Assembly: GCA_013112535.1 (NCBI GenBank)
Contig: JABFGI010000002.1
Coordinates: 372,001-436,000, forward strand
Reading direction: 5' to 3'
DNA: 64,000 bases
From: Pseudomonadota bacterium
GTDB taxonomy: Bacteria; Pseudomonadota; Gammaproteobacteria; Eutrophobiales; Eutrophobiaceae
Both the position numbers and the translations under genes were made by a program. Below are positions 1 to 64,000 of this stretch, one piece after another. The first letter of the stretch is position 1, and each line of letters opens with the position of its first letter. The notes beneath the pieces were generated by a model. That model did not search any database, was not told the DNA's origin, and saw nothing but the letters and a program-made list of their open reading frames with translations.

Positions 1-2228
1 GGTTGTTCTTCTGCAACGGGGGTTTCTTCAGCTCCGCCTATATCAAAATCAAGGTCTCCACTATCATCACCCGCTTCATCATCAGCGGTTACATTGACAA
101 AACCACCTGTATTATCAGCATCATCATCTTCTTCATCTTCACCCGCTTCAAACAAAGCACGATTCGGTGACATTTCCTGCCACATAGCAGTAGCCATGTT
201 CCAGTATTCACCTTCTCCGCCGACGATATCGTGTAGTACTTTTGCCTCTTCCTCATAACTCTTCTTATTTCCAGAGGTATAAAAGACTTCTAGTAGTTTT
301 GCATGATATTCAGGATTCTGAGCATCACCATTGATAATATTTCGAACAAACTCTTCAGCCTGATCAAACTGTTCAAACGCAAGGTAAGTATTAACTTCTT
401 GTAAAGGGTCTTCCTCTTCTTCCAATTCTTCCGGTTCTTGTTGAGGAATCTCTTCAGTTTCCTCAGCCGCAATGAATTGAGTCTTTTCGTCTTCTTCATC
501 AAGATCGAGATCGAAATCAGCAGACTCTTCAGGTAATACTGTTTCAGCTTCAGAATCTGGTATTACCGTCTCTGCTTCTGAGTCAGGGACATCAGAAGAA
601 CCGGTATCACCTAAATCTCCTGAATCAAAATCAGGGAAAGCTTCTTCAGTCATTGCACTAAGGTCAACCGTTTCAGCAGGCTCTTTTCTAAACTTCAGCA
701 CCACAACAATAATGATTAGTACAACGATTAATCCTGTTATCGCCATTCCAATCATTGGGTTAGCAAGTAGCATTTCTTTAACTGGAGCAAGATATTGATT
801 AACCATTTCCATTATTCCAGCAGATGCTGGTTCTGGTTCAATAACTTCCATTATCTCTTCTTCGGCTTCGGCGACTTCTTCTTCAGCCTCTTCCATTATC
901 TCTTCTTCGGCTTCGGCGACTTCTTCAGCCTCTTCCATTATCTCTTCTTCGACTTCGGCAATTTCTTCTTCAGCCTCTTCCATTATTTCTTCTTCGGCTT
1001 CGGCGACTTCTTCTTCAGCCTCTTCCATTATTTCTTCTTCGGCTTCGGCTGCTGCCATTTGCTCTTGTAGCGCAGCTAACTCATCATCTTTGAGTGAAAG
1101 TAAGCGCTTAAGATCGTCAAGTAACGCTTCTGATTCTAGTACACGATCCTTAAGCTCAATATTTTCTTGCGTTAATACCTGAATCGTTTCCTGAGCTAAT
1201 ACCAGCTCCTCACCCGTACCCGAATCGACACTAGATACCTGCTCCGTCGCGTCGCCCAAATCATCCGCAGAAACGAGTTTTAACTCAGCATCGACCACTT
1301 CTTCAGAAACCACTTCTTCATCTACAACCGGAACTACCTCTGGTGTTGAACTAACTTCAGGCCGGTCACTAACAGCACCGGAGAGATTCTCTTTAATATC
1401 ACCCCAGGCGCTATATTGAGATTGAGCTTCTGCTAGAGCTTCAGCATTAGAAAGCGCATTCATCTCGCTTTCATTTGGCATACGAAGTATCTGGCCTCGT
1501 TTTAAACCATTAATATTCTGATTAATGAAGGCATCTGGATTGGCTTTTAATAATGCCAGCATCATTTGGTTAACACTGACTGAACTATCAGGTCGCATTT
1601 CTGATGCAATAGACCATAAAGTATCTGATTTAACCGTTGGGCCATAATCACCACCGGTATAATTTACATTCGGTGTATATGTATCACTTGGTGCAGAAAC
1701 TTGATTAGAAAATTTTTCGTACGCTTCTCCGTAAGTAACTATATGATCAGGATCGTCTATCGTAGGCGCAGCCATCGAAGAGTCAGTTGTACTACTTGCA
1801 ACTTGGGAAATTTCAGCCGTACGCGCATTAGGATCATAAAGTGGTGGATCAAGTAGAACCGTATATTCGCGGAATAAACGACCGTTCGACCAACTTACTT
1901 CAACAAGAAAATTTAAAAACGGCTCACGAATAGGATCCTGACTGTAAACGCGAATGTAATCGGGTCCGTCATCCACTGATCGGCGTAGGTCAAATCTTAA
2001 TTTACTAAGTATAAATGGACGGTCAATTTTTGCTCTGGCAAAAGCATCGCTATCAGCCAGATTAATTTTTAATGAATCAAGCTCATCCGCTGTTGGAGAA
2101 AGCAATTGAATTCTTGCATCAAACGGTTCATTTAATGCTGAATTTAAATCAAGTTTACCTAAACCAAACGCATTAACTAGCGTAGGGGATAAAGCTAATA
2201 AAATGACAATATAAAATATTCGTTTCAT
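1..2228 (-). CDS. fimV: FimV-family polar hub/peptidoglycan-binding protein (partial, runs off left edge)
   Basis: 742 codons are visible from the ATG at 2228; the 3' end lies beyond base 1. A signal peptide (about residues 1-20, ending LVNA) leads into the conserved FimV N-terminal domain (about 20-115), then a LysM peptidoglycan-binding domain (about 190-246), a Gln/Glu-rich coiled coil, an acidic tandem repeat (about 390-460), one membrane segment (about 489-511), a very acidic cytoplasmic stretch and the start of TPR-like sequence. In Pseudomonas and Vibrio the family (FimV/HubP) organises type IV pili, polar landmarks and motility; that role is inferred here from architecture. It follows asd and leuB on the same strand, the order known in Pseudomonas. 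The missing end should hold the C-terminal TPR/FimV domain. Confidence 0.93.
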   Translation of the reverse strand, partial: MKRIFYIVILLALSPTLVNAFGLGKLDLNSALNEPFDARIQLLSPTADELDSLKINLADSDAFARAKIDRPFILSKLRFDLRRSVDDGPDYIRVYSQDPIREPFLNFLVEVSWSNGRLFREYTVLLDPPLYDPNARTAEISQVASSTTDSSMAAPTIDDPDHIVTYGEAYEKFSNQVSAPSDTYTPNVNYTGGDYGPTVKSDTLWSIASEMRPDSSVSVNQMMLALLKANPDAFINQNINGLKRGQILRMPNESEMNALSNAEALAEAQSQYSAWGDIKENLSGAVSDRPEVSSTPEVVPVVDEEVVSEEVVDAELKLVSADDLGDATEQVSSVDSGTGEELVLAQETIQVLTQENIELKDRVLESEALLDDLKRLLSLKDDELAALQEQMAAAEAEEEIMEEAEEEVAEAEEEIMEEAEEEIAEVEEEIMEEAEEVAEAEEEIMEEAEEEVAEAEEEIMEVIEPEPASAGIMEMVNQYLAPVKEMLLANPMIGMAITGLIVVLIIIVVVLKFRKEPAETVDLSAMTEEAFPDFDSGDLGDTGSSDVPDSEAETVIPDSEAETVLPEESADFDLDLDEEDEKTQFIAAEETEEIPQQEPEELEEEEDPLQEVNTYLAFEQFDQAEEFVRNIINGDAQNPEYHAKLLEVFYTSGNKKSYEEEAKVLHDIVGGEGEYWNMATAMWQEMSPNRALFEAGEDEEDDDADNTGGFVNVTADDEAGDDSGDLDFDIGGAEETPVAEEQ
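848..1057 (-). repeat. Acidic 45-bp in-frame tandem repeat inside fimV
   Basis: About 4.6 copies of a 45-base unit start at 848, 893, 935, 980 and 1025. The second copy is 3 bases shorter (42). Each unit encodes about 15 residues of Glu/Ala with one Ile-Met (EEIMEEAEEEVAEAE type). The units differ by a few substitutions, so this is a coding minisatellite that keeps frame when copies are gained or lost. It lies between the coiled coil and the membrane segment and probably acts as a charged spacer. Confidence 0.9.
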
Positions 2229-2250
2229 TGTTACTTCTTGTTCCTTGAAT

Positions 2251-2634
2251 TCAATTACTTGGTGGATCTATCAAAAAAGAATACTCACGAACAACATGTC
2301 CATCAGACCAGTCTATATCAAGCGTAAACTCGATAATTGGCTCCCGGATAACATCATGAGTCGTGATTTTAAGATAGTTTCCACCATCACTCTTTATCAA
2401 TTCATATTTAAGCTGATAGCGAGATACATTATTTTTGGCCGCATAAGTCAATGAAATTTTAAGATCATCAAGTTCAGCCACCTCATCAGTCATAAGACCA
2501 ATTCTAACATCAAGCTGTTGATTTAAATGAGATTTTAATTCTGCCTCGGCCAATGCAAGGGAATAGCCTGTGATAGCATAAAAACCCAAGCATACGACTA
2601 CCGCTATCTTAAATAATGTTTTATTAGTACCCAT
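2251..2634 (-). CDS. Stand-alone FimV N-terminal-domain-like exported protein
   Basis: 127 residues with a hydrophobic N-terminal signal segment (about 8-28). The rest parallels the N-terminal domain of the FimV that follows 22 bases downstream: both have a stretch beginning LNxxLDxRI or LNEPFDARI, a DExxELDDLKI-like motif, REPIxEF and a final WSDGxxxREYxxLxDPP. No LysM, repeat, membrane anchor or TPR follows. It therefore looks like a duplicated, free-standing FimV N-domain, possibly a periplasmic partner of FimV. Function is not known. It shares its strand and probably its transcript with fimV. Confidence 0.75.
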   Translation of the reverse strand: MGTNKTLFKIAVVVCLGFYAITGYSLALAEAELKSHLNQQLDVRIGLMTDEVAELDDLKISLTYAAKNNVSRYQLKYELIKSDGGNYLKITTHDVIREPIIEFTLDIDWSDGHVVREYSFLIDPPSN

Positions 2635-2671
2635 TAAATCCCGCGCTATCTTATTGTTTTATATAGTAATA

Positions 2672-2685
2672 ACGGCCCATGCCGT
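2672..2685 (-). terminator. Weak possible terminator after asd
   Basis: A 5-bp G+C-rich stem (ACGGC/GCCGT, 4-base loop) is followed on the minus strand by a modest T/A-rich tract. It lies between asd and the small FimV-like gene. The stem is short and the T-run interrupted, so it may only attenuate readthrough. Confidence 0.3.
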
Positions 2686-2788
2686 CATATACCCCCAAAC
2701 ATTTAATAACAAAATAACCATTATTTAGCTCTATTCTAAACACTTTCGAACTTGCGAATATGCTTTACATAATACCGATAACTATGGT

Positions 2789-3814
2789 TTATAAATAGTG
2801 TTTTACCAGAATTTCAGCGATTTGAACACTATTTAATGCCGCTCCCTTACGGACATTATCTGAAACTACCCACATGTTAAGTCCACGTTCATGGGAAATA
2901 TCTTCACGAATTCTGCCAACAAACACGGGGTCTTCTCCAGCTGCTTCTGTCACCGCCGTTGGATAGCCGCCATCCTGCCGTTCATCCAATACTGTGACAC
3001 CAGGCATTTCCTCGAGTAATTTACGTGCTGTTGCAACATCAATCTTCTCTTTTGTCTCAATATGGACCGCTTCAGAATGCCCATAAAACACAGGAATCCT
3101 GACAGCAGTTGGGTTCACCAGAATCGATTCGTCCTCAAATATTTTCCGGGTTTCCCAAACCATTTTCATTTCTTCCTTGGTGTAACCATTTTCCTGAAAG
3201 ACATCGATTTGGGGTAAAGCGTTAAATGCAATCTGCTTGGGATATACCTCACACTTGATGTCTTTTGCATTAAGGAGATTAGCCGTTTGTGTTGCCAGCT
3301 CTTCTATCGCTTCTTTACCTGTACCCGATACTGCTTGATAGGTACATACATTAATTCGCTCTATACCTACAGCATCCCGTATAGGTTTTAATGCCACCAG
3401 CATTTGTATCGTAGAACAATTCGGATTAGCTATAATGCCTCTGTTTTTATAATCAGCAACGGCATGAGGATTCACTTCTGAGACGACAAGAGGGATATCA
3501 TCGTCATAACGAAACTGCGAAGTGTTATCGACCACAACACAGCCGGCTTCTACCGCGCGCGGTGCATGAATAGCAGAGACAGATGCACCAGGAGAAAATA
3601 ATCCAATTTGAACTTTACTGAAATCAAATGTTTCCAGATCTTCAACGATCAATTGTTTGTTATTAAACTCAATACGCTTACCCGCAGAACGACTACTGGC
3701 CAATGGATAAACCTCACCCACAGGAAAATGTCGTTGTTCTAATATAGACAACATCGTTTCACCAACCGCGCCGGTCGCACCGACAACAGCTACATTGAAT
3801 TTTTTATCTGTCAT
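2789..3814 (-). CDS. asd: Aspartate-semialdehyde dehydrogenase
   Basis: 341 residues, the usual length. It reduces aspartyl phosphate to aspartate semialdehyde with NADPH, the branch point to lysine/diaminopimelate, threonine and methionine. Visible are the N-terminal Rossmann motif GATGAVGETML (about 12-22), the catalytic cysteine in NPNCSTIQM (about 130-138) and the conserved QAVSGTGKEA. It starts 32 bases after leuB ends and is followed by the FimV pair, as in Pseudomonas. It supplies the same pathway as dapC/dapD a few kb away. Confidence 0.97.
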   Translation of the reverse strand: MTDKKFNVAVVGATGAVGETMLSILEQRHFPVGEVYPLASSRSAGKRIEFNNKQLIVEDLETFDFSKVQIGLFSPGASVSAIHAPRAVEAGCVVVDNTSQFRYDDDIPLVVSEVNPHAVADYKNRGIIANPNCSTIQMLVALKPIRDAVGIERINVCTYQAVSGTGKEAIEELATQTANLLNAKDIKCEVYPKQIAFNALPQIDVFQENGYTKEEMKMVWETRKIFEDESILVNPTAVRIPVFYGHSEAVHIETKEKIDVATARKLLEEMPGVTVLDERQDGGYPTAVTEAAGEDPVFVGRIREDISHERGLNMWVVSDNVRKGAALNSVQIAEILVKHYL

Positions 3815-3846
3815 GACTCTTCTTCAAAATTTTTAGTAAAAAATAA

Positions 3847-4932
3847 TTAACGTTGTGATGATAAAGCTTTAACAACCGCATCACCCATTTCATTAGTACC
3901 GACACAGGTCATACCTTCGGCATTTATATCCTTTGTGCGCAAACCATCAGTCAACACCTGACTGACGGCTTGATCAATTTGATCTGCAATTTGCGCTTCA
4001 TCAAGTGAATAGCGGAATAACATAGACAAAGACAGAATCGTTGCTAATGGGTTCGCCAGATTTTGTCCCGCAATATCAGGGGCAGAACCATGAATAGGTT
4101 CATACATACCACTCCCATCACTGGCTAATGAAGCAGACGGTAACATACCAATCGAACCGGTTAGCATTGACGCTAAGTCAGACAAGATATCGCCAAACAT
4201 ATTTGTTGTTACCATTACATCAAATTGTTTTGGATTGCGGACCAATTGCATTGCGGCGTTATCAACGTACATGTGCTCCAACTCAATATCTGGATAATCT
4301 TTAGCCACATTTGTCACCACTTCGCGCCATAACTCGGTTGCTTCCAATACATTTGCCTTGTCTACCGAACAGACACGCTTTTGTCGTTTACTGGCAATTT
4401 CAAATGCCACTCTGGCAATTCGCTCAATCTCGCTCTCGCTATAAACCAGTGTATTAAATCCTTGTCGTTGTCCATCTTCGAGTTCTTTAATACCCCGCGG
4501 TTGGCCGAAATAGATACCGCCTGTTAATTCCCGAACAATCATAATATCGAGACCACTGACTACGTCTTCTCGTAATGTGGAAGCATTTGCTAATTGAGGG
4601 AATAAAACTGCTGGACGTAAATTTGCAAATAAACCCAGTCCTGAACGAATTCCTAGCAACCCTCTTTCAGGTCGAATAGATCGTTCGATGGTATCCCATT
4701 TGGGGCCTCCTACTGAACCCAATAAAATGGCATCTGATTCTTTGGCTTTTGCTAACGTTTCATCGGGCAATGGCACGCCCGCAGCATCAACAGCGCATCC
4801 TCCGAGTAAACCGTGTTCGAGTTCTAATTTTATGCCACGCTGATCAATTAAAAAAGCCAACACTTTTTCTGTTTGAGCAACAATTTCAGGGCCTATACCG
4901 TCGCCGGGTAATATCAAGATTTTCTTAGTCAC
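3847..4932 (-). CDS. leuB: 3-isopropylmalate dehydrogenase
   Basis: 361 residues. It oxidises and decarboxylates 3-isopropylmalate in leucine synthesis, using NAD+ and a divalent metal. Signatures are GDGIGPEI at the N-terminus, the substrate-binding [15 protein letters not shown] block (about 133-147) and the metal-binding [25 protein letters not shown] region (given in two parts: [10 protein letters not shown] and [10 protein letters not shown]). The usual partners leuC and leuD are not upstream; a transporter gene precedes it instead. It probably shares a transcript with asd. Confidence 0.97.
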
Positions 4933-5039
4933 GTTCTAAATAAATTCCACGTTTATGTTTATTTTTTAAAGGGCGCAAAGGATACATCAATGAAGCTGTC
5001 AGGCAATAATATTCAGGCGAAATGTTGTTAAAGAAAGGG

Positions 5040-5942
5040 TTAATCAGCGATATTGTGGCTTTTCTCATCAATAACACTAATCAGGCCGGCAGATATAATA
5101 AAAACACCGCCGATATACTCAATATTCCGTACAATTTCATCGGTCAATAATGCAGCAGACACAGCACCAGCAACAATTTCCAGTAAAAATATAACTGAAG
5201 AACGCTGTATAGGCAGGTGTGTTACCCCATATTGCGCTGTCCAGATCATGATCAACATACACGGAAAGCCGGTTAATACGACCAATATCCCGGAATTAAA
5301 TGTGATATCAGGTATGGGTAATTGAACAATAGCAAGAGCGCATAACGTCAGCACTATCACGCCGATACAACATGCTCCAATCTTTAAATTAATCGGCGTT
5401 GGTCCCATTTTACGAATGACAATATTAGTTATTGCAAACGCCATACCTGAAGTAATTGCATAAAAATCAGCTAAACCAATTCCTTCGATCAGCCGTAAAT
5501 CCGGATGCCATAACATTAATGCGCCACCAACTATCGCTAGAATAAGCGAGTAAACTGCTCGATGTGTTAACTTTTCCTTCAGTATTAGAACAGCGAGTAA
5601 AATGGCCCAAATTGGTGAGAGATAAAACAACAGCAACACTCGGACAATCTCACCTTCCAGCACAGCCAGAATAAAAGCAAGATTAGTCCATCCAGCAAAA
5701 AGTCCAATTAGCATATATTCGCGCTTGCACTGTAAAAATCCTTCTCGTTCCTTCCAGCAAAAAGGAAGCATAACGAACATGGCAACACAATAAATTATCA
5801 AGCTGGACCACAAACCCGGAATTCCCATTTCTTCTAACAATCGTAACGGATACCAGAACAGTCCCCAGAGAATCGCAGCGACAACACAGGCCAATGCAGG
5901 AAAATAAGGGGATGTTGGTTGGGATGACATAGCCAATAGCAT
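5040..5942 (-). CDS. EamA/DMT-family ten-helix metabolite exporter
   Basis: About 300 residues from the ATG at 5942 (an alternative ATG is at 5930). The open frame extends upstream to 6107, but that part lies inside dapC on the other strand and is not transporter-like, so I chose the later start. The protein is almost entirely membrane segments in two repeats of five, the EamA pattern of the drug/metabolite transporter superfamily, with a typical VLEGEIVRVLLLFYLSPIWA first-repeat end. Substrate unknown. It sits between leuB and the divergent dapC, so export of an amino acid or related metabolite is a reasonable guess only. Confidence 0.85.
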   Translation of the reverse strand: MLLAMSSQPTSPYFPALACVVAAILWGLFWYPLRLLEEMGIPGLWSSLIIYCVAMFVMLPFCWKEREGFLQCKREYMLIGLFAGWTNLAFILAVLEGEIVRVLLLFYLSPIWAILLAVLILKEKLTHRAVYSLILAIVGGALMLWHPDLRLIEGIGLADFYAITSGMAFAITNIVIRKMGPTPINLKIGACCIGVIVLTLCALAIVQLPIPDITFNSGILVVLTGFPCMLIMIWTAQYGVTHLPIQRSSVIFLLEIVAGAVSAALLTDEIVRNIEYIGGVFIISAGLISVIDEKSHNIAD

Positions 5943-5982
5943 ATACTGCGCACCTTTCTTCACCAACAGAATTAAATAAGTA

Positions 5983-7182
5983 ATGAATTCAGGTTTAAAA
6001 AACTTACATGCGTATCCGTTTGAACGATTCGCCAAGCTTATCGAAGGTACTACGCCAGCAGATAAAAGCGCGATCAGTTTGGCGATTGGTGAACCGAAAC
6101 ATCCCACGCCTGACTTTATACTGGAAACGTTAAAATCAAATCTGAGTGATATCGCAATCTATCCAACAACACGTGGTCTGGATGAACTAAGAAATTCGAT
6201 TGCAAACTGGTTACGACAACGCTTCAATCTTTCGCAAGCATCTCTTGATGCCGATAAAAATGTATTGCCTGTTACCGGAACAAGAGAAGCCCTGTTTGCA
6301 ATTGCACAAACGATTATTGGCGAGCAATCAAAAGACCCAATTGTTATATTACCGAATCCGTTTTATCAAATTTATGAAGGCGCGGCCTTGCTTGCTGGCG
6401 CTGAACCGTATTATTTAAATTGCACTGAAGAAAATAAATTCATTCCCGATTTTTCATCGGTACCGGAACATATCTGGCAACGTTGCCAATTAATCTATTT
6501 ATGTTCTCCCGGTAATCCCACCGGTGCTGTTGTTAATCAGGATCATGTGAAACAACTTTTAGAACTCGCAGAAAAATACGATTTTGTTATCGCGTCTGAT
6601 GAATGTTATTCAGAAATATATATCAACGAAGAAGAACCTCCCGTTGGCCTGCTTGAATGTGCAAGTAACTTAGGGAACAGCGAATACGAACGTTGCCTTG
6701 TCTTTCACAGTCTTTCAAAGCGTTCCAATGTCCCCGGCTTACGTTCCGGCTTTGTTGCAGGCGATAGTGAATTAATAGCAAGTTTTCTGAAATACCGTAC
6801 TTATCACGGCTGCGCGATGCCATTACATGTACAAAAAGCCAGTATTGCAGCTTGGAGTGATGAAGGTCATGTCAAAGAAAACCGTGACAAATACAGAGAA
6901 AAATTCAGTCGATTTTGCGACATTCTCAATCCTGTTCTGAAAATGACGCCACCTTCAGCCAGCTTTTATCTTTGGCCAAAATTGCCTGATTCAGACACAG
7001 ACTTTGCAAGAAAGCTGTATACAAGCGAGAATATCAAAGTATTACCCGGCTCTTTTCTGTCCCGCGACACAAATGATGTGAACCCTGGCGAAAACCGTAT
7101 CCGAATTGCGCTCGTCGCAGAGGTTGAAGAGTGTGTAGAAGCTGCAAACCGAATTAAACAATTTATAGAAAGTAATTATTAG
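5983..7182 (+). CDS. dapC: Succinyldiaminopimelate transaminase
   Basis: 399 residues, a class I/II PLP aminotransferase. It transfers an amino group from glutamate to N-succinyl-2-amino-6-ketopimelate in the succinylase branch of DAP/lysine synthesis. The PLP lysine lies in HSLSKRSNVPGLRSG (about 244-258), with NPFYQIYEG and SPGNPTGA substrate/PLP motifs ahead of it. The N-terminus (LKNLHAYPFERFAKL) is typical of DapC rather than general AspC. dapD follows after 9 bases, supporting this assignment over other aminotransferases. It is divergent from the EamA gene with only about 40 bases between starts. Confidence 0.93.
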   Translation: MNSGLKNLHAYPFERFAKLIEGTTPADKSAISLAIGEPKHPTPDFILETLKSNLSDIAIYPTTRGLDELRNSIANWLRQRFNLSQASLDADKNVLPVTGTREALFAIAQTIIGEQSKDPIVILPNPFYQIYEGAALLAGAEPYYLNCTEENKFIPDFSSVPEHIWQRCQLIYLCSPGNPTGAVVNQDHVKQLLELAEKYDFVIASDECYSEIYINEEEPPVGLLECASNLGNSEYERCLVFHSLSKRSNVPGLRSGFVAGDSELIASFLKYRTYHGCAMPLHVQKASIAAWSDEGHVKENRDKYREKFSRFCDILNPVLKMTPPSASFYLWPKLPDSDTDFARKLYTSENIKVLPGSFLSRDTNDVNPGENRIRIALVAEVEECVEAANRIKQFIESNY

Positions 7183-7191
7183 GAAATAAAC

Positions 7192-8013
7192 ATGAGTGAT
7201 TTAGAAAATTTAATAAACGATGCCTTTGATAACCGAGCAGAAATTGATGCTGGTGGTGACAACAAAGAATTAAAAGAAGCCGTTGATAGTGTTATCTGGA
7301 AACTGGATAGCGGCGAACTTCGCGTTGCTGAAAAAGTAGACGGCGAATGGAAAGTAAACCAATGGTTGAAAAAAGCCGTGTTACTGTCATTCATCCTTGA
7401 TAACAATGTGGTTATGCAAGGCGGCATTACAAATTATTACGATAAAATTCCTAATAAATTTTATGGTTATACCAAATCGAATTTCATGGAAACCGGTGCA
7501 CGCGTTGTCCCAAACGCTGTCGTAAGACGTGGTAGTTTCATCGGACAAAATGTTGTCCTGATGCCGAGCTTCGTCAACATCGGTGCTTATGTTGATACCG
7601 GCACCATGGTTGACACCTGGGTAACCGTTGGTTCATGCGCACAAATTGGTAAAAACGTTCACTTATCCGGTGGTGTCGGTATTGGTGGCGTGCTCGAACC
7701 ATTACAAGCAAACCCAACCATTATTGGTGACAACTGTTTTATCGGCGCACGTTCAGAAATTGTTGAAGGTGTTATCGTCGGAGACGGTGCAGTTATTTCA
7801 ATGGGTGTTTACATCGGACAAAGTACCCGTATTTATGATCGCGAGACAGGTGAGATTACCTATGGTTACATCCCACCAGGTTCTGTTGTTGTCTCAGGTA
7901 ACCTACCTTCAAACGATGGAAAATACAGTTTGTATTGCGCAGTTATTGTTAAGAAAGTAGATGAAAAAACCTTAAGTAAAGTTGGGATTAACGAAATCTT
8001 AAGAGACCTTTAA
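7192..8013 (+). CDS. dapD: Tetrahydrodipicolinate N-succinyltransferase
   Basis: 273 residues. It succinylates tetrahydrodipicolinate with succinyl-CoA, the entry to the succinylase route to meso-DAP for peptidoglycan and lysine. After an alpha-helical N-terminal domain comes a left-handed beta-helix of hexapeptide repeats (about 100-215; for example [20 protein letters not shown] and [13 protein letters not shown]), ending in the [13 protein letters not shown] segment. It is 9 bases behind dapC and 10 bases ahead of the ArsC-like gene, so the three are probably one operon. Confidence 0.97.
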
Positions 8014-8023
8014 GAACTAGTTT

Positions 8024-8371
8024 ATGTCAGTAACACTCTACGGCATAAAAAACTGCGACACAGTTAAAAAGGCACGGAAATGGTTAGACACCAATTCCGT
8101 GCCTTATACCTTCCACGACTTCCGCGTTGATGGTATTAGCAAAACACTGGTTAATCATATTCTAAAACAAGTTGATGTTGAAACGCTGATCAACAAACGC
8201 GGCACCACATGGCGCAAGCTATCTGATAAAGAAAAAGAGATTAAGAATAAAACTCAAGCAGTTGAGTTAATGGTAGAGAACCCAACGATTATTAAACGTC
8301 CTGTTTTAGATGTTAATAAGAAAATCTTTGTTGGGTTTAGTGATGAGAGTTATAAATCGATTAAATTTTAG
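8024..8371 (+). CDS. ArsC/Spx-family (YffB-type) thioredoxin-fold protein
   Basis: 115 residues. The N-terminal GIKNCDTVKKARKWL carries the single active-site cysteine (Cys10) of the ArsC-like family, and INKRGTTWRKL matches the family's RxxxxR-type helix. In Escherichia and Pseudomonas the YffB member lies between dapD and dapE, as here after dapD, and is probably a glutathione-dependent thiol reductase rather than a true arsenate reductase. dapE itself is not next; an AT-rich HNH gene occupies that place. Confidence 0.85.
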   Translation: MSVTLYGIKNCDTVKKARKWLDTNSVPYTFHDFRVDGISKTLVNHILKQVDVETLINKRGTTWRKLSDKEKEIKNKTQAVELMVENPTIIKRPVLDVNKKIFVGFSDESYKSIKF

Positions 8372-8474
8372 TTATGGTAGCTCTGATTTTTAATTCAATT
8401 TAAAAACTATAATTCTATGACTTGGGCTATATGAAATGATTACATATAAAACAAACATTTAATTTATGATTTAA

Positions 8475-9194
8475 ATGAGTAAAAAACTTGGTCATGGTAA
8501 ATGTGTTCATTGCTTAGAATATGTCAAAGTTCGTAACTATGACCATGTTCTTCCAGTTTCATGGTATCCAGATACGACTCCAAATAATCTTGAAAAGTGG
8601 AAAGTACCTAGTTGCATAAAATGTAACAGGGAATATGGAAGACTTGAAGAAGATCTATTAGTTAAGCTCTCTTTTTGTGTTGACCCCAATATAGATGGCT
8701 CTTCAGGTATTTATGAGAAAGCCCTTCGTTCAATTAATCCAAAGTATGGTAAAAATAATAAAGATAAAAAAGCTAGGCAAAACAAACAAAATAGAATATT
8801 GCAGGACATGCATTATTTTGAAGAACTACCAAAAGATGGAATATTTCCAGGGTTTGAAAGAAATCACATTATTGGACTTGATGGTAACTTGCCACCTGCA
8901 ATACAGCTTCCAGCTAGAGATTTAAAAAGGCTAACAAAAAAGATCGTTAAGGGAATTAGTTTTGTCTCTAATGAATTATATATTGATGATGTTTATGATA
9001 TAGAAATGCATGTATTAAATGATTTAGGAGCACAACCCTTTATAGATATAATTAATAAACATGGAGAGGTGCTAGATAAAGGACCAGGAATAATTATTAG
9101 AAGAGCTATTTCTCATGAAGATCCTATTTGTGGAGTTTATGCTATCGAAATATGGGAACAATTTAAAATATATGCATCTGTCACTAGAGAGTGA
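8475..9194 (+). CDS. Putative HNH-type nuclease, AT-rich orphan
   Basis: 239 residues. The N-terminus has the zinc-binding and catalytic layout of an HNH/treble-clef nuclease: Cys10-x2-Cys13, Asp23-His24 in DHVLPVSWYP, Asn38, then Cys47-x2-Cys50-Asn51 (SCIKCNREYG). The rest (about 75-239) is lysine-rich and then mixed alpha/beta, and I do not recognise it. There is no clear Shine-Dalgarno before the ATG. The gene is visibly AT-richer than its neighbours: bases 8761-8820 contain 17 G+C of 60. It sits alone between the dap genes and recQ, where dapE often lies, which suggests transfer. No methyltransferase or toxin partner is adjacent. Nuclease activity is inferred from motifs only. Confidence 0.6.
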   Translation: MSKKLGHGKCVHCLEYVKVRNYDHVLPVSWYPDTTPNNLEKWKVPSCIKCNREYGRLEEDLLVKLSFCVDPNIDGSSGIYEKALRSINPKYGKNNKDKKARQNKQNRILQDMHYFEELPKDGIFPGFERNHIIGLDGNLPPAIQLPARDLKRLTKKIVKGISFVSNELYIDDVYDIEMHVLNDLGAQPFIDIINKHGEVLDKGPGIIIRRAISHEDPICGVYAIEIWEQFKIYASVTRE

Positions 9195-9288
9195 CTCGTC
9201 ATAAAGACGAAATGACAATTTAGTTACATATCTTCATATAGTAGTACAATCAAATTATAACTTTAAAGATATAAATTAAAGCCCCTTA

Positions 9289-11403
9289 ATGAAACAAGCG
9301 CAAGACATTCTTAAATCCACTTTTGGATATGATCGGTTTCGTTATTCCCAGCAAGAAATAATTCAGGATTTACTGGATGGTAAAGATGCGCTTGTATTAA
9401 TGCCGACGGGTGGTGGGAAGTCTTTGTGTTATCAGATTCCGGCTTTGGTACGTGACGGTACGGCTATTGTCATTTCTCCGTTGATCGCCTTGATGCAGGA
9501 TCAGGTTGATGCCTTGATTCAGCTTGGTGTTAAGGCAGCGTTTTTAAACTCGAGTATGAGTCATGAGGAAGCGAATGAGGTTGAGCAGCAGTTACTAAAT
9601 AACGAACTGGATATCGTTTACGTTGCACCTGAACGATTATTAACAAATTACATGCTGTCGTTACTGGATCATTGCCAGATTTCTTTATTTGCTATCGATG
9701 AAGCGCATTGTGTGTCGCAATGGGGTCATGATTTCCGTCCTGAGTATCAACGATTAACTGTATTGCATGAACGTTTTCCTACTGTCCCACGTATTGCATT
9801 AACCGCAACGGCTGATCAACGCACGCGTGATGAAATTATTTCGCAACTGCAACTGGAAGAAGCGAATGTTTTTATTAACAGTTTTGATCGACCGAATATT
9901 CATTACTCCATTTCCGAAGGTAATAATCCCAAAAACAAACTATGGAAATTTCTTCAAGATAAACATGCTAACGATGCCGGTATTGTTTATTGTTTGTCGC
10001 GTAAGAAAGTAGAAGCGATTGCAGAATGGTTATCTGACCAAGGTCGAATAGCTTTACCTTATCACGCCGGTCTATCTGCTGAAGTTCGACAACAAAACCA
10101 GCAACGTTTCTTACGTGACGATGGGGTCATAATTGTTGCGACGATTGCCTTTGGCATGGGTATAGATAAACCGGATGTGCGTTTTGTTGCACATTTAAAC
10201 TTACCGAAAAGTATTGAAGCCTATTATCAGGAAACCGGACGTGCTGGACGTGATGGCGAACCGGCGAATGCGTGGATGGCCTATGGTTTACAGGATGTCA
10301 TTACACTTAGGCAGTTCATGCAGAACTCGAATGCCAATGACACGTATAAACGTGTTGAACATCACAAGCTTGAATCGATGTTAGGTCTTTGTGAACTCAT
10401 TACCTGTCGTCGGCATACCTTGCTTGCCTACTTTGATGAAACATCAACTGAACAGTGTGGTGAATGTGATAACTGCCAAAACCCACCGGAAAAATGGAAC
10501 GGAACAGAGGCCGCACAAAAAGCCTTGTCATCTATTTATCGAACCGAACAACGTTTTGGTGTGAATTACATTATTGATATTTTACTTGGTAAAAAAGACG
10601 AACGTATTCAACGCAATGGTCATGAAAAGATTAGTACGTTTGCTATTGGTAAAGACTTATCCGCAACAGAATGGCGCAGTGTTTTCAGACAACTGATCGC
10701 TCTCGGTTATATCGATATTGATATAGAACGGCATGGTGCTTTGCGACTCACTGAAAAATGCCGTCCGGTATTACGCGGCGAACAACAACTGGAGTTACGT
10801 AAGTTATCAGTCGAAGAAAAGGCAACGAAGGAAAAGAAACAAAAGTCTGCTATACGACCACAAGATGAAGAACTATGGGAAGCTTTACGAACATTACGCA
10901 TGGAAATCGCAAGCGAGTCCGGTGTACCACCTTATGTTATTTTTCATGATGCTACTTTGCAGGAGATGCTTAAAAAACGACCTCAATCATCAAATGACAT
11001 GAAGTTTATCTCTGGCGTTGGCGAACAAAAGTTGAAACGTTATGGTAAACAATTTCTAAATGAAATTGCCAAACACCCTCTTCCTGCTTTGCTTGATAAT
11101 AATTTAAGCGCAACCATTAATGAAACGTTAATGCTTTTTCAACAAGACAAATCTGTTGAAGACATTGCACTACAACGCAATATCAAAGAAAGCACGGTTT
11201 ATACACATCTTGCCGATGCAATTGAAGTCGGTTTACTGGATATCCATGACGTCATTGATTTTGAAGACGGTCAATACGAAGAAATCGTTTTTGTTATAGA
11301 GTCACTCGAAGATGAAGAAAAAGGCAAATTAAAACCGCTCTATGAAGCGTTGGATGAAGAGTATGATTATGGCGTTATAAAATGTGTACAGGCATCAATT
11401 TAG
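9289..11403 (+). CDS. recQ: ATP-dependent DNA helicase RecQ
   Basis: 704 residues, a 3'-5' superfamily 2 helicase for recombination and fork repair. In order: the N-terminal motif with FRYSQQEII, Walker A (MPTGGGKSLCYQ), DEAH box with the RecQ aromatic loop (DEAHCVSQWGHDFRPEY), helicase C domain with QETGRAGRDG, a four-cysteine zinc site (CRRH...CGECDNC), winged helix, HRDC domain (about 525-592) and a C-terminal extension of about 100 residues with a helix-turn-helix-like DKSVEDIALQRNIKESTVY. The extension makes it longer than E. coli RecQ. It converges on glmM across an inverted repeat. Confidence 0.96.
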   Translation: MKQAQDILKSTFGYDRFRYSQQEIIQDLLDGKDALVLMPTGGGKSLCYQIPALVRDGTAIVISPLIALMQDQVDALIQLGVKAAFLNSSMSHEEANEVEQQLLNNELDIVYVAPERLLTNYMLSLLDHCQISLFAIDEAHCVSQWGHDFRPEYQRLTVLHERFPTVPRIALTATADQRTRDEIISQLQLEEANVFINSFDRPNIHYSISEGNNPKNKLWKFLQDKHANDAGIVYCLSRKKVEAIAEWLSDQGRIALPYHAGLSAEVRQQNQQRFLRDDGVIIVATIAFGMGIDKPDVRFVAHLNLPKSIEAYYQETGRAGRDGEPANAWMAYGLQDVITLRQFMQNSNANDTYKRVEHHKLESMLGLCELITCRRHTLLAYFDETSTEQCGECDNCQNPPEKWNGTEAAQKALSSIYRTEQRFGVNYIIDILLGKKDERIQRNGHEKISTFAIGKDLSATEWRSVFRQLIALGYIDIDIERHGALRLTEKCRPVLRGEQQLELRKLSVEEKATKEKKQKSAIRPQDEELWEALRTLRMEIASESGVPPYVIFHDATLQEMLKKRPQSSNDMKFISGVGEQKLKRYGKQFLNEIAKHPLPALLDNNLSATINETLMLFQQDKSVEDIALQRNIKESTVYTHLADAIEVGLLDIHDVIDFEDGQYEEIVFVIESLEDEEKGKLKPLYEALDEEYDYGVIKCVQASI

Positions 11404-11423
11404 ATTTGGTAAATTAACCTTTC

Positions 11424-11504
11424 GTCATTCCCGCGCAAGCGGGAATCCAGTGAACGACTTCAATTAAGCATTATTGACTAGATTCCCGCCTGCGCGGGAA
11501 TGAC
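11424..11504. repeat. REP-like inverted-repeat pair between recQ and glmM
   Basis: Two 27-base arms, 11424-11450 and 11478-11504, are inverted copies differing at two positions. Each arm is itself a small palindrome built on ATTCCCGC and GCGGGAAT. This is the common GTCATTCCCGC-type extragenic repeat of many proteobacteria. It fills the gap between the 3' ends of recQ and glmM and touches the glmM stop codon (11504-11506). It could fold as a bidirectional terminator or protect mRNA ends; other genome copies would confirm a family. Confidence 0.8.
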
Positions 11505-12853
11505 TAAGAATGACTATTAACTACTTCATCAACCTTACCAACAAGTTGATCAACTAAAGTTTCGACCTGATTTTCATTTTCGCCTTCAACCATTACTCTG
11601 ACCAAAGGTTCCGTTCCTGAAGGCCTTAGAACAACTCGACCTGAATCGCCCAAAGTATTTTCTACATCCCTAATAGCATTATTAATATCATCGTTAGAAG
11701 TGATATCAATGTTATTTTGAAGCTTTACGTTTTTCATTATTTGGGGAAACTTGGTTATCTCACCAACAAGTTCGGATAGTTTCTTACCCGTAATGGCGAC
11801 TTCTTCTAACACTTGAAGTGCAGCAATAATACCGTCACCGGTCGTCGTTAAACCAAGGTTAATAATATGTCCCGATGTTTCACCGCCGAGGATTAATTTT
11901 TCTTTACGCAATAAGTCCATAACATATCGATCGCCAACCGCTGCACGAAAGAATTTTAAGTCCAGTTCTTTAATTGCATGTTCCAATCCAAGATTACTCA
12001 TAACAGTACCAACAACCGCACCATTAAGTTTTTTCATCTCTAACTGTGCAATCACGTAAAGAATATCATCGCCATCTAGTAAATTGCCTATTTCATCAAC
12101 CATGATTAGACGATCGCCATCACCATCCAATGCCAGACCGAGATCGGCACGTGATTCTTTAACCAGTTTTTGTAACGCTTCTGGTGAAGTCGCACCACAT
12201 TCGTCATTTATATTTAAACCATCAGGTGATGCTGCATGCGTTATCACTTCAGCGCCTAATTCTTCAAACACTTTTGGTGCAATATGATAGGTCGCACCAT
12301 TGGCACAATCGACCACAATACGAAGGCCATTAAAATCAACATTGTTTTCTACTTTTGATTTACAAAATTCAATATAACGACGTGGCGCATCAGTAATACG
12401 TCTTGCTTTACCAAGATGACGCGAATGAACTGATTGCATAGGCAGGTTTAATTCATATTCAATTTCATGTTCAACCTGATCAGGTAACTTTGTTCCGTCA
12501 CCGGAAAAAAACTTAATACCATTATCATAAAAGGGGTTATGTGATGCACTGATAACAATGCCCGCTTGTGCACGTGTGTTTTTAGTCAGGTAGGCTATTC
12601 CAGGAGTTGGCATTGGACCAAGTAAACGAATATCGACGCCTGCTGCAGACAAGCCGGCTTCTAATGCAGACTCAAACATGTAACCGGAAATACGCGTGTC
12701 TTTACCAACCAGAACAGGGCCGTTACCTTTTTTTGCCAGTACACGCCCTGCTGCCCAACCGAGCTTCATTATAAAATCGGGAGTGATTGCGCCTTCGCCA
12801 ACAATCCCACGAATACCATCGGTTCCGAAATATTGTCTTGTTTTAGTATTAAT
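11504..12853 (-). CDS. glmM: Phosphoglucosamine mutase (non-canonical start codon)
   Basis: Converts glucosamine-6-phosphate to glucosamine-1-phosphate for UDP-GlcNAc, peptidoglycan and LPS. The catalytic serine loop ([19 protein letters not shown]) and metal loop (DGDGDRL) are intact, and the C-terminus carries [15 protein letters not shown]. The first ATG in frame is at 12769 (421 residues), but the conserved family N-terminus YFGTDGIRG lies in the same frame upstream of it, with no ATG, GTG or TTG before the TGA at 12862-12860. ATT at 12853 would give 449 residues, close to the family's usual 445-450, and a weak AAGTGA lies about 6 bases ahead of it. I place the start there. An altered base or an error in the start codon is the alternative. 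folP, usually between ftsH and glmM, is missing. Confidence 0.9.
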
Positions 12854-12914
12854 TGTTATTCACTTTAAATTAGTTCGATTAAAGTTAAGATTACTCTTCT
12901 ATGAGGAAAAATTA

Positions 12915-12945
12915 AACCTGTGAAGTATTATCTACTTCACAGGTT
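12915..12945 (-). terminator. Intrinsic terminator after ftsH
   Basis: A perfect 13-bp stem (12915-12927 with 12933-12945, 5-base loop) is followed on the minus strand by TAATTTTTCC. It lies 26 bases after the ftsH stop and separates the car-gre-ftsH operon from glmM, so glmM needs readthrough or its own promoter in the next 60 bases. Confidence 0.85.
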
Positions 12946-12970
12946 AATTTGCTTAATATTTATAGAATTA

Positions 12971-14911
12971 CTACGCGGGTTTAGCTGGTGGCTCGCCTGA
13001 AGGCGCATCATCATCTTTTGATTTCTTAGCTCGAGATTTTCTTTTCTTTTTGACTGGCGTACCACCATCGTCATCATTATCATCCCAGTCTGATGGTGGA
13101 CGAGGCGTCTTGCCTTCCATAATGTCATCAATTTGATCAGCATCAATGGTTTCATACTTCATTAAAGCATCCGCCATAACATGCAATTTATCAACATTAT
13201 CATTTAGAATTTTTTCAGCACGTACGTAATTACGATCAATAATGACCTTGATTTCTTCGTCAATAACACGAGCCGTATCATCAGAGATAGCCTTATGTTG
13301 CGTGACTGAATGACCAAGAAAGACTTCACCATCGTCTTCACTATAAGTCAGGGGTCCAAGTTTTTCAGATAAGCCCCACTTCGTGACCATGTTACGTGCC
13401 AATTGAGTTGCACGTTCAATATCGTTACTGGCACCCGTTGTTACTCTTTCTTTACCCAGTGTTATCTCTTCCGCGATACGCCCGCCAAATAAACTTGAAA
13501 GCATGCTTTCCAATTGTTCTTTGTTTTGGCTATAACGATCTTCTTCCGGCAAATACATGGTGACACCTAATGCACGTCCACGAGGGATGATTGTTACCTT
13601 GTAAACAGGATCGTGTGAAGGGACCAATCGTCCAACAATGGCATGACCGGCTTCATGATAAGCCGTGTTTAATTTTTCATCTTCGCTCATTACCATCGAA
13701 CGACGTTCCGCACCCATCATGATTTTGTCTTTGGCGCGTTCAAATTCGTGCATGTCGACTAACTTTTTATTAGCCCGAGCAGAAAATAAAGCGGCTTCGT
13801 TAACCAGGTTAGCTAAATCAGCACCGGAAAAACCGGGCGTACCGCGAGCAATAATACTTGCTTTAACATCATCACCTAGCGGTACTTTACGCATGTGTAC
13901 TTTTAGAATTTGTTCTCGACCACGAATATCCGGCAATGGCACTACAACCTGACGGTCGAAACGTCCGGGTCTTAATAAAGCCGGGTCCAGGACATCCGGT
14001 CTGTTAGTTGCAGCTATAACAATAATACCTTCATTACCTTCAAAACCATCCATCTCAACCAATAGCTGGTTTAACGTTTGTTCACGTTCATCATGTCCAC
14101 CGCCAAGCCCGGCACCACGATGTCGGCCAACTGCATCAATCTCATCAATAAAGATAATACAAGGCGCGTGCTTTTTCGCTTCTTCAAACATATCGCGAAC
14201 ACGTGAAGCACCGACACCAACAAACATTTCGACAAAGTCAGATCCGGAAATAGTAAAGAAAGGTACCTTGGCTTCGCCAGCAATGGCTTTTGCTAATAAT
14301 GTTTTACCAGTACCCGGAGAACCGACCATCAAAACACCGGAAGGAATCTTACCGCCCAGTTTTTGAAATTTACCGGGGTCTCTTAAAAACTCGACTAACT
14401 CGCCGACTTCTTCTTTTGCTTCTTCAACGCCGGCAACGTCATTAAACGTAATTTTAATTTGATCTTCGCCTAAAAGACGGGCGCGACTTTTACCGAATGA
14501 TAAAGCACCGCGTCCACCGCCGCCGCCCTGCATTTGGCGCATGAAATAAATCCAGACACCAAGCAATAAAATAATCGGAAACCATGAAATCAATGCATGC
14601 GCCCAGAATGAATTTCCATTAGGTTCCAGACCTTCAATTTCAACCTGATTTTCAAGCAAGGTACCAATCAATGCATCGTTATTGGTTTCAGGGCTATATG
14701 TTTTAAACGTCCTGTTATCATCAGCATAACGACCGCTTATTGAATTGCCTTCGATACCTACTTTAGCAACACGACCATTTTTTACATCTGCAATGAACTG
14801 GGAATAGCTTACTTTTCCTGTCATTGCCGAATTATCAAAATTCTTGAATACCATCATCAGAACCAGAGCAATGATTACCCAAAGAACCAAATTTTTTGCC
14901 ATATCGTTCAA
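12971..14911 (-). CDS. ftsH: ATP-dependent zinc metalloprotease FtsH
   Basis: 646 residues. A membrane AAA+ protease that degrades LpxC, sigma-32, unassembled membrane proteins and other substrates, and so balances LPS synthesis. Two membrane segments (about 5-24 and 100-120) flank the periplasmic part. Then come Walker A (GSPGTGKT; Ser replaces the usual first Pro), Walker B ([10 protein letters not shown]), the SRH arginine finger and the zinc site HEAGH, and a long Lys/Asp-rich tail. I chose the TTG at 14911 because GAGG lies 9 bases ahead; ATG at 14902 would give the short E. coli-like form. rlmE is 36 bases upstream. Confidence 0.97.
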
Positions 14912-14947
14912 TTCAATAAACCTCGTTTAATATCTCTATAATTAATA

Positions 14948-15568
14948 CTATAACCTATAAGACCGGGCTAAAATATAAAATTCCCTTGATTTATCACGCG
15001 ATGCGCCCGGTTTTCTGGTCATAACCTTGTCAAAATGTTCCCTCAGTAATTGCCTGTATTCATTGGTACCGGCACCTTCAAAAAGCTTAATCAGCAAGTC
15101 TCCACCGGGTTTTAACGCCTGATGACAAAAATCGTAGATTAATTCGGCCATTGCCATGCTACGAGCCTGATCTGTAACTCTTATACCTGTTAAGTTGGGG
15201 GCCATATCTGAAATAACAAGGTCGGCCCGATCTGCACCAATTTGTTGCAAAAAAGCCTTTTCTACTGCTTCATCAGTAAAATCACCTTGAGTGAATAATA
15301 CGCCATCAATGGACTCCATAGGCAATATATCGACCGCAATGACGCGGCCATTAGCCCCTATACGTTCACTTGCATATTGCGACCAACTACCGGGGGCTGA
15401 ACCCAGGTCGATCACACAATAATCTGGTTTAATCAGGCTGTCTTTTTTATCAATTTCCTGAAGTTTATAAACAGCACGAGAACGATAATGAGATTCTCTA
15501 GCCTGTTTTACATACGGATCTTTATTTTGTGTTTGAAGCCACTCTTTACTGGGCTTTTTTCTGGACAT
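14948..15568 (-). CDS. rlmE: 23S rRNA (uridine-2'-O)-methyltransferase
   Basis: 206 residues (RrmJ/FtsJ). It methylates the 2'-hydroxyl of U2552 of 23S rRNA in the 50S particle with S-adenosylmethionine. The catalytic K-D-K-E set is visible: Lys in SRAVYKLQEID, Asp in VISDMAPNLTG, Lys in LLIKLFEG and Glu in SREFYILAR. The SAM site is DLGSAPGSWSQ. It lies between greA and ftsH, the classic ftsJ-ftsH pairing, in what looks like one operon. Confidence 0.96.
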   Translation of the reverse strand: MSRKKPSKEWLQTQNKDPYVKQARESHYRSRAVYKLQEIDKKDSLIKPDYCVIDLGSAPGSWSQYASERIGANGRVIAVDILPMESIDGVLFTQGDFTDEAVEKAFLQQIGADRADLVISDMAPNLTGIRVTDQARSMAMAELIYDFCHQALKPGGDLLIKLFEGAGTNEYRQLLREHFDKVMTRKPGASRDKSREFYILARSYRL

Positions 15569-15599
15569 AGAAATAGGCGTGAAGTTCTAACGCTTTGCT

Positions 15600-16073
15600 C
15601 TATATATATTTAACTTGCAGAATTTCGTATTCAATAATACCACTCGGTGCATTCACATCAGCTGAATCACCTTCTTCTTTACCGATTAATGCGCGCGCTA
15701 TTGGAGAGGTAACAGAAATCAATCCGGCTTCAATATCAGCTTCTTCTTCACCTACGATTTGATAGGTGACTTCCTGATCAGTTTCGACATTCAGCAAATC
15801 AACCGTTGCACCAAAAACAACACGTCCGCCTGCATCAAGTTCGGTTACATCGATGATCTGCGCTTCAGCCAGGGCTGAATCAATATGGTTAATACGACCT
15901 TCGGTAAAACTTTGTTGTTCTCTTGCCGCATGGTATTCAGCATTTTCACTTAAGTCACCATGTGCTCTTGCCTCTGCAATCGCTTTAGTAATACGAGGTC
16001 GCTCAACCGACTTAAGGTGGCGCAACTCTTCTTTTAATTTTTCTGCACCTTTCACTGTCATTGGTTGACTCAT
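15600..16073 (-). CDS. greA: Transcription elongation factor GreA
   Basis: 157 residues, the usual length. It enters the RNA polymerase secondary channel and stimulates cleavage of backtracked transcripts. The N-terminal antiparallel coiled coil carries the acidic tip [20 protein letters not shown], and the C-terminal FKBP-like domain ends in [11 protein letters not shown]. Its ATG overlaps the carB stop by four bases (ATGA), so it is translationally coupled to carB. Confidence 0.97.
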
Positions 16074-19000
16074 GCGATTACTCCTTTATGTAATTCTTGC
16101 AAACTATTCACACCTGTATTATCTCTTTGCTTTAATCCTTCTACTGTTGCTAACGCGCCGGCCATTGTCGTCGTATAAAAAACTTTATGCTGTAGTGCCG
16201 TCCTTCTTATCGAGTAAGAATCAGCAATCGCTTTTTTACCTTCTGTCGTATTCACGATTAAATCAATCTCGTCGTTCTTCAACATATCAACAATATGCGG
16301 TTGACCTTCCCTTACTTTGTTGACTCTTTCACATTCTAAACCAGCTTCACGAAGTGCTTTACACGTACCTGAGGTTGCTAGTAATTCATAACCTAATGCC
16401 GCCAGTTCTTTTGCTGCAATAACCGCTTCTTCCTTATCGATTTCCTTAACACTGATAAATGCTTTTCCAACACGAGGAAAAATTTCACCTGCCGCAAATT
16501 GACCTTTTGCAAACGCTTCACCAAAGGTTTTACCGACTCCCATCACTTCGCCGGTCGATTTCATTTCCGGTCCAAGCAAAGGATCAACACCTAAAAACTT
16601 AATAAATGGAAACACCGATTCCTTGACGCAATAATAATCCGGAACAGGCACTGTTGTTAAGCCTTGTGAAGCTAAACTGTTACCTACCATGCAATTCACA
16701 GCAATTTTGGCAATAGGAAGTCCGGTCGCTTTTGAAACAAAAGGGATAGTTCGTGAAGCACGGGGATTAACTTCCAAAACATAAATTTCTTCACCCTGAA
16801 TCGCAAACTGTGTATTCATCAAGCCAATAACATTGAGTCCGCGAGCCATGGCACCAACCTGTTCGGCTAGCTTATCCTGCATTGATTCGTTCAAACTATG
16901 TGGTGGTAAGGAACAAGCCGAATCACCAGAGTGCACACCTGCTTGTTCAATGTGCTCCATAATTCCGGCGATACACACATCCTGACCGTCTGAAATCGCA
17001 TCGACATCCACTTCTATGGCATCGTTTAAAAACCGATCCAGTAATACTGGCGAATCATTAGAAACTTTAACTGCATTATCCATGTAGTTTCTAAGATCAT
17101 CTTCACTATAGACAATCTCCATTGCTCTACCACCAAGTACATAAGAAGGCCTCACCACTAACGGATAGCCAATTTCCTCTGCACCTTTAACCGCTTGTTT
17201 AATATTTCTTGCTGTTCTATTTGGAGGTTGTTTCAAACCGATTTCTTTCAATAGTTGTTGGAAACGTTCTCTGTCTTCAGCAAGGTCAATTGAATCAGGA
17301 GTCGTTCCGATAATAGGTACGCCTGCACTTTCTAAATCACGCGCCAGTTTTAGTGGTGTTTGCCCACCGTATTGTACAATCACACCGAACGGTTTTTCGA
17401 TATGAATAATTTCTAACACGTTTTCCAATGTTAATGGTTCAAAATAGAGTCTATCAGACGTATCGTAATCAGTAGAAACCGTCTCAGGATTACAGTTAAC
17501 CATAATGGTTTCATAACCTGCATCACGCATGGCGAATGCGGCTTGCACACAACAGTAATCAAACTCAATACCCTGACCAATGCGATTAGGCCCACCACCC
17601 AACACCATGATCTTTTGTCGATCACTGGGTGCGGCTTCGCATTCAACATCATAACTTGAATACATGTAGGCAGTGGCTGATTCAAATTCTGCTGCACAGG
17701 AATCTACCCGTTTAAACACAGGTCGAATATTTTTATCGTGTCGTAAGCGTCTTACTTCTGCTTCAGACGTATCTAAAACTTCGGCTAATCGTTGATCTGA
17801 AAAACCTTTACGTTTTAATGTTCTTAAACGATTTTCACTTAAAGAAGAAGCGCCTTCTTTTTTTAGTTGATTTTCTTCTTCGACAAGGTCATGTATCTGA
17901 ACCAGAAACCAGGGATCGATATGACTGATATCAAATACATCATCAATACTTAATCCATGACGAAAGGCATCGGCCACATACCAAAGCCTGTCAGCTCGTG
18001 GTACTCGTAGTTCTTTTTCAATTTGTTCCAATACATTGTCTGCTGATTCATCAACAATTTCGTTGAAACCGGTTACACCCGTTTCCATACCTCGAATTGC
18101 TTTTTGTAACGATTCCTGAAATGTACGTCCCATCGCCATGACTTCACCAACTGATTTCATTTGAGTTGTCAGTCGATCATCTGCTTGAGGAAACTTTTCA
18201 AAGGTAAAACGAGGAATTTTAGTAACGATATAATCAATGCTTGGTTCGAAAGACGCTGGTGTTGCACCACCGGTAATTTCATTTTCAAGTTCATCAAGCG
18301 TATATCCGACTGCTAATTTTGCTGCAACTCTGGCAATAGGAAAACCGGTTGCTTTTGATGCTAATGCAGATGAACGCGAAACACGCGGATTCATTTCAAT
18401 AATAATTAATCCACCATTTTCAGGATTAACAGCAAACTGCACATTCGACCCACCGGTATCAACACCAATTTCACGTAATACTTTGATAGAAGCATCACGC
18501 ATGATTTGATATTCCTTATCTGTCAGCGTTTGTGCCGGCGCAATGGTAATTGAATCACCCGTATGAACACCCATTGGATCCAGATTTTCTATAGAACAAA
18601 TAATGATGCAGTTATCTTTACTATCACGCACCACTTCCATTTCATACTCTTTCCAACCTAAAACAGATTGCTCAATTAATACTTCTGACGTTGGTGATGC
18701 CTCAAGGCCACGCTCACAAATATCAATGTATTCATCACGATTATAAGCAATACCGCCACCGGTACCTCCCAACGTAAATGAAGGACGAAGAATGGCAGGG
18801 AAACCAATAATATCCATTGCAGCTTTGCCTTCTTCGATATTATGAACCATTTCTGACTTCGGCATGTGTAAACCGATCTTGTTCATCGCTGTTCTGAACA
18901 ACTCACGATCTTCAGCTTTATTAATCGCATCTTTTGATGCACCAATCATTTCTACGCCAAATTTTTCCAATACACCTTCTCTATCCAGATCCAATGCGCA

Positions 19001-19291
19001 GTTCAATGCTGTTTGACCACCCATCGTCGGTAGCAAGACATCCGGACGTTCCTTTTCTATAATTCTCTCAACCGTTTGCCAATTAACCGGTTCAATATAT
19101 GTCGCATCGGCCATTTCCGGATCAGTCATGATGGTCGCCGGATTAGAGTTCACCAATATGACGCGGTAACCTTCTTCTCTCAGTGCTTTACACGCCTGCG
19201 CACCGGAATAATCAAATTCACAAGCCTGACCGATAACAATCGGTCCTGCGCCAATGATGAGAATACTTTTTATGTCTGTTCTTTTAGGCAT
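16070..19291 (-). CDS. carB: Carbamoyl-phosphate synthase large subunit
   Basis: 1073 residues. Makes carbamoyl phosphate from bicarbonate, ATP and ammonia channelled from CarA, for arginine and pyrimidines. Two homologous ATP-grasp halves are visible, each opening with an (I/V)xGxGPxxIGQ(A/G)xEFDY motif (about 13 and 560). A C-terminal MGS-like allosteric domain (about 940-1060, with [15 protein letters not shown]) would bind UMP/IMP and ornithine in the known enzymes. It follows carA after 8 bases and overlaps greA by 4. Confidence 0.98.
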
Positions 19292-19299
19292 GGGTCGTT

Positions 19300-20433
19300 C
19301 TATGATTTATGAGCTTTCATCAATTCTGAGAAATGAATAAAAAGTGATTGTATGTCATGTGGGCCAGGACTTGCTTCCGGGTGTCCTTGAAAACCAAATA
19401 CAGGACGTTCCTTATGATGTACACCTTGTAATGAACCATCAAACAAGGAACGATGCGTTGCAGTTAAACAATCTGGCAGGCTTTCTTCATCAACAGCAAA
19501 TCCGTGATTTTGACTGGTAATTAAAACCTGGCCGCCATCAAGCGCCTGCACCGGATGGTTTGCACCATGATGGCCAAATTTCATTTTGACCGTTTTTGCA
19601 CCTAGCGCCAAAGACAATAGTTGGAGTCCTAAACAAATACCAAACACAGGTAAACCTGTTTCAATGATTTCTTTAATGGCTGTGATGGCATAATCACAAG
19701 GTTCAGGATCACCAGGACCATTCGAAAGAAACACACCATCAGGTTTTTCTGCTAATACTTCATTTGCCGATGTCTGCGCAGGAACAACTTTAACCTCACA
19801 ACCCTGATCAACGAGCAAACGAAGAATGTTTCGTTTCACACCAAAATCATAGGCAATCACTCGAAAATCTTTTTTACCCGTAACCGCTTTTACGCCTTGT
19901 TCTAAATCCCAGGTGGTTTCATTCCAGTAATAAGAATCTTTCGTGCTGACTTCTTTGGCCAGATCCATTCCAACTAATCCAGCAAAAGACTTTGCCGTCT
20001 CGATGGCTTTATCAGCATCAATATTGGCACCGGCAACAACGCAAGCTTTCATCGCACCGTTCTTTCGAAGGTGTCGTGTTAGTTGGCGTGTATCAATTCC
20101 TGCGATTGCTACAATATTATGCCGATTTAGATAATCACTCAGGTTTTCAGTGGCGCGCCAGCTACTGATAACAAGTGGTAGATCCCGAATCACCAATCCA
20201 CTAATGAAAACGTTGTCTGACTCTTCATCTTCGGGATTAGTACCGACATTTCCTATATGGGGATGAGTCAGGGTGACAATCTGCTTGTAGTAGGAAGGAT
20301 CGGTAATAATTTCCTGATATCCTGTTATCGCTGTATTAAAAACAACTTCACCTATGGCTTCTCCATCAATACCAATTGATGTACCGTAAAATAATGAACC
20401 ATCTTCCAGAGCTAACAGGGCGTTACCAGACAA
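19300..20433 (-). CDS. carA: Carbamoyl-phosphate synthase small (glutaminase) subunit
   Basis: 377 residues. The class I glutamine amidotransferase subunit hydrolyses glutamine and passes ammonia to CarB. The nucleophile cysteine is in [16 protein letters not shown], and the catalytic His-Glu in [11 protein letters not shown]; the N-terminal domain begins [13 protein letters not shown]. The start is TTG at 20433, supported by AGAGGT about 7-8 bases upstream; no ATG fits the conserved N-terminus. dapB, the usual upstream neighbour in Pseudomonas, is absent. A promoter, terminator-like hairpin and short open frame precede it. Confidence 0.97.
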
Positions 20434-20563
20434 AAAATTTACCTCTTTTATCGTTGCGAATCATCGTTTCGGACTCTTCTATCCTATCGCGACATTGCCT
20501 ACATGGATGTAGGTACTCAGGATTTGCTTCGAGCAGAAATCCTGAGAGGGCATCCATGGGCAT
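20423..20563 (-). other. Possible leader open frame overlapping the carA start
   Basis: A 46-codon frame runs from ATG at 20563 (a second ATG at 20557) to a TAA at 20423-20425, 11 bases inside carA, so its termination could couple to carA translation. No good Shine-Dalgarno precedes it; the first ATG directly follows the T-run of the terminator hairpin. The predicted peptide is Arg/Cys/Glu-rich in the middle. It may simply be open by chance across a hairpin-rich leader. Confidence 0.25.
20492..20556 (-). repeat. Hairpin-rich carA leader segment (possible dispersed repeat)
   Basis: Two palindromes follow each other: a short CCTACAT/ATGTAGG hairpin near 20498-20513 and a longer imperfect stem with arms CTCAGGATTTGCT and AGCAGAAATCCTGAG near 20517-20546, flanked by a CATCCATGG motif. 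The layout resembles extragenic palindromic repeats, but only one copy is in this window. It may provide alternative pairings for the leader. Confidence 0.45.
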
Positions 20564-20569
20564 AAAAAA

Positions 20570-20593
20570 GGGAGTAACCGTGTGGCTACTCCC
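20570..20593 (-). terminator. Intrinsic terminator (attenuator candidate) in the carAB leader
   Basis: On the minus strand a 10-bp stem (20584-20593 with 20570-20579, one G-U pair, 4-base loop) is followed directly by six T (20569-20564). On the plus strand the stem has a mismatch and no T-run, so it works in the carA direction. It begins only about 10 bases after the predicted start of transcription and lies some 135 bases before carA. No minus-strand gene lies upstream, so it can only act on carA leader transcripts. Confidence 0.75.
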
Positions 20594-20609
20594 GTAAAAT
20601 TGGATGCAG

Positions 20610-20639
20610 ATTATACTGTAATGGCGTACGAACTGTCTA
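20610..20639 (-). promoter_or_regulatory. carAB promoter, near consensus sigma-70
   Basis: Reading the minus strand: -35 TAGACA (20639-20634; one change from TTGACA), 18-base spacer, -10 TATAAT (20615-20610, perfect). Transcription should start near 20603, just before the terminator hairpin. Confidence 0.75.
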
Positions 20640-20670
20640 TGTCATATAAATCAATAATAAAAACACTGTG

Positions 20671-21007
20671 ATGAAAAAAAAACTTCGCTTGCTCACTAGA
20701 AACACTAAAAAAATCACATTGTGTAGGGCTGGAAGTCGCTAATAATCAGTCATTGGCTCCATATTTTCTCGTCTATCACGAAAACAGCGTCTACAGTTAT
20801 CGGAACCGTTGTCCCCATACCGGTGTTAATCTTGATTGGAACCCCCATCAATTTCTGGATAATAATAACGATTATATTCAATGTTCTACTCATGGTGCTT
20901 TATTTATTATTAAGAATGGAAAATGCCTGAGAGGACCTTGTGTCGGTGATCAGCTACAAATAGTCGAAAATTATGTAGATAACGGAAATATCTACTTGTT
21001 TCTTTAA
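20671..21007 (+). CDS. Small Rieske [2Fe-2S] protein, apparent +1 frameshift in a poly-A run
   Basis: A soluble Rieske-type ferredoxin of about 111 residues if the frame is joined. The cluster ligands are intact: CPHTGVNLDW and CSTHGALF (Cys-x-His and Cys-x2-His), with GPCVGD near the end. The cluster frame is open from 20675 but has no start codon before the TTG at 20753, which would cut off the N-terminal strand. ATG at 20671 is followed by nine A (20674-20682) and lies in another frame, which stops at 20740. One A fewer would join ATG to the conserved N-terminus reading KNFACSLETLKKSHCVG. It is a sequencing error, a recent mutation or transcript/ribosome slippage. Such proteins pass electrons to unknown partners; no oxygenase is adjacent. 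Confidence 0.8.
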
Positions 21008-21124
21008 GGATTAATGTGCCTAACATGGCTTTTTTAATGTAATTTGTTATCTTGTGATGCTAACCTTGTATTAATAACAATTAATTATTTATAAATTGCC
21101 TTTTGGGTCGGATCTCCCTAAAAC

Positions 21125-22786
21125 ATGAGTGAAAAAAAACGTCATTTAAATGCACTCAAGACCGGTCAAAAATTACACTGGTATGAGATTAGAGACATAC
21201 TGGGCCAGGGCGGCTTCGGTATAACCTATCTCGCTCAGGACTTAAATCTGGGACACGAGGTTGCAATCAAGGAATATTTGCCTGTTGACCTTTCCATTCG
21301 AACAAAGAGTGGCACAGTTTCTCCAGTGTCTGAAGAACATCACGAAAGATATTATTGGGGTTTGGACAGGTTTCTGGATGAAGCTCGAACACTGGGACAA
21401 TTTAAGCATCCAAACATAGTACAGGTACGAAATGTTTTTGAGGCTAATAACACGGCCTACATGGTCATGGAATACGAGCTAGGCGAAACATTTCAGGATA
21501 TTCTTAATCGCCGTAAGACGATTAGCGAAGCCGATCTTAAGACCATTATTTTTCCTATTGTTGATGGTATGAAAGTCGTTCATGCCGCCGGTTTTATTCA
21601 TCGCGATATTAAACCTGCCAATATTTTTCTGCGGGTTGACGGTGATCCGGTACTGCTTGATTTTGGCTCGGCTAGAACCTCACTGGAACAAGGCAATGAA
21701 TCCTTAACCAGTATTTTTTCAAGAGGGTATGCCCCAATAGAACAATACAATACAACTGATGAATCGCAGGGAGCATGGACAGATATTTATGCGCTGGGAG
21801 CAACGATGTACCGTGCCGTCAGCGGTGTACCACCGACTGATGCAGTTGATCGAAGTGCTGGAATTGCCCAAATTGAGCATGACACTTATGTTTCAATTAC
21901 AGAAATTGCTAATGATGATTACTCTGGAGACTTTTTGAAAGCAATTGATTATGCCTTGCAATTTCGTCAACAGGACAGACCTCAAACAATGTCAGAATGG
22001 ATTGCCACATTCGATCGACGAAATACCACTGAACGCGATAAATTCGACGGTGACACATCATTACTCGAAGAAAAAATTTCAGAAGCAAAATCCGGTGACG
22101 CATCTGCCCAATCAAAATTGGCTTTTATGTATGCTAAAGGTATCCATGCTGAAAAAAATGAATCATTAGCCGTTAACTGGTTTATGGAAGCGGCAGAAAA
22201 TAATCACATTAATGCTCAATATAACCTTGCATTGATGTATGCCAAAGGCAGAGGCGTAGAACAAAATTATATTGAAGCATTAAGATGGTATACCCTGGCT
22301 GCTGAACAAGGCGATGTTATTTCTCAATATGCATTGGGTGAGATGTATAGCAAAGGCATAGGAACCTTAAAAAACGCTCAACGTGCATTTGAATGGTATA
22401 TGAAGGCAGCTGAACAGGAAAATACGAACGCCGAATACAAAGTTGCTGAAATGTTGCATAAAGGAATTGGAGTTGCCGAAAATTTAATGGCGGCACATAC
22501 ATGGTATGAGAAAGCATCGGAAAAAGGACATACGTTGGCTCAAATGAAGCTGGCCTATATGTATGGCAAAGGACAAGGTGTAGAAAGAAATGATACCGAG
22601 TCCTATCACTGGTTTAGAAAAGCGGCGGAGCAGGGTCATCCCAAGGCACAATACAACCTTGGCGTAATTTACGCCAAAGGACGCGGCATAGAAAAAAATA
22701 TAGATGAAGCGAAGAAGTGGTACGAACTTGCTGCACTTCAGGGTGATGAGCACGCCGAAAAAGCGTTAGCTCGTTTTGAATCCTAA
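21125..22786 (+). CDS. Ser/Thr protein kinase with six Sel1 repeats
   Basis: 553 residues. The N-terminal Hanks-type kinase domain (about 18-290) has the Gly loop LGQGGFGITYLA, catalytic Lys in VAIKEYLP, the catalytic loop HRDIKPANIF and the metal loop DFGSART; the APE motif is replaced by YAPIEQY. After a linker, six 36-residue Sel1/TPR-like repeats (about 322-545; consensus AQYNLALMYAKGRGVEQN type) form a protein-interaction solenoid. There is no membrane segment, so it is probably cytosolic. It is related to the membrane-anchored kinase at 35.8-36.9 kb. Substrates are unknown, and no phosphatase or FHA gene is adjacent. Confidence 0.93.
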   Translation: MSEKKRHLNALKTGQKLHWYEIRDILGQGGFGITYLAQDLNLGHEVAIKEYLPVDLSIRTKSGTVSPVSEEHHERYYWGLDRFLDEARTLGQFKHPNIVQVRNVFEANNTAYMVMEYELGETFQDILNRRKTISEADLKTIIFPIVDGMKVVHAAGFIHRDIKPANIFLRVDGDPVLLDFGSARTSLEQGNESLTSIFSRGYAPIEQYNTTDESQGAWTDIYALGATMYRAVSGVPPTDAVDRSAGIAQIEHDTYVSITEIANDDYSGDFLKAIDYALQFRQQDRPQTMSEWIATFDRRNTTERDKFDGDTSLLEEKISEAKSGDASAQSKLAFMYAKGIHAEKNESLAVNWFMEAAENNHINAQYNLALMYAKGRGVEQNYIEALRWYTLAAEQGDVISQYALGEMYSKGIGTLKNAQRAFEWYMKAAEQENTNAEYKVAEMLHKGIGVAENLMAAHTWYEKASEKGHTLAQMKLAYMYGKGQGVERNDTESYHWFRKAAEQGHPKAQYNLGVIYAKGRGIEKNIDEAKKWYELAALQGDEHAEKALARFES

Positions 22787-22806
22787 GAAAGTATATACAG
22801 TAAATT

Positions 22807-23871
22807 TTAAGTGCGTTCAGATAACCACTTTGCTACAGATGGCGGTATCATCTTTTGCGCTTTACCACTAACGTAAATCCCAATATGTCCACCAGGAAAC
22901 TCCAAAGCCTGATAATCTTTTGAACTGACACAGCCTTCTAGCGCTTTTGACGAATCAGGTGGCACTAAGTGATCATGAAGAGCATAAATGTTGAGTATAG
23001 GAATTTCAATTTTGCCAAGATCAACAATATCATTTCCGATCTTTACTGTACTTTTTACCAGGCCATTTTCCTGATAAAACTGTTTTAAAAATTCTCGATA
23101 AGCCTCGCCGGCTTGATCAGGACTATCAAATATCCATTTTTCCATACGTAAAAAGTTCAACGCCTTTTTTTCATCATCAAGAATATTAACGAGGTCGACA
23201 TACTTTTGCCCCATCAAGCTATAGGGCTTTAAACTTAGAAACGCCATATTCAGCATATCACCAGGAATGTTTCCCAAAGTGTCAACGACCAGATCAATAT
23301 CAATTTTTCTTACCATATTGCTCAATAAATCATGCTTGGTATGAAAATCGACAGGTGTCACAGTTGTAATTAAATTTTTAACTTTTTCCTGATGCAATGA
23401 TGTATAGCAAAGACTGAAAGCACCACCCTGACAAATACCCAATATATTAATATTCTTTCGTTTATGCTTTTCACAGATCACATCAACACATCGATCGATG
23501 TAACCATTAATATAATCATCAAGTGTTAAGAATTTATCTGCGCTATCCGGATACCCCCAATCAATTAGATAAACATCAAGTCCTTCATCAAGTAAACCCT
23601 GAATCATTGATCGACCATCCTGGAGGTCAGCCATATAAGGACGGTTGACTAATGCATAAACAATTAACAAGGGAACTGAATTTTGTTTTTTTGTTCTTGC
23701 CTTGAAATGATAAAGAACAAGATTGTCTTCTTTATAAACTGGCTCTTTTTCAGATACCCCTACGTCTATTTCGTCAAGATTACTTAAGGTCTCAAAACCC
23801 TTCGCCAATTTGGAATTAAATTCATGTATTTCTTCAGCGAGTGTATTTGGTGTCACTTGAAATGGATTCAT
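22807..23871 (-). CDS. phaC: Class III polyhydroxyalkanoate synthase, PhaC subunit
   Basis: 354 residues, the short class III length. It polymerises hydroxyacyl-CoA (mostly 3-hydroxybutyryl-CoA) into PHA granules together with PhaE. The lipase-like box GICQGG holds the catalytic Cys147; the Asp and His of the triad lie in ALHDHLVPP and FPGGHIGIYVSG near the C-terminus. The alpha/beta-hydrolase fold residues (LIDWGYPD) are present. It follows phaE after 15 bases; the pair forms one transcription unit. phaA/phaB are not in the window. Confidence 0.96.
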   Translation of the reverse strand: MNPFQVTPNTLAEEIHEFNSKLAKGFETLSNLDEIDVGVSEKEPVYKEDNLVLYHFKARTKKQNSVPLLIVYALVNRPYMADLQDGRSMIQGLLDEGLDVYLIDWGYPDSADKFLTLDDYINGYIDRCVDVICEKHKRKNINILGICQGGAFSLCYTSLHQEKVKNLITTVTPVDFHTKHDLLSNMVRKIDIDLVVDTLGNIPGDMLNMAFLSLKPYSLMGQKYVDLVNILDDEKKALNFLRMEKWIFDSPDQAGEAYREFLKQFYQENGLVKSTVKIGNDIVDLGKIEIPILNIYALHDHLVPPDSSKALEGCVSSKDYQALEFPGGHIGIYVSGKAQKMIPPSVAKWLSERT

Positions 23872-23886
23872 TCTTTTCCCCGGTTT

Positions 23887-25134
23887 CTAGAATTTTATTT
23901 CAATTACATCGTTATTCGCAGCATTACTTCTGCTTTTCTTTCTAGTCTTCTTTTTTACAGGCTTGGTAACTTTATTTGCAGGTTTCTTTTTTGCTGATTT
24001 AGTCACTTTTTTCCTGGAAGTTTTTGCTTTCTTCTTTTTTGTTGCGATCATGTTTGCCGAACGACTTCTGGATTCAGTAACAGTATTTTTATTATCAGAT
24101 TTTTCTTTTAAAGCTTTTAACTCTGATTCAAGAACATTCACTTTTTTACGGAGTTCATAATGCCTACGTTCAAGTTCATTCATAGCACGTGTTGTCGGCA
24201 GGTTCAATGACGAGAATATGTCTTCATTGATTTCCTGACTTAACTTCATAAAAGCCATTCTCGAATTAACTAACTTCCCATTTAGCTCGGAATATTCTTT
24301 TGTGTGAACATGTTCATTATAAACCAGTTCATTTGATTCAACCCACAAATCATAAATCTGACGCATTGAACTTAATTCTTCTCCTTTATCATTCATACGC
24401 AAAATTTCTTTACGCATTAATTCAAGTGCATCCTGACTTAATTGTGTCATCGCTATTTGATTTTGATTACTGTAATCCTGGTAAACCGCACCTAATTTAA
24501 TTAAATTTTGAAACTTATCTTGTGTTTCGCGGTTTTGACCAACACTCGGTATTGATAAGATCTGGTCACGCAATTTTTCCATATCAGGATTGATACCGCC
24601 AGCAAACATATTAGCAAAATTATTTATGTTATCTGACGCAGTACTGCTCAACTTTTCAAAGGGAGATTCGTAAGCATCAAAATATTTTTTTTGAAAATCT
24701 GCCCAATTTACTTCATCAATAAATTTACCCCAACTTAAATTTTCTGATGTTTCTTTTAGATTATTCGATGTTTCCAAAAACATAGATTTAAGATCTTCAA
24801 ATTTATCATTTACGAAATCAGTAACATCATTTTTCCTGTTATTATATTTCGAAATACCTTCTATCAAATTTGAAAATTGTTCACTCATAAAATAATAATT
24901 GCGACTTTGCTCTACTATCTTTTCAAATAAATTTTTATTTTCAAAACTTGTACCTGAATTTATCTTCATTGTTTTCCACCAATGTTCCATTGCATTATTC
25001 CAAAAAGAATCTTCAATAGAACCGGGTTTATTAAAAGATGAAGGAGTTGCATTGAACGACATTAACGCATCAAAATATTTTTTTTGATAGTCGGCCCAAT
25101 CTATTTGATCAGTTTTTCGTTTATAATCACTCAT
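23887..25134 (-). CDS. phaE: Class III PHA synthase, PhaE subunit
   Basis: 415 residues, mostly helical, and the partner needed for PhaC activity. The family region (about 175-345) ends in ELERRHYELRKKVN-type sequence and a coiled coil. Two oddities: the motif (I/V)(D/N)WAD(Y/F)QKKYFDA occurs twice, at about residues 11-23 and 142-154, and the C-terminus (about 365-415) is a Lys/Arg/Ala-rich tail with KKK-x-A-K-type repeats resembling histone H1-like tails, which could bind DNA or the granule surface. It lies just upstream of phaC. Confidence 0.93.
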   Translation of the reverse strand: MSDYKRKTDQIDWADYQKKYFDALMSFNATPSSFNKPGSIEDSFWNNAMEHWWKTMKINSGTSFENKNLFEKIVEQSRNYYFMSEQFSNLIEGISKYNNRKNDVTDFVNDKFEDLKSMFLETSNNLKETSENLSWGKFIDEVNWADFQKKYFDAYESPFEKLSSTASDNINNFANMFAGGINPDMEKLRDQILSIPSVGQNRETQDKFQNLIKLGAVYQDYSNQNQIAMTQLSQDALELMRKEILRMNDKGEELSSMRQIYDLWVESNELVYNEHVHTKEYSELNGKLVNSRMAFMKLSQEINEDIFSSLNLPTTRAMNELERRHYELRKKVNVLESELKALKEKSDNKNTVTESRSRSANMIATKKKKAKTSRKKVTKSAKKKPANKVTKPVKKKTRKKSRSNAANNDVIEIKF

Positions 25135-25213
25135 GTTTTAATCTCAAAAGTTGAACTTTTTATACAAATAAAACTAACATTCCTGTTATAAATTGTCTTT
25201 AATAATCTTTCAT

Positions 25214-25246
25214 AAAAAAAAACCCGTATAACTAATGTTATACGGG
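25214..25246 (-). terminator. Intrinsic terminator after the phasin gene
   Basis: A perfect 10-bp stem (CCCGTATAAC with GTTATACGGG, 4-base loop; 25223-25246) followed on the minus strand by nine T (25222-25214). It separates the phasin gene from phaE-phaC, which therefore need their own promoter in 25140-25213. Confidence 0.92.
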
Positions 25247-25287
25247 CTCTCAATATATACAAGGAGGGGGTAAAAATTTCCTGGATA

Positions 25288-25668
25288 TTATGCTGCTGCT
25301 TTTTTGGTCACTTTCTTTGCAACAGGTTTAGCTTCAGATGAAACTTCATCAACTGCTTTCTCAATCCAACTAACGACTTCATCACGTGAGTCAGTTAATA
25401 CATCTGCAGTTTTACGGCTGTATTCAATAACCTTACTACCATACTCATTTGCAAAATCTGCTTCAGCAGTCATTGCATCTTTATAGTTAGTAGTACTACT
25501 CAATGTTTTGGTTAATTCAACGCCAGTTTCAATACTGTATGTTGCCAATCCAATTTGTAATTCAGATAATTCTTTCAACGCTTTACTGTTGATTGCAGCT
25601 AATTCCTGCATAGCGTTGTATGACGATTTACCCATTTCAGTCATTTTTTCAATAATTTCATTTTGCAT
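25288..25668 (-). CDS. Phasin family protein
   Basis: 126 residues. Small amphipathic, helical phasin-type protein (QELAAINSKALKELSELQ, then TTNYKDAMTAEADFANEYGSKVI) with an Ala/Lys-rich tail (KPVAKKVTKKAAA). Phasins coat PHA granules and set their size and number. GGAG precedes the ATG by about 8 bases. It has its own terminator and lies just upstream of phaE-phaC, and a TGC-rich repeat typical of PHA regulation lies upstream. Assignment rests on length, composition and neighbours. Confidence 0.88.
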   Translation of the reverse strand: MQNEIIEKMTEMGKSSYNAMQELAAINSKALKELSELQIGLATYSIETGVELTKTLSSTTNYKDAMTAEADFANEYGSKVIEYSRKTADVLTDSRDEVVSWIEKAVDEVSSEAKPVAKKVTKKAAA

Positions 25669-25731
25669 TTAAGATTCTCCTAAAGTCCAATTTTTTTAAA
25701 ATATGCTCTTACTCAACCAGTATCATAATTG

Positions 25732-25755
25732 TGCACTGCAATATATTGCATTGCA
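25732..25755. promoter_or_regulatory. Candidate PHA-regulator operator (TGCA repeats) upstream of the phasin gene
   Basis: Two near-palindromic boxes, TGCACTGCA (25732-25740) and TGCATTGCA (25747-25755), are separated by ATATAT. On the minus strand they cover the -35/spacer region ahead of a TATGAT -10-like box about 50 bases before the phasin start. PhaR-type repressors are known to bind TGC-rich sequences at phasin promoters; no phaR gene is in the window. Confidence 0.5.
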
Positions 25756-25815
25756 ACATATTTTTGAAAAAAAATGAAATTATTTTTAAAAATAAACCAA
25801 AAAGTTGCACCTTTT

Positions 25816-26364
25816 TTAATAATGTAATTCTTCGGGTGAAGCCTTATAAGCTTCGATAGCATCGGTAATCTCTTTTTTTGCATCATCAGTATCGTACCAA
25901 CCATCAATTTTGACCCACTTATTAGGTTCAAGATCCTTATAATGCTCGAAAAAATGCGTTATTTGATCGAGTAAAGCAGGTTGTACATCCGAATATGAAT
26001 TTACCTTACTATGAAATTTTGACACTTTATCGATAGGAACACATGCTACTTTTCCATCATCACCTGCCTCATCGGTCATTTTCAAAAGACCGATAGGTCG
26101 ACACGGTATAACCGAACCATGAATTAACGGCATCGGTGTCATAACAATGACATCGACTGGATCACCATCTTTTGCCAATGTCTTGGGAATATACCCATAA
26201 TTACACGGATAATGCATCGAGGTATTTAGAAAACGGTCAACAAACATGGCTCCTGTTTCTTTATCCAGTTCATACTTGACCGGATCGCCATGTAAAGGGA
26301 TCTCAATGATAACATTCACTTCTTCCGGCGGGTTTTTACCCGCACTTACTCTATCCAGATTCAT
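25816..26364 (-). CDS. ppa: Inorganic pyrophosphatase (soluble, family I)
   Basis: 182 residues. Hydrolyses pyrophosphate to two phosphates with magnesium, pulling biosynthetic reactions forward. The family I signature is the DGDPVDVIV motif (about 66-74) with its metal-binding aspartates; ExxxG-type and Lys/Tyr contacts (VKYELDKETG, YPCNYGYIP) lie before it. It begins 9 bases after acs ends, so the enzyme that makes PPi (Acs) and the one that removes it are probably made together. Confidence 0.96.
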   Translation of the reverse strand: MNLDRVSAGKNPPEEVNVIIEIPLHGDPVKYELDKETGAMFVDRFLNTSMHYPCNYGYIPKTLAKDGDPVDVIVMTPMPLIHGSVIPCRPIGLLKMTDEAGDDGKVACVPIDKVSKFHSKVNSYSDVQPALLDQITHFFEHYKDLEPNKWVKIDGWYDTDDAKKEITDAIEAYKASPEELHY

Positions 26365-26373
26365 TTTTTTTTC

Positions 26374-28311
26374 CTATTTATTTGCTCGATTTTCAATTAA
26401 TTCGTCAACAACAGAAGGATCAGCCAATGTGCTTGTATCACCTAAAGAGTCCAGTTCATTAGCTGCAACTTTACGTAAGATACGTCTCATAATCTTTCCT
26501 GACCGGGTTTTAGGTAAACCTGGTGCCCACTGGATTACATCAGGAGAAGCAATAGGACCAATTTCTTTTCTTACATGCATCACTAACTCTTTACGTAATT
26601 CATCAGTTGCCTCGATTCCAGCCATAAGAGTGACATAGGTATAAATGCCCTGACCTTTTATATCATGAGGAAAACCAACGACAGCAGCTTCAGCAACAGC
26701 GGCATGTAAAACTAATGCACTTTCTACTTCAGCTGTACCCATGCGATGGCCGGAAACGTTAATAACATCATCTACTCGACCTGTTATCCAGTAGTATCCA
26801 TCTTCATCCCGTCGAGCACCATCACCACTAAAATATTTACCTGGAAACATTGAAAAATACGCTTCTTTGAAACGATCATGATCACCAAACAAGGTACGCA
26901 TTTGGCCTGGCCAGGGGCGTTTAATACATAGTGCTCCTTCAGCAGCACCTTCAATTTCATTTCCTTTATCATCAACAATACAAGGCTCTACACCAAAGAA
27001 TGGAAATGATGCGGATCCTGGTTTAAGAGGTGTTGCTCCAGGAAGTGGCGTAATCAGATGACCTCCTGTTTCTGTTTGCCACCAGGTATCAACAATAGGG
27101 CATTGTCCATTACCAACAACATTGTAATACCACTCCCATGCTTCGGGATTAATTGGTTCGCCAACAGATCCCAAAACACGCAAACTGGAACGATCCGTTT
27201 TTGTTACAAATTCATCACCTTGCCCCATCAACATTCGAATTGCAGTCGGTGCAGTATAAAACTGATTTACTTTCCACTTGTCGACAACTTGCCAGAAACG
27301 ACTCGCGTCAGGGAACGTCGGCACACCTTCAAACATTATTGATGTGGCACCATTGGCAAGAGGTCCATAAACGATATAGGAGTGGCCGGTGACCCAACCA
27401 ACATCAGCGGTACACCAATAAATATCTCCATCATGATAATCAAAAACATATTTGTGAGTCATTGCTGCGAAGAGCAAATATCCACCTGTTGTATGTACAA
27501 CCCCTTTCGGTTGACCTGTCGAACCTGAGGTATAGAGAATGAATAATGGATCTTCTGCATCCATATCTTCAACAGGGCAATCAGGAGATGCAGCTTCTAT
27601 AGCTTCGTGGTACCAAATATCTTTATCGTCATTCCATTCAATATCACCACCTGTACGCTTAACAACAACACAGGTGTTAACACTATCACACCCTTCCATT
27701 CCCTTATCTGCGTTTGCTTTTAGTGGAATCTGTTTTTTGCCTCGAAGACTATAATCACTGGTAACAACGACTTTACTTTCTGAACCTTCTATACGGTCAT
27801 GTAGTGCGTCAGGGGAAAAACCACCAAAGACAATTGAGTGAATTGCACCAATTCGAGTACAAGCCAGCATGGCAACTGCAGCTTCTGGAATCATCGGCAA
27901 ATATAAACAGACTCGATCACCTCTTTCCACTCCACGTGATTTTAGTACGTTAGCAAAACGGCAAACTTCCTCATGGAGTTCTTTATAGGTAATTTGACGA
28001 TCTTCATCCGGATCATCACCTTCCCAAATTATTGCAACTTGATCTCCTCGTGTATCGAGGTGTCGATCGAGACAGTTATAGCTAACGTTTAATTTTCCAC
28101 CAACAAACCAGTTAATATTGGCTTCGTTATAATCCCAATCCTGAACCTTATCCCATTTAGAAGACCAGCTGAGAAACTCTTCAGCTTGCTCGGCCCAGAA
28201 TGCATCGGAATCATTTATCGAACGCGCATACATTTCCTGATACTTTTCGGAATTAATATGTGCTTTTTTAGCTAAATCATCTGGTACTTTATATGTTTTA
28301 TCTTCTGACAC
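26374..28311 (-). CDS. acs: Acetyl-CoA synthetase
   Basis: 645 residues. Activates acetate to acetyl-CoA through acetyl-AMP, feeding PHA and central carbon metabolism. ANL-family motifs in order: [13 protein letters not shown] (about 267-279), [27 protein letters not shown] and the C-terminal [11 protein letters not shown], whose lysine is the target of regulatory acetylation in known Acs. The start is GTG at 28311, with GAGGAGG about 6 bases upstream. It shares a transcript with ppa and lies next to the PHA genes. Confidence 0.97.
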
Positions 28312-28508
28312 ATCTGCCTCCTCATTTAAGCAAATAAGTTTAGTAAAATTTTGACTAGTTACTTCGATATTTTATAGCCAGCACAAACAATTTTTATAAT
28401 ATTTATTCTTCATTTCATGCCAGAAAAGGCATGATATACCCGTCTTCAATTAAAATTAAATTTTCTTCAAAGAAACTTTTCTCACTGTTGTTATTTGCAA
28501 CACTTAAT

Positions 28509-29267
28509 TTAATATTTTGAAAATACTTTTTTCAAAATGTCAGTCGTGCGTGCTGCAGGATTTTCTCGAATCAATTTTTCTTCCTTTGCAACAAGTGTAA
28601 ACAAACCATCTATCGCTTTATCAGTTACATAGTGATCCAGATCCAGAGACTCAACATCGACAAATGTTGACATCATTCCCAGGTTATCGATTAATGCTTT
28701 ATACTTTTCTGTCACACCAACTCGATTGGTGGCTTGTTTTACAATTGGCATAAATTGCTGATGCAGATTGTCACCACCTTTTTTCCTGAGATACTCAGTC
28801 GCTGCATTATCAGGCCCTTTTAAAATACTATAGGCATCTTCAACTGACATAGATTTAATTGTATTACTAAATATAGACATCGCTTTTGGCGTTGCTTCTT
28901 CTGCAGCTCGGTTCATCGATAATATAAACTGATCCGCAATTTTATCCTGGCCTAATTTTCGCAAACCTGATTCAACAGTCTGTAATTTTTCCGGCATAGG
29001 AATTTTAAGTTGAGGATGCTTTAAAAAGCCATTTTCCTTACCCAGTGAACTAACTGCAGTTTGACTACCCTTCACTAAAGCTTCTTTCAAACCGGAAACA
29101 ATTTCATCATTACTTAAAATATCATTACCATTTGTCGCACCTAAATTTTCTGTAGAACTTTCTTTAAAGATTTCAAAAAAATCATCCCAGGCTGCGTAAC
29201 TCAAAACAGAAACACTAATTAGAAACAAAAAAGATATTATTCGTCTTAATATGAACTTGTTTTGCAA
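28509..29267 (-). CDS. DUF4197 family exported protein
   Basis: 252 residues. An N-terminal signal segment (about 8-25, ending SYA) is followed by an alpha-helical domain with LSNDEIVSGLKEALVKGSQTAV, IPMPEKLQTVESGLRKLG and YVTDKAIDGLFTLVAKEEKLIRENPA, which I recognise as the DUF4197 pattern. Function unknown; periplasmic or outer-membrane-associated by its signal. Single gene between acs and the OmpA-like gene, with an intrinsic terminator ahead of it. Confidence 0.85.
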   Translation of the reverse strand: MQNKFILRRIISFLFLISVSVLSYAAWDDFFEIFKESSTENLGATNGNDILSNDEIVSGLKEALVKGSQTAVSSLGKENGFLKHPQLKIPMPEKLQTVESGLRKLGQDKIADQFILSMNRAAEEATPKAMSIFSNTIKSMSVEDAYSILKGPDNAATEYLRKKGGDNLHQQFMPIVKQATNRVGVTEKYKALIDNLGMMSTFVDVESLDLDHYVTDKAIDGLFTLVAKEEKLIRENPAARTTDILKKVFSKY

Positions 29268-29295
29268 TCGAATTCCTCACTTAATTAAATATTTA

Positions 29296-29330
29296 GAAAA
29301 AAAAAGCAGGACTATTAAATAGTCCTGCTT
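29296..29330 (-). terminator. Intrinsic terminator after the OmpA-like gene
   Basis: A perfect stem of 10-12 bp (AGCAGGACTA arm at 29305, partner ending 29329) followed on the minus strand by a run of about nine T. It ends the OmpA-like transcript about 25 bases after its stop codon. Confidence 0.9.
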
Positions 29331-29355
29331 TAACACTACTGGTACTTAATAACTC

Positions 29356-30093
29356 CTAGCGAGCTAATATTTCTACTCGTCTATTTTGCGCTCGACTTGC
29401 TGACGTGTCATTTGAAGTAGCAGGATTACTTTCACCATAACCTTTAGCATTCAATCTTGAAGCACTCACACCTTTTGATACAAGGTAGTCAACAACAGAC
29501 TGCGCTCGTCTTTGTGATAGATCCAGATTATACGAATCTGAACCTGTGCTATCAGTATGTCCTTCAATACTAATATTTTGACTGGCGTTAGAATTAATTG
29601 CAGATGTAGCTCGATCAAGTATCGATTTAGCTTCAGATGTCAAAGCCGCACTATCAAATTTGAAATGAACACCGCGTAAAGTAACCAGCGCTCGACCACA
29701 ACCATCTGTGTCGACAACAGTACCTAATGGCGTTTCAGGACATTTATCAAGATAATCAGGAACGCCATCACCATCATTGTCTATAGCGCAACCATTACTT
29801 TCAACTGCAATTCCTTCTGGTGTAAATGGGCACACATCATCAGCATCAATTACGCCATCATAATCCTGATCATCAGGCCAATAAAAACCGGTTATTTCTT
29901 TTGCCATTGGCTCAGGAACTGCATCACCGCAATCAGTGCCACTACTACCACTACTTGCGTTCCAACATTCCCCGGATCCTGACTTCCATGAATGACCACC
30001 AGATGAACCCCAATGATTGCCAGAATGAGCGCTGACTCCACCAGCAAAGACAATCATCGTTATTACAAATATACATAACCTTGCTATTTTCAT
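29356..30093 (-). CDS. OmpA-family outer-membrane protein with thrombospondin type 3 repeats
   Basis: 245 residues from ATG at 30093, chosen because GGGAGAGG lies 7 bases ahead; the frame is open to 30117 without a ribosome site. A signal peptide (ends GVSA) precedes a Gly/Ser/His/Trp-rich segment, two Asp-rich calcium-binding TSP3-like repeats (DQDYDGVIDADDVCP and DNDGDGVPDYLDKCP), and a C-terminal OmpA peptidoglycan-binding domain (about 135-245: EGHTDSTGSDSYNLDLSQRR). No beta-barrel is apparent, so it is probably a soluble or lipid-free linker of envelope and wall. It has its own terminator. Confidence 0.9.
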   Translation of the reverse strand: MKIARLCIFVITMIVFAGGVSAHSGNHWGSSGGHSWKSGSGECWNASSGSSGTDCGDAVPEPMAKEITGFYWPDDQDYDGVIDADDVCPFTPEGIAVESNGCAIDNDGDGVPDYLDKCPETPLGTVVDTDGCGRALVTLRGVHFKFDSAALTSEAKSILDRATSAINSNASQNISIEGHTDSTGSDSYNLDLSQRRAQSVVDYLVSKGVSASRLNAKGYGESNPATSNDTSASRAQNRRVEILAR

Positions 30094-30175
30094 TTCACTG
30101 CCTCTCCCATTTAACATTATTCTTACTTATTTAATTAAATTTTTGTCTCCTAGACTTACAACTATAGCCTTTAAT

Positions 30176-31408
30176 TCACTTTGCTGCGTATTTATTTGAA
30201 ACATAATTATCAACAATTTGCCGAAATTCTGCTGCAATATTTTCTCCACGCAATGTGACTGTTTTCTTACCATCAATAAACACCGGAGCAGAAGGTAATT
30301 CACCCGTACCTGGCAAACTAATACCGATATCAGCATGTTTGCTTTCACCAGGGCCATTAACGACACAGCCCATTACAGCCAGCGTCATTTCCTCCACACC
30401 ACTGTACTTCTCTCGCCATACAGGCATCTGACTTCGGACATGGGCTTGAATACTATCCGCTAATTCCTGAAATACGGTACTTGTCGTGCGACCACAACCT
30501 GGACATGCTGTCACAAGGGGCGTAAATGAACGCAAACCCATCGTTTGTAGCATTTCCTGAGCAACGATGACTTCATTCGTCCGCTCACCGCCTGGTTCAG
30601 GCGTTAAAGAAACACGAATTGTATCACCTATACCGTCTTGCAATAGCACACCCATCGCCGCAGTGGAGGCAACAATGCCTTTGGAACCCATACCTGCTTC
30701 GGTCAAACCTAAATGCAATGCATAGTCACAACGCAAAGCAATATCTTTGTAAACTGAAATTAATTTCTGAACACCACTCACTTTGCATGACAAGACAATA
30801 TGATCGCGAGATAAACCGATTTCTTCAGCACGCGCTGCATTATCTAATGCTGAGATAATCAAAGCCTCACGCATCACGTCATCCGCAGCCTGAGGTTCGG
30901 GAAGTTTTGAATTTTCATCCATCATTTTCGCTAAGAGAACTTGATCCAGACTACCCCAATTTACACCAATGCGAACCGGCTTATCGTATTCAATCGCTTT
31001 TTCAATCATCGTGTTAAACTGATCGTCTTTCTTTTTACCAAACCCGACATTTCCCGGATTGATACGATATTTTGCCAGAGCCTGTGCGCACTCAGGATAA
31101 TCGCTTAGCAATTTATGACCGTTATAGTGAAAGTCGCCGACTATAGGTACATTACAACCCATTGCATCGAGCTTTTCCCATATAGTCGCAACTTGAGCTG
31201 CAGACTCTTCATTATTGACTGTTATTCTGACAAGCTCAGAACCAGCAGCTGCTAACTGTTGAATTTGTTTAGCAGTTGCATCAGCATCTGCAGTATCGGT
31301 GTTAGTCATTGATTGAACAACGACAGGGTGACAGCCGCCCATAACAACAGAACCAACTTTAACTGCAACACTATTACGTCTGCTGTGTGGACCAAAATCT
31401 GAGGACAT
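30176..31408 (-). CDS. ispG: 4-hydroxy-3-methylbut-2-enyl diphosphate synthase
   Basis: 410 residues (GcpE). Converts MEcPP to HMBPP in the MEP isoprenoid pathway using a [4Fe-4S] cluster and a flavodoxin or ferredoxin donor. The cluster cysteines lie in [11 protein letters not shown] and [10 protein letters not shown] near the C-terminus; the TIM-barrel opens with [10 protein letters not shown] and [11 protein letters not shown]. It is divergent from fabA. The usual neighbours (hisS, rodZ, ndk) are absent. Confidence 0.97.
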
Positions 31409-31548
31409 ATGAAAACCTTACTAATGAAAAAATACGATATAACATGCAGTCTAATCTGCGAAAAGTCACTGTCAAGCTAACAGTCACCTTGTCTATCAAT
31501 GATCAATTTATTGGGAAAAAATAATTTTAGCATGAGATACTAGTAAAA

Positions 31549-32064
31549 ATGGATAAGAAAAATAATTATACAAAAGAAGAACTCCTCGCTTGTGGGCGCG
31601 GAGAAATGTTTGGTGAAGGCAATGCGCAGTTGCCATTACCTCCTATGTTAATGTTTGATCGTATTATCAATATTACCGAAGATGGCGGTACTGTAGATAA
31701 AGGACAAATTGTAGCTGAGCTCGATATAACGCCCAATCTTTGGTTTTTCGACTGTCACTTTGTTGGCGATCCGGTAATGCCAGGCTGTCTGGGACTCGAT
31801 GCTATGTGGCAATTAGTCGGTTTCTTTCTTGGTTGGTCAGGTGCGCCAGGGCGAGGACGCGCTTTAGCAGCAGGAGATGTTAAATTTACAGGCCAAGTTA
31901 CCCCAAAAAATAAATTAGTGACCTATCATATAGATATGAAACGGGTTGTCCTACGAAGGTTAGTCATGGGTGTCGCCGATGCAGTCATGTTAGTCGATGG
32001 AAAAGAAATCTATGCTGCGAAGGATTTGCGTGTCGGTTTATTTAAATCAACAGAAGAATTTTAG
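31549..32064 (+). CDS. fabA: 3-hydroxydecanoyl-ACP dehydratase/isomerase
   Basis: 171 residues. Dehydrates 3-hydroxyacyl-ACP and isomerises the C10 product, opening unsaturated fatty acid synthesis. The hot-dog fold active site is [22 protein letters not shown], with the catalytic His in CHFVG and the Asp in GLDAMW. The N-terminal CGRGEMFG is typical. fabB follows after 9 bases, forming the standard anaerobic unsaturated pair. Confidence 0.98.
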
Positions 32065-32073
32065 GAGCAGGAA

Positions 32074-33291
32074 TTGAAAAGAGTGGTTGTCACTGGCATG
32101 GGCATCGTGTCCAGCATTGGAAATAATAAAATTGAAGTATTGGATTCTTTAAAAACAGGTAAATCGGGAATTGAATATTTTCCTGAATATGAAGAGCTTG
32201 GTTTTCGTTCTCATGTACACGGTTCGATTGATATTGATCTTGATGCGTTAATTGATCGTAAACTTAAACGGTTTATGGGTGATAGTGCGGCGTACAGCTA
32301 TCTCGCCATGAACGAAGCCATTGAAGATGCCGGCCTGGATGAAAATAATATATCCAATGTTCGTACCGGTTTAATCGTCGGTTCAGGCGGCGGCTCCAAT
32401 AAAAATTTACAGGAGTCTATTGATATACTACGTGACCGTGGCGCTCGTAAAATTGGTCCGACCATGGTGCCACGGATTATGGCCAGTACCAATAGTGCCT
32501 GTCTTTCAGTTGCCCATAAAATTAAAGGCGTTAACTATTCTATCAGTTCAGCTTGCGCAACCAGTGCTCACTGTATTGGTAACGCCTATGAATTAATTCA
32601 ATCAAGCAAGCAGGATATTATTTTTGCTGGCGGCGGTGATGAAATCCACTGGACATCAACTTTACTATTCGATTGCATGGGCGCGCTATCGTCAAAATAT
32701 AACGATCAACCTCAAACAGCATCACGACCTTATGATGCTAACCGTGATGGTTTTGTTATTTCTGGTGGCGGCGGCATTCTCATTCTTGAAGAACTGGAAC
32801 ATGCTCTGGCACGAAATGCGAAAATCTATGCTGAAGTTGTTGGCTATGGTGCAACGTCGGATGGCTCAGATATGGTAAAACCTTCCGGTGAAGGTGCAGT
32901 AAGGTGTATGCAACAGGCATTACAAACAGTTGATAATAATATTGACTACATTAATGCACATGCCACCAGTACACCTGCTGGCGACATTACTGAGTTAAAT
33001 GCAATTAAAGAAGTTTTTGCTGGCTCGCAAATTCCTGTTGTCAGTGCTACAAAATCCCAAACGGGTCATGGTCTTGGAGCTGCTGGTGCAAACGAAGCTA
33101 TCTATAGTTTGTTGATGTTGGAAAATGATTTTATTGCTGAATCAGTTAACGTCTCAGATCTGGATCCAGAAGCAGAAGGAATGCCTATTGCTTTAAAACG
33201 CAAAGATAATGCGGGACTCAATACGATCATGTCTAATAGCTTCGGTTTTGGTGGAACCAATGCAACACTGGTATTTCAAAAGCCGGATTAA
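32074..33291 (+). CDS. fabB: 3-oxoacyl-ACP synthase I
   Basis: 405 residues. Elongates unsaturated and saturated acyl-ACP with malonyl-ACP. The Cys-His-His triad is seen in [23 protein letters not shown] and [12 protein letters not shown]; the C-terminus has [14 protein letters not shown]. The start is TTG at 32074, with AGGAG about 8 bases upstream. Directly downstream of fabA and presumably co-transcribed. Confidence 0.97.
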
Positions 33292-33306
33292 CCGCGATAA
33301 CACTTA

Positions 33307-33732
33307 ATGGAAGCAAAACTCCTGGCTGTTTTGCTTAGTTGGACGGTGCACCTGTCCGGTTACTCGCATCCAGGAAATGCACCCGAAATTCTTTTTAAAC
33401 CTCACACGTTTTTTGTCGATATAGCGTGTCAAGGTAATGAAAAATGTGATGCTGTAGCCTGGTACAATAATCAGGGAACTGTTTTTTTGGATCAACGTCT
33501 TGAAGGAAATACTGATGCTTACACTCGCAGCGTTGTGGTTCATGAGCTTGTACATTACCTGCAGGACATTAGTGGTAAATATCCAAAGATGGATTGCGAT
33601 CTTCATGCTAAACGCGAACGTGAAGCATATTCGATTCAAAAACAATATCTTAATAAAATTGCAGGTAAGTTTGTCGCATTGTATGTAAATTACCCACCCT
33701 GTTATGAATATTCAACAACTTTACTCGAGTAA
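33307..33732 (+). CDS. Small HExxH-motif (putative zinc peptidase-like) protein
   Basis: 141 residues, with a hydrophobic N-terminus (about 4-18) that may be a signal. VVVHELVHYLQD (about 77-88) is an HExxH zinc motif, and a second acidic/His-containing part (DCDLHAKREREAYSIQKQY) follows, as in compact single-domain metallopeptidases; it resembles the DUF6647 type. Six cysteines, partly spaced in pairs, suggest an exported, disulfide-containing protein. It lies between fabB and the antiporter. Peptidase activity is inferred from the motif only. Confidence 0.7.
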   Translation: MEAKLLAVLLSWTVHLSGYSHPGNAPEILFKPHTFFVDIACQGNEKCDAVAWYNNQGTVFLDQRLEGNTDAYTRSVVVHELVHYLQDISGKYPKMDCDLHAKREREAYSIQKQYLNKIAGKFVALYVNYPPCYEYSTTLLE

Positions 33733-33771
33733 TTTCATTACTTGATCTGAAACATATAAGGCCTTCTAAAC

Positions 33772-35583
33772 TTGGATCATAATATCTTAATTTCGATTGC
33801 CAGCATTGGTGTATTAGGCATTGGTTGTCAATGGCTCGCATGGTGGGCACGCCTTCCTGCAATACTGTTTCTTTTAATTGGTGGAATTATAGTCGGTCCA
33901 GTACTCGATTTAATTGAACCGGATATTTTATTTGGCGACTTGTTGTTTCCTATTGTTTCTTTGTCTGTCGCAGTTATTTTGTTCGAAGGAAGCCTGACTC
34001 TTAAATTTGAAGATATTCGTGGTCATGGCAAAACAGTAAGAAATTTAATTTCAATTGGCGCAATTATTACCTGGATAATAATTGCCTACAGCACTCACTA
34101 TTTAATCAACTTTCCTTTTGAACTCGCATTTTTATTTGGTGCTGTAGTTATTGTTACGGGCCCAACCGTCATAATTCCTATGTTAAGAACGGTTCGCCCT
34201 AATGCCAAAATTGCTAACGTACTTCGTTGGGAAGGTATCGCGATTGATCCGCTTGGTGCTTTACTTGCTGTTCTGGTTTTCGATTTTATTATTTCAGGAC
34301 AACAAAATAATGCGATAAATATAATTATCCTGACTTTTGCGAAAATTATATTAACGGGATTTTCTATCGGTTTTATTAATGGCTGGTTTTTAGGTGAATT
34401 ATTACGCAAGCAACTTGTACCTCAATATTTACGTAATGTGATTACACTTATTACTGTGGCAGCAGTCTATGTTTTATCTGACACAATAGAGCATGAATCT
34501 GGATTGCTTGCTGTCACTATTATGGGCATGACCATGGCAAATATGAAAGACATGGATATCGGCGACATACTTGATTTCAAGGAAAGCTTGAGTGTTCTGT
34601 TAATTTCGGGACTTTTTATTATTCTCGCTGCACGAATTGAATTTTATCAATTTATTCAAATAGGCTGGCCCGCCTTCGGTATTCTTGCTATCACGATGTT
34701 AATCGCAAGACCCATTTCAGTATTTGTCTCTTCTATCGGTTCAGATTTGTCGATTAATGAAAAACTGATGATCTCCTGGATTGGACCACGCGGTATTGTT
34801 GCAGCAGCTGTATCCGCACTATTTGCATTACGTCTGGAAAATGCTGGCTATCAGGAAGCAACATTACTCGTCCCTCTTACCTTTCTAATTATCATTGGAA
34901 CCGTAGTCATTCAAAGCGCAACGGCAAGTTTTATTGCTGTTTTGTTAGAAGTACGCGAACCCTCTCCAACCGGTATTTTAATTATTGGAGCGGGTAATGT
35001 AGCACGTGCAATTGGCAAGGAACTTCAGGCACAGGGTTTTAAAGTAGTATTAACTGACAGCACTTGGGAAAATACCAGTCTGGCCAGAATGGAAGGCTTG
35101 GAAACGTATTATGGTAATCCCATTTCAGAGCATGCAGATCGGCACCTTAACTTACTCGGTTTGGGAAAAATATTGGCTATGTCGGGTCGAGGAAGCCTGG
35201 ATGCGCTGGCTTGCCTACGTTTCAAATCTGAATTTGGCGTGAATAATGTCTATGAATTAAAGACCTCTCGAGAAAAACATATTTCTGATAAACATATAGT
35301 TTCAACCCGGCACCGCGGTTATGAACTATTTGGAGAAGATATTGATTATGGCAATCTGGCCTATCGTTTAAGAAATGGCGCTGAATTAAAGAGCACTCAA
35401 TTAAGTGATGAATTTACATTTGAACAGTATCTGGAAAAATATGGAGATCGTGTTATTCCAATGTTTGCCGTTGATAACAAGCAACGATTACAGATTTTTG
35501 TATCAAATGGGGAGATGAAACCAGAATCAGGATGGACTATTACAGGGATGATAGAAGCCGAATTACCAACAACAAACTCTTAA
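33772..35583 (+). CDS. Cation/proton antiporter (CPA family) with TrkA-N/RCK domain
   Basis: 603 residues. About 12-13 membrane segments (1-390) with VTGPTVIIPMLRTVRP and GIAIDPLGALLAV, the conserved Asp-bearing ion-binding helices of monovalent cation/proton antiporters. It is followed by an NAD-binding Rossmann domain (about 400-520; ILIIGAGNVARAIGKELQ) and a short C-terminal part. The start appears to be TTG at 33772. It probably exchanges Na+ or K+ for protons, with nucleotide gating. The CRP sites and sRNA candidate lie directly downstream. Confidence 0.9.
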   Translation: MDHNILISIASIGVLGIGCQWLAWWARLPAILFLLIGGIIVGPVLDLIEPDILFGDLLFPIVSLSVAVILFEGSLTLKFEDIRGHGKTVRNLISIGAIITWIIIAYSTHYLINFPFELAFLFGAVVIVTGPTVIIPMLRTVRPNAKIANVLRWEGIAIDPLGALLAVLVFDFIISGQQNNAINIIILTFAKIILTGFSIGFINGWFLGELLRKQLVPQYLRNVITLITVAAVYVLSDTIEHESGLLAVTIMGMTMANMKDMDIGDILDFKESLSVLLISGLFIILAARIEFYQFIQIGWPAFGILAITMLIARPISVFVSSIGSDLSINEKLMISWIGPRGIVAAAVSALFALRLENAGYQEATLLVPLTFLIIIGTVVIQSATASFIAVLLEVREPSPTGILIIGAGNVARAIGKELQAQGFKVVLTDSTWENTSLARMEGLETYYGNPISEHADRHLNLLGLGKILAMSGRGSLDALACLRFKSEFGVNNVYELKTSREKHISDKHIVSTRHRGYELFGEDIDYGNLAYRLRNGAELKSTQLSDEFTFEQYLEKYGDRVIPMFAVDNKQRLQIFVSNGEMKPESGWTITGMIEAELPTTNS

Positions 35584-35607
35584 AACCGCATTAATAAAGA
35601 ATTATTT

Positions 35608-35623
35608 TGTGACTGTTGTCACA
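35608..35623. promoter_or_regulatory. CRP/Vfr-type binding site 1
   Basis: TGTGA-N6-TCACA, a perfect match to the CRP core, inside a longer palindrome (ATTTTGTGAC/GTCACAAAAT). Its centre is 50 bases (about five helical turns) upstream of site 2. Confidence 0.65.
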
Positions 35624-35657
35624 AAATAACGACAGACAGACATTGTTCACATTAAAT

Positions 35658-35673
35658 TGTGAGATCCATCACA
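35658..35673. promoter_or_regulatory. CRP/Vfr-type binding site 2
   Basis: A second perfect TGTGA-N6-TCACA, centre 35665.5. A TAGAAT -10-like box at 35695-35700 predicts a start near 35707, which puts this site at about -41.5, the classic class II CRP-activator position. Confidence 0.7.
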
Positions 35674-35694
35674 TCAGATATTAAATCGTTCCAC

Positions 35695-35700
35695 TAGAAT
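35695..35700 (+). promoter_or_regulatory. -10 element of the sRNA candidate
   Basis: TAGAAT, one change from TATAAT. No good -35 hexamer lies 16-18 bases upstream, as expected for a promoter that needs an activator at -41.5. Confidence 0.5.
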
Positions 35701-35706
35701 TCAAAC

Positions 35707-35813
35707 CACTAGCAAACAACATATATCCTCCTTAAAAATGATTGTGAGCAAAGTCTGGAGTTACACATAACCCTCCTCCCCCATGTGTGTTATGAGTCTC
35801 CAGGCTTTTTTTT
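35707..35813 (+). ncRNA. Candidate CRP-activated small RNA with two anti-Shine-Dalgarno segments
   Basis: A predicted transcript of about 107 bases between the antiporter and the convergent kinase gene, with no protein frame worth calling. Near its 5' end, TCCTCCTTA (35726-35734) is complementary to a perfect Shine-Dalgarno. The 3' part folds into a long terminator stem (arms about 35752-35771 and 35789-35806, with internal mismatches) whose loop carries CCCTCCTCCCCC (35771-35782), followed by eight T (35806-35813). C/U-rich single-stranded loops plus a U-tail are the layout of trans-acting repressor sRNAs. The start is inferred from the -10 box and CRP spacing. I do not recognise it as a named family. 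Confidence 0.6.
35752..35813 (+). terminator. Strong intrinsic terminator of the sRNA candidate
   Basis: Outer stem CTGGAG (35755-35760) with CTCCAG (35798-35803), extended outward by T-G, G-C and A-T pairs. Inside, either CATAAC/GTTATG or ACACAT/ATGTGT can pair. It ends in GCTTTTTTTT. On the minus strand there is no T-run, so it does not serve the convergent kinase gene. Confidence 0.85.
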
Positions 35814-35845
35814 ATGCCTGTAAGAAATTACCCGTAATATTCTGC

Positions 35846-36922
35846 TTAAAAATATGTCACGTAGATATAAACGAACACTGCGAAAATAAGTGATATCGCG
35901 ACTGCAATTGCAAGATAAAGATTCTGTTTTTTCGTTTTAGATTCGCTGATACTCAGTTTTTTGTTAAAACTACCTGCCGCCAATCGCCACTGCGTTTGCG
36001 TGGAAACACTCGGATCTTCCAGCATAGTGCGCCATTCCTGAACAGATTGAGGCCTTTCCTTATGGTTACTTCTTAAAGCATGCTCTATCGCACGAAGAAA
36101 AAAAGTAGAATATTCCTTACTGTGTTTATCTAACTCATTCCAGATTTCGTTAATCGCTTCTTCACCTGTATAGCGATTTCGAAACGTGGAATCCATCGGT
36201 GGCTCTCCGGTAATGGCTTTATAAATAGTGGCTCCGAGAGAATAGATATCTGTCCATGGCCCTTGCATATCACTCCGACCATAATACTGCTCAAAAGGCG
36301 CATAGCCAGGCGTAACCACCTTGGTTAAGGTCATCGTCTCTTCACCGATAGCTTGTCGTGCCGATCCAAAATCGAGCAAAATTGCGGTACCATCTTCCCG
36401 TATAAAAATATTTCCGGGTTTTATATCTCGATGAATAAATCGGGCTTCATGCAACACTTCCAGTCCATCAATCAAACCCAGTAATAAATGCATTAATTCT
36501 TGTTCACCAGGTCGTCCATCTCTTAACAGCTTTTCATGAAAACTGATTCCATGCTCATAACTCATAACCATGTATGCTGTATTATTTGCTTCAAAGACAG
36601 AATAAACACGAACAATATTATCGTGGTTAAATTTGGACAGCGTTCTTGCTTCTCGAATGAAACGCTCCATTCCCCAAATCAACTTCTCATGCAACTCTTT
36701 GTTAATGGTCTGGACTGTATAATCATTACCGCGCCCGGCAATATCACGAGGCATGAACTCTTTGATGGCAACTTCTCTTTCGAGCGTATTATCCTGAGCC
36801 AGATAGGTAATACCAAAACCACCCTGACCAAGTACACTTTTTATCGTATAACACTGTAATTCGTAACCTATGGGTAAAGTTTTTGGTTCAATTTTAACAG
36901 GGGCTTCAGCCATGTTTGGCAC
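35846..36922 (-). CDS. Membrane-anchored Ser/Thr protein kinase
   Basis: 358 residues (GTG at 36922; an ATG at 36913 is equally possible). Hanks-type kinase domain (about 25-295): Gly loop LGQGGFGITYLA, catalytic Lys in VAIKEFMP, HRDIKPGNIF, DFGSARQ, and TPGYAPFEQYYG in the activation/P+1 region. A basic linker leads to one membrane helix at the very C-terminus (about 334-356), so the kinase faces the cytosol. It is a clear paralogue of the Sel1 kinase at 21.1 kb. No extracellular sensor domain is present. Substrates unknown. Confidence 0.93.
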   Translation of the reverse strand: MPNMAEAPVKIEPKTLPIGYELQCYTIKSVLGQGGFGITYLAQDNTLEREVAIKEFMPRDIAGRGNDYTVQTINKELHEKLIWGMERFIREARTLSKFNHDNIVRVYSVFEANNTAYMVMSYEHGISFHEKLLRDGRPGEQELMHLLLGLIDGLEVLHEARFIHRDIKPGNIFIREDGTAILLDFGSARQAIGEETMTLTKVVTPGYAPFEQYYGRSDMQGPWTDIYSLGATIYKAITGEPPMDSTFRNRYTGEEAINEIWNELDKHSKEYSTFFLRAIEHALRSNHKERPQSVQEWRTMLEDPSVSTQTQWRLAAGSFNKKLSISESKTKKQNLYLAIAVAISLIFAVFVYIYVTYF

Positions 36923-36988
36923 TTACTTAATTAGTTTTAAAATATTAGAAATGATGAATATAATGAGATGATACTATAAATGAAGATA

Positions 36989-37008
36989 CCCGAGAGGTTT
37001 TTCTCGGG
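36989..37008 (-). terminator. Probable terminator after the 79-residue gene
   Basis: A 7-bp stem CCCGAGA/TCTCGGG with a 6-base loop, followed on the minus strand by a moderately T-rich TATCTTCATTTAT. It lies between the small gene and the kinase start. The T-run is broken, so strength is uncertain. Confidence 0.5.
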
Positions 37009-37036
37009 CACAATAAATCAGATTAAGATGTATAAA

Positions 37037-37276
37037 TTAAGCCGAATCACAGGCTTTTAATGCACGATAAGCCTTACTACCTTTATCAACCGTTGCTCCT
37101 GATTCTGAACCATCGGTAAATATCGTGGCATTATCTTCATCACGATATTTATGGCCTTCTTCCCAATTTTTTACATCCGCATAGAATTCAAGTGCAGCAC
37201 GCATAATCCGGTTTTGCTTTTCCAGTTTATCGATCTGTTCCGTTTGCCCACTATCAGATTTACTACCAAATATCAT
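37037..37276 (-). CDS. Small conserved-looking protein of unknown function
   Basis: 79 residues. A short coiled-coil-like N-terminus (EQIDKLEKQNRIMRAALEFYADVKNWEEG) is followed by an acidic segment and a C-terminal GSKAYRALKACDSA. The ALEFYAD...NW and terminal RALKAC pattern recalls small proteins often found in phage and prophage genomes, but nothing else here is phage-like. GGAG precedes the ATG by 7-8 bases. Function not assignable. Confidence 0.6.
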   Translation of the reverse strand: MIFGSKSDSGQTEQIDKLEKQNRIMRAALEFYADVKNWEEGHKYRDEDNATIFTDGSESGATVDKGSKAYRALKACDSA

Positions 37277-37359
37277 GGAAACTCCTCCAAAAAGCTTTAT
37301 TCAAGTGATACTAGCACTATTATATTGATTTTCAATAATGATGTTTTTATTAAAACGCC

Positions 37360-37773
37360 CTAGTCATCATTTGTTACTGAATCGTTACAATGTATCTCAT
37401 ATACACATAAATTCAAATCATCTTCTTTGCAAACTTGTTCACCATTTTCTGATGGCAACCAGACACCTGATTTTTCATTTATCGAGCAACCTTTTTTTAA
37501 CGGTGCACCATCAAGTCGAAGTAAATTCTTACCACCCGAATAATAACAGGCGATAAACTCACCTTTATTTTTAATTCTTATTGAATATAATTTTTCTACA
37601 GAAAGCACATCTTCCAAAGAACGCCTTTCGTCTATACTCCAATCATAATCGCGGGAGATCTTCCTTTCTTTAACTATTTTTGCTGATGGACATACATCGG
37701 CTAAAACTAAATTCGAATTTATAAAAAGATATACTAAACAGATTAAATTGTATTTTTTTTTGAAAAGGTTCAT
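37360..37773 (-). CDS. Hypothetical secreted cysteine-containing protein
   Basis: 137 residues from ATG at 37773; this start gives a signal peptide (about 8-25, ending VLA before DVCPSAK). The open frame reaches 37869 but that part overlaps the DUF4404 gene on the other strand. The mature part has six cysteines, suited to disulfides in the periplasm, and Lys/Arg-rich strands. I do not recognise the family. It is followed by a gap and then the 79-residue gene on the same strand. Confidence 0.6.
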   Translation of the reverse strand: MNLFKKKYNLICLVYLFINSNLVLADVCPSAKIVKERKISRDYDWSIDERRSLEDVLSVEKLYSIRIKNKGEFIACYYSGGKNLLRLDGAPLKKGCSINEKSGVWLPSENGEQVCKEDDLNLCVYEIHCNDSVTNDD

Positions 37774-37815
37774 CCTAATAACTGAATTTCTTGTTTCCTG
37801 AGTAGGATTAATATT

Positions 37816-38070
37816 ATGCACGAAAAGCTTCATGAAAAAATCAGTTCTCTTAAAAATGAAGTGGAACAACTTTCAGTTGATAATGACTCCACCAAAAAGC
37901 ATATCAATAATTTAATTAACGAAATTGAAAATTTAAATGATGTGGCAGAAGAAAAAGAAGATGTCATTGATAAAATAAAATCATCTATAGATCACTTTGA
38001 AACTGAACATCCAAGAGCCACAGCAATACTAAATGATATTATGGTTACTCTTAGTAATATGGGAATTTGA
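37816..38070 (+). CDS. DUF4404 family protein
   Basis: 84 residues: a long heptad-patterned helix (about 3-55) followed by SSIDHFETEHPRATAILNDIMVTLSNMGI, the conserved DUF4404 C-terminus (family pattern: FExEHP...LNxIMxxLxNMGI). Cytosolic, function unknown. It is divergent from the secreted protein gene and converges on lexA. Confidence 0.85.
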   Translation: MHEKLHEKISSLKNEVEQLSVDNDSTKKHINNLINEIENLNDVAEEKEDVIDKIKSSIDHFETEHPRATAILNDIMVTLSNMGI

Positions 38071-38195
38071 CTTCAATATTGTTCTTTTAACTGCTGGCAA
38101 CGTTATTTAACGCGTTCAGCTGGGACAGGATTGAAACTCTGCATATACGTTCTTACCTTGCCAGTGAACAAAAGTTCTGCTCGCAAATAGCTTAT

Positions 38196-38789
38196 TTAAT
38201 AAGATCTTACCTGACCAACAACAACACCTTGAATGTGTACACGATCTGCAGGATAAATCATGGGCACCATGCTCTGATTTTCCGGAATTAACTCTACTCT
38301 GTCACCATGCTTTCGCAGTCGCTTTAAGGTTGTTTCTCCGTTATCAATCAGAGCAACCACAATATCACCATTGTTTGCTGTTTCCGCATGCCTGATAATG
38401 ACCAGATCTCGATCTAAAATACCGGCTTCAATCATCGAGTCACCTTTCACTTCAAGAACATAACGATCATCGCCCAATAACATATCAGAGAAATTTATTT
38501 CCAATTGTTCGGGTATTGCTTCAATAGGTTTACCCGCAGCAATTCGACCGGCAAAAGGTAACACTAATAATTGCCGACTTTGCTCACCTGTAAGACGCAA
38601 CCCTCGCCAACTACGACCATTGCGTTGTAAGTGTCCCTTATTAATCAACGATTCAACATAACGGTGTATCGTACCTTTTGATTTAATATCAAGTAGTTGC
38701 CCGATTTCATCCAGTGTTGGCGCATGACCATTCTGTGTGATGTATCGAGTAATACACTGTAAAATCTTCTCTTCAAGTTTGGTTAACAT
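38196..38789 (-). CDS. lexA: LexA-type SOS repressor
   Basis: 197 residues from ATG at 38789 (AGGAG about 8 bases ahead); the frame is open to 38846 but that part covers the promoter. The winged helix (LEEKILQCITRYI...PTLDEIGQLLDIKSKGTIHRYVESL) has the GTIHRYV recognition-helix type, unlike the E. coli RSPNAAEEHL type. The S24 domain has the Ala-Gly cleavage site in GRIAAGKP, Ser in KGDSMIEAGI and Lys in NGETTLKRL, so RecA-stimulated self-cleavage should work. No other SOS gene is adjacent. The different recognition helix fits the unusual operator upstream. Confidence 0.93.
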   Translation of the reverse strand: MLTKLEEKILQCITRYITQNGHAPTLDEIGQLLDIKSKGTIHRYVESLINKGHLQRNGRSWRGLRLTGEQSRQLLVLPFAGRIAAGKPIEAIPEQLEINFSDMLLGDDRYVLEVKGDSMIEAGILDRDLVIIRHAETANNGDIVVALIDNGETTLKRLRKHGDRVELIPENQSMVPMIYPADRVHIQGVVVGQVRSY

Positions 38790-38792
38790 TAA

Positions 38793-38811
38793 ATGTTCTC
38801 CTGATGTTCTC
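38793..38811 (-). promoter_or_regulatory. Direct-repeat LexA operator candidate over the lexA ribosome site
   Basis: ATGTTCTC occurs twice on the plus strand (38793-38800, 38804-38811), giving GTTC-N7-GTTC, the layout known for alphaproteobacterial SOS boxes and unlike the E. coli CTGT-N8-ACAG palindrome. The lexA Shine-Dalgarno lies inside it. An inverted GAGAAC at 38835-38840 lies in the promoter spacer. Confidence 0.5.
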
Positions 38812-38817
38812 TTTTTA

Positions 38818-38846
38818 AGAATAGAGGACTTTAAGAGAACTTTCAA
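38818..38846 (-). promoter_or_regulatory. lexA promoter
   Basis: On the minus strand: -35 TTGAAA (38846-38841), 17-base spacer, -10 TATTCT (38823-38818). The predicted start is near 38811, at the edge of the direct-repeat operator. Confidence 0.6.
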
Positions 38847-38932
38847 CTTATTACTGATTTTGTGGCATTGTCATGAATAAAGATTTGATACGAATAGTCT
38901 AAAATGTCATTGAAATAACCGGGGAAGAATAA

Positions 38933-39394
38933 ATGAAAAAATTGATGCTTTATTTAATCCTGAGTACAACAGGGATCATTTCAATTCCTGTTTATGCCGA
39001 CACAGAAATGGCCAAAGCAGTCATAGAGAAAGCAATAGAAGGCGGTTTTTCAGAGTTCGAAAAACAGATTATTGAAAAATATTTTAATAAAACAAAACTT
39101 GAAACCGATTCTGGCGATGATCATAAAAATAAGAAAAAAAACAAACAGAAAGACTTACCTCCCGGTTTAGCCAAGAAGAAAAAGCTCCCTCCCGGATTGT
39201 CAAAACAACTGGAACGAAATGGAACCTTACCTCCAGGACTGGCTAAACGTGAGCTACCTGATGACCTTAATGCAGAATTGCCAGATCCTGCAGAAGGCCT
39301 GGAAAGAGCCATTGTCGATAATGCTGTTGTGCTTGTAGAAAAAACAACGGGTCGAATTGTCGATATTTTAAAAGATGTTGTTACAGGAAATTAA
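38933..39394 (+). CDS. CigR/RcnB-like exported protein with LPPGL repeats
   Basis: 153 residues. The signal peptide (about 1-22, ending VYA) is followed by a helical part, a Lys-rich stretch, three LPPGLxK units (about 74-104) and an acidic/helical C-terminus (AIVDNAVVLVEKTTGRIVDIL). The LPPGL...LPPG...L repeats and the closing V-x-TG-x-I-V-D motif match the CigR-type family of periplasmic proteins. Function is not established outside Salmonella CigR, an anti-virulence factor. GGGGA precedes the ATG. msrB follows closely. Confidence 0.75.
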   Translation: MKKLMLYLILSTTGIISIPVYADTEMAKAVIEKAIEGGFSEFEKQIIEKYFNKTKLETDSGDDHKNKKKNKQKDLPPGLAKKKKLPPGLSKQLERNGTLPPGLAKRELPDDLNAELPDPAEGLERAIVDNAVVLVEKTTGRIVDILKDVVTGN

Positions 39395-39406
39395 AAAAGC
39401 AAAAAA

Positions 39407-39787
39407 GTGAATAAAACAGAAAAAGAATGGCAAAAAGAGCTCTCCCCGGAGCAGTTTGCTATTTGTCGGAAAAAAGGTACTGAACGGGCATTTACGGGTC
39501 GATATTACGATTGTAAAGACACAGGGACTTATCTTTGTAGCTGTTGTGCCAATGAATTGTTTAGTTCCGAGACAAAATACGATTCAGGTTCAGGCTGGCC
39601 AAGCTTCTGGGAGCCAATGGAAGATGCCATCAAAACTGAATCTGATAACAGTATAGGCATGCAACGAGTCGAAGTCCTTTGTAAAGAATGTGGTGCTCAT
39701 CTGGGACATGTTTTTGAAGATGGACCACAACCGACCGGCTTACGTTACTGTATTAATTCAGTTTCTTTAAAATTAAACAAAGATTAA
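39407..39787 (+). CDS. msrB: Peptide-methionine (R)-S-oxide reductase
   Basis: 126 residues. Repairs the R form of methionine sulfoxide in proteins. Two CxxC zinc pairs (LCSCC and LCKECG) frame the fold; SGSGWPSFW holds the Trp and conserved Ser/Gly, and the catalytic cysteine is in [11 protein letters not shown]. The start seems to be GTG at 39407. It lies 12 bases after the CigR-like gene. msrA is not in the window. Confidence 0.96.
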
Positions 39788-39840
39788 ATTTTCTTAACCT
39801 GAAATAATAGAAATATTAAAAACCTGATGGAGAAATAAAA

Positions 39841-40095
39841 ATGGCACATCGTGATATGTCAGAAATGACACGTATTGCATTTCACAGAAATGATCTTGTT
39901 GTCGAACCTACGATATACAATGCAGCAACACAAATACTAACTGGACTAATTTCAGCAGATAAAATGAATGCCAGTAATGAGAAAGCAATCATTAAAAAAT
40001 CAATAGAACTTGCTTTGGAATTAGCTGTTCAAACAGACAAAATGATGGAAGTCGATAACAGTGGTGGCGGTATCGAAAGATCAATTGAGCTATAA
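39841..40095 (+). CDS. Small cytosolic protein of unknown function
   Basis: 84 residues with a good ribosome site (GGAG about 8 bases before ATG). Mostly helical, with two Met-rich parts (MAHRDMSEMTRIAF, VQTDKMMEVD) and no signal or membrane segment. I do not recognise the family. It may be read on from msrB, 53 bases upstream. The next gene is about 650 bases away. Confidence 0.6.
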   Translation: MAHRDMSEMTRIAFHRNDLVVEPTIYNAATQILTGLISADKMNASNEKAIIKKSIELALELAVQTDKMMEVDNSGGGIERSIEL

Positions 40096-40368
40096 TATTT
40101 ATCGTTCAAACCAGGCCAGTTATTTCGTACCTTATGGTTTGAACTCATGCTTTTTTGGTATTGACAGCAACTCTATACATGCTGTTATTGCAAACGGATT
40201 CGACCTTTTTAACACAATGTCTAAAATATGATGTCCCAGCAATTCCATGTTTAATTAATTATCTGTTCAACATTTGCAGACCATGTGCTCCTTTATAGAA
40301 ATACAGAGTCTGCTAAGACAGCACCAACGCGAACCAGTTTAGGAATATTTCATATTCCGGCTTTAGCA

Positions 40369-40407
40369 AAAAACCTGACGCTGGCAGCTAAGAACTACCG
40401 GGTTTTT
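40369..40407 (+). terminator. Terminator-like stem in the msrB-pomA interval
   Basis: A 9-bp stem (40369-40377 with 40399-40407, one U-G pair) begins with five A and ends in five T, with a 21-base loop. It would end a plus-strand transcript from the 84-residue gene or from a separate small RNA. Confidence 0.45.
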
Positions 40408-40613
40408 CAAACTGCAACTACACCTCCTCCGATGACCAAACAAGGTCGATAATGAAGTTTCAATAACACCAGAAATATATCTATCTACTTGATTTTATTA
40501 TTTATTTTATATTTTTATTAACTATTTTAAATTGCTGTCGCTACTTAATTGTAATAGTAGATTCAAATATGAAACAACAATAATAAGAAAACGTAAAAAA
40601 CCCGATTCCATCA

Positions 40614-40640
40614 TAAAGTTTTAAGGTTTTTAACCGATAT
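40614..40640 (+). promoter_or_regulatory. FliA (sigma-28) promoter for pomAB
   Basis: TAAAGTTT (perfect -35), 11-base spacer, then ACCGATAT (-10, six of eight matching GCCGATAA). It predicts a start near 40648, about 100 bases before pomA, and fits late flagellar control of a stator. Confidence 0.7.
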
Positions 40641-40749
40641 TAATAATAACAAATGTTTGAAATCGTAATGGCATCGATCACAAATACAGTAATGAAATTA
40701 ACAGTAATAATTAGTAACGCGACATAGTCATGGATATAAGGAGAACACT

Positions 40750-41529
40750 GTGGATCTTGCAACTCTAATCGGCTTTCTGGCAGCAGCCGGCATCATCTTA
40801 TCCGCAATAGTTTTGGGCGGCGACCCGTTGATGTTTTTCAATGTTCCATCACTTCTGGTTGTCGGTGGTGGAACCATTGGTGCCGTATTAATGCAATTTA
40901 GCATCGGTCAATTTTTAGGTGCCATGAAAGTAGGAATGAAAGCGTTGTTTAATAAACTGACATCACCAAAAGATTTAATCGAAATAACAATCGATCTTGC
41001 CAATACAGCTCGTAAAGGCGGTTTACTCGCTCTAGAAGAAAAAGACACCGGTAATGACTTCTTTCAGATGGGTATTCAAATGATGGTAGACGGTCATGAG
41101 CCGGACGTAGTCAGGCAAACCATGGTCAGCGATATGAACTTAACCGTCGAACGTCATGACTTAGGACAGAAAATTTTTAAATCGATAGCTGATGTTGCTC
41201 CGGCTATGGGAATGATAGGAACACTGATTGGTTTAGTACAAATGTTGGCAAATATGGAAGATCCGAAAACAATTGGGCCTGCTATGGCCGTTGCACTTTT
41301 AACAACACTTTATGGCGCTGCAATTGCAAATGTTTTCGCCAGCCCATTAGCTGAAAAGCTTGGTTTAAGAAGTGCCGAAGAAAAAATGATCAAATCAATG
41401 ATTATCGACAGTATTTCAGGAATTCAGGAAGGTCGTAATCCACGTGTTATAGAAGGCATGCTAATGACATATTTACCAGTTTCCGACCGGAATATTGCTG
41501 ATGATGATGCGGGAGCGGAAGCCGCTTAA
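40750..41529 (+). CDS. pomA: Flagellar motor stator protein PomA/MotA
   Basis: 259 residues, four membrane segments (about 5-22, 30-50, 150-170, 180-200). With PomB it forms the ion-driven stator that turns the flagellum. The second and third-fourth helices carry VGGGTIGAVLM, AMGMIGTLIGLVQML and LLTTLYGAAIANVFASP, typical of PomA. The cytoplasmic loop has the charged residues that face FliG. The start is GTG at 40750, with AAGGAG 7-8 bases ahead. pomB follows after 29 bases. Confidence 0.95.
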   Translation: MDLATLIGFLAAAGIILSAIVLGGDPLMFFNVPSLLVVGGGTIGAVLMQFSIGQFLGAMKVGMKALFNKLTSPKDLIEITIDLANTARKGGLLALEEKDTGNDFFQMGIQMMVDGHEPDVVRQTMVSDMNLTVERHDLGQKIFKSIADVAPAMGMIGTLIGLVQMLANMEDPKTIGPAMAVALLTTLYGAAIANVFASPLAEKLGLRSAEEKMIKSMIIDSISGIQEGRNPRVIEGMLMTYLPVSDRNIADDDAGAEAA

Positions 41530-41558
41530 TCCAAGGTTTTATTTAGTGAAATATTATT

Positions 41559-42845
41559 ATGAGTGACGAAGCACCAGCAAAAAAAGAGGAAGGAGGAGGC
41601 TCCCCGGCATGGGTGATGACATTTGCTGATTTAATGTCATTGCTGATGTGTTTCTTCGTATTATTACTTTCATTTTCTGAAATGGATTTACAGAAATTTA
41701 AACAGATAGCCGGTTCAATGAAAAACGCCTTCGGTATACAAAGGGAAATTAAAACAGATATTGCTCCGAAAGGTACCAGTATTATTGCACAGGAATTCAC
41801 TCCTGGCAGACCAACGCCGACCCTTATTAGAGAAATTAGACAAAGTACTATTGATGAAAGCAAACAGACCGTTGAATTCACTGATGCAATGACCGAAGAA
41901 GAAAAAAAAGAAAGCATTGATGCTGCCGAAGATAACGAGGGCTCTGGTAGAGATGCAGTGCAACGTCACCAAAAACAGGAAATCGTCGAAGAGTCGCCCG
42001 AAGAACAAACTCTGGAAGTGAATAATAATGAAAACAAGGGAAAAGAAGATACGGAGAAATTAGCTGAAAAAGATGAATTGAATAAAGGGGAGAAAGATTT
42101 AGAAAAGCTGGCAAAACTGGAAAAAACTATTTCTGAAATTAATAAAGAAAAAGAAGAAAAACAGAAAAAGGAAAAAGAGCAGAATGAAAAAACTGTAACG
42201 GATGCGTATAAGTTACTAAAGACACTGGAACCGGAAATTGCACAAGGTTTAGTTGCGATCAAAACACAAGGTAATCGCATTCTACTTCGAATAAATGAAA
42301 ACGGTTCATTCCCTTCAGGTTCATCAATTGTTAAAGGTAGCTTCCTGCCTGTATTGAATAAACTTAGAAAATCATTAAACAATATAGAAGGCAGAATTAT
42401 TGTTGCAGGCCACACGGATAATATTCCAATAAAAACCGCACGTTTTCGTTCTAACTGGGAATTATCATCATCACGTGCAGTGACTGTGGTGCATGAATTA
42501 TTGGCATTAGATACGCTCGCACCGGAACGATTTGTTATAGAAGGACATGGTGACGCTCATCCAATGGTAAAGAACGACTCTTCCAAGAATAGAGCACTTA
42601 ATCGTCGGGTAGAACTTACTATCGTGCAAGGTGAAGAAGGTGACGCTATTAATTCTATTTCTGCCGATTCAACAAATCCCTTTAAAAGTACACTTGATAA
42701 AAATCAGGCTGAATTAACATCTTCAGTACAAAATATATTGAATAAAGAAATTAAAGTGAAAGAACAGGCTGAAATTGATGCAGTGGATTTACAAACACTG
42801 AAAGATAAATTTGAAAAAATCAGAGCAGGATTGCAAGAGCAATAA
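41559..42845 (+). CDS. pomB: Flagellar motor stator protein PomB/MotB, long form
   Basis: 428 residues, clearly longer than most PomB/MotB (about 300-330). One membrane segment (about 18-38) contains the ion-binding Asp24 in TFADLMSL. A plug/linker region follows. Then comes an unusually long Glu/Lys-rich coiled coil (about 95-215), the OmpA-like peptidoglycan-binding domain (about 225-365; AGHTDNIPI, NRALNRRVELTI) and a helical C-terminal extension of about 60 residues. The ion (Na+ or H+) cannot be fixed from sequence alone, although PomA/PomB similarity favours sodium. Co-transcribed with pomA. Confidence 0.93.
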   Translation: MSDEAPAKKEEGGGSPAWVMTFADLMSLLMCFFVLLLSFSEMDLQKFKQIAGSMKNAFGIQREIKTDIAPKGTSIIAQEFTPGRPTPTLIREIRQSTIDESKQTVEFTDAMTEEEKKESIDAAEDNEGSGRDAVQRHQKQEIVEESPEEQTLEVNNNENKGKEDTEKLAEKDELNKGEKDLEKLAKLEKTISEINKEKEEKQKKEKEQNEKTVTDAYKLLKTLEPEIAQGLVAIKTQGNRILLRINENGSFPSGSSIVKGSFLPVLNKLRKSLNNIEGRIIVAGHTDNIPIKTARFRSNWELSSSRAVTVVHELLALDTLAPERFVIEGHGDAHPMVKNDSSKNRALNRRVELTIVQGEEGDAINSISADSTNPFKSTLDKNQAELTSSVQNILNKEIKVKEQAEIDAVDLQTLKDKFEKIRAGLQEQ

Positions 42846-42869
42846 AGCAAAATAGAACAGGAAAAAACT

Positions 42870-43484
42870 ATGGATGACCGCAGACGACACTTCCGAATTA
42901 ATGACAAGGTTTCACTAAAATACCGTGTAGTACAGGGCATTGATATCGAAACAGAAATCATACGTACGGAACACGAACAAAATAATATTGCGGAAATGAA
43001 AAATGCGTTTAATTGCATAGAAACAAAAATAATGACCAAGATGAATCGTGTCGAAGAAGTAAGCCCCCTGGTCGCCGAAATACTCGGACTTTATGACAAA
43101 AAATTATCATTATTGCAAAGTATGATTTTACATAATGATGACAATGACAACTCAATCACTGAAACTCAGCAAGTTAATTTGAGTGCAAGCGGCATGTCAT
43201 TTGAATCAAACACACCATTAATTGATGATGTAAATCTAAAAATGGAATTGATCCTTTATCCTGAATATCAGTTTATACCACTCTATGCTCGCGTTATTGA
43301 TTGCAAGAAAAAAATGGATGACAACCTATACCGGTTCAACATTGCTGTTGAATTTATTGGTATTTGTGAAAGCGACCAGGAAGTCATCATGCAACACGTT
43401 TTAAGTAGACAGGCTAAACAATTAAAAAAAGAACGTGCAGAACAGTCAGAAACTGACGAGCCCAAAGAAGCCGCTAACGGATAA
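42870..43484 (+). CDS. PilZ-domain protein (probable cyclic-di-GMP receptor)
   Basis: 204 residues. The N-terminus has MDDRRRHFRIND, an RxxxR-type motif, and the later NLSASGMSFES is the (D/N)xSxxG half of the c-di-GMP site; the two are separated by a helical insertion of about 100 residues. A beta-barrel-like part follows (VNLKMELILYPEYQFIPLYARVIDC). It is 24 bases after pomB and in the same direction, so c-di-GMP control of the motor, as with YcgR-like brakes, is a fair inference. It converges on dcd with no gap. Confidence 0.85.
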   Translation: MDDRRRHFRINDKVSLKYRVVQGIDIETEIIRTEHEQNNIAEMKNAFNCIETKIMTKMNRVEEVSPLVAEILGLYDKKLSLLQSMILHNDDNDNSITETQQVNLSASGMSFESNTPLIDDVNLKMELILYPEYQFIPLYARVIDCKKKMDDNLYRFNIAVEFIGICESDQEVIMQHVLSRQAKQLKKERAEQSETDEPKEAANG

Positions 43485-44051
43485 TTATGTTTTTGGTAAA
43501 GTAACGCCTGTTTGTCCCTGGTATTTCCCTGCACGATCTTTATACGAAGTTTCACAAACTTCATCCGATTCAAGAAAAATAACCTGGGCCACACCTTCGT
43601 TTGCATAAATTTTTGCAGGTAGATTAGTCGTATTAGAAAATTCCAACGTAACATGTCCTTCCCATTCCGGTTCAAGAGGTGTGACATTAACAATAATGCC
43701 ACAACGCGCATAAGTTGATTTACCTAAACAAATAGTTAATACATTTCGCGGAATACGAAAAAATTCTACAGTTCTTGCTAATGCAAAGGAGTTCGGTGGG
43801 ATAACACAATAGTCATTTTTAATATCAACAAAACTATCTGTGTCAAAGTTTTTGGGATCGACAGTAGCTGAATGAACATTAGTGAAAATTTTAAACTCAT
43901 CTGAACACCGCACATCATAACCATAACTGGATGTCCCATAAGAGATTAATCGCTCATCACCTTTTGTTTTAATCTGACCTGACTCGAACGGTTCTATCAT
44001 CCCCTGTTCTTCGGCCATACGCCTTATCCATTTATCACTCTTAACGCTCAT
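43485..44051 (-). CDS. dcd: dCTP deaminase
   Basis: 188 residues. Deaminates dCTP to dUTP, the main source of dUMP for thymidylate in many proteobacteria. Conserved blocks include [13 protein letters not shown], the active-site [17 protein letters not shown] with Arg/Glu residues (family Glu in [16 protein letters not shown]), and a C-terminal [10 protein letters not shown]. The stop directly abuts the PilZ gene. apbC lies 14 bases upstream on the same strand. Confidence 0.96.
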
Positions 44052-44065
44052 TAACTAATTCTCTC

Positions 44066-45154
44066 TTAATTGTTTTCAATTACGATTTTGGGAAATTTAT
44101 TACTGTAATCTTTCGATTGCTGTGCAAGTTTGGCGGCTGTTCGTCTGGCAATATTACGATAATTTACTGCAATAGCTGACTCGGGTTCCATTGCAACTGT
44201 CGGCTTGCCATTATCAACACCTTCCCTAATGCTAATATCCAACGGCAAAGAACCTAACAAATCAACACCGTATTGTTTTGCCATCTGCTCACCACCACCG
44301 CTACCGAAAATATGTTCTTCATGACCACACTCACTACAAATATGCGTACTCATATTTTCAATAATACCCAATACCGGTACGCTAACTTTTTCAAACATCT
44401 TTAATGCTTTCTTGGCATCCAACAATGCAATATCCTGTGGTGTAGTGACAATTACGGCACCACTCACAGGAATTTTTTGACACAAGGTTAATTGAATATC
44501 GCCCGTACCCGGAGGCAGATCTATAATCAGGTAATCTAGATCCTTCCAGTTTGTATCATTTAATAACTGTTCAAGAGCACCAGTAACCATCGGTCCACGC
44601 CAAATCATGGGTGTGTCTTCTTCAATCAAATAACCAATCGACATAGATTGCACACCATAACTGACTTTAGGCTCAACTGATTTACCGTCCTCAGAATCCG
44701 GCTTACCTTGAAGTCCCAACATTCTCGGTTGGCTTGGCCCATAAATATCGGCATCCAGTATCCCAACTGTGGCACCTTCTGCTTGCAATGCCAAAGCAAG
44801 GTTTATTGATGTAGTCGATTTACCAACACCACCTTTGCCCGAAGCCACCGCAATCGTATTTTTTACATTGCTTAATAAAGGCACACCTTTTTGTACCGAG
44901 TGCGAAATAATTTTACTGGAAATATCCACCGTACAGTTGGAAATACCCAACTCACTTATCGCAGTCTTTACCAATTCCGATAATTCCTGCTTTGAACTTT
45001 CTAGCGGATAAGCAAACTGAAGACTAATTGCCACAGAATCACCATCAATACTGATATCTTTAACAACTTTTGCACTAATCAAATCCTGCTTTATATTCGG
45101 ATCTTCGATACTGAAAAGGACTTTTTCTACTTGTTCACGACTGACTGCCGACAT
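44066..45154 (-). CDS. apbC: Iron-sulfur cluster carrier protein ApbC/Mrp
   Basis: 362 residues. A P-loop ATPase that holds and delivers [4Fe-4S] clusters. N-terminal MIP18/DUF59 domain (about 1-90), then the deviant Walker A (ASGKGGVGKSTTS, about 106-118), IDLPPGTGD switch and a cysteine pair (HICSECGHEE, about 270-280) that binds the cluster in the dimer. Divergent from metG, as in E. coli and many relatives, with about 120 bases between. Confidence 0.95.
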   Translation of the reverse strand: MSAVSREQVEKVLFSIEDPNIKQDLISAKVVKDISIDGDSVAISLQFAYPLESSKQELSELVKTAISELGISNCTVDISSKIISHSVQKGVPLLSNVKNTIAVASGKGGVGKSTTSINLALALQAEGATVGILDADIYGPSQPRMLGLQGKPDSEDGKSVEPKVSYGVQSMSIGYLIEEDTPMIWRGPMVTGALEQLLNDTNWKDLDYLIIDLPPGTGDIQLTLCQKIPVSGAVIVTTPQDIALLDAKKALKMFEKVSVPVLGIIENMSTHICSECGHEEHIFGSGGGEQMAKQYGVDLLGSLPLDISIREGVDNGKPTVAMEPESAIAVNYRNIARRTAAKLAQQSKDYSNKFPKIVIENN

Positions 45155-45272
45155 TGATTTATAACCTAAAAAATGAATTGGACGCGTATTCTACATTATT
45201 TATCGACTTCGTCTTCACGCTGCTATTGAATAATGCTACTTTAGCGCCCCGATTTTCTGTAGTGTTATATAA

Positions 45273-47303
45273 ATGCAAGATAAACAACGACAAATATTAG
45301 TGACCAACGCCCTACCTTATGCCAATGGACCGCTGCATATTGGCCATTTGGTCGGTTATATTCAGGCCGATATCTGGGTGCGATTCCAGAAAATGCTGGG
45401 CAATGAATGCCATTATGTCTGTGCTGATGATACGCATGGCACACCAGTCATGTTACGTGCACAAAAGGAAGGCATTACACCTGAAACGCTAATTGAAAAT
45501 ATGGGCAAAGAACATCTGGCAGATTTCACCGAATTTGCCGTGGCCTTTGATAATTATCACAGTACCCATTCTCCTGAAAATCAGGAATTGGCCAATACCA
45601 TTTATGAAGCGCTGGACAAAGCCGGACATATTAATAAGCGAACAATCAAACAAGCTTATGATCCAGAAAAAGAAATGTTTCTACCGGATCGTTTTATTCG
45701 TGGCGAATGCCCTAAATGTGGCACGGCGGATCAATATGGTGATAGTTGTGAATCTTGTGGTGCAACCTACAGTCCGACTGATTTAAAAAATCCGGTATCT
45801 GCGGTTTCCGGCGCCACGCCGATAGAAAAAGAATCGGAACATTATTTTTTTAAACTCGGTGATTTTGAAAATTTGCTACATGAATGGACTCGCGCCGGGC
45901 ATTTACAAGGAGAAGTAACCAATAAACTCGATGAATGGTTTGAAGCCGGTTTACAGGAATGGGATATCTCGCGTGATGCACCCTACTTTGGTTTTGAAAT
46001 TCCGAATGCGCCAGGGAAATATTTTTATGTCTGGCTGGATGCACCGATGGGCTACCTCGCCAGTTTTAAAAACCTGTGTGATAAAACAAACTTAAATTTT
46101 GATGAATGGTGTAAAGCCGGTAGTGATAAAGAAATGATTCATTTCATCGGTAAAGACATTATTTATTTTCATGCCTTGTTTTGGCCTGCTGTATTACAAG
46201 GCAGTGGTTTCCGCACACCATCCGCTGTTTATGCTAATGGCTTTTTGACTGTTAATGGTCAAAAGATGTCAAAATCACGTGGCACATTTATTAAAGCACG
46301 TACTTATTTAAATCATTTGAATCCAGAATATTTGCGCTACTACTTTTCTGCAAAACTAGGTTCCGGCGTGGATGATATTGATCTTAATCTGGAAGATTTT
46401 ACTGCCAGAGTAAATTCTGATCTGGTTGGTAAAGTGATTAACATAGCCAGCCGTTGTTCCGGTTTTATTAAGAAACGTTTTGATGGTCAACTCTCTGACA
46501 GTATTCATGATACTGACTTACTTGCTGAACTGGTCGCTGCGAATGACAGCATTAAGCGTGCTTATGATAGTCGTGAATTTTCAAAAGCCATGCGTGAAGT
46601 CATGATATTAGCTGATAAAGTGAATCAATACATTGATGAACACAAACCATGGGTGATTGCCAAGGAAGAAAATAAAGATGATGAGTTACATGCGATTTGT
46701 AGCATGGGAATTAATTGTTTCCGTCTATTAGTTCTTTATTTAAAACCGGTATTACCTGTAATTGCCGAAAAAACAGAAGCGTTTCTTAATATTGAACCAC
46801 TGCAATGGCGTGACACTGAAACAACATTAACAAATCATAAAATTAATAAATTCAAACCGCTCATGACACGAATTGAAAAAGAGAGTATTGAAGCCATGAT
46901 TGAAAATAGTAAAGAAGATCTTGAAGCAACCTCAAATGAAACTGTCGCGACAGGACCACTTGCAGATAATCCTATCGCCGATGAAATGACGATTGATGAT
47001 TTCATGAAAGTAGATTTACGCGTTGCTAAAATAGTAAAAGCAGGACATGTCGAAGGTGCTGATAAATTATTACAATTAACATTAGATCTCGGTGGTGAAA
47101 CACGCAATGTCTTTGCAGGTATTAAATCAGCCTATAACCCCGAAGATCTGGAAGGAAAACTTACCGTCATGGTCGCTAACCTTGCACCCAGAAAAATGCG
47201 ATTTGGTTTATCCGAAGGTATGGTGCTGGCTGCCGGCGATGGTAAGGGAATATATATACTTAATCCTGACGAAGGTGCTGAACCGGGCATGAGAATAAAG
47301 TAA
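45273..47303 (+). CDS. metG: Methionyl-tRNA synthetase
   Basis: 676 residues. Charges initiator and elongator tRNA-Met. Class I signatures: HIGH in [13 protein letters not shown] (about 17-29) and KMSKS in [12 protein letters not shown]; the zinc knuckle [18 protein letters not shown] lies in the connective peptide. The C-terminal OB-fold tRNA-binding domain (about 575-676: [20 protein letters not shown]) makes it the dimeric type. It precedes the rnf genes, as in Pseudomonas. Confidence 0.98.
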
Positions 47304-47385
47304 TGATCCTGTGGTATTGACTTGTAGTGTTAAAGCTATCATAAGATACTCATTGAATTATAAATAGTATTGAGTAACGAGATAA

Positions 47386-47958
47386 ATGGGCGACTTACTT
47401 CTACTACTTTTCAATACCGCGATAATTAATAACCTGGCACTGACCTACCTTGTCGGGATAGACCTGCAAGTTACTGCTAGCCAACGAACCAATACAGCAT
47501 GGTTAACAGGAGTCGCCACTCTCTATTGTTTATCACTTTGCCTGCCAGCAACTTATTTAATCAACCAATTAATCATTATTCCATTTGAATTACAGTATCT
47601 TGAATTATTACTGTATGTGATGACGATCCTGATAATTGTATTGGGAACAAAAAATATTATTTATCGACATTACCCATTTCTAATTGAAAAGGTTGATGCC
47701 ATCACACCAGTATTGCTAATCAATTCAATTCTTCTTGCTGTCATACTTTTACAAAAATCACACATTAATTCTTTTATTGGTTCTTTTATGTATGGATTAG
47801 GAACCGGACTCGGATTTTTATTTCTATTATTAATTATCACCTTTTTACGTGAGCGTATTGATAATAAAAGTGTGCCTAAACCTTTTCGAGGTATCCCTCT
47901 ACTACTAATCTCAATCGGTATATTGTCAATGGGGTTAATGGGACTGGCAGGTTTATAG
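47386..47958 (+). CDS. rnfA: Rnf complex subunit RnfA
   Basis: 190 residues, six predicted membrane segments. Part of the ion-pumping ferredoxin:NAD+ oxidoreductase (Rnf/Rsx). The first helix carries NNLALTYLVGID, the family's conserved half-site where a [2Fe-2S] or related centre is bound in known complexes, though the usual Cys is replaced by Thr-Tyr-Leu here (typical start: NNFVLxxxLGxCP); FLRERID...PKPFRGIPLLLI closes the protein. It is the first gene of the cluster after metG. Confidence 0.88.
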   Translation: MGDLLLLLFNTAIINNLALTYLVGIDLQVTASQRTNTAWLTGVATLYCLSLCLPATYLINQLIIIPFELQYLELLLYVMTILIIVLGTKNIIYRHYPFLIEKVDAITPVLLINSILLAVILLQKSHINSFIGSFMYGLGTGLGFLFLLLIITFLRERIDNKSVPKPFRGIPLLLISIGILSMGLMGLAGL

Positions 47959-47960
47959 TA

Positions 47961-48461
47961 ATGTTGTCTTTATTTATCGCCATCACAGTCATTAGCCTGT
48001 TTGCTATCTCAATCGCTATTCTTTCATCGAATAATGAAAGCCCCATTATCGAAAAAACAAATCAAAACAAAATTGAAGCAATTGAAAAAGTATTACCGCA
48101 AACACAATGTGGTGATTGCAGTTTTAACGGCTGTCAACCCTATGCCGAAGCATTAGCTCAAAATAAAACGGATATTAATCGCTGTTTGCCCGGTGGCGAT
48201 GAAACAGTTAAAGAACTGGCAGTCTTACTTGGAACTAAAATAAAGCCTTTATACAAAGAAAGTAAAGACACGAATATTGTTGCGCTTATTGATGAATCAA
48301 TTTGTATTGGTTGCGTCAAGTGTATTAGTGCTTGTCCTGTTGATGCTATTCTCGGCGCACCAAAACAAATGCACAGCATTATTAATCAATATTGCACCGG
48401 TTGTGAATTATGTATTGCACCTTGTCCGGTTGATTGCATCAGCATGGTTAAGGCAAGTTAG
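47961..48461 (+). CDS. rnfB: Rnf complex iron-sulfur subunit RnfB
   Basis: 166 residues. A single N-terminal membrane anchor (about 2-22) is followed by the four-cysteine 4Fe-4S domain (LPQTQCGDCSFNGCQPYAEAL ... CLPGG; shown in part) and two ferredoxin-type 4Fe-4S motifs (CIGCVKCISACP and CTGCELCIAPCP, about 110-155). It is thought to be the entry subunit for ferredoxin electrons. It starts 2 bases after rnfA and lies 3 bases before rnfD. Confidence 0.95.
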   Translation: MLSLFIAITVISLFAISIAILSSNNESPIIEKTNQNKIEAIEKVLPQTQCGDCSFNGCQPYAEALAQNKTDINRCLPGGDETVKELAVLLGTKIKPLYKESKDTNIVALIDESICIGCVKCISACPVDAILGAPKQMHSIINQYCTGCELCIAPCPVDCISMVKAS

Positions 48462-48464
48462 CAT

Positions 48465-49505
48465 ATGGCAACAACAGATAAAATTATTAACTCGCCGCAT
48501 ACACATTCTGTAAAATCAGTTGATGCCATTATGCGTCAGGTTATATTTGCACTAATTCCAGGAATAATATTGAGCACAATTTATTTTGGTATCGGTGTGC
48601 TTGTGCAATGTATTCTTGCGATTGTGTTTGCGCTGTTGTCGGAAGCGTTAGTATTAAAGTTATCGAAGCAAAAAATTGCATCTTCATTAAAAAATAACAC
48701 GGCAATTATTACTGCCTTGCTTTTTGCATTAACGCTCTCTCCCTACACAACCTGGTGGGTAAACTTTACCGGGATTGTCTTCGCTATAGTTGTTGCGAAA
48801 CATTTGTTTGGTGGACTCGGTAAAAACCCGTTTAACCCTGCAATGGCAGCTTATGTTTTTGTCCTGTTATGTTTTCCATTAAAAATGGCATATTGGCCTG
48901 ACTTAAGTAACAACGAAATTGAACTATCGTTATCGCATTATCTTAATATCATCTTTTCAGGATTACCCATCGCACAAGAACTCGATGCAATAAGCGGCGC
49001 AACACCACTAACTAATATGAAAGTTGAAATAGGGTTAATGACAATGGTTTCTGAAATAGAAATGAATCCACTTTACGGAGCACTGGGAGGTAAGGGTTGG
49101 GAATGGATTGCCGTAGCTTATTTTACTGGCGGGATCTTTTTACTTATAACAAGAGTCATCCGTTGGCAAATTCCCGTTACCGTTATTGGAACGGTATTTA
49201 TTATCAGCCTGATGTTTAATGCAATTGATTCCGATGTTTACCCATCAGCTCTATATCATTTGTTTACCGGTGGCACGATGCTATGTGCTTTTTTTATCGC
49301 GACAGATCCTGCCAGCTCATCAACGACACCTAAAGGAAAAATTATTTACGCTTTCGGTATCGGATTACTAATATATATTATTCGCACCTGGGGTAGTTAC
49401 CCTGATGGTATTGCTTTTGCAATATTAATAATGAACGCCATGGTTCCTTTGATCGATTATTACACCAGACCTAAACCTTTAGGGAAAGATGAGTTTGATG
49501 AATAA
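48465..49505 (+). CDS. rnfD: Rnf complex subunit RnfD
   Basis: 346 residues, about nine to ten membrane segments. The flavin site SGATPLTNMK (about 178-187) carries the Thr to which FMN is covalently bound in known RnfD. LFGGLGKNPFNPAMAAY and FFIATDPASSSTTPKG are typical RnfD/NqrB blocks. It follows rnfB directly; rnfC, which normally lies between them, is absent. It overlaps the rnfG start by 17 bases. Confidence 0.96.
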   Translation: MATTDKIINSPHTHSVKSVDAIMRQVIFALIPGIILSTIYFGIGVLVQCILAIVFALLSEALVLKLSKQKIASSLKNNTAIITALLFALTLSPYTTWWVNFTGIVFAIVVAKHLFGGLGKNPFNPAMAAYVFVLLCFPLKMAYWPDLSNNEIELSLSHYLNIIFSGLPIAQELDAISGATPLTNMKVEIGLMTMVSEIEMNPLYGALGGKGWEWIAVAYFTGGIFLLITRVIRWQIPVTVIGTVFIISLMFNAIDSDVYPSALYHLFTGGTMLCAFFIATDPASSSTTPKGKIIYAFGIGLLIYIIRTWGSYPDGIAFAILIMNAMVPLIDYYTRPKPLGKDEFDE

Positions 49506-50100
49506 ACAAAAACTCAAATCGATATTCCCGTTTACAATAGCCAGTCTTGTTTGTATTAGCATCCTGTTTCTTGTAAACCTCGCTACTAAAGATAAAATTA
49601 ACATTAATAAAGAACAGGCTGCACTCGCAATGATTACTGATGTGCTTCAAGTCAAGTACAATAATAATCTCTATCAAGACAAAATTGATATTGATGTTCC
49701 TGATTATATAAACAAGTCAAATAAATTAACGGTCTATAGAGCAAGGTTAAATAATCAACCTGTCGCCGTTAGTCTGATTCCTGTTATCACTAAAGCGTAT
49801 AATGGCGGTTTGAGTCTAGTCATCGGTATTAGTTATGATGGAAAACTAACTGGAATGAAAATTCTGGAACATAATGAAACTAAAGGATTTGGTGACCAGG
49901 CGCATCAGGACAATTCTACCTGGTTACAAAACTTCAATGGCTACTCACTCGAAACACCGAAACAGAATTGGACGATAAAGAAAGATCAGGGTGCGTTTGA
50001 TCAATTAAGTGGTGCCACCATTACATCAAGAAGTATTATTACTATACTATACAAAACACTGGAATATTATACCAAGAACCGAGATAAATTTTACTTATGA
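49489..50100 (+). CDS. rnfG: Rnf complex subunit RnfG
   Basis: 203 residues. One N-terminal membrane segment (about 10-30), then a periplasmic flavin domain with QLSGATITSRSI (about 170-181), the covalent FMN-threonine motif, and HNETKGFGDQ earlier. It overlaps rnfD by 17 bases and yhbY by 4 (ATGA), so the cluster reads straight through. rnfE would be expected next but is absent. Confidence 0.95.
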   Translation: MSLMNKQKLKSIFPFTIASLVCISILFLVNLATKDKININKEQAALAMITDVLQVKYNNNLYQDKIDIDVPDYINKSNKLTVYRARLNNQPVAVSLIPVITKAYNGGLSLVIGISYDGKLTGMKILEHNETKGFGDQAHQDNSTWLQNFNGYSLETPKQNWTIKKDQGAFDQLSGATITSRSIITILYKTLEYYTKNRDKFYL

Positions 50101-50390
50101 CTATTAATAACACACAAAAGAAATTTCTTCGCCAGGCTGCACATCATTTAAAACCCGTCGTCTGGGCAGGTAAAAATGGAGTCAGTAAAAACTTGATTGA
50201 AGAGATTGAACAAGCTTTGGAAATTCACGAGTTAATAAAAGTAAAATGTAATCTTGGTGAACGCGAAGAACGCGATGCAGGCATTGAAGATATCTGCAAG
50301 AAAACAGGTGCTGATAATGTGCAGCGTATCGGTAATATCGTCACACTTTATAAAAAGAACCCTGAAAAACCGGTTATTAAATTACCTTAA
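50097..50390 (+). CDS. yhbY: CRM-domain ribosome assembly protein YhbY
   Basis: 97 residues, one CRM RNA-binding domain: QKKFLRQAAHHLKPVVWAGKNGVSKNLIEEIEQAL is the standard N-terminal half (given here as QKKFLRQAAHHLKPVV and GKNGVSKN), with the GxxG-type loop. It binds pre-50S particles. In Pseudomonas yhbY sits near greA/rlmE; here it is attached to the rnf cluster by an ATGA overlap, while greA and rlmE are next to each other at 15.6 kb. Confidence 0.93.
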   Translation: MTINNTQKKFLRQAAHHLKPVVWAGKNGVSKNLIEEIEQALEIHELIKVKCNLGEREERDAGIEDICKKTGADNVQRIGNIVTLYKKNPEKPVIKLP

Positions 50391-50944
50391 CTTTTGTTTT
50401 GTTCAGAAGGTAACGCCAATTCTTCCAGAAAAAATGCTGACAGGTCATGGCGACCTCCTAGCCCGGCTTTTTTATATACAACTCTTGCCTTTTGTCGCGC
50501 TGTCGCTTCACTGACATTACGAATATACGCCACTTCTTTGTGACTCAGGCCTTTTAATAACAATAGGCCTATTTCTTTTTTACTGGAAGTTGGATTCCAC
50601 CGTTCAAATTGATTATTAATTGATTTACCCAAACCCTCTAACAAGGTTTGAGCTTTATTTCTCAACTCAATCGCCTGTTCAGTATTTTCCTGTAAATCCT
50701 GTTTTAATTTGGTAACTAATGCTCGTGAGTTCTTTGCTTCCTTAAGCAATCGGAAGGAAATAGTAAATGCACTAGTAATCGCAATAATAAAAACCAACAT
50801 TTCGACAACAATATGAATCCATTCTGTGCCTTCACGAATATCCGCAATGATATCAATTGCGGCAAATAGACTGACCAGTACGAATGCGCCGAGTAAAAAT
50901 AAACGAAAACGACTTTCAAATAATATTTCATTGATATCTAACAT
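50387..50944 (-). CDS. Membrane-bound LuxR-type transcription regulator
   Basis: 185 residues. Two membrane helices at the N-terminus (about 12-32 and 44-65), a helical linker (about 70-110), and a C-terminal LuxR/GerE helix-turn-helix (about 125-175: IGLLLLKGLSHKEVAYIRNVSEATARQKARVVYKKAGL). No receiver or autoinducer domain is present. It probably senses something in the membrane and regulates from there. It is divergent from the metal-efflux operon, with 119 bases between, and may control it, but this is inference. It converges on yhbY with overlapping stops. Confidence 0.85.
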   Translation of the reverse strand: MLDINEILFESRFRLFLLGAFVLVSLFAAIDIIADIREGTEWIHIVVEMLVFIIAITSAFTISFRLLKEAKNSRALVTKLKQDLQENTEQAIELRNKAQTLLEGLGKSINNQFERWNPTSSKKEIGLLLLKGLSHKEVAYIRNVSEATARQKARVVYKKAGLGGRHDLSAFFLEELALPSEQNKS

Positions 50945-51063
50945 ATTGATTTAAATAAGTTTCACAAATGCTATATGGTGTTCATATAAAAGAGATAGCA
51001 TAGTGACCAGTATGATAAATGAAACAAAACCGAAATATCTCAATAATCAATTAATAAAATGAA

Positions 51064-52299
51064 ATGAAATATTTATTTTTTATTCTCAACCTGCTCTTAC
51101 CGATCTCAGTCTTCGCTGAAACAGATCACGATCATGCCAAGCCTTTACTTATTTATGAAGAGCTGACTTTACATGACGTTGTTGAGAAAACTTATCAACG
51201 AAACCCCAGACTTGAAGTCGTGCAAGCCAGACTTAAGCATGTTGACGCGCAAAATAATAGTACACAAAGTTTGTGGGCTTCTGATCCCACGTTTAATGTG
51301 AGTCATTATAACGATGTCCTAACCGATAGCGATGGATTACAAGAATTTGAAGTCGGGATGGAATTACCACTGTGGTTACCCGGTCAAAAAGCCGCTCGTC
51401 AGAAAACATTCGAACAGGAGCGTTCTATTGTTAATGCCTCAGAACCCGCATTAAAACTGGAAATAGCCGGTACTGTACGTGAATTACTATGGAATATTGC
51501 ACTGACGAAAAACAAGGTGAGTGTTGCAAAAAAAGAATGGGATATCGTTAAAAAATTGGAACAGGATGTTAATAAACGCGTTGAATTAGGCGATCTTGCA
51601 CAATCAAACATGATTCTTGCGCAGCAAGAATCCTTATCCAAAGAAGCAGCATATCAAATTGCAGAGCAGGAATTTCGTCATGCACAACACCGTTATGACA
51701 TGATTACCGGGCTCAATACTTTACCTGCAAATTACGAAGAGGTCGTTACGGATGATATTTCAATTAGCCTTGAACACCCTGCTTTAAAAGAATCACAGAA
51801 AAAAGTAAATCACAGTGCAGCACAACGTGATCAAGTTATGCTTGAGAAACGGGGAAACCCGACACTGTTCGTCGGGACTCGACATGAGCAGGGACCAACA
51901 GATAATGGTTATGATAATGCGATTGGTTTGAGTTTAAGTATGCCAATTGGACTCACTGCCTATACCGCACCAATAGTGACGGCGGCAGAAGTTGAGTTAT
52001 CTGAAAACCGCAGTCAAATGGAAATCCTTCACCGTGAACTGAATATAACTATACAAGACGCCAGCAGAGAACTCAGTTCAACAATAGATCAATATGATTT
52101 TGCTAGGCGACAAAACGAATTATCAAAACGTAATCTTGCTTTATCACGTAAGGCTTTTTCACTTGGTGAAACGGGGTTAATCGAATTAATCCGTATTCAG
52201 GCGCAAGCGTTTGCTGCCGAACGAAACATGCATCAAAAATATCTGGAAGTCGGTCTGCAAAAGGCGCGACTCAATCAAGCAAAGGGGATCATTCCATGA
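51064..52299 (+). CDS. TolC-family outer-membrane efflux channel
   Basis: 411 residues with signal peptide (ends VFA, then ETDHDHAKP, a His-rich start of the mature protein). Two long-helix TolC repeats with paired coiled coils (about 60-205 and 240-400). It is the CusC/CzcC partner of the RND pump that follows: its stop overlaps the adaptor start by four bases (ATGA). It would carry substrate from the periplasm out of the cell. Confidence 0.9.
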   Translation: MKYLFFILNLLLPISVFAETDHDHAKPLLIYEELTLHDVVEKTYQRNPRLEVVQARLKHVDAQNNSTQSLWASDPTFNVSHYNDVLTDSDGLQEFEVGMELPLWLPGQKAARQKTFEQERSIVNASEPALKLEIAGTVRELLWNIALTKNKVSVAKKEWDIVKKLEQDVNKRVELGDLAQSNMILAQQESLSKEAAYQIAEQEFRHAQHRYDMITGLNTLPANYEEVVTDDISISLEHPALKESQKKVNHSAAQRDQVMLEKRGNPTLFVGTRHEQGPTDNGYDNAIGLSLSMPIGLTAYTAPIVTAAEVELSENRSQMEILHRELNITIQDASRELSSTIDQYDFARRQNELSKRNLALSRKAFSLGETGLIELIRIQAQAFAAERNMHQKYLEVGLQKARLNQAKGIIP

Positions 52300-53402
52300 A
52301 GTTTTCTCAATTAGCATTTTTATTGTTTATCGGTTTCAATGCTATAGCCGAGACAACTTCGACTGAAAAAATTATCACATTGTCAGATGAACAAAAAACA
52401 TCTTATGGCATAAAAACAATGACATTACAGCCGGCAACAGAAGTATTGGGTGTACGTTACCCTGCCGAGGTTGTTGTCCCTAATTCACAATTACAGGTTA
52501 TCACTGTACTTCAAGGTGGATTGGTGGAAGCATTAATGGTAGCTGAAGGTGATTATGTCAAACAGAACCAAGTATTAGCCAGAATACAAAGTCCAGGTTT
52601 GCTGACACTACAACGCGATTTACTCCAAACACTGACGCAACTCGCACTAGCACGGTCTACTTTAAACCGCGATAAACAATTACTGGATGAAGGGATTATT
52701 CCAAAGCGACGTTATCTTGAATCACGTAGCGCCTGGCAGGCTTTAGTAACAGAAAAAGAACAATTGGAAGCAACACTGCAGTTTTCAGGAATGAGTAAAG
52801 ATGCAATATCCGAACTGGAAAACAAACGTAAATTAAATAGTGCTATAACAGTAACTGCACCTTTCGATGGTGTCTTGCTTGAACAAATGGTTATTCCCGG
52901 TCAAAAACTGGAAGCAGCCGATCCATTATTTCAATTAGGTAAACTTTCACCACTATGGCTGGAAATTCATGTGCCGGTAGAAGTCGTTAACAGTGTCAGT
53001 CTCGGAGATAGTATTTCAGTAACGGAAATGAATATTGAAGGAGAGATTATTACTCTGGGTCGTAAAGTCCATGCAGCAGATCAAGGCACTCTGGTTCGTG
53101 CTGTTGTTAAAGACAATATCGAACAATTACGCCCGGGACAATTCGTTCAGGCACAACTCGTTTTAAACTCTGATCAACAACAACGTTATCTTGTTCCTCG
53201 AAAAGCGATCGTTAGAGTTGAACAAAAGACCATTATCTTTATAGAAACAGATCAGGGATTTGCAGCAATTGATATCAAAGTTGTTGGCAGTGATGAAGAA
53301 CAACAAATTATTATATCTTCACAAACAATTGATTCTCCCGTTGTTATCAGTGGTGCAGTTAGCTTAAAAGCCATTCTAACCGGCACTGGCGGCGAGAGTT
53401 AA
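52296..53402 (+). CDS. RND efflux periplasmic adaptor (CusB/CzcB type)
   Basis: 368 residues. Signal peptide (ends AIA), then the membrane-fusion fold: barrel-sandwich halves (LMVAEGDYVKQNQVLARI and ITVTAPFDGVLLEQMVIPGQK), an alpha-hairpin between them (about 105-175), a beta-barrel and the membrane-proximal part. It links the inner-membrane pump and the TolC channel. No metal-binding Met cluster like that of CusB's N-terminus is evident, so the metal cannot be named. Confidence 0.9.
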   Translation: MKFSQLAFLLFIGFNAIAETTSTEKIITLSDEQKTSYGIKTMTLQPATEVLGVRYPAEVVVPNSQLQVITVLQGGLVEALMVAEGDYVKQNQVLARIQSPGLLTLQRDLLQTLTQLALARSTLNRDKQLLDEGIIPKRRYLESRSAWQALVTEKEQLEATLQFSGMSKDAISELENKRKLNSAITVTAPFDGVLLEQMVIPGQKLEAADPLFQLGKLSPLWLEIHVPVEVVNSVSLGDSISVTEMNIEGEIITLGRKVHAADQGTLVRAVVKDNIEQLRPGQFVQAQLVLNSDQQQRYLVPRKAIVRVEQKTIIFIETDQGFAAIDIKVVGSDEEQQIIISSQTIDSPVVISGAVSLKAILTGTGGES

Positions 53403-53407
53403 TTTAG

Positions 53408-56400
53408 ATGCTGCAAAAAATTATACAATTCGCACTGACCCAGCGCCTGCTGATCATGATGTCGACAGTTATTCTTGCTATCGCTGGCTGGAAAGCATTT
53501 CAGAATTTACCCATTGATGCTTTTCCTGATGTCTCAACGACGCAGGTCAAGATCATTATCAAGGCACCCGGTATGACACCGGAAGAAGTCGAGACACGCA
53601 TTACGGCACCTATCGAAGTTGAAATGCTCGGTATTCCAAAACAAAGCATGCTGCGTTCCATGTCCAAATATGCCTTGGCTGATATCACAGTAGATTTCGC
53701 AGATGGTACTGACATCTATTGGGCGCGCCAGCAAGTATCCGAACGGCTTAATGCCATTTGGAGTGATCTACCTGCTGATATAGGTGGTGGTATTGCACCG
53801 ATGACAACACCCCTGGGTGAAATGTTTATGTTCACCATAGAAAGTGATGAATTATCCATTATGGAAAAACGGACCTTATTGGACTGGGTTATTCGTCCTG
53901 CCTTAAGAACCGTTCCCGGCGTTGCTGATGTGAATGCATTGGGTGGTTTGGTTCGCACTTTTGAAGTTACACCGAATATCACATTAATGAATAATCAGGG
54001 TATAACGCTTGATGCTTTACGAGCTGCATTGTTAGAAAATAATCGAAATGATGGTGCGGGTCAGTTAATTGATGGAGAAGAAACGCTTTTAATTCGTAGT
54101 GATGGTAGTATTCAAACGCTGGATGATATTGGCGACATCATTGTTAAGTCACATCCAGTTGAACCAGTAAGAATACGAGATATCGCAACAATCAGTATTG
54201 GTTCGTTAACGCGTTATGGCGGTGTCACTCGTAACGGTAAAGGTGAAGCAGTTGAAGGGTTGGTACTCGGGTTACGTGGTGCTAATGCCCGTAAACTGGT
54301 AGCAGGTGTTAGCCAGAAACTTGATGAGCTTCAATCGACTTTGCCTGAAGGAGTAACCACTCGAGTGTTTTATAATCGCGGCGACCTGGTAGATAGCGCA
54401 GTTAACACAGTAGCAAAAGCACTCGCTGAAGCGATAGTTCTGGTATTGATACTATTAGTGTTGTTTTTGGGTAATTTGCGCGCAGCATTAACCGTTGCCT
54501 TAATTTTGCCATTAGCCGCATTAGCCACAGTCATCCTCATGCGTCAATTCAATCTGTCTGCAAACCTCATGAGTCTTGGTGGTTTGGCAATCGCAATTGG
54601 TATGTTGGTTGATGCAGCCGTGGTCATAGTTGAAAATGTTGTTTCGGAACTGGCTCATAAACAAAAAACTAATCTGGTTCCCAGATTACATCTTATCTAC
54701 CGTTCAGTTGCCGATGTCGCTCTACCTGTGACAACAGGTATTATAGTTATTATGGTTGTATTTCTACCATTATTAACACTGCAAGGGCTGGAAGGTAAAT
54801 TATTTTCTCCTGTGGCAATCACTATTGTCTTTGCTCTGGGAGCATCGTTGTTATTATCGCTAACCGTCATTCCAGTATTGTCTTCAGTATTATTGAAAAA
54901 CGTTAGTCATAAAGATCCTTTCTTGGTAAAACTCCTCGATAAACTTTATACCCCGATTCTTAAACGCTGTTTGCAATATAGTTGGGCACCAATCGCATTA
55001 GCGTTATTCGGTTTAATAGTTATGTTTGGTTTGTATACACAATTGGGAAAGAGTTTTATGCCAACTTTAGATGAAGGCAATATTATTGTGCAAACCGAAA
55101 AACTGCCTTCGATAGATCTGAACGAATCCATGCGCATCGATACCATGGTTCAAAAAGCCATACTTGGAAACATACCTGAGGTTACCGGCATTGTTGCTCG
55201 AACCGGTTCGGATGAGATTGGACTTGATCCTATGGGTTTAAATCAAACGGATATGTTTCTGGAAATAAAACCACGTGAAGAATGGAGCTTTAAAACAAAG
55301 GATGAATTTATCGAGAAACTTAGAAATGTACTTAGTGATTTTCCTGGTCTGGTGTTTGGCTTTACCCAGCCTATTGAAATGCGTGTTTCGGAAATGCTTA
55401 CCGGCGTACGTGGAGATGTTGCCATTAAATTGTTTGGTAACGATCTGAATACGCTAAATGAAAAGGCGCAAAAAATTGCCAGTGTTGTTGAAAAAGTTCA
55501 AGGTGCTGAAGATGTGTTTGCTGCGCAAAATGAAGGTGTTCAATATTTACGTGTTGTTATTGATCGTCTTGCAGTAGGTCGTCTTGGTTTATCTATTGAT
55601 GATGTTGAAAACACGCTTCGCTCACTTATTGAAGGTCAGAACATAGGGATTATCTATGAAAGTTCACGCCGTATTCCATTAATTATTAAAGGTCGTGGTG
55701 ACCTTCGTCAATCAGCTGATGAATTTACTAACCTGAGACTGACACTTGATGATGGTCGCAGTATTCCACTAACCAGTCTGGCAACACTGGAACGCGTTGA
55801 AGGTCCGGTGATGATTACACGCGAAACAGGTAGTCGATCTTCCGTTGTCATTGCCAACGTAGGTGGACGCGATTTGGTTGGCTTTGTTGATGAAGTAAAA
55901 CAACAGGTCGCTGATAAAGTTCAGCTACCTACTGGCTATTATTTAAAATGGGGTGGACAGTTCGAAAACCAGCAACGTGCAGCAGCACGCTTCGCTATTG
56001 TTATACCTGCAGCGATTGGTCTAATCTTCTTATTACTATTTAGTACCTTCCGGTCGGTTAGTCAGTCGATATTAATTCTGACTAATATTCCGTTTGCAAT
56101 GATAGGTGGTGTTGTCGCTTTATGGATATCGGGCGAGTACTTATCTGTGCCCGCTTCTGTTGGTTTTATTGCCTTACTCGGTATTGCCGTATTAAATGGT
56201 GTTGTACTCGTTACCTTTTTTAATCAGCTTAGAGAATTAGGACATGATATTAATCATGTAGTGATAGAAGGTGCTCGACGTCGCTTACGACCAGTAATGA
56301 TGACGGCCAGTATCGCTGCGTTTTCTTTAATACCATTATTGTTCGCAACGGGTCCCGGTTCTGAAATCCAACGTCCGTTGGCTATCGTCGTTATCGGAGG

Positions 56401-56467
56401 TCTGGTAACGTCAACCATGCTAACGCTATTAATATTGCCAGTGTTATATCGCTGGCTACATCGCTGA
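53408..56467 (+). CDS. Heavy-metal-efflux RND pump (CzcA/CusA family)
   Basis: 1019 residues, twelve membrane segments and two large periplasmic loops. HME-RND features: N-terminal FPDVSTTQVKI, DIYWARQQVSERL, and the fourth helix IAIGMLVDAAVVIVENVV with the Asp and Glu used in proton relay. It exports a metal cation, driven by protons; the VDAAVVIVEN version does not by itself tell copper/silver from zinc/cobalt/nickel. It follows the adaptor after 5 bases. The DUF3240 gene follows after 8. Confidence 0.94.
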   Translation: MLQKIIQFALTQRLLIMMSTVILAIAGWKAFQNLPIDAFPDVSTTQVKIIIKAPGMTPEEVETRITAPIEVEMLGIPKQSMLRSMSKYALADITVDFADGTDIYWARQQVSERLNAIWSDLPADIGGGIAPMTTPLGEMFMFTIESDELSIMEKRTLLDWVIRPALRTVPGVADVNALGGLVRTFEVTPNITLMNNQGITLDALRAALLENNRNDGAGQLIDGEETLLIRSDGSIQTLDDIGDIIVKSHPVEPVRIRDIATISIGSLTRYGGVTRNGKGEAVEGLVLGLRGANARKLVAGVSQKLDELQSTLPEGVTTRVFYNRGDLVDSAVNTVAKALAEAIVLVLILLVLFLGNLRAALTVALILPLAALATVILMRQFNLSANLMSLGGLAIAIGMLVDAAVVIVENVVSELAHKQKTNLVPRLHLIYRSVADVALPVTTGIIVIMVVFLPLLTLQGLEGKLFSPVAITIVFALGASLLLSLTVIPVLSSVLLKNVSHKDPFLVKLLDKLYTPILKRCLQYSWAPIALALFGLIVMFGLYTQLGKSFMPTLDEGNIIVQTEKLPSIDLNESMRIDTMVQKAILGNIPEVTGIVARTGSDEIGLDPMGLNQTDMFLEIKPREEWSFKTKDEFIEKLRNVLSDFPGLVFGFTQPIEMRVSEMLTGVRGDVAIKLFGNDLNTLNEKAQKIASVVEKVQGAEDVFAAQNEGVQYLRVVIDRLAVGRLGLSIDDVENTLRSLIEGQNIGIIYESSRRIPLIIKGRGDLRQSADEFTNLRLTLDDGRSIPLTSLATLERVEGPVMITRETGSRSSVVIANVGGRDLVGFVDEVKQQVADKVQLPTGYYLKWGGQFENQQRAAARFAIVIPAAIGLIFLLLFSTFRSVSQSILILTNIPFAMIGGVVALWISGEYLSVPASVGFIALLGIAVLNGVVLVTFFNQLRELGHDINHVVIEGARRRLRPVMMTASIAAFSLIPLLFATGPGSEIQRPLAIVVIGGLVTSTMLTLLILPVLYRWLHR

Positions 56468-56475
56468 GGTTCATC

Positions 56476-56784
56476 ATGAGTCAATCATTAGTCACACTTA
56501 TCTGCTCACCTTCTCTGGAAAGGCCTATTACCGATTGGCTACTGGAACATGAAAGTAGCTCCGGCTTTACCAGTATTCAGGCATATGGTCATGGAAGTGA
56601 TCCCGCCACCTTTACGCTTATTGAACAGGTAGAAGGACGTAAGGAACAAGTTATATTTCAGATACACATTGCTTCTAATCAGGAAAATGATTTTATTAAA
56701 AATCTTAAAGAAAGTTTTAAAGGAACCGGTATTCATTATTGGTTAGCGCCGGTGATTCAAGCAGGACATTTAGATAAGCCATGA
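56476..56784 (+). CDS. DUF3240 family protein
   Basis: 102 residues, a small ferredoxin-like/PII-like fold pattern: LVTLICSPSLERPITDWLLEH, GFTSIQAYGHGSD, VEGRKEQVIFQIHI. Members commonly lie next to CusA/CzcA-type pumps, as here, and may be a cytosolic regulator or metal binder. Function is not established. A 105-base segment of this gene (56623-56727) recurs identically at 60158-60262. The following HlyD gene overlaps its end by four bases. Confidence 0.85.
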   Translation: MSQSLVTLICSPSLERPITDWLLEHESSSGFTSIQAYGHGSDPATFTLIEQVEGRKEQVIFQIHIASNQENDFIKNLKESFKGTGIHYWLAPVIQAGHLDKP

Positions 56785-57986
56785 AACAATTGAAACAAGG
56801 TGTGGCAACGGCAGACTCGACAAAACATCAATGGTACCGGCACGTTATCGCTAAACGTCTGGCGTTGGTACTGGGCATCGTAATTATTGCAAGTATTGTC
56901 TTTTTTCTTATCGCTCAGCGCCCGATCATGGTCGAAGTAGCGCATCCAGAGACAAATGTTCCTATTACCGTCTTCGGACTTGGTACGGTAGAGGCACGTG
57001 TACTTTCGGAAGTCAGTTTCGAGGTGAGAGCAACCTTGATCGAACTCAATGCCGACCACGGTGACCACGTCAGCAAAAACGAGGTGCTTGCACGTTTACA
57101 CAATGCTGAACAGGCAGCCCACGCTGCTAAAGCGAAGGCTGGTGTTGCCAACGCCAAAGCAAGCTTGCACATGACGCAAGCTATGGTTGAAAAAGCACGT
57201 GCGGTGTTGGCGCAACGACAGCAAACAAATCATAGACAGCAAAGCCTTTTGACCCGTAATACGGTGTCGAAAGAAGCTGCGGAGGTTGCGCAGTTGCAAG
57301 AAGAAGTGGCTGCCGCAGAATTGGTCGTCGCCAAGAGCGAAGTTGAAGTCGCGATAGCCAAATTGGCAGATGCTCGGGCGCAGCTTGATTACGAGAATGT
57401 GTTGCTCGGTCATCATACCTTGAGGTCACCCTACGATGCGATTGTTGTTAAGCGCCACCACGAGCTCGGCAGTGTTCTCAATGCTGGCGAATCACTTTTC
57501 ACTCTGGTGGATGCCACAACTTTGTGGGTACTGGCATATGTGGATGAATCACGTGCTGGCCACATTCGTGTTGGCCAACCAGCCGAGGTACGTTTGCGAT
57601 CATTGCCGCGAATGGTATTTACGGCTCATGTCGTTCGTATTGACATTGAAAGTGACCGGGTCAATGAAGAACGCCGCATCTACGTAGCGTGTGATCAATG
57701 CCCGGAGACATTTCATCTGGGCGAACAAGCGGAAGTCTTTATCACCACGATGAATCTCAAAGAAGCTACGCTGATTCCGGAGACGGCAGTCGCAGAGTTT
57801 GACGGGATGGGTGGCAGAATCTGGGTTGTGAACAAGCAGCGTCTCCAAAGTCAGGTTGTTCAATTCGGATCGAAGACGCTGGACGGCCACCTCGAGATCA
57901 CTGGTGGCCTTGCTGACGGCGTATTACCTGTTACCACATTACGAAACGGATTGCGTGAGGGGCGTCGAGCCAGAAAGACACCATGA
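56781..57986 (+). CDS. HlyD-type adaptor of an ABC exporter
   Basis: 401 residues. One N-terminal membrane helix (about 29-48), then a split barrel-sandwich (LIELNADHGDHVSKNEVLARL and HTLRSPYDAIVVKRHHELGS), an Ala/Glu-rich coiled-coil hairpin (about 100-190) and a beta-barrel. With the FtsX-like permease and ATPase that follow it resembles DevBCA/MacAB-type exporters. The gene and the next two are visibly richer in G+C than those around them (bases 57001-57060: 30 of 60). It starts by a four-base overlap with DUF3240, so it is joined to the metal operon. Confidence 0.9.
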   Translation: MKQLKQGVATADSTKHQWYRHVIAKRLALVLGIVIIASIVFFLIAQRPIMVEVAHPETNVPITVFGLGTVEARVLSEVSFEVRATLIELNADHGDHVSKNEVLARLHNAEQAAHAAKAKAGVANAKASLHMTQAMVEKARAVLAQRQQTNHRQQSLLTRNTVSKEAAEVAQLQEEVAAAELVVAKSEVEVAIAKLADARAQLDYENVLLGHHTLRSPYDAIVVKRHHELGSVLNAGESLFTLVDATTLWVLAYVDESRAGHIRVGQPAEVRLRSLPRMVFTAHVVRIDIESDRVNEERRIYVACDQCPETFHLGEQAEVFITTMNLKEATLIPETAVAEFDGMGGRIWVVNKQRLQSQVVQFGSKTLDGHLEITGGLADGVLPVTTLRNGLREGRRARKTP

Positions 57987-59116
57987 ACCTTGCGTTCAGG
58001 GACATTCGTCATAATCTTGGCCGGTTTGTGTTGACCTGTTTTGGTTTGAGTCTGTTATTGGGCGTCGTGTTATCGATGATCGGAATTTATCGCGGACTGG
58101 TTGAGGATGCATTGACACTGGCTCGATCACCGCAAGCGGACATTTGGGTGGTGGAGTCAGATTCCCGCGGACCTTTCGCCGAGTCATCGCGAATTCCAGG
58201 CGATACGCGTGAAGCCATCGCGCGTCTATATGGTGTCAGCGCCGCAGGTGCCATTACCTACCAATCTGTTGAAACAAAGTATGGCGCTAAAAAACTTCGC
58301 CTTTATGTTGTGGGTTACGAGCTTGACCGTCTCGGCGGTCCTGACAAAATAGTGGCTGGACGCTCAATCGTGCGCAGCCACTACGAAATGGTTGCTGATC
58401 GTCGCTCTGATCTATCACTCGGAGATCGAGTTCCACTTGGCCGAAACATGTTCACGGTTGTCGGTCTAACTGAAAATCGAGTGGCTTCCAGCGGTGATCC
58501 CGTTGTTTACCTGAGCTTGCGCGACTCCCAAGAACTACAGTTTGAATTGGCACCACCAGCCGCGCGTCGAGAGATGGCGCGCGATGAAGGGGTGCCCGGA
58601 ATAAATACTGTGAATACTGTTATCGCGCGAGTGTCACCGAACGTGGAGCCCGATCTGGTAGCCAAAGCCGCGCGCCAATGGAAACACCTTGCCGCCATGA
58701 CACAAATGGAGCAGGAAATTATTCTGACGCGTTCCGTGGTTGAGCGTGCGCGCAAACAGATTGGTTTGTTTACTGCAATATTACTGACGGTATCGACAGT
58801 CATCATTGCCTTGATTATATATACAATGACCATGGACAAATTACGTGAGATCGCCACGCTAAAACTCATTGGCGCACCCGACCACACCATCATCGGTCTC
58901 ATCATTCAGCAGGCACTGGCTATGGGCACTATCGGCTTCGCATTTGGTGCCTTGTTTATTTCATCTGTCAAAGACTATTTTCCGCGACGAGTCATACTCC
59001 AGCCCGATGATGGTCTGGCGCTCGCGGTTGCCGTGTTACTAGTGTGCATACTGGCAAGTGCGCTAGGTGTGCGTCTGGCACTTAAAGTCGATCCGGGCGA
59101 GGCCTTAAAGGGATAG
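57983..59116 (+). CDS. FtsX/MacB-like ABC permease
   Basis: 377 residues: one N-terminal membrane helix (about 14-34), a long periplasmic domain (about 40-255), and three C-terminal helices (about 262-285, 310-330, 345-365) with TMDKLREIATLKLIGAPDHTI between them, the FtsX-type coupling segment. It fits a DevC/MacB-like exporter half. Substrate unknown. The ATG overlaps the adaptor stop by four bases. Confidence 0.9.
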   Translation: MNLAFRDIRHNLGRFVLTCFGLSLLLGVVLSMIGIYRGLVEDALTLARSPQADIWVVESDSRGPFAESSRIPGDTREAIARLYGVSAAGAITYQSVETKYGAKKLRLYVVGYELDRLGGPDKIVAGRSIVRSHYEMVADRRSDLSLGDRVPLGRNMFTVVGLTENRVASSGDPVVYLSLRDSQELQFELAPPAARREMARDEGVPGINTVNTVIARVSPNVEPDLVAKAARQWKHLAAMTQMEQEIILTRSVVERARKQIGLFTAILLTVSTVIIALIIYTMTMDKLREIATLKLIGAPDHTIIGLIIQQALAMGTIGFAFGALFISSVKDYFPRRVILQPDDGLALAVAVLLVCILASALGVRLALKVDPGEALKG

Positions 59117-59123
59117 CATAAGC

Positions 59124-59855
59124 ATGAGCCTGAACGGATCGCACACACTAGTTGAAGCTCGCGGCATCTCTAAATATTTCGGTGAAGGCGACGCGCGGGT
59201 CGATGCACTTCGCGAGGTGAGCCTCAAGGTTTATCCGGGTCAGGTGGTTGGGCTGCTCGGTCCCAGCGGGTCCGGAAAAACCACCTTACTTAATGTCTTT
59301 GGTTGCATCGTCGAGCCAAACACTGGCTGGATGAGTCTCGATGGAGAGGTTGTTTATGATGAAGGTTGGCTGCGTTCGGATCTTCGCCGTCTGCGTCTTG
59401 AGAAAATCGGTTTTATTTTTCAATTTCACAATTTGCTGCCATTCCTGAACTGTGTCGATAACGTGGCTATTGTGCTTAGTCTTGCCGGATTTTCGACAAC
59501 TCAGGCAAAACAACGATCTGTTGAGTTGCTGGAGTATCTCGAAGTCGAACACCGCAAGGACGCATTCCCGGCACAACTCTCTGGTGGCGAGGCACAACGG
59601 GTTGCGATTGCCCGCGCACTGGCCAATCGACCCCGGATTATACTCGCAGATGAGCCGACTGCGGCACTCGATTCTGCACGTGCTGGTATTGTCATGGATC
59701 TCCTTAGAAAAGTGGCCATTGACCAGAATGCTGCCATCCTTGCAGTTACCCACGATGAGAAAATATATGATCGATTCGATCGCATTTTTCATCTGAGAGA
59801 TGGCTACCTGGATATAGAGCAAGAACGTGGAGTCACAGAAATGACTCAAGATTGA
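59124..59855 (+). CDS. ABC transporter ATP-binding protein (DevA/LolD type)
   Basis: 243 residues. Complete ATPase: Walker A GPSGSGKTTLLN, Q-loop, signature LSGGEAQRVAIARAL, Walker B ILADEPTAALD and the switch histidine in VTHDEKIYD. It belongs to the MacB/LolD/DevA group that works with FtsX-like permeases. It ends the three-gene module; broken RND and DUF3240 sequence begins about 25 bases later. Confidence 0.93.
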   Translation: MSLNGSHTLVEARGISKYFGEGDARVDALREVSLKVYPGQVVGLLGPSGSGKTTLLNVFGCIVEPNTGWMSLDGEVVYDEGWLRSDLRRLRLEKIGFIFQFHNLLPFLNCVDNVAIVLSLAGFSTTQAKQRSVELLEYLEVEHRKDAFPAQLSGGEAQRVAIARALANRPRIILADEPTAALDSARAGIVMDLLRKVAIDQNAAILAVTHDEKIYDRFDRIFHLRDGYLDIEQERGVTEMTQD

Positions 59856-59878
59856 AACGTGTGAGCTGTAACAATTAA

Positions 59879-60277
59879 AAATCAACAACGTGCGGCGGCT
59901 AGGTTTACGATCGTTATCCCGGCAGATATGGGTCTTATCTTATTCTTAATTATTTAGTACATTTCGATCGATTAGCCAATCGATACTTCTCCTGAAAAAT
60001 ATTCCATTTACCTTGATCGGAGGTGTCGTCACTTTATGGAAATCGGGTGAGTACTTGTTTGTGTCCGTTCTGGCTATTGGAACATAAAAGTAGTTCCGGC
60101 TTTACCATTATTCAGTCATATGGTCATGGAAGTGATCCCACCACCTTTACTATTATAGAACAGGTAGAAGGACGTAAGGAACAAGTTATATTTCAGATAC
60201 ACATTGCTTCTAATCAGGAAAATGATTTTATTAAAAATCTTAAAGAAAGTTTTAAAGGAACCAATATTCATTACTGA
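59879..60277 (+). pseudogene. Remnant of a second RND pump gene joined to a DUF3240 fragment
   Basis: Bases about 59879-60069 align with 55969-56162 of the intact RND pump gene but with many, mostly third-position, differences, one extra base near 59953 and in-frame stops. At about 60070 the similarity jumps to DUF3240 (56533 onward), so about 370 bases are deleted. 60158-60262 is identical to 56623-56727 over 105 bases. A short frame remains open but ends at a stop in place of the last 15-20 codons. It is not expected to encode a working protein. Confidence 0.88.
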
Positions 60278-60323
60278 ATAGTTCCTCTGACTGCTGCCGG
60301 CAATTTATCTCGGGACAGCTAGA

Positions 60324-62486
60324 CTATTTAACCCTGCTGGATTTACTACGCCGAGCTGTTTTACGTTTCCGGTTTTTATTGTGATTAACTGATCGGTTTT
60401 TCTCAGCTGCGGGGATAAGTTGATTTTCACCATCACCAATCAACTCAGACTTGTTCATATCTTTTAAAGCGGCGCGTATCAGATTCCAGTTGTTTGGATC
60501 GTGATAACGGAGAAAGGCTTTTTGTAAGCGCCGTTGCTCCAGTTCTTTCGGAATAAATACTTTTTCACTTTTATACCTTATTTTCTTCAACGGATTTTTT
60601 TCAGAATGATACATGGCTGTCGCCATTGCCATAGGTGAAGGATAAAACGTTTGTACTTGATCAAGTTTGAAGTCATTCTTCTTTAACCACAATGCCAGAT
60701 TCAACATGTCTTCATTTTCTGAACCGGGATGTGCAGCAATAAAATAAGGAATTAAGTATTGTTGCTTACCTGCTTCTTTTGAAAAACGTTCAAACATGCG
60801 TTTGAATTCATCGTAAGTGCCCATACCCGGTTTCATCATCTTGTTTAACACACCTTCTTCACTATGTTCCGGTGCAATCTTTAGGTAACCACCGACATGA
60901 TGTGTCACCAGTTCTTTTACATACTCAGGATCTTTAACTGCCAGGTCATAGCGCAAACCGGAAGCAATCATGACTCGCTTTATACCTTTTATTTTTCTGG
61001 CTTTACGATACAAGGAGGTTGTTTCGCTATGATCGGTTTTCAGATTTTTACAAACTTTCGGATAGACGCAGGATAAGCGTCGACAATTTGCCTGAATAGC
61101 ATCATCACTACAATTTAGATGATACATGTTTGCTGTGGGTCCACCGAGATCAGAAATCGTTCCGGTAAAACCCGGAACTTTATCGCGTATATCTTTGATC
61201 TCTTTTAAGACTGATTCCTGTGAACGACTTTGAATAATACGCCCTTCATGTTCGGTAATAGAGCAAAAGGTACAACCACCAAAACAACCGCGCATAATGT
61301 TGATTGAAAAACGAATCATGTCATAGGATGGAAACTTTGCTTCACCGTATTTTGGATGAGGCTTACGTTGATACGGTAGCGCAAATACCGCATCCATCTC
61401 TTCTGTTGTTAACGGTATCGGTGGTAAGTTAATTAAAATGTCTTTCGTGCCATGTCGTTGCACTAAGGGTCTGGCATTATGCGGATTGGATTCAAGATGC
61501 AAAATGCGCGAGGTGTGTGCATACAAGGCAGAATCATTACGGATTTTTTCAAAAGAAGGTAATCGAATATAGATTTTGTCGCGATTAAGGTTTTGTTTAC
61601 TCGCCAACGGCATCGGAATAATTTTTATTTCCTTAACTTCACTGGTATTATTTTCGGCGCTTTTTATACCCGCTTCATTTTTTGCAGCACAGTCTTTATT
61701 CGTTGTCGGGTTATGATCATAGTCATACGGATTCTTGAATGGCTCGTAATCTTTCGGCCAACTGCTTGGCCAATCGATACGACTGGAATCGATCTCCGTC
61801 CAATCTTCCGGCATGTGTTCTCGTATGATGGCGGTACCACGAATCGTTTCGAGTTCGCTTATCTTCGCGCCACGAGAGAGCTGGTGTGTTAATTCAACAA
61901 TAGCGCGTTCGGCATTACCGAATAATAAAATATCAGCAGACGAATCAATCAGGATTGATTTTCTAACTTTATCGCTCCAGTAATCATAATGGGCAATACG
62001 ACGTAAACTCGCTTCAATACCACCGATGACAATGGGCGTGTCTTTATAGACTTCTTTAATACGTTGACTATAAACAATGACAGAACGATCAGGACGCTTA
62101 CCCGCTTCGCCATTTGGCGTGTAGGCATCATTACTACGTAAACGTAAATCCGCAGTATAACGATTAATCAGGGAATCCATATTTCCTGCCGTTACACCAA
62201 AATAAAGATTCGGCTCACCTAACTGCATAAAGTCATCGGTATTCTGCCAATCCGGTTGAGAAATAATACCAACACGAAACCCCTGTGATTCAAGCAAACG
62301 CCCCATCACCGCCATACCAAAACTCGGATGATCAATATAAGCATCACCCGTTACCAGAATGATGTCACAACTATCCCAACCCAATTCATCCATCTCCGCA
62401 CGCGACATCGGCAAATACGGTGCCGTGCCAAAGCATTCAGCCCAGTAAGTTGGATAGGATAAAAGGTCTTTTGCTTGTGTTCTCAT
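60324..62486 (-). CDS. ygiQ: YgiQ-family radical SAM protein
   Basis: 720 residues. The N-terminal YgiQ domain ([37 protein letters not shown]) is followed by a radical SAM core with the cluster motif [17 protein letters not shown] (about 390-405), and a Lys/Arg-rich C-terminus. Widely conserved; the reaction it catalyses is not established. An acidic-to-neutral insertion (about 255-300: [17 protein letters not shown] type) looks variable. Single gene, with its promoter in the 180 bases upstream. Confidence 0.95.
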
Positions 62487-62666
62487 GAATCAATAAATAC
62501 CTAAATAGATGTACAATGTCACACAATGAACTGCTTGAAAACTATGAACTAGATTATGTAGGAAGTAAAAAGCTTGCTAAATTGTCAGTTCAACATTCAA
62601 TTAATGGGAATATCGTAAAATACTGTTGCTGGCACAAAAGTAGACATTTTTCTAAATCTTTTTGAT

Positions 62667-64000
62667 TTATATAAGCGAATTATCATTTTTAAACATATTC
62701 AAAACATCCTGAATATTTTCTTTTATAGTCAATTTGGAATGTGTCCCCAGAAGCCCGAAACGTTTTAGTTTATCGATCAATCTTGACTTAACGTGAATAA
62801 GAATGACAGAAACTTGCTTTGCTTCCAGTTCATTAACAAGGGACTCCAGATTAACCATTGCAGTGGTATCCAGTAATGTTACATCTGAAAAATCCAGTAC
62901 AACGTATCGAACTTTCGAGTTTACCGAAGAGATCACTTTTAAAGCCTTATGTGCAGCACCAAAGAATAAAGGACCGTTGACATCATAGACGATGACTTGA
63001 TCATTCTTTGATAGCTCATGTATATGCGTTTTATGCTCCAATACAGATGTTTCAGTAAGTTCGATCATACGTTTCATGAATAGTATGGACGCGAGTGCCA
63101 GACCTCCGGCAACAGCGACCTGCATATCAATTAATACAGTAAGTAGGAAACATGCGAGAAATACAACGGCATCGGCGGCAGGGGCCTTGGTGAATATTCG
63201 CCAGGCGTGATGTGCCTCGCTCATATTCCATGCTACCATCAACAACACTGCTGCCATTGATGCCATAGGGATATAACCTAACCACTTGGCCAAGAAAAGT
63301 ATTGTTAATAATATGACCAGACTATGTGTAATAGCAGATACTGGAGTGCTGGCACCTGATCGGATATTTGTGGCAGTACGCGCAATAGCAGCCGTTGCAG
63401 GAACGCCGCCCATAAAGGCGACAAAAATATTACCAATACCTTGACCAATTAACTCACCATCCGGGTCATGCCGAAAACCGGTCATGCCATCTGCAACAAC
63501 AGCGCAGAGTAGCGACTCAAGTGCACCTAACAAGGCGATTGAAAATGCTGCACCTAATAGTGTTTTTAATATATTCCAGGATAAACCGATGGGTTTTCCA
63601 TCACCATCAGCAAGATTCCATGGTAAAACGAAATGAGGTAAAGAGGTCGAGATACCATGTCCCATTACCCCATTAATCTCATAACTGAATCGAGTTGAAA
63701 TAGTTTCAATCGATGGTAATGACTCGATTGAATTAAATATTATCGCAAGTATGGAACCTGTTATTAATGCAACAAAGTAAGAAGGAATTCGAGAATGTAA
63801 TTTTTTCCAGAATAAAAGCACTGCAAAAGTAATTGAACCAATAACTAATTCCTGCCATTGAAAGCCAGGTGCTGCCTGCACAATAGCAAGAACTTTTTCA
63901 GTAAAGTCAATACCTTCATTCTCAGGATGTAAACCTAGTAAATCTTTTAATTGCAAAAAAGCAATAACAGTGCCTATACCGGATGTGAAACCGACAATGA
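62667..64000 (-). CDS. SulP-family anion transporter with STAS domain (partial, runs off right edge)
   Basis: About 444 codons are visible; the frame continues past 64000, and VGFTSGIGTVIAFLQLKDLLGL at the edge is internal SulP sequence, so the ATG at 63956 is not the start. Several membrane segments carry the SulP signature region (GVPATAAIARTATNIRSGASTPVSAI; given in parts GVPATAAIARTATN and GASTPVSAI). The C-terminus is a STAS domain (about the last 125 residues; YVVLDFSDVTLLDTTAM). The family moves sulfate, bicarbonate or other anions. Substrate not assignable here. No carbonic anhydrase gene is visible beside it. Confidence 0.92.
   Translation of the reverse strand, partial: IVGFTSGIGTVIAFLQLKDLLGLHPENEGIDFTEKVLAIVQAAPGFQWQELVIGSITFAVLLFWKKLHSRIPSYFVALITGSILAIIFNSIESLPSIETISTRFSYEINGVMGHGISTSLPHFVLPWNLADGDGKPIGLSWNILKTLLGAAFSIALLGALESLLCAVVADGMTGFRHDPDGELIGQGIGNIFVAFMGGVPATAAIARTATNIRSGASTPVSAITHSLVILLTILFLAKWLGYIPMASMAAVLLMVAWNMSEAHHAWRIFTKAPAADAVVFLACFLLTVLIDMQVAVAGGLALASILFMKRMIELTETSVLEHKTHIHELSKNDQVIVYDVNGPLFFGAAHKALKVISSVNSKVRYVVLDFSDVTLLDTTAMVNLESLVNELEAKQVSVILIHVKSRLIDKLKRFGLLGTHSKLTIKENIQDVLNMFKNDNSLI

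Follow-up and report, generated by a model that had tools for sequence, protein, structure and literature searches.

The intergenic region described here lies in a 64 kb stretch of DNA, the whole of which was analysed and is referred to as the window. Most likely, it comprises the promoter and the gene of a CRP-activated, trans-acting small RNA (sRNA) of the Hfq type, which would block translation of its targets by anti-Shine-Dalgarno (anti-SD) pairing. Very probably, this RNA is switched by cAMP and prevents translation of other genes in much the same way as CyaR does in E. coli. Judged by sequence comparison, the RNA family with its class II CRP promoter is genuine and conserved, and it is absent from Rfam 15. 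In the literature searched, we found no earlier description of this RNA.

The original prediction placed two perfect TGTGA-N6-TCACA sites 50 bp apart in front of an sRNA candidate, and a sequence search confirmed both of them (Table 1). These two are the only perfect sites in the window, and the whole genome (3.05 Mb, 20 contigs) contains eight, versus two with a reversed-pattern control. It had also been suggested that CRP centred at -41.5 serves a promoter that lacks a good -35 element. The sequence agrees with this suggestion, since the gap between site 2 and the TAGAAT hexamer amounts to 21 nt and CATCAG, which occupies the usual -35 position of the sRNA promoter, is not -35-like.

Table 1. 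Features of the predicted sRNA locus and its neighbourhood (positions in the window)
Feature	Position	Strand	Remarks
Antiporter-like ORF	33772-35583	+	upstream of the CRP sites
Upstream CRP site (site 1), TGTGACTGTTGTCACA	35608..35623	.	perfect TGTGA-N6-TCACA; centre at about -91.5
Putative class II CRP site (site 2), TGTGAGATCCATCACA	35658..35673	.	perfect consensus; centre at -41.5
-10 hexamer TAGAAT	35695..35700	+	starts 21 nt past site 2
Predicted small RNA, about 109 nt	35707..35815	+	promoter gives the deduced start, terminator the deduced end
5' anti-SD segment UCCUCCUU	35726..35733	+	weak 5' hairpin, loop region
Intrinsic terminator hairpin with U-run	35750..35813	+	z -2.9
Terminator loop CCCUCCUCCCCC, second anti-SD segment	35771..35782	+	near-invariant in alignments
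Kinase-like ORF, convergent, next gene	35846-36922	-	downstream of the sRNA

The same intergenic region was present in eight related contigs, which were deposited as Thiotrichaceae or Gammaproteobacteria MAGs. For a wider survey, we used two covariance models (R1, R2), which were built on the transcript only, with the promoter excluded. R1 matched 26 of the 53 genomes of the order, and with the broader model R2 matches were obtained in 30 of these 53 genomes and in 16 of the 18 genera. Across the class, R2 matched 13 of 369 sampled genomes, nine of which are located outside the order. Beyond the order, the family extends to f140, f12, f133, and f92. Six of these nine matches combine CRP sites with a convincing structure, one (L127) has the structure without a site, and two (L133, L134) look false. 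Three weak, GC-rich matches without CRP sites (L133, L134, L141) are probably false positives. Rfam searches, which were carried out at gathering and at relaxed thresholds, returned chance matches only.

Since neither R1 nor R2 contains any promoter sequence, the upstream DNA provides an independent test. Here, we found a CRP site (at most one mismatch, within 175 bp upstream) at 34 of 36 loci, several of which share one genus and are, as relatives, not statistically independent; 0.32 sites were expected from dinucleotide shuffles. When offsets of 8-35 nt behind this site were scanned, TAnnnT was located exactly 21 nt after it at 31 of the 34 loci, whereas any other offset was seen at 10 loci at most. 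An offset of 21 nt corresponds to the class II (-41.5) geometry, and the predicted class II control of the sRNA by CRP is strongly supported. A second CRP site further upstream, again with no more than one mismatch, was detected at 21 of the 34 loci, and its distance from site 2 was 49-52 bp (12 loci), 39-43 bp (8 loci), or 32 bp (1 locus), which gives steps of about one helical turn. The proposal that both sites share the same face of the helix needs to be relaxed: the 50 bp found in the window equal 4.8 turns, which is not exact, but the clustering of the spacings in relatives (about 32, 39-43, and 49-53) roughly one turn apart fits a loose helical phasing. Two loci that were scored as members, L140 (genus g6) and L127 (f67), have no CRP site, and in genus g3 the single CRP site is displaced upstream by about 18 bp, which brings it close to the class I position.

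Additional copies of the sRNA were also observed. At L116:1735-1827, a diverged tandem second copy follows right behind the first one and has its own -10 element (TATAGT) and a degenerate CRP-like site. The g6 locus L140 (G008:C1:548554-548859) consists of two tandem diverged copies behind an antiporter gene, and it is the examined copy that lacks a recognisable CRP site. Another genome carries two copies (L117 and L125; G049:C2:432791 and C6:42999), which are identical over the stretch compared, and a transposase-like ORF is located upstream of L117.

Absence of a CRP/Vfr homologue from the genome had been named as a finding that would refute the original prediction, but such a homologue is present. 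P0001 is the one CRP/Vfr orthologue of the genome (323 bits vs. an equivalog cut-off of 266), its best solved relatives are Vfr structures, and 115 of 210 residues are identical to E. coli CRP. The cAMP contacts are kept (E72, R82, T127, S128) except for S83T. AR1 (156-164) and the DNA-reading residues R180/E181/R185 are identical to those of E. coli CRP, and in AR2 H19 and K101 are kept, with an H21K exchange. The genome also encodes cyclase domains of classes I and III as well as Hfq.

Alternatively, another regulator of the CRP/FNR family (FNR- or DNR-type) might read the two sites, so that the RNA would answer to oxygen or nitric oxide and not to cAMP. Besides P0001, the genome indeed encodes three or more proteins of the CRP/FNR family (L082, L083, L084) as well as further cNMP-domain proteins, and the motifs of these three additional HTH_Crp_2 proteins read as FNR- or DNR-like. 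However, L082 and L083 carry N-terminal cysteines and a recognition helix of the ETVSR/ESISR type, which presumably reads TTGAT-N4-ATCAA, and the helix of L084 is of the PGTLSR type. The SREMVGR helix of CRP/Vfr, which reads TGTGA, occurs in P0001 only. Moreover, genus g7, in which no CRP scored above the cut-off, yielded a single doubtful sRNA match and is thus also without a convincing sRNA. Taken together, we consider control by such a regulator distinctly improbable. For our preferred reading, activation by CRP, the genomes of genus g16 are an unfavourable observation, since they have CRP but no sRNA match.

The sRNA had been proposed to answer to cAMP or a Vfr-like signal and, by this means, to link carbon status to translation. 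The first part of this proposal is backed by the class II geometry of the loci and by the presence of CRP, cyclases, and Hfq. The link to carbon status is unsupported, since we found no PTS EIIA-Glc domain in the genome.

Perfect CRP sites were also observed in front of other genes of this genome. A second pair (L088:1501-1558; G000:C2:267961-268018), with sites 42 bp apart, precedes a PAS/GGDEF-like ORF (GTG at 1646) and is a candidate link from cAMP to c-di-GMP. Another perfect site (L092:1501-1516; G000:C8:28745-28760) precedes an ORF that reads as a fusion of cyclic-nucleotide-binding domains with a rhodanese-like domain, and a further one (L087:1501-1516; G000:C1:190430-190445) precedes a large ORF for a filamentous-haemagglutinin-like secreted protein.

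As predicted, no protein gene follows on the plus strand, where no ORF of at least 60 aa lies directly after the promoter. Among the neighbours of the sRNA loci we found nhaP, fabB, a kinase, lexA, and others. Site 1 is a perfect inverted repeat of 12-13 bp, which lies about 25 bp past the stop codon of the antiporter gene, and a terminator-like structure was called on the minus strand at 35630-35601. Thus, site 1 might be the terminator or the mRNA 3' hairpin of this upstream gene and not an activator site. However, a T-run is absent after site 1 on the plus strand, and relatives (e.g., L002 and L006) keep TGTGA...TCACA although the centre and the flanks change, which breaks the long palindrome. 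In addition, similar sites recur where fabB is the upstream gene. We therefore regard a mere hairpin function as very unlikely and prefer to read site 1 as a second CRP site.

In the window, the covariance model matched positions 35709-35814 with 103.4 bits, and over the 34 members the RNA length varied between 92 and 112 nt. The 5' hairpin is variable among the members and exposes an anti-SD segment such as ACCUCCC or UCCUCCUU, the unpaired probability of which is 0.99 in the window and 0.91 on average over the 34 members. In the terminator loop, the members carry CCCUCCUCCCCC or close variants, with a mean unpaired probability of 0.96. Double-sided changes were seen at 15 of the 18 pairs of the terminator stem, and 89.6% of the terminator-helix cells were paired, as compared with 69.9% in shuffles, which is well over the shuffled and the slid controls; these pair counts were made on an alignment (A4) that had been fitted to the structure by the model and leans towards its own structure. 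With a MAFFT alignment (A5), RNAalifold gave no structure because the alignment was poor, and the counts were therefore taken from A4. The standalone structured RNA, its intrinsic terminator with a U-run, and the Hfq encoded in the genome are traits of an Hfq-dependent sRNA. Most members have an ATG after the 5' anti-SD segment, but a short mRNA or a dual-function RNA that encodes a small peptide (in the window, MIVSKVWSYT) is hardly credible and was rejected, since the sequence preceding the ATG is anti-SD and not SD, the peptide (1 to 26 residues) varies in sequence among members, the ATG is missing in some of them, the small ORF is not conserved, and the compensatory changes in the RNA stem argue against a peptide-coding role.

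For the CRP-activated sRNA, we propose the following mechanism. The Vfr-like cAMP-CRP would bind to site 2 at -41.5, where it would replace the missing -35 element and recruit RNA polymerase via AR1 and AR2. Another CRP dimer, bound at about -91.5, would boost activation, probably via the free alpha C-terminal domain. The predicted transcript of about 100 nt would display two C-rich anti-SD segments, one close to the 5' end (UCCUCCUU) and the other in the loop of the terminator (CCCUCCUCCCCC), which would pair with the ribosome-binding sites of target mRNAs and block their translation. As modelled, the RNA is likely to act under CRP control on several mRNAs, with their Shine-Dalgarno sequences as pairing partners. 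When 12 genomes were searched strictly for targets (GGGGGAGG-N3-10-ATG), no conserved candidate emerged. The recurrent matches were the sRNA locus itself, and the only other match in this genome (L156) is antisense to a 197-aa ORF.

The RNA had been likened to CyaR and Spot 42. Spot 42 is repressed by CRP and is therefore a poor comparison. CyaR is an apt model as far as the mechanism is concerned, but not as a homologue. This enterobacterial RNA (RyeE, RF00112) is activated by CRP, depends on Hfq, and base-pairs with Shine-Dalgarno sequences, for example in ompX (PMC11795201). The cyaR gene of E. coli shows the same gap as here, with 21 nt from the end of its TCACA half-site to the -10 element (TATCAT); its RNA contains CACCUCCUUA, and the loop of the terminator carries UCUCCC. 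Thus, an anti-SD segment and a class II CRP promoter are common to both RNAs, but by analogy only. Compared with CyaR, our RNA has a much larger terminator loop and usually a promoter with two full CRP sites, and the neighbouring genes are nhaP or fabB instead of trhP (yegQ) and ogrK as in E. coli. RF00112 had no match in the window, whether at the gathering score or with E values as high as 10, or in 11 relatives (E up to 5), and R2 scored E. coli CyaR with 8.4 bits (E 0.16), which is no sequence-structure match, so that homology to CyaR is unproved. A far-reaching reading, which we consider unlikely, is that a single CRP-controlled anti-SD sRNA belongs, as an ancient core member, to the gammaproteobacterial cAMP-CRP regulon and that enterobacterial CyaR is its diverged descendant.

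Anti-SD sRNAs are also found in Rhizobiales (RFMSmelA075/A099, cuckoo RNAs), where hairpin loops present CCUCCUCCC as anti-SD and the stems vary (PMC3927594). Unlike the RNA described here, the cuckoo RNAs occur in alphaproteobacterial hosts and contain three or four such hairpins each. As for the promoter, the published CRP motif positions of E. coli are -41.5, -61.5, and -93.5 (PMC5957442). The centre of site 2 is the same as in E. coli class II promoters, and upstream CRP positions of E. coli cluster near -93.5 (PMC5957442). In contrast to the E. coli promoters, the present one belongs to an uncultured lineage, the CRP of which is Vfr-like, and its activation is predicted.

The wiring of CRP to an sRNA, which is known mainly from enterobacteria, would thus extend to uncultured gammaproteobacteria, and a ready covariance model is now supplied for an RNA family missing from Rfam. 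The one-turn spacing steps, the class I-like shift in one genus, and the absence from a CRP-less genus amount to a natural experiment in the evolution of class II promoters. Finally, the similarity to CyaR raises the testable question of whether the two RNAs have a common origin or have converged.

Follow-up and report, generated by a model that had tools for sequence, protein, structure and literature searches.

The DNA analysed here (the window) is a stretch of 64,000 nucleotides, in which a plus-strand antiporter gene ends with its stop codon at position 35583 and a Ser/Thr kinase gene on the minus strand points into the gap from the opposite flank, so that the two flanking genes are convergent. 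The antiporter is related to potassium/proton and Na+/H+ antiporters, with scores below the curated cut-offs. A conserved 79-amino-acid protein with no NCBIfam match is encoded at 37037-37276 on the minus strand, and in several relatives it is found beside the kinase gene and the small RNA described below.

The gap contains an intrinsic-terminator hairpin on the plus strand (35750-35808), with outer arms at 35750-35760 and 35798-35808 (11 nt, 91% complementary), inner arms at 35763-35771 and 35789-35797, and a U8 tract at 35806-35813 that is read from the sequence. A preliminary description of this DNA had reported an interval free of genes that ends in a strong terminator on the plus strand (a stem plus eight T), and the arms and the T run confirmed this. 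The same description named the antiporter as the nearest preceding plus-strand gene, about 170 bases back, and the distance from the antiporter stop codon was indeed 167 nt to the terminator stem and 123 nt to position 35707. A simple terminator scan did not pick up the hairpin in the window, because the largest loop allowed in the scan was 8.

It is very probable that plus-strand positions 35707-35813 form a genuine small RNA gene. The predicted transcript of about 107 nt would start at a position deduced from the promoter geometry and end at the U tract. The folding energy of the RNA (35707-35816) was -24.7 kcal/mol, compared with -15.5 kcal/mol (SD 2.9) in dinucleotide shuffles (z = -3.2), and 0/200 shuffles equalled it in stability. 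Two segments of the plus-strand RNA are predicted to be exposed. The 5' anti-Shine-Dalgarno segment (UCCUCCUUA, 35726-35734) is predicted to be single-stranded with an unpaired probability of 0.8-1.0, and the C/U-rich segment in the terminator loop (CCCUCCUCCCCC, 35771-35782) has an unpaired probability of mostly 0.7-1.0. Both TCCTCCTTA and CCCTCCTCCCCC, which had been proposed for the 5' region and the terminator loop, respectively, are thus present at these positions and predicted to be mostly unpaired. The loop segment is the most conserved element of the RNA and is near-invariant in the alignment of relatives, with a mean unpaired probability of 0.97 for the loop over 28 relatives.

CRP sites upstream of the predicted start

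The preliminary description had missed the promoter, which contains two perfect CRP sites on the plus strand. The distal site (TGTGACTGTTGTCACA, 35608-35623, centre 35615.5) and the proximal site (TGTGAGATCCATCACA, 35658-35673, centre 35665.5) have 0 mismatches and are 50 bp apart; no other perfect copy of the CRP consensus TGTGA-N6-TCACA occurs in the 64-kb window. The distal site sits within a 12-4-12 perfect palindrome (35602-35629). Downstream of the proximal site is the plus-strand -10 hexamer TAGAAT (35695-35700; TAGACT in many relatives), which ends exactly 34.5 bp past the proximal CRP centre. In class II CRP promoters the CRP site is centred at -41.5, and CRP bound at this position normally activates transcription. 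Judged from the sequence, the proximal site and the -10 hexamer are arranged as in a class II CRP promoter, a spacing that predicts a start at 35707, with the proximal site at -41.5 and the distal site at -91.5. The 5' end at 35707 that had been claimed earlier is therefore predicted independently by the CRP-site geometry. Since both flanking genes point into the gap, there is no protein gene that the two predicted CRP sites could serve.

The CRP sites are retained in relatives. Within 170 bp upstream of the RNA, 28/28 loci of the family had a CRP site with one mismatch or none (0.13 loci expected from shuffles) and 21/28 had a perfect site (0.01 expected), these counts coming from loci that share ancestry and are not independent events. 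When other families are included, 29/37 loci have a -10 hexamer that ends exactly 34.5 bp from the CRP centre; in one genus (L058 and L061) the CRP site is placed further upstream. The spacing between the distal and proximal sites in relatives is mostly 49-53 bp and otherwise 41-43, 39 or 32 bp, which corresponds roughly to whole helical turns, the periodicity test being not sharp. A clear distal site was absent in L048, L058, L061, L065, L080, L081, L086 and L087.

The genome encodes Hfq and a CRP orthologue that scores above the NCBIfam cut-off. The nearest solved structure for the CRP orthologue is Vfr (273 bits), and the recognition-helix stretch SREMVGRVLKSLEE is identical to that of Vfr. 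Among the family genomes, the RNA was matched by the covariance model R1 (see below) in 26/41 with CRP over the cut-off versus 2/12 without (Fisher p = 0.005, uncorrected for kinship), and both of the latter two genomes are incomplete and have CRP-bearing sisters. Some genomes having CRP gave no detectable copy of the RNA.

Conservation of the RNA and its locus

By DNA search, most genomes of the genus carry the element, in agreement with locus sequences taken from public genomes. We built the covariance model R1 from 12 sequences; it matched 28/53 family genomes in 14/18 genera and scored the window RNA at 91.3 bits (E 2e-19), and a second model, R2, gave 77.1 bits. A divergent copy (L034 in G019) was spotted by eye and then scored by R2. 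The covariance search for a conserved stem and C-rich loop in relatives, which the preliminary description had suggested as a check, thus found both conserved, and because of this conservation the element is more than a chance arrangement of letters.

In 28 aligned family copies, 16/18 modelled hairpin pairs had changes on both sides. Compensated cells numbered 103 versus 33.7 in shuffles, and the covariation score was 0.562 versus 0.238 in shuffles (0/500 as high) and at most 0.144 in slid-partner controls, in an alignment that was fitted to the model and hence leans towards the structure. An independent MAFFT alignment of 12 sequences gave a covariation score of 0.248 versus 0.161 (0/500), and its share of paired cells was also above the controls. 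In the family alignment the loop CCTCCTCCCCC hardly varies while the letters of the terminator stem turn over, and the CCUCC of the 5' segment is retained in nearly all relatives.

In the family the RNA is located after fabB, usually with the antiporter gene between them; in several genera without an adjoining antiporter it directly follows fabB or a small conserved gene. In another family (L074, G185) the order is antiporter, small RNA and lexA, which is the same neighbourhood. R2 matches in further gammaproteobacterial families (L075, L077, L079, L080 and L081) keep the CRP site, the -10 hexamer and the C-rich loop in differing contexts, and in G178 the RNA adjoins ispG, a gene that is also near the locus in the window. 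Two loci from two other families (L076 and L079) have the RNA beside a similar response-regulator gene, with CRP sites in L079 and none found in L076. Without any model, the pattern of a CRP site, CCTCC and CTCCC at set distances was found in 9/369 genomes of the class, and the reversed pattern in 0. Among these, G157 and G363 belong to yet another family, in which the layout is the same, and G342 and G281 may be chance matches.

Additional copies and related elements were also observed. In G011, two near-identical copies on contigs C6 and C2 (L009 and L011), neither adjoining an antiporter, represent a duplication or an assembly artefact. In G049 (L057, 1501-1582 and 1732-1809), tandem RNAs with C-rich loops follow the antiporter, the second of which resembles Pseudomon-1/ErsA (RF01719; 27.5 bits, E 6e-4 for 141 nt, mainly the terminator). 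In G019, a second hairpin with the C-rich loop GCCTCCCCCCCC (L034, 3664-3736) lies downstream of the copy with predicted CRP control. In G010, where the antiporter is interrupted and no small RNA was detected, there are about 45 copies of GGGGAGGACGATATATG, apparently the start of a transposase gene. Paralogues were sought in the genome of the window itself, and none was convincing (best other match E 0.23). On the minus strand of the window, a phasin-like gene (25288-25668) is followed by a 3' UTR region (25215-25273) that has ACCCCCTCCTTG and a terminator and lies before a phaE-like gene; this region matches R2 weakly (21.4 bits, E 0.0035) and is possibly a second C-rich RNA.

Taken together, the putative dedicated promoter, the compensated terminator stem, the near-invariant C-rich loop, the conserved locus and the lack of a conserved reading frame strongly support a small RNA gene at this locus, and we have high confidence that an uncatalogued, conserved family of small RNAs linked to CRP, as defined by these comparisons, is real.

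Possible function and alternative readings

We consider it likely that the locus is a stand-alone small RNA gene under the control of a Vfr-like CRP and cAMP, the product of which masks the ribosome sites of a set of mRNAs via two exposed anti-Shine-Dalgarno segments. When cAMP is high, CRP would bind at -41.5, aided by another dimer bound near -91.5, and would activate rather than repress transcription from 35707. The RNA of about 107 nt would terminate at its own terminator near 35813 and accumulate upon induction by CRP-cAMP. With the help of Hfq, which may bind the RNA, the 5' segment UCCUCCUUA and the terminator-loop segment CCCUCCUCCCCC would pair with G-rich ribosome-binding sites, such that the exposed CCUCC and CCUCCUCCCCC cover the ribosome sites and block the translation of the mRNA set in a CyaR-like manner. 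The predicted pairing energy was -13.8 kcal/mol for the 5' segment with the canonical site UAAGGAGGA and -30.2 kcal/mol for the loop with GGGGGAGGAGGG. We hold anti-Shine-Dalgarno repression as the mechanism with moderate confidence.

The targets are the weakest part of the case. We scanned 12 genomes of the genus for GGGGAGG-N3-11-ATG and obtained a few weak candidates, mostly unshared, with no convincing conserved target in these genomes. Near a start codon, one candidate alone recurs: G004, G005 and G010 share a gene whose product looks secreted or outer-membrane-like (GGGGAGGG(T/C)GTCCAAATG). It counts little because G010 has no small RNA detected by the model. Candidates in single genomes, named only from their sequences, were PQQ-dehydrogenase-like in G006 and thiolase-like in G001. 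Shared GGGGAGG matches inside coding regions were dismissed as targets. The preliminary description had proposed a trans-acting repressor of many mRNAs. Conservation bears out the small RNA; repression is its most likely function in view of the exposed anti-Shine-Dalgarno segments, and the scan offered weak candidates for the many mRNAs.

The narrow yield of the GGGGAGG scan, with no broad target set, and a loop conserved beyond the need of a general anti-Shine-Dalgarno segment would also fit a CRP-controlled RNA that acts by another route, such as protein sequestration, an RNA sponge or the control of one or two specific mRNAs via the terminator loop. We regard this as unlikely, since the RNA has two separate exposed segments complementary to ribosome sites, as in the known repressors CyaR and sX13 (PMC11795201, PMC3771888). 

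A reading in which the hairpin simply ends the antiporter mRNA, as its 3' UTR and terminator, and perhaps stops the kinase transcript of the opposite strand as well, with no independent RNA, is far less probable. Although no plus-strand gene lies between the antiporter stop codon and the terminator 167 nt further on, a plain terminator loop need not stay CCTCCTCCCCC while the stem letters change. Moreover, CRP sites and a -10 hexamer stand in fixed register between the antiporter and the hairpin in relatives, genera without an adjoining antiporter still have the RNA, after fabB or p141, and in other families it sits in unrelated contexts. 

We give almost no credence to a short peptide gene, either MIVSKVWSYT followed by a stop codon, from an ATG right after the 5' anti-Shine-Dalgarno segment, or a peptide encoded on the minus strand behind AAGGAGGA: such short ATG frames exist, and read in reverse complement the 5' segment resembles a ribosome site before an ATG, but neither frame is conserved in relatives, stops and lengths differing in L005, L014 and L017 and the minus-strand ATG being absent in L012 and L013.

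If the small RNA works as a CRP-controlled repressor, it would connect carbon status, through cAMP-CRP, to translation well beyond the enterobacteria. It represents a deeply conserved family, with a regulator and pairing segments that are readable from the sequence, in uncultured gammaproteobacteria in which RNA regulation is little known, and the covariance model provides a direct route to annotating it.

Comparison with known small RNA families

An Rfam search with the window RNA, at gathering scores and up to E = 10, returned only chance matches to eukaryotic families, and a literature search of partial coverage found no paper describing this RNA. The features of Hfq-dependent small RNAs are present, namely an intrinsic terminator with a U tract, an exposed conserved pairing segment and an hfq gene in the genome, and the RNA may be an Hfq ligand. 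Control of many small RNAs by CRP is well documented in Yersinia (PMC4376681). 

Several known RNAs share the C-rich pairing element. The ar14/CcsR ('cuckoo') RNAs of alphaproteobacteria (RF02344 and RF02791) resemble the window RNA in hairpin loops that expose CCUCCUCCC. To our knowledge, no CRP promoter belongs to the definition of that family. The window RNA had no match to RF02344 or RF02791, and membership was rejected; one distant locus (L081) scored 25.8 and 19.3 bits with these models, far below the gathering scores of 58.8 and 65.3. Membership in Pseudomon-1/ErsA was likewise rejected, as the window RNA had no match and the second tandem copy in L057 scored below the gathering score of 50. 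The weak similarity of single loci to the ar14, CcsR1 and ErsA models most simply reflects a common C-rich hairpin. The sX13 RNA of Xanthomonas represses mRNAs with G-rich ribosome sites via C-rich loops, a pattern like that proposed here, but it has three stem-loops and acts independently of Hfq (PMC3771888). It is not known to be under CRP-type control. In Vibrio, the Hfq-dependent VcdRP pairs via a seed of four consecutive cytosines with the translation initiation sites of carbon-uptake mRNAs. The short C-rich seed aimed at initiation sites is similar; however, VcdRP is repressed by CRP, encodes a peptide and is 306 nt long (PMC8672173).

The closest parallel is CyaR (RyeE, RF00112), an enterobacterial intergenic small RNA that depends on CRP and Hfq and has both a conserved terminator loop and a conserved seed, which base-pairs with the ompX Shine-Dalgarno sequence (PMC11795201). 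E. coli CyaR contains ACCTCCTT, and its terminator loop includes TCTCCC. The window RNA has a comparable seed in UCCUCCUUA, which contains CCUCC, is predicted to be single-stranded and would be directed at Shine-Dalgarno sites, and its two perfect predicted CRP sites in class II geometry may make its promoter CRP-dependent. On the other hand, E. coli CyaR lies at yegQ-yegR, and the C-rich loop of the window RNA is much longer. RF00112 (gathering score 47) matched 0/369 genomes of the class, including that of the window, and the same model found E. coli. Membership was rejected in both directions, as RF00112 missed the window RNA up to E = 10 and the new model gave E. coli CyaR 6.0 bits, for the terminator only. 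Thus, the RNA likely belongs to a separate, unlisted family that resembles CyaR in its presumed way of working. We think it rather improbable that the RNA is an old, general CRP-controlled anti-Shine-Dalgarno RNA of the gammaproteobacteria, of which CyaR and perhaps other small RNAs with C-rich loops are diverged descendants and not independent inventions. The RNA makes it testable whether the strategy of CyaR has an ancient origin or evolved repeatedly.
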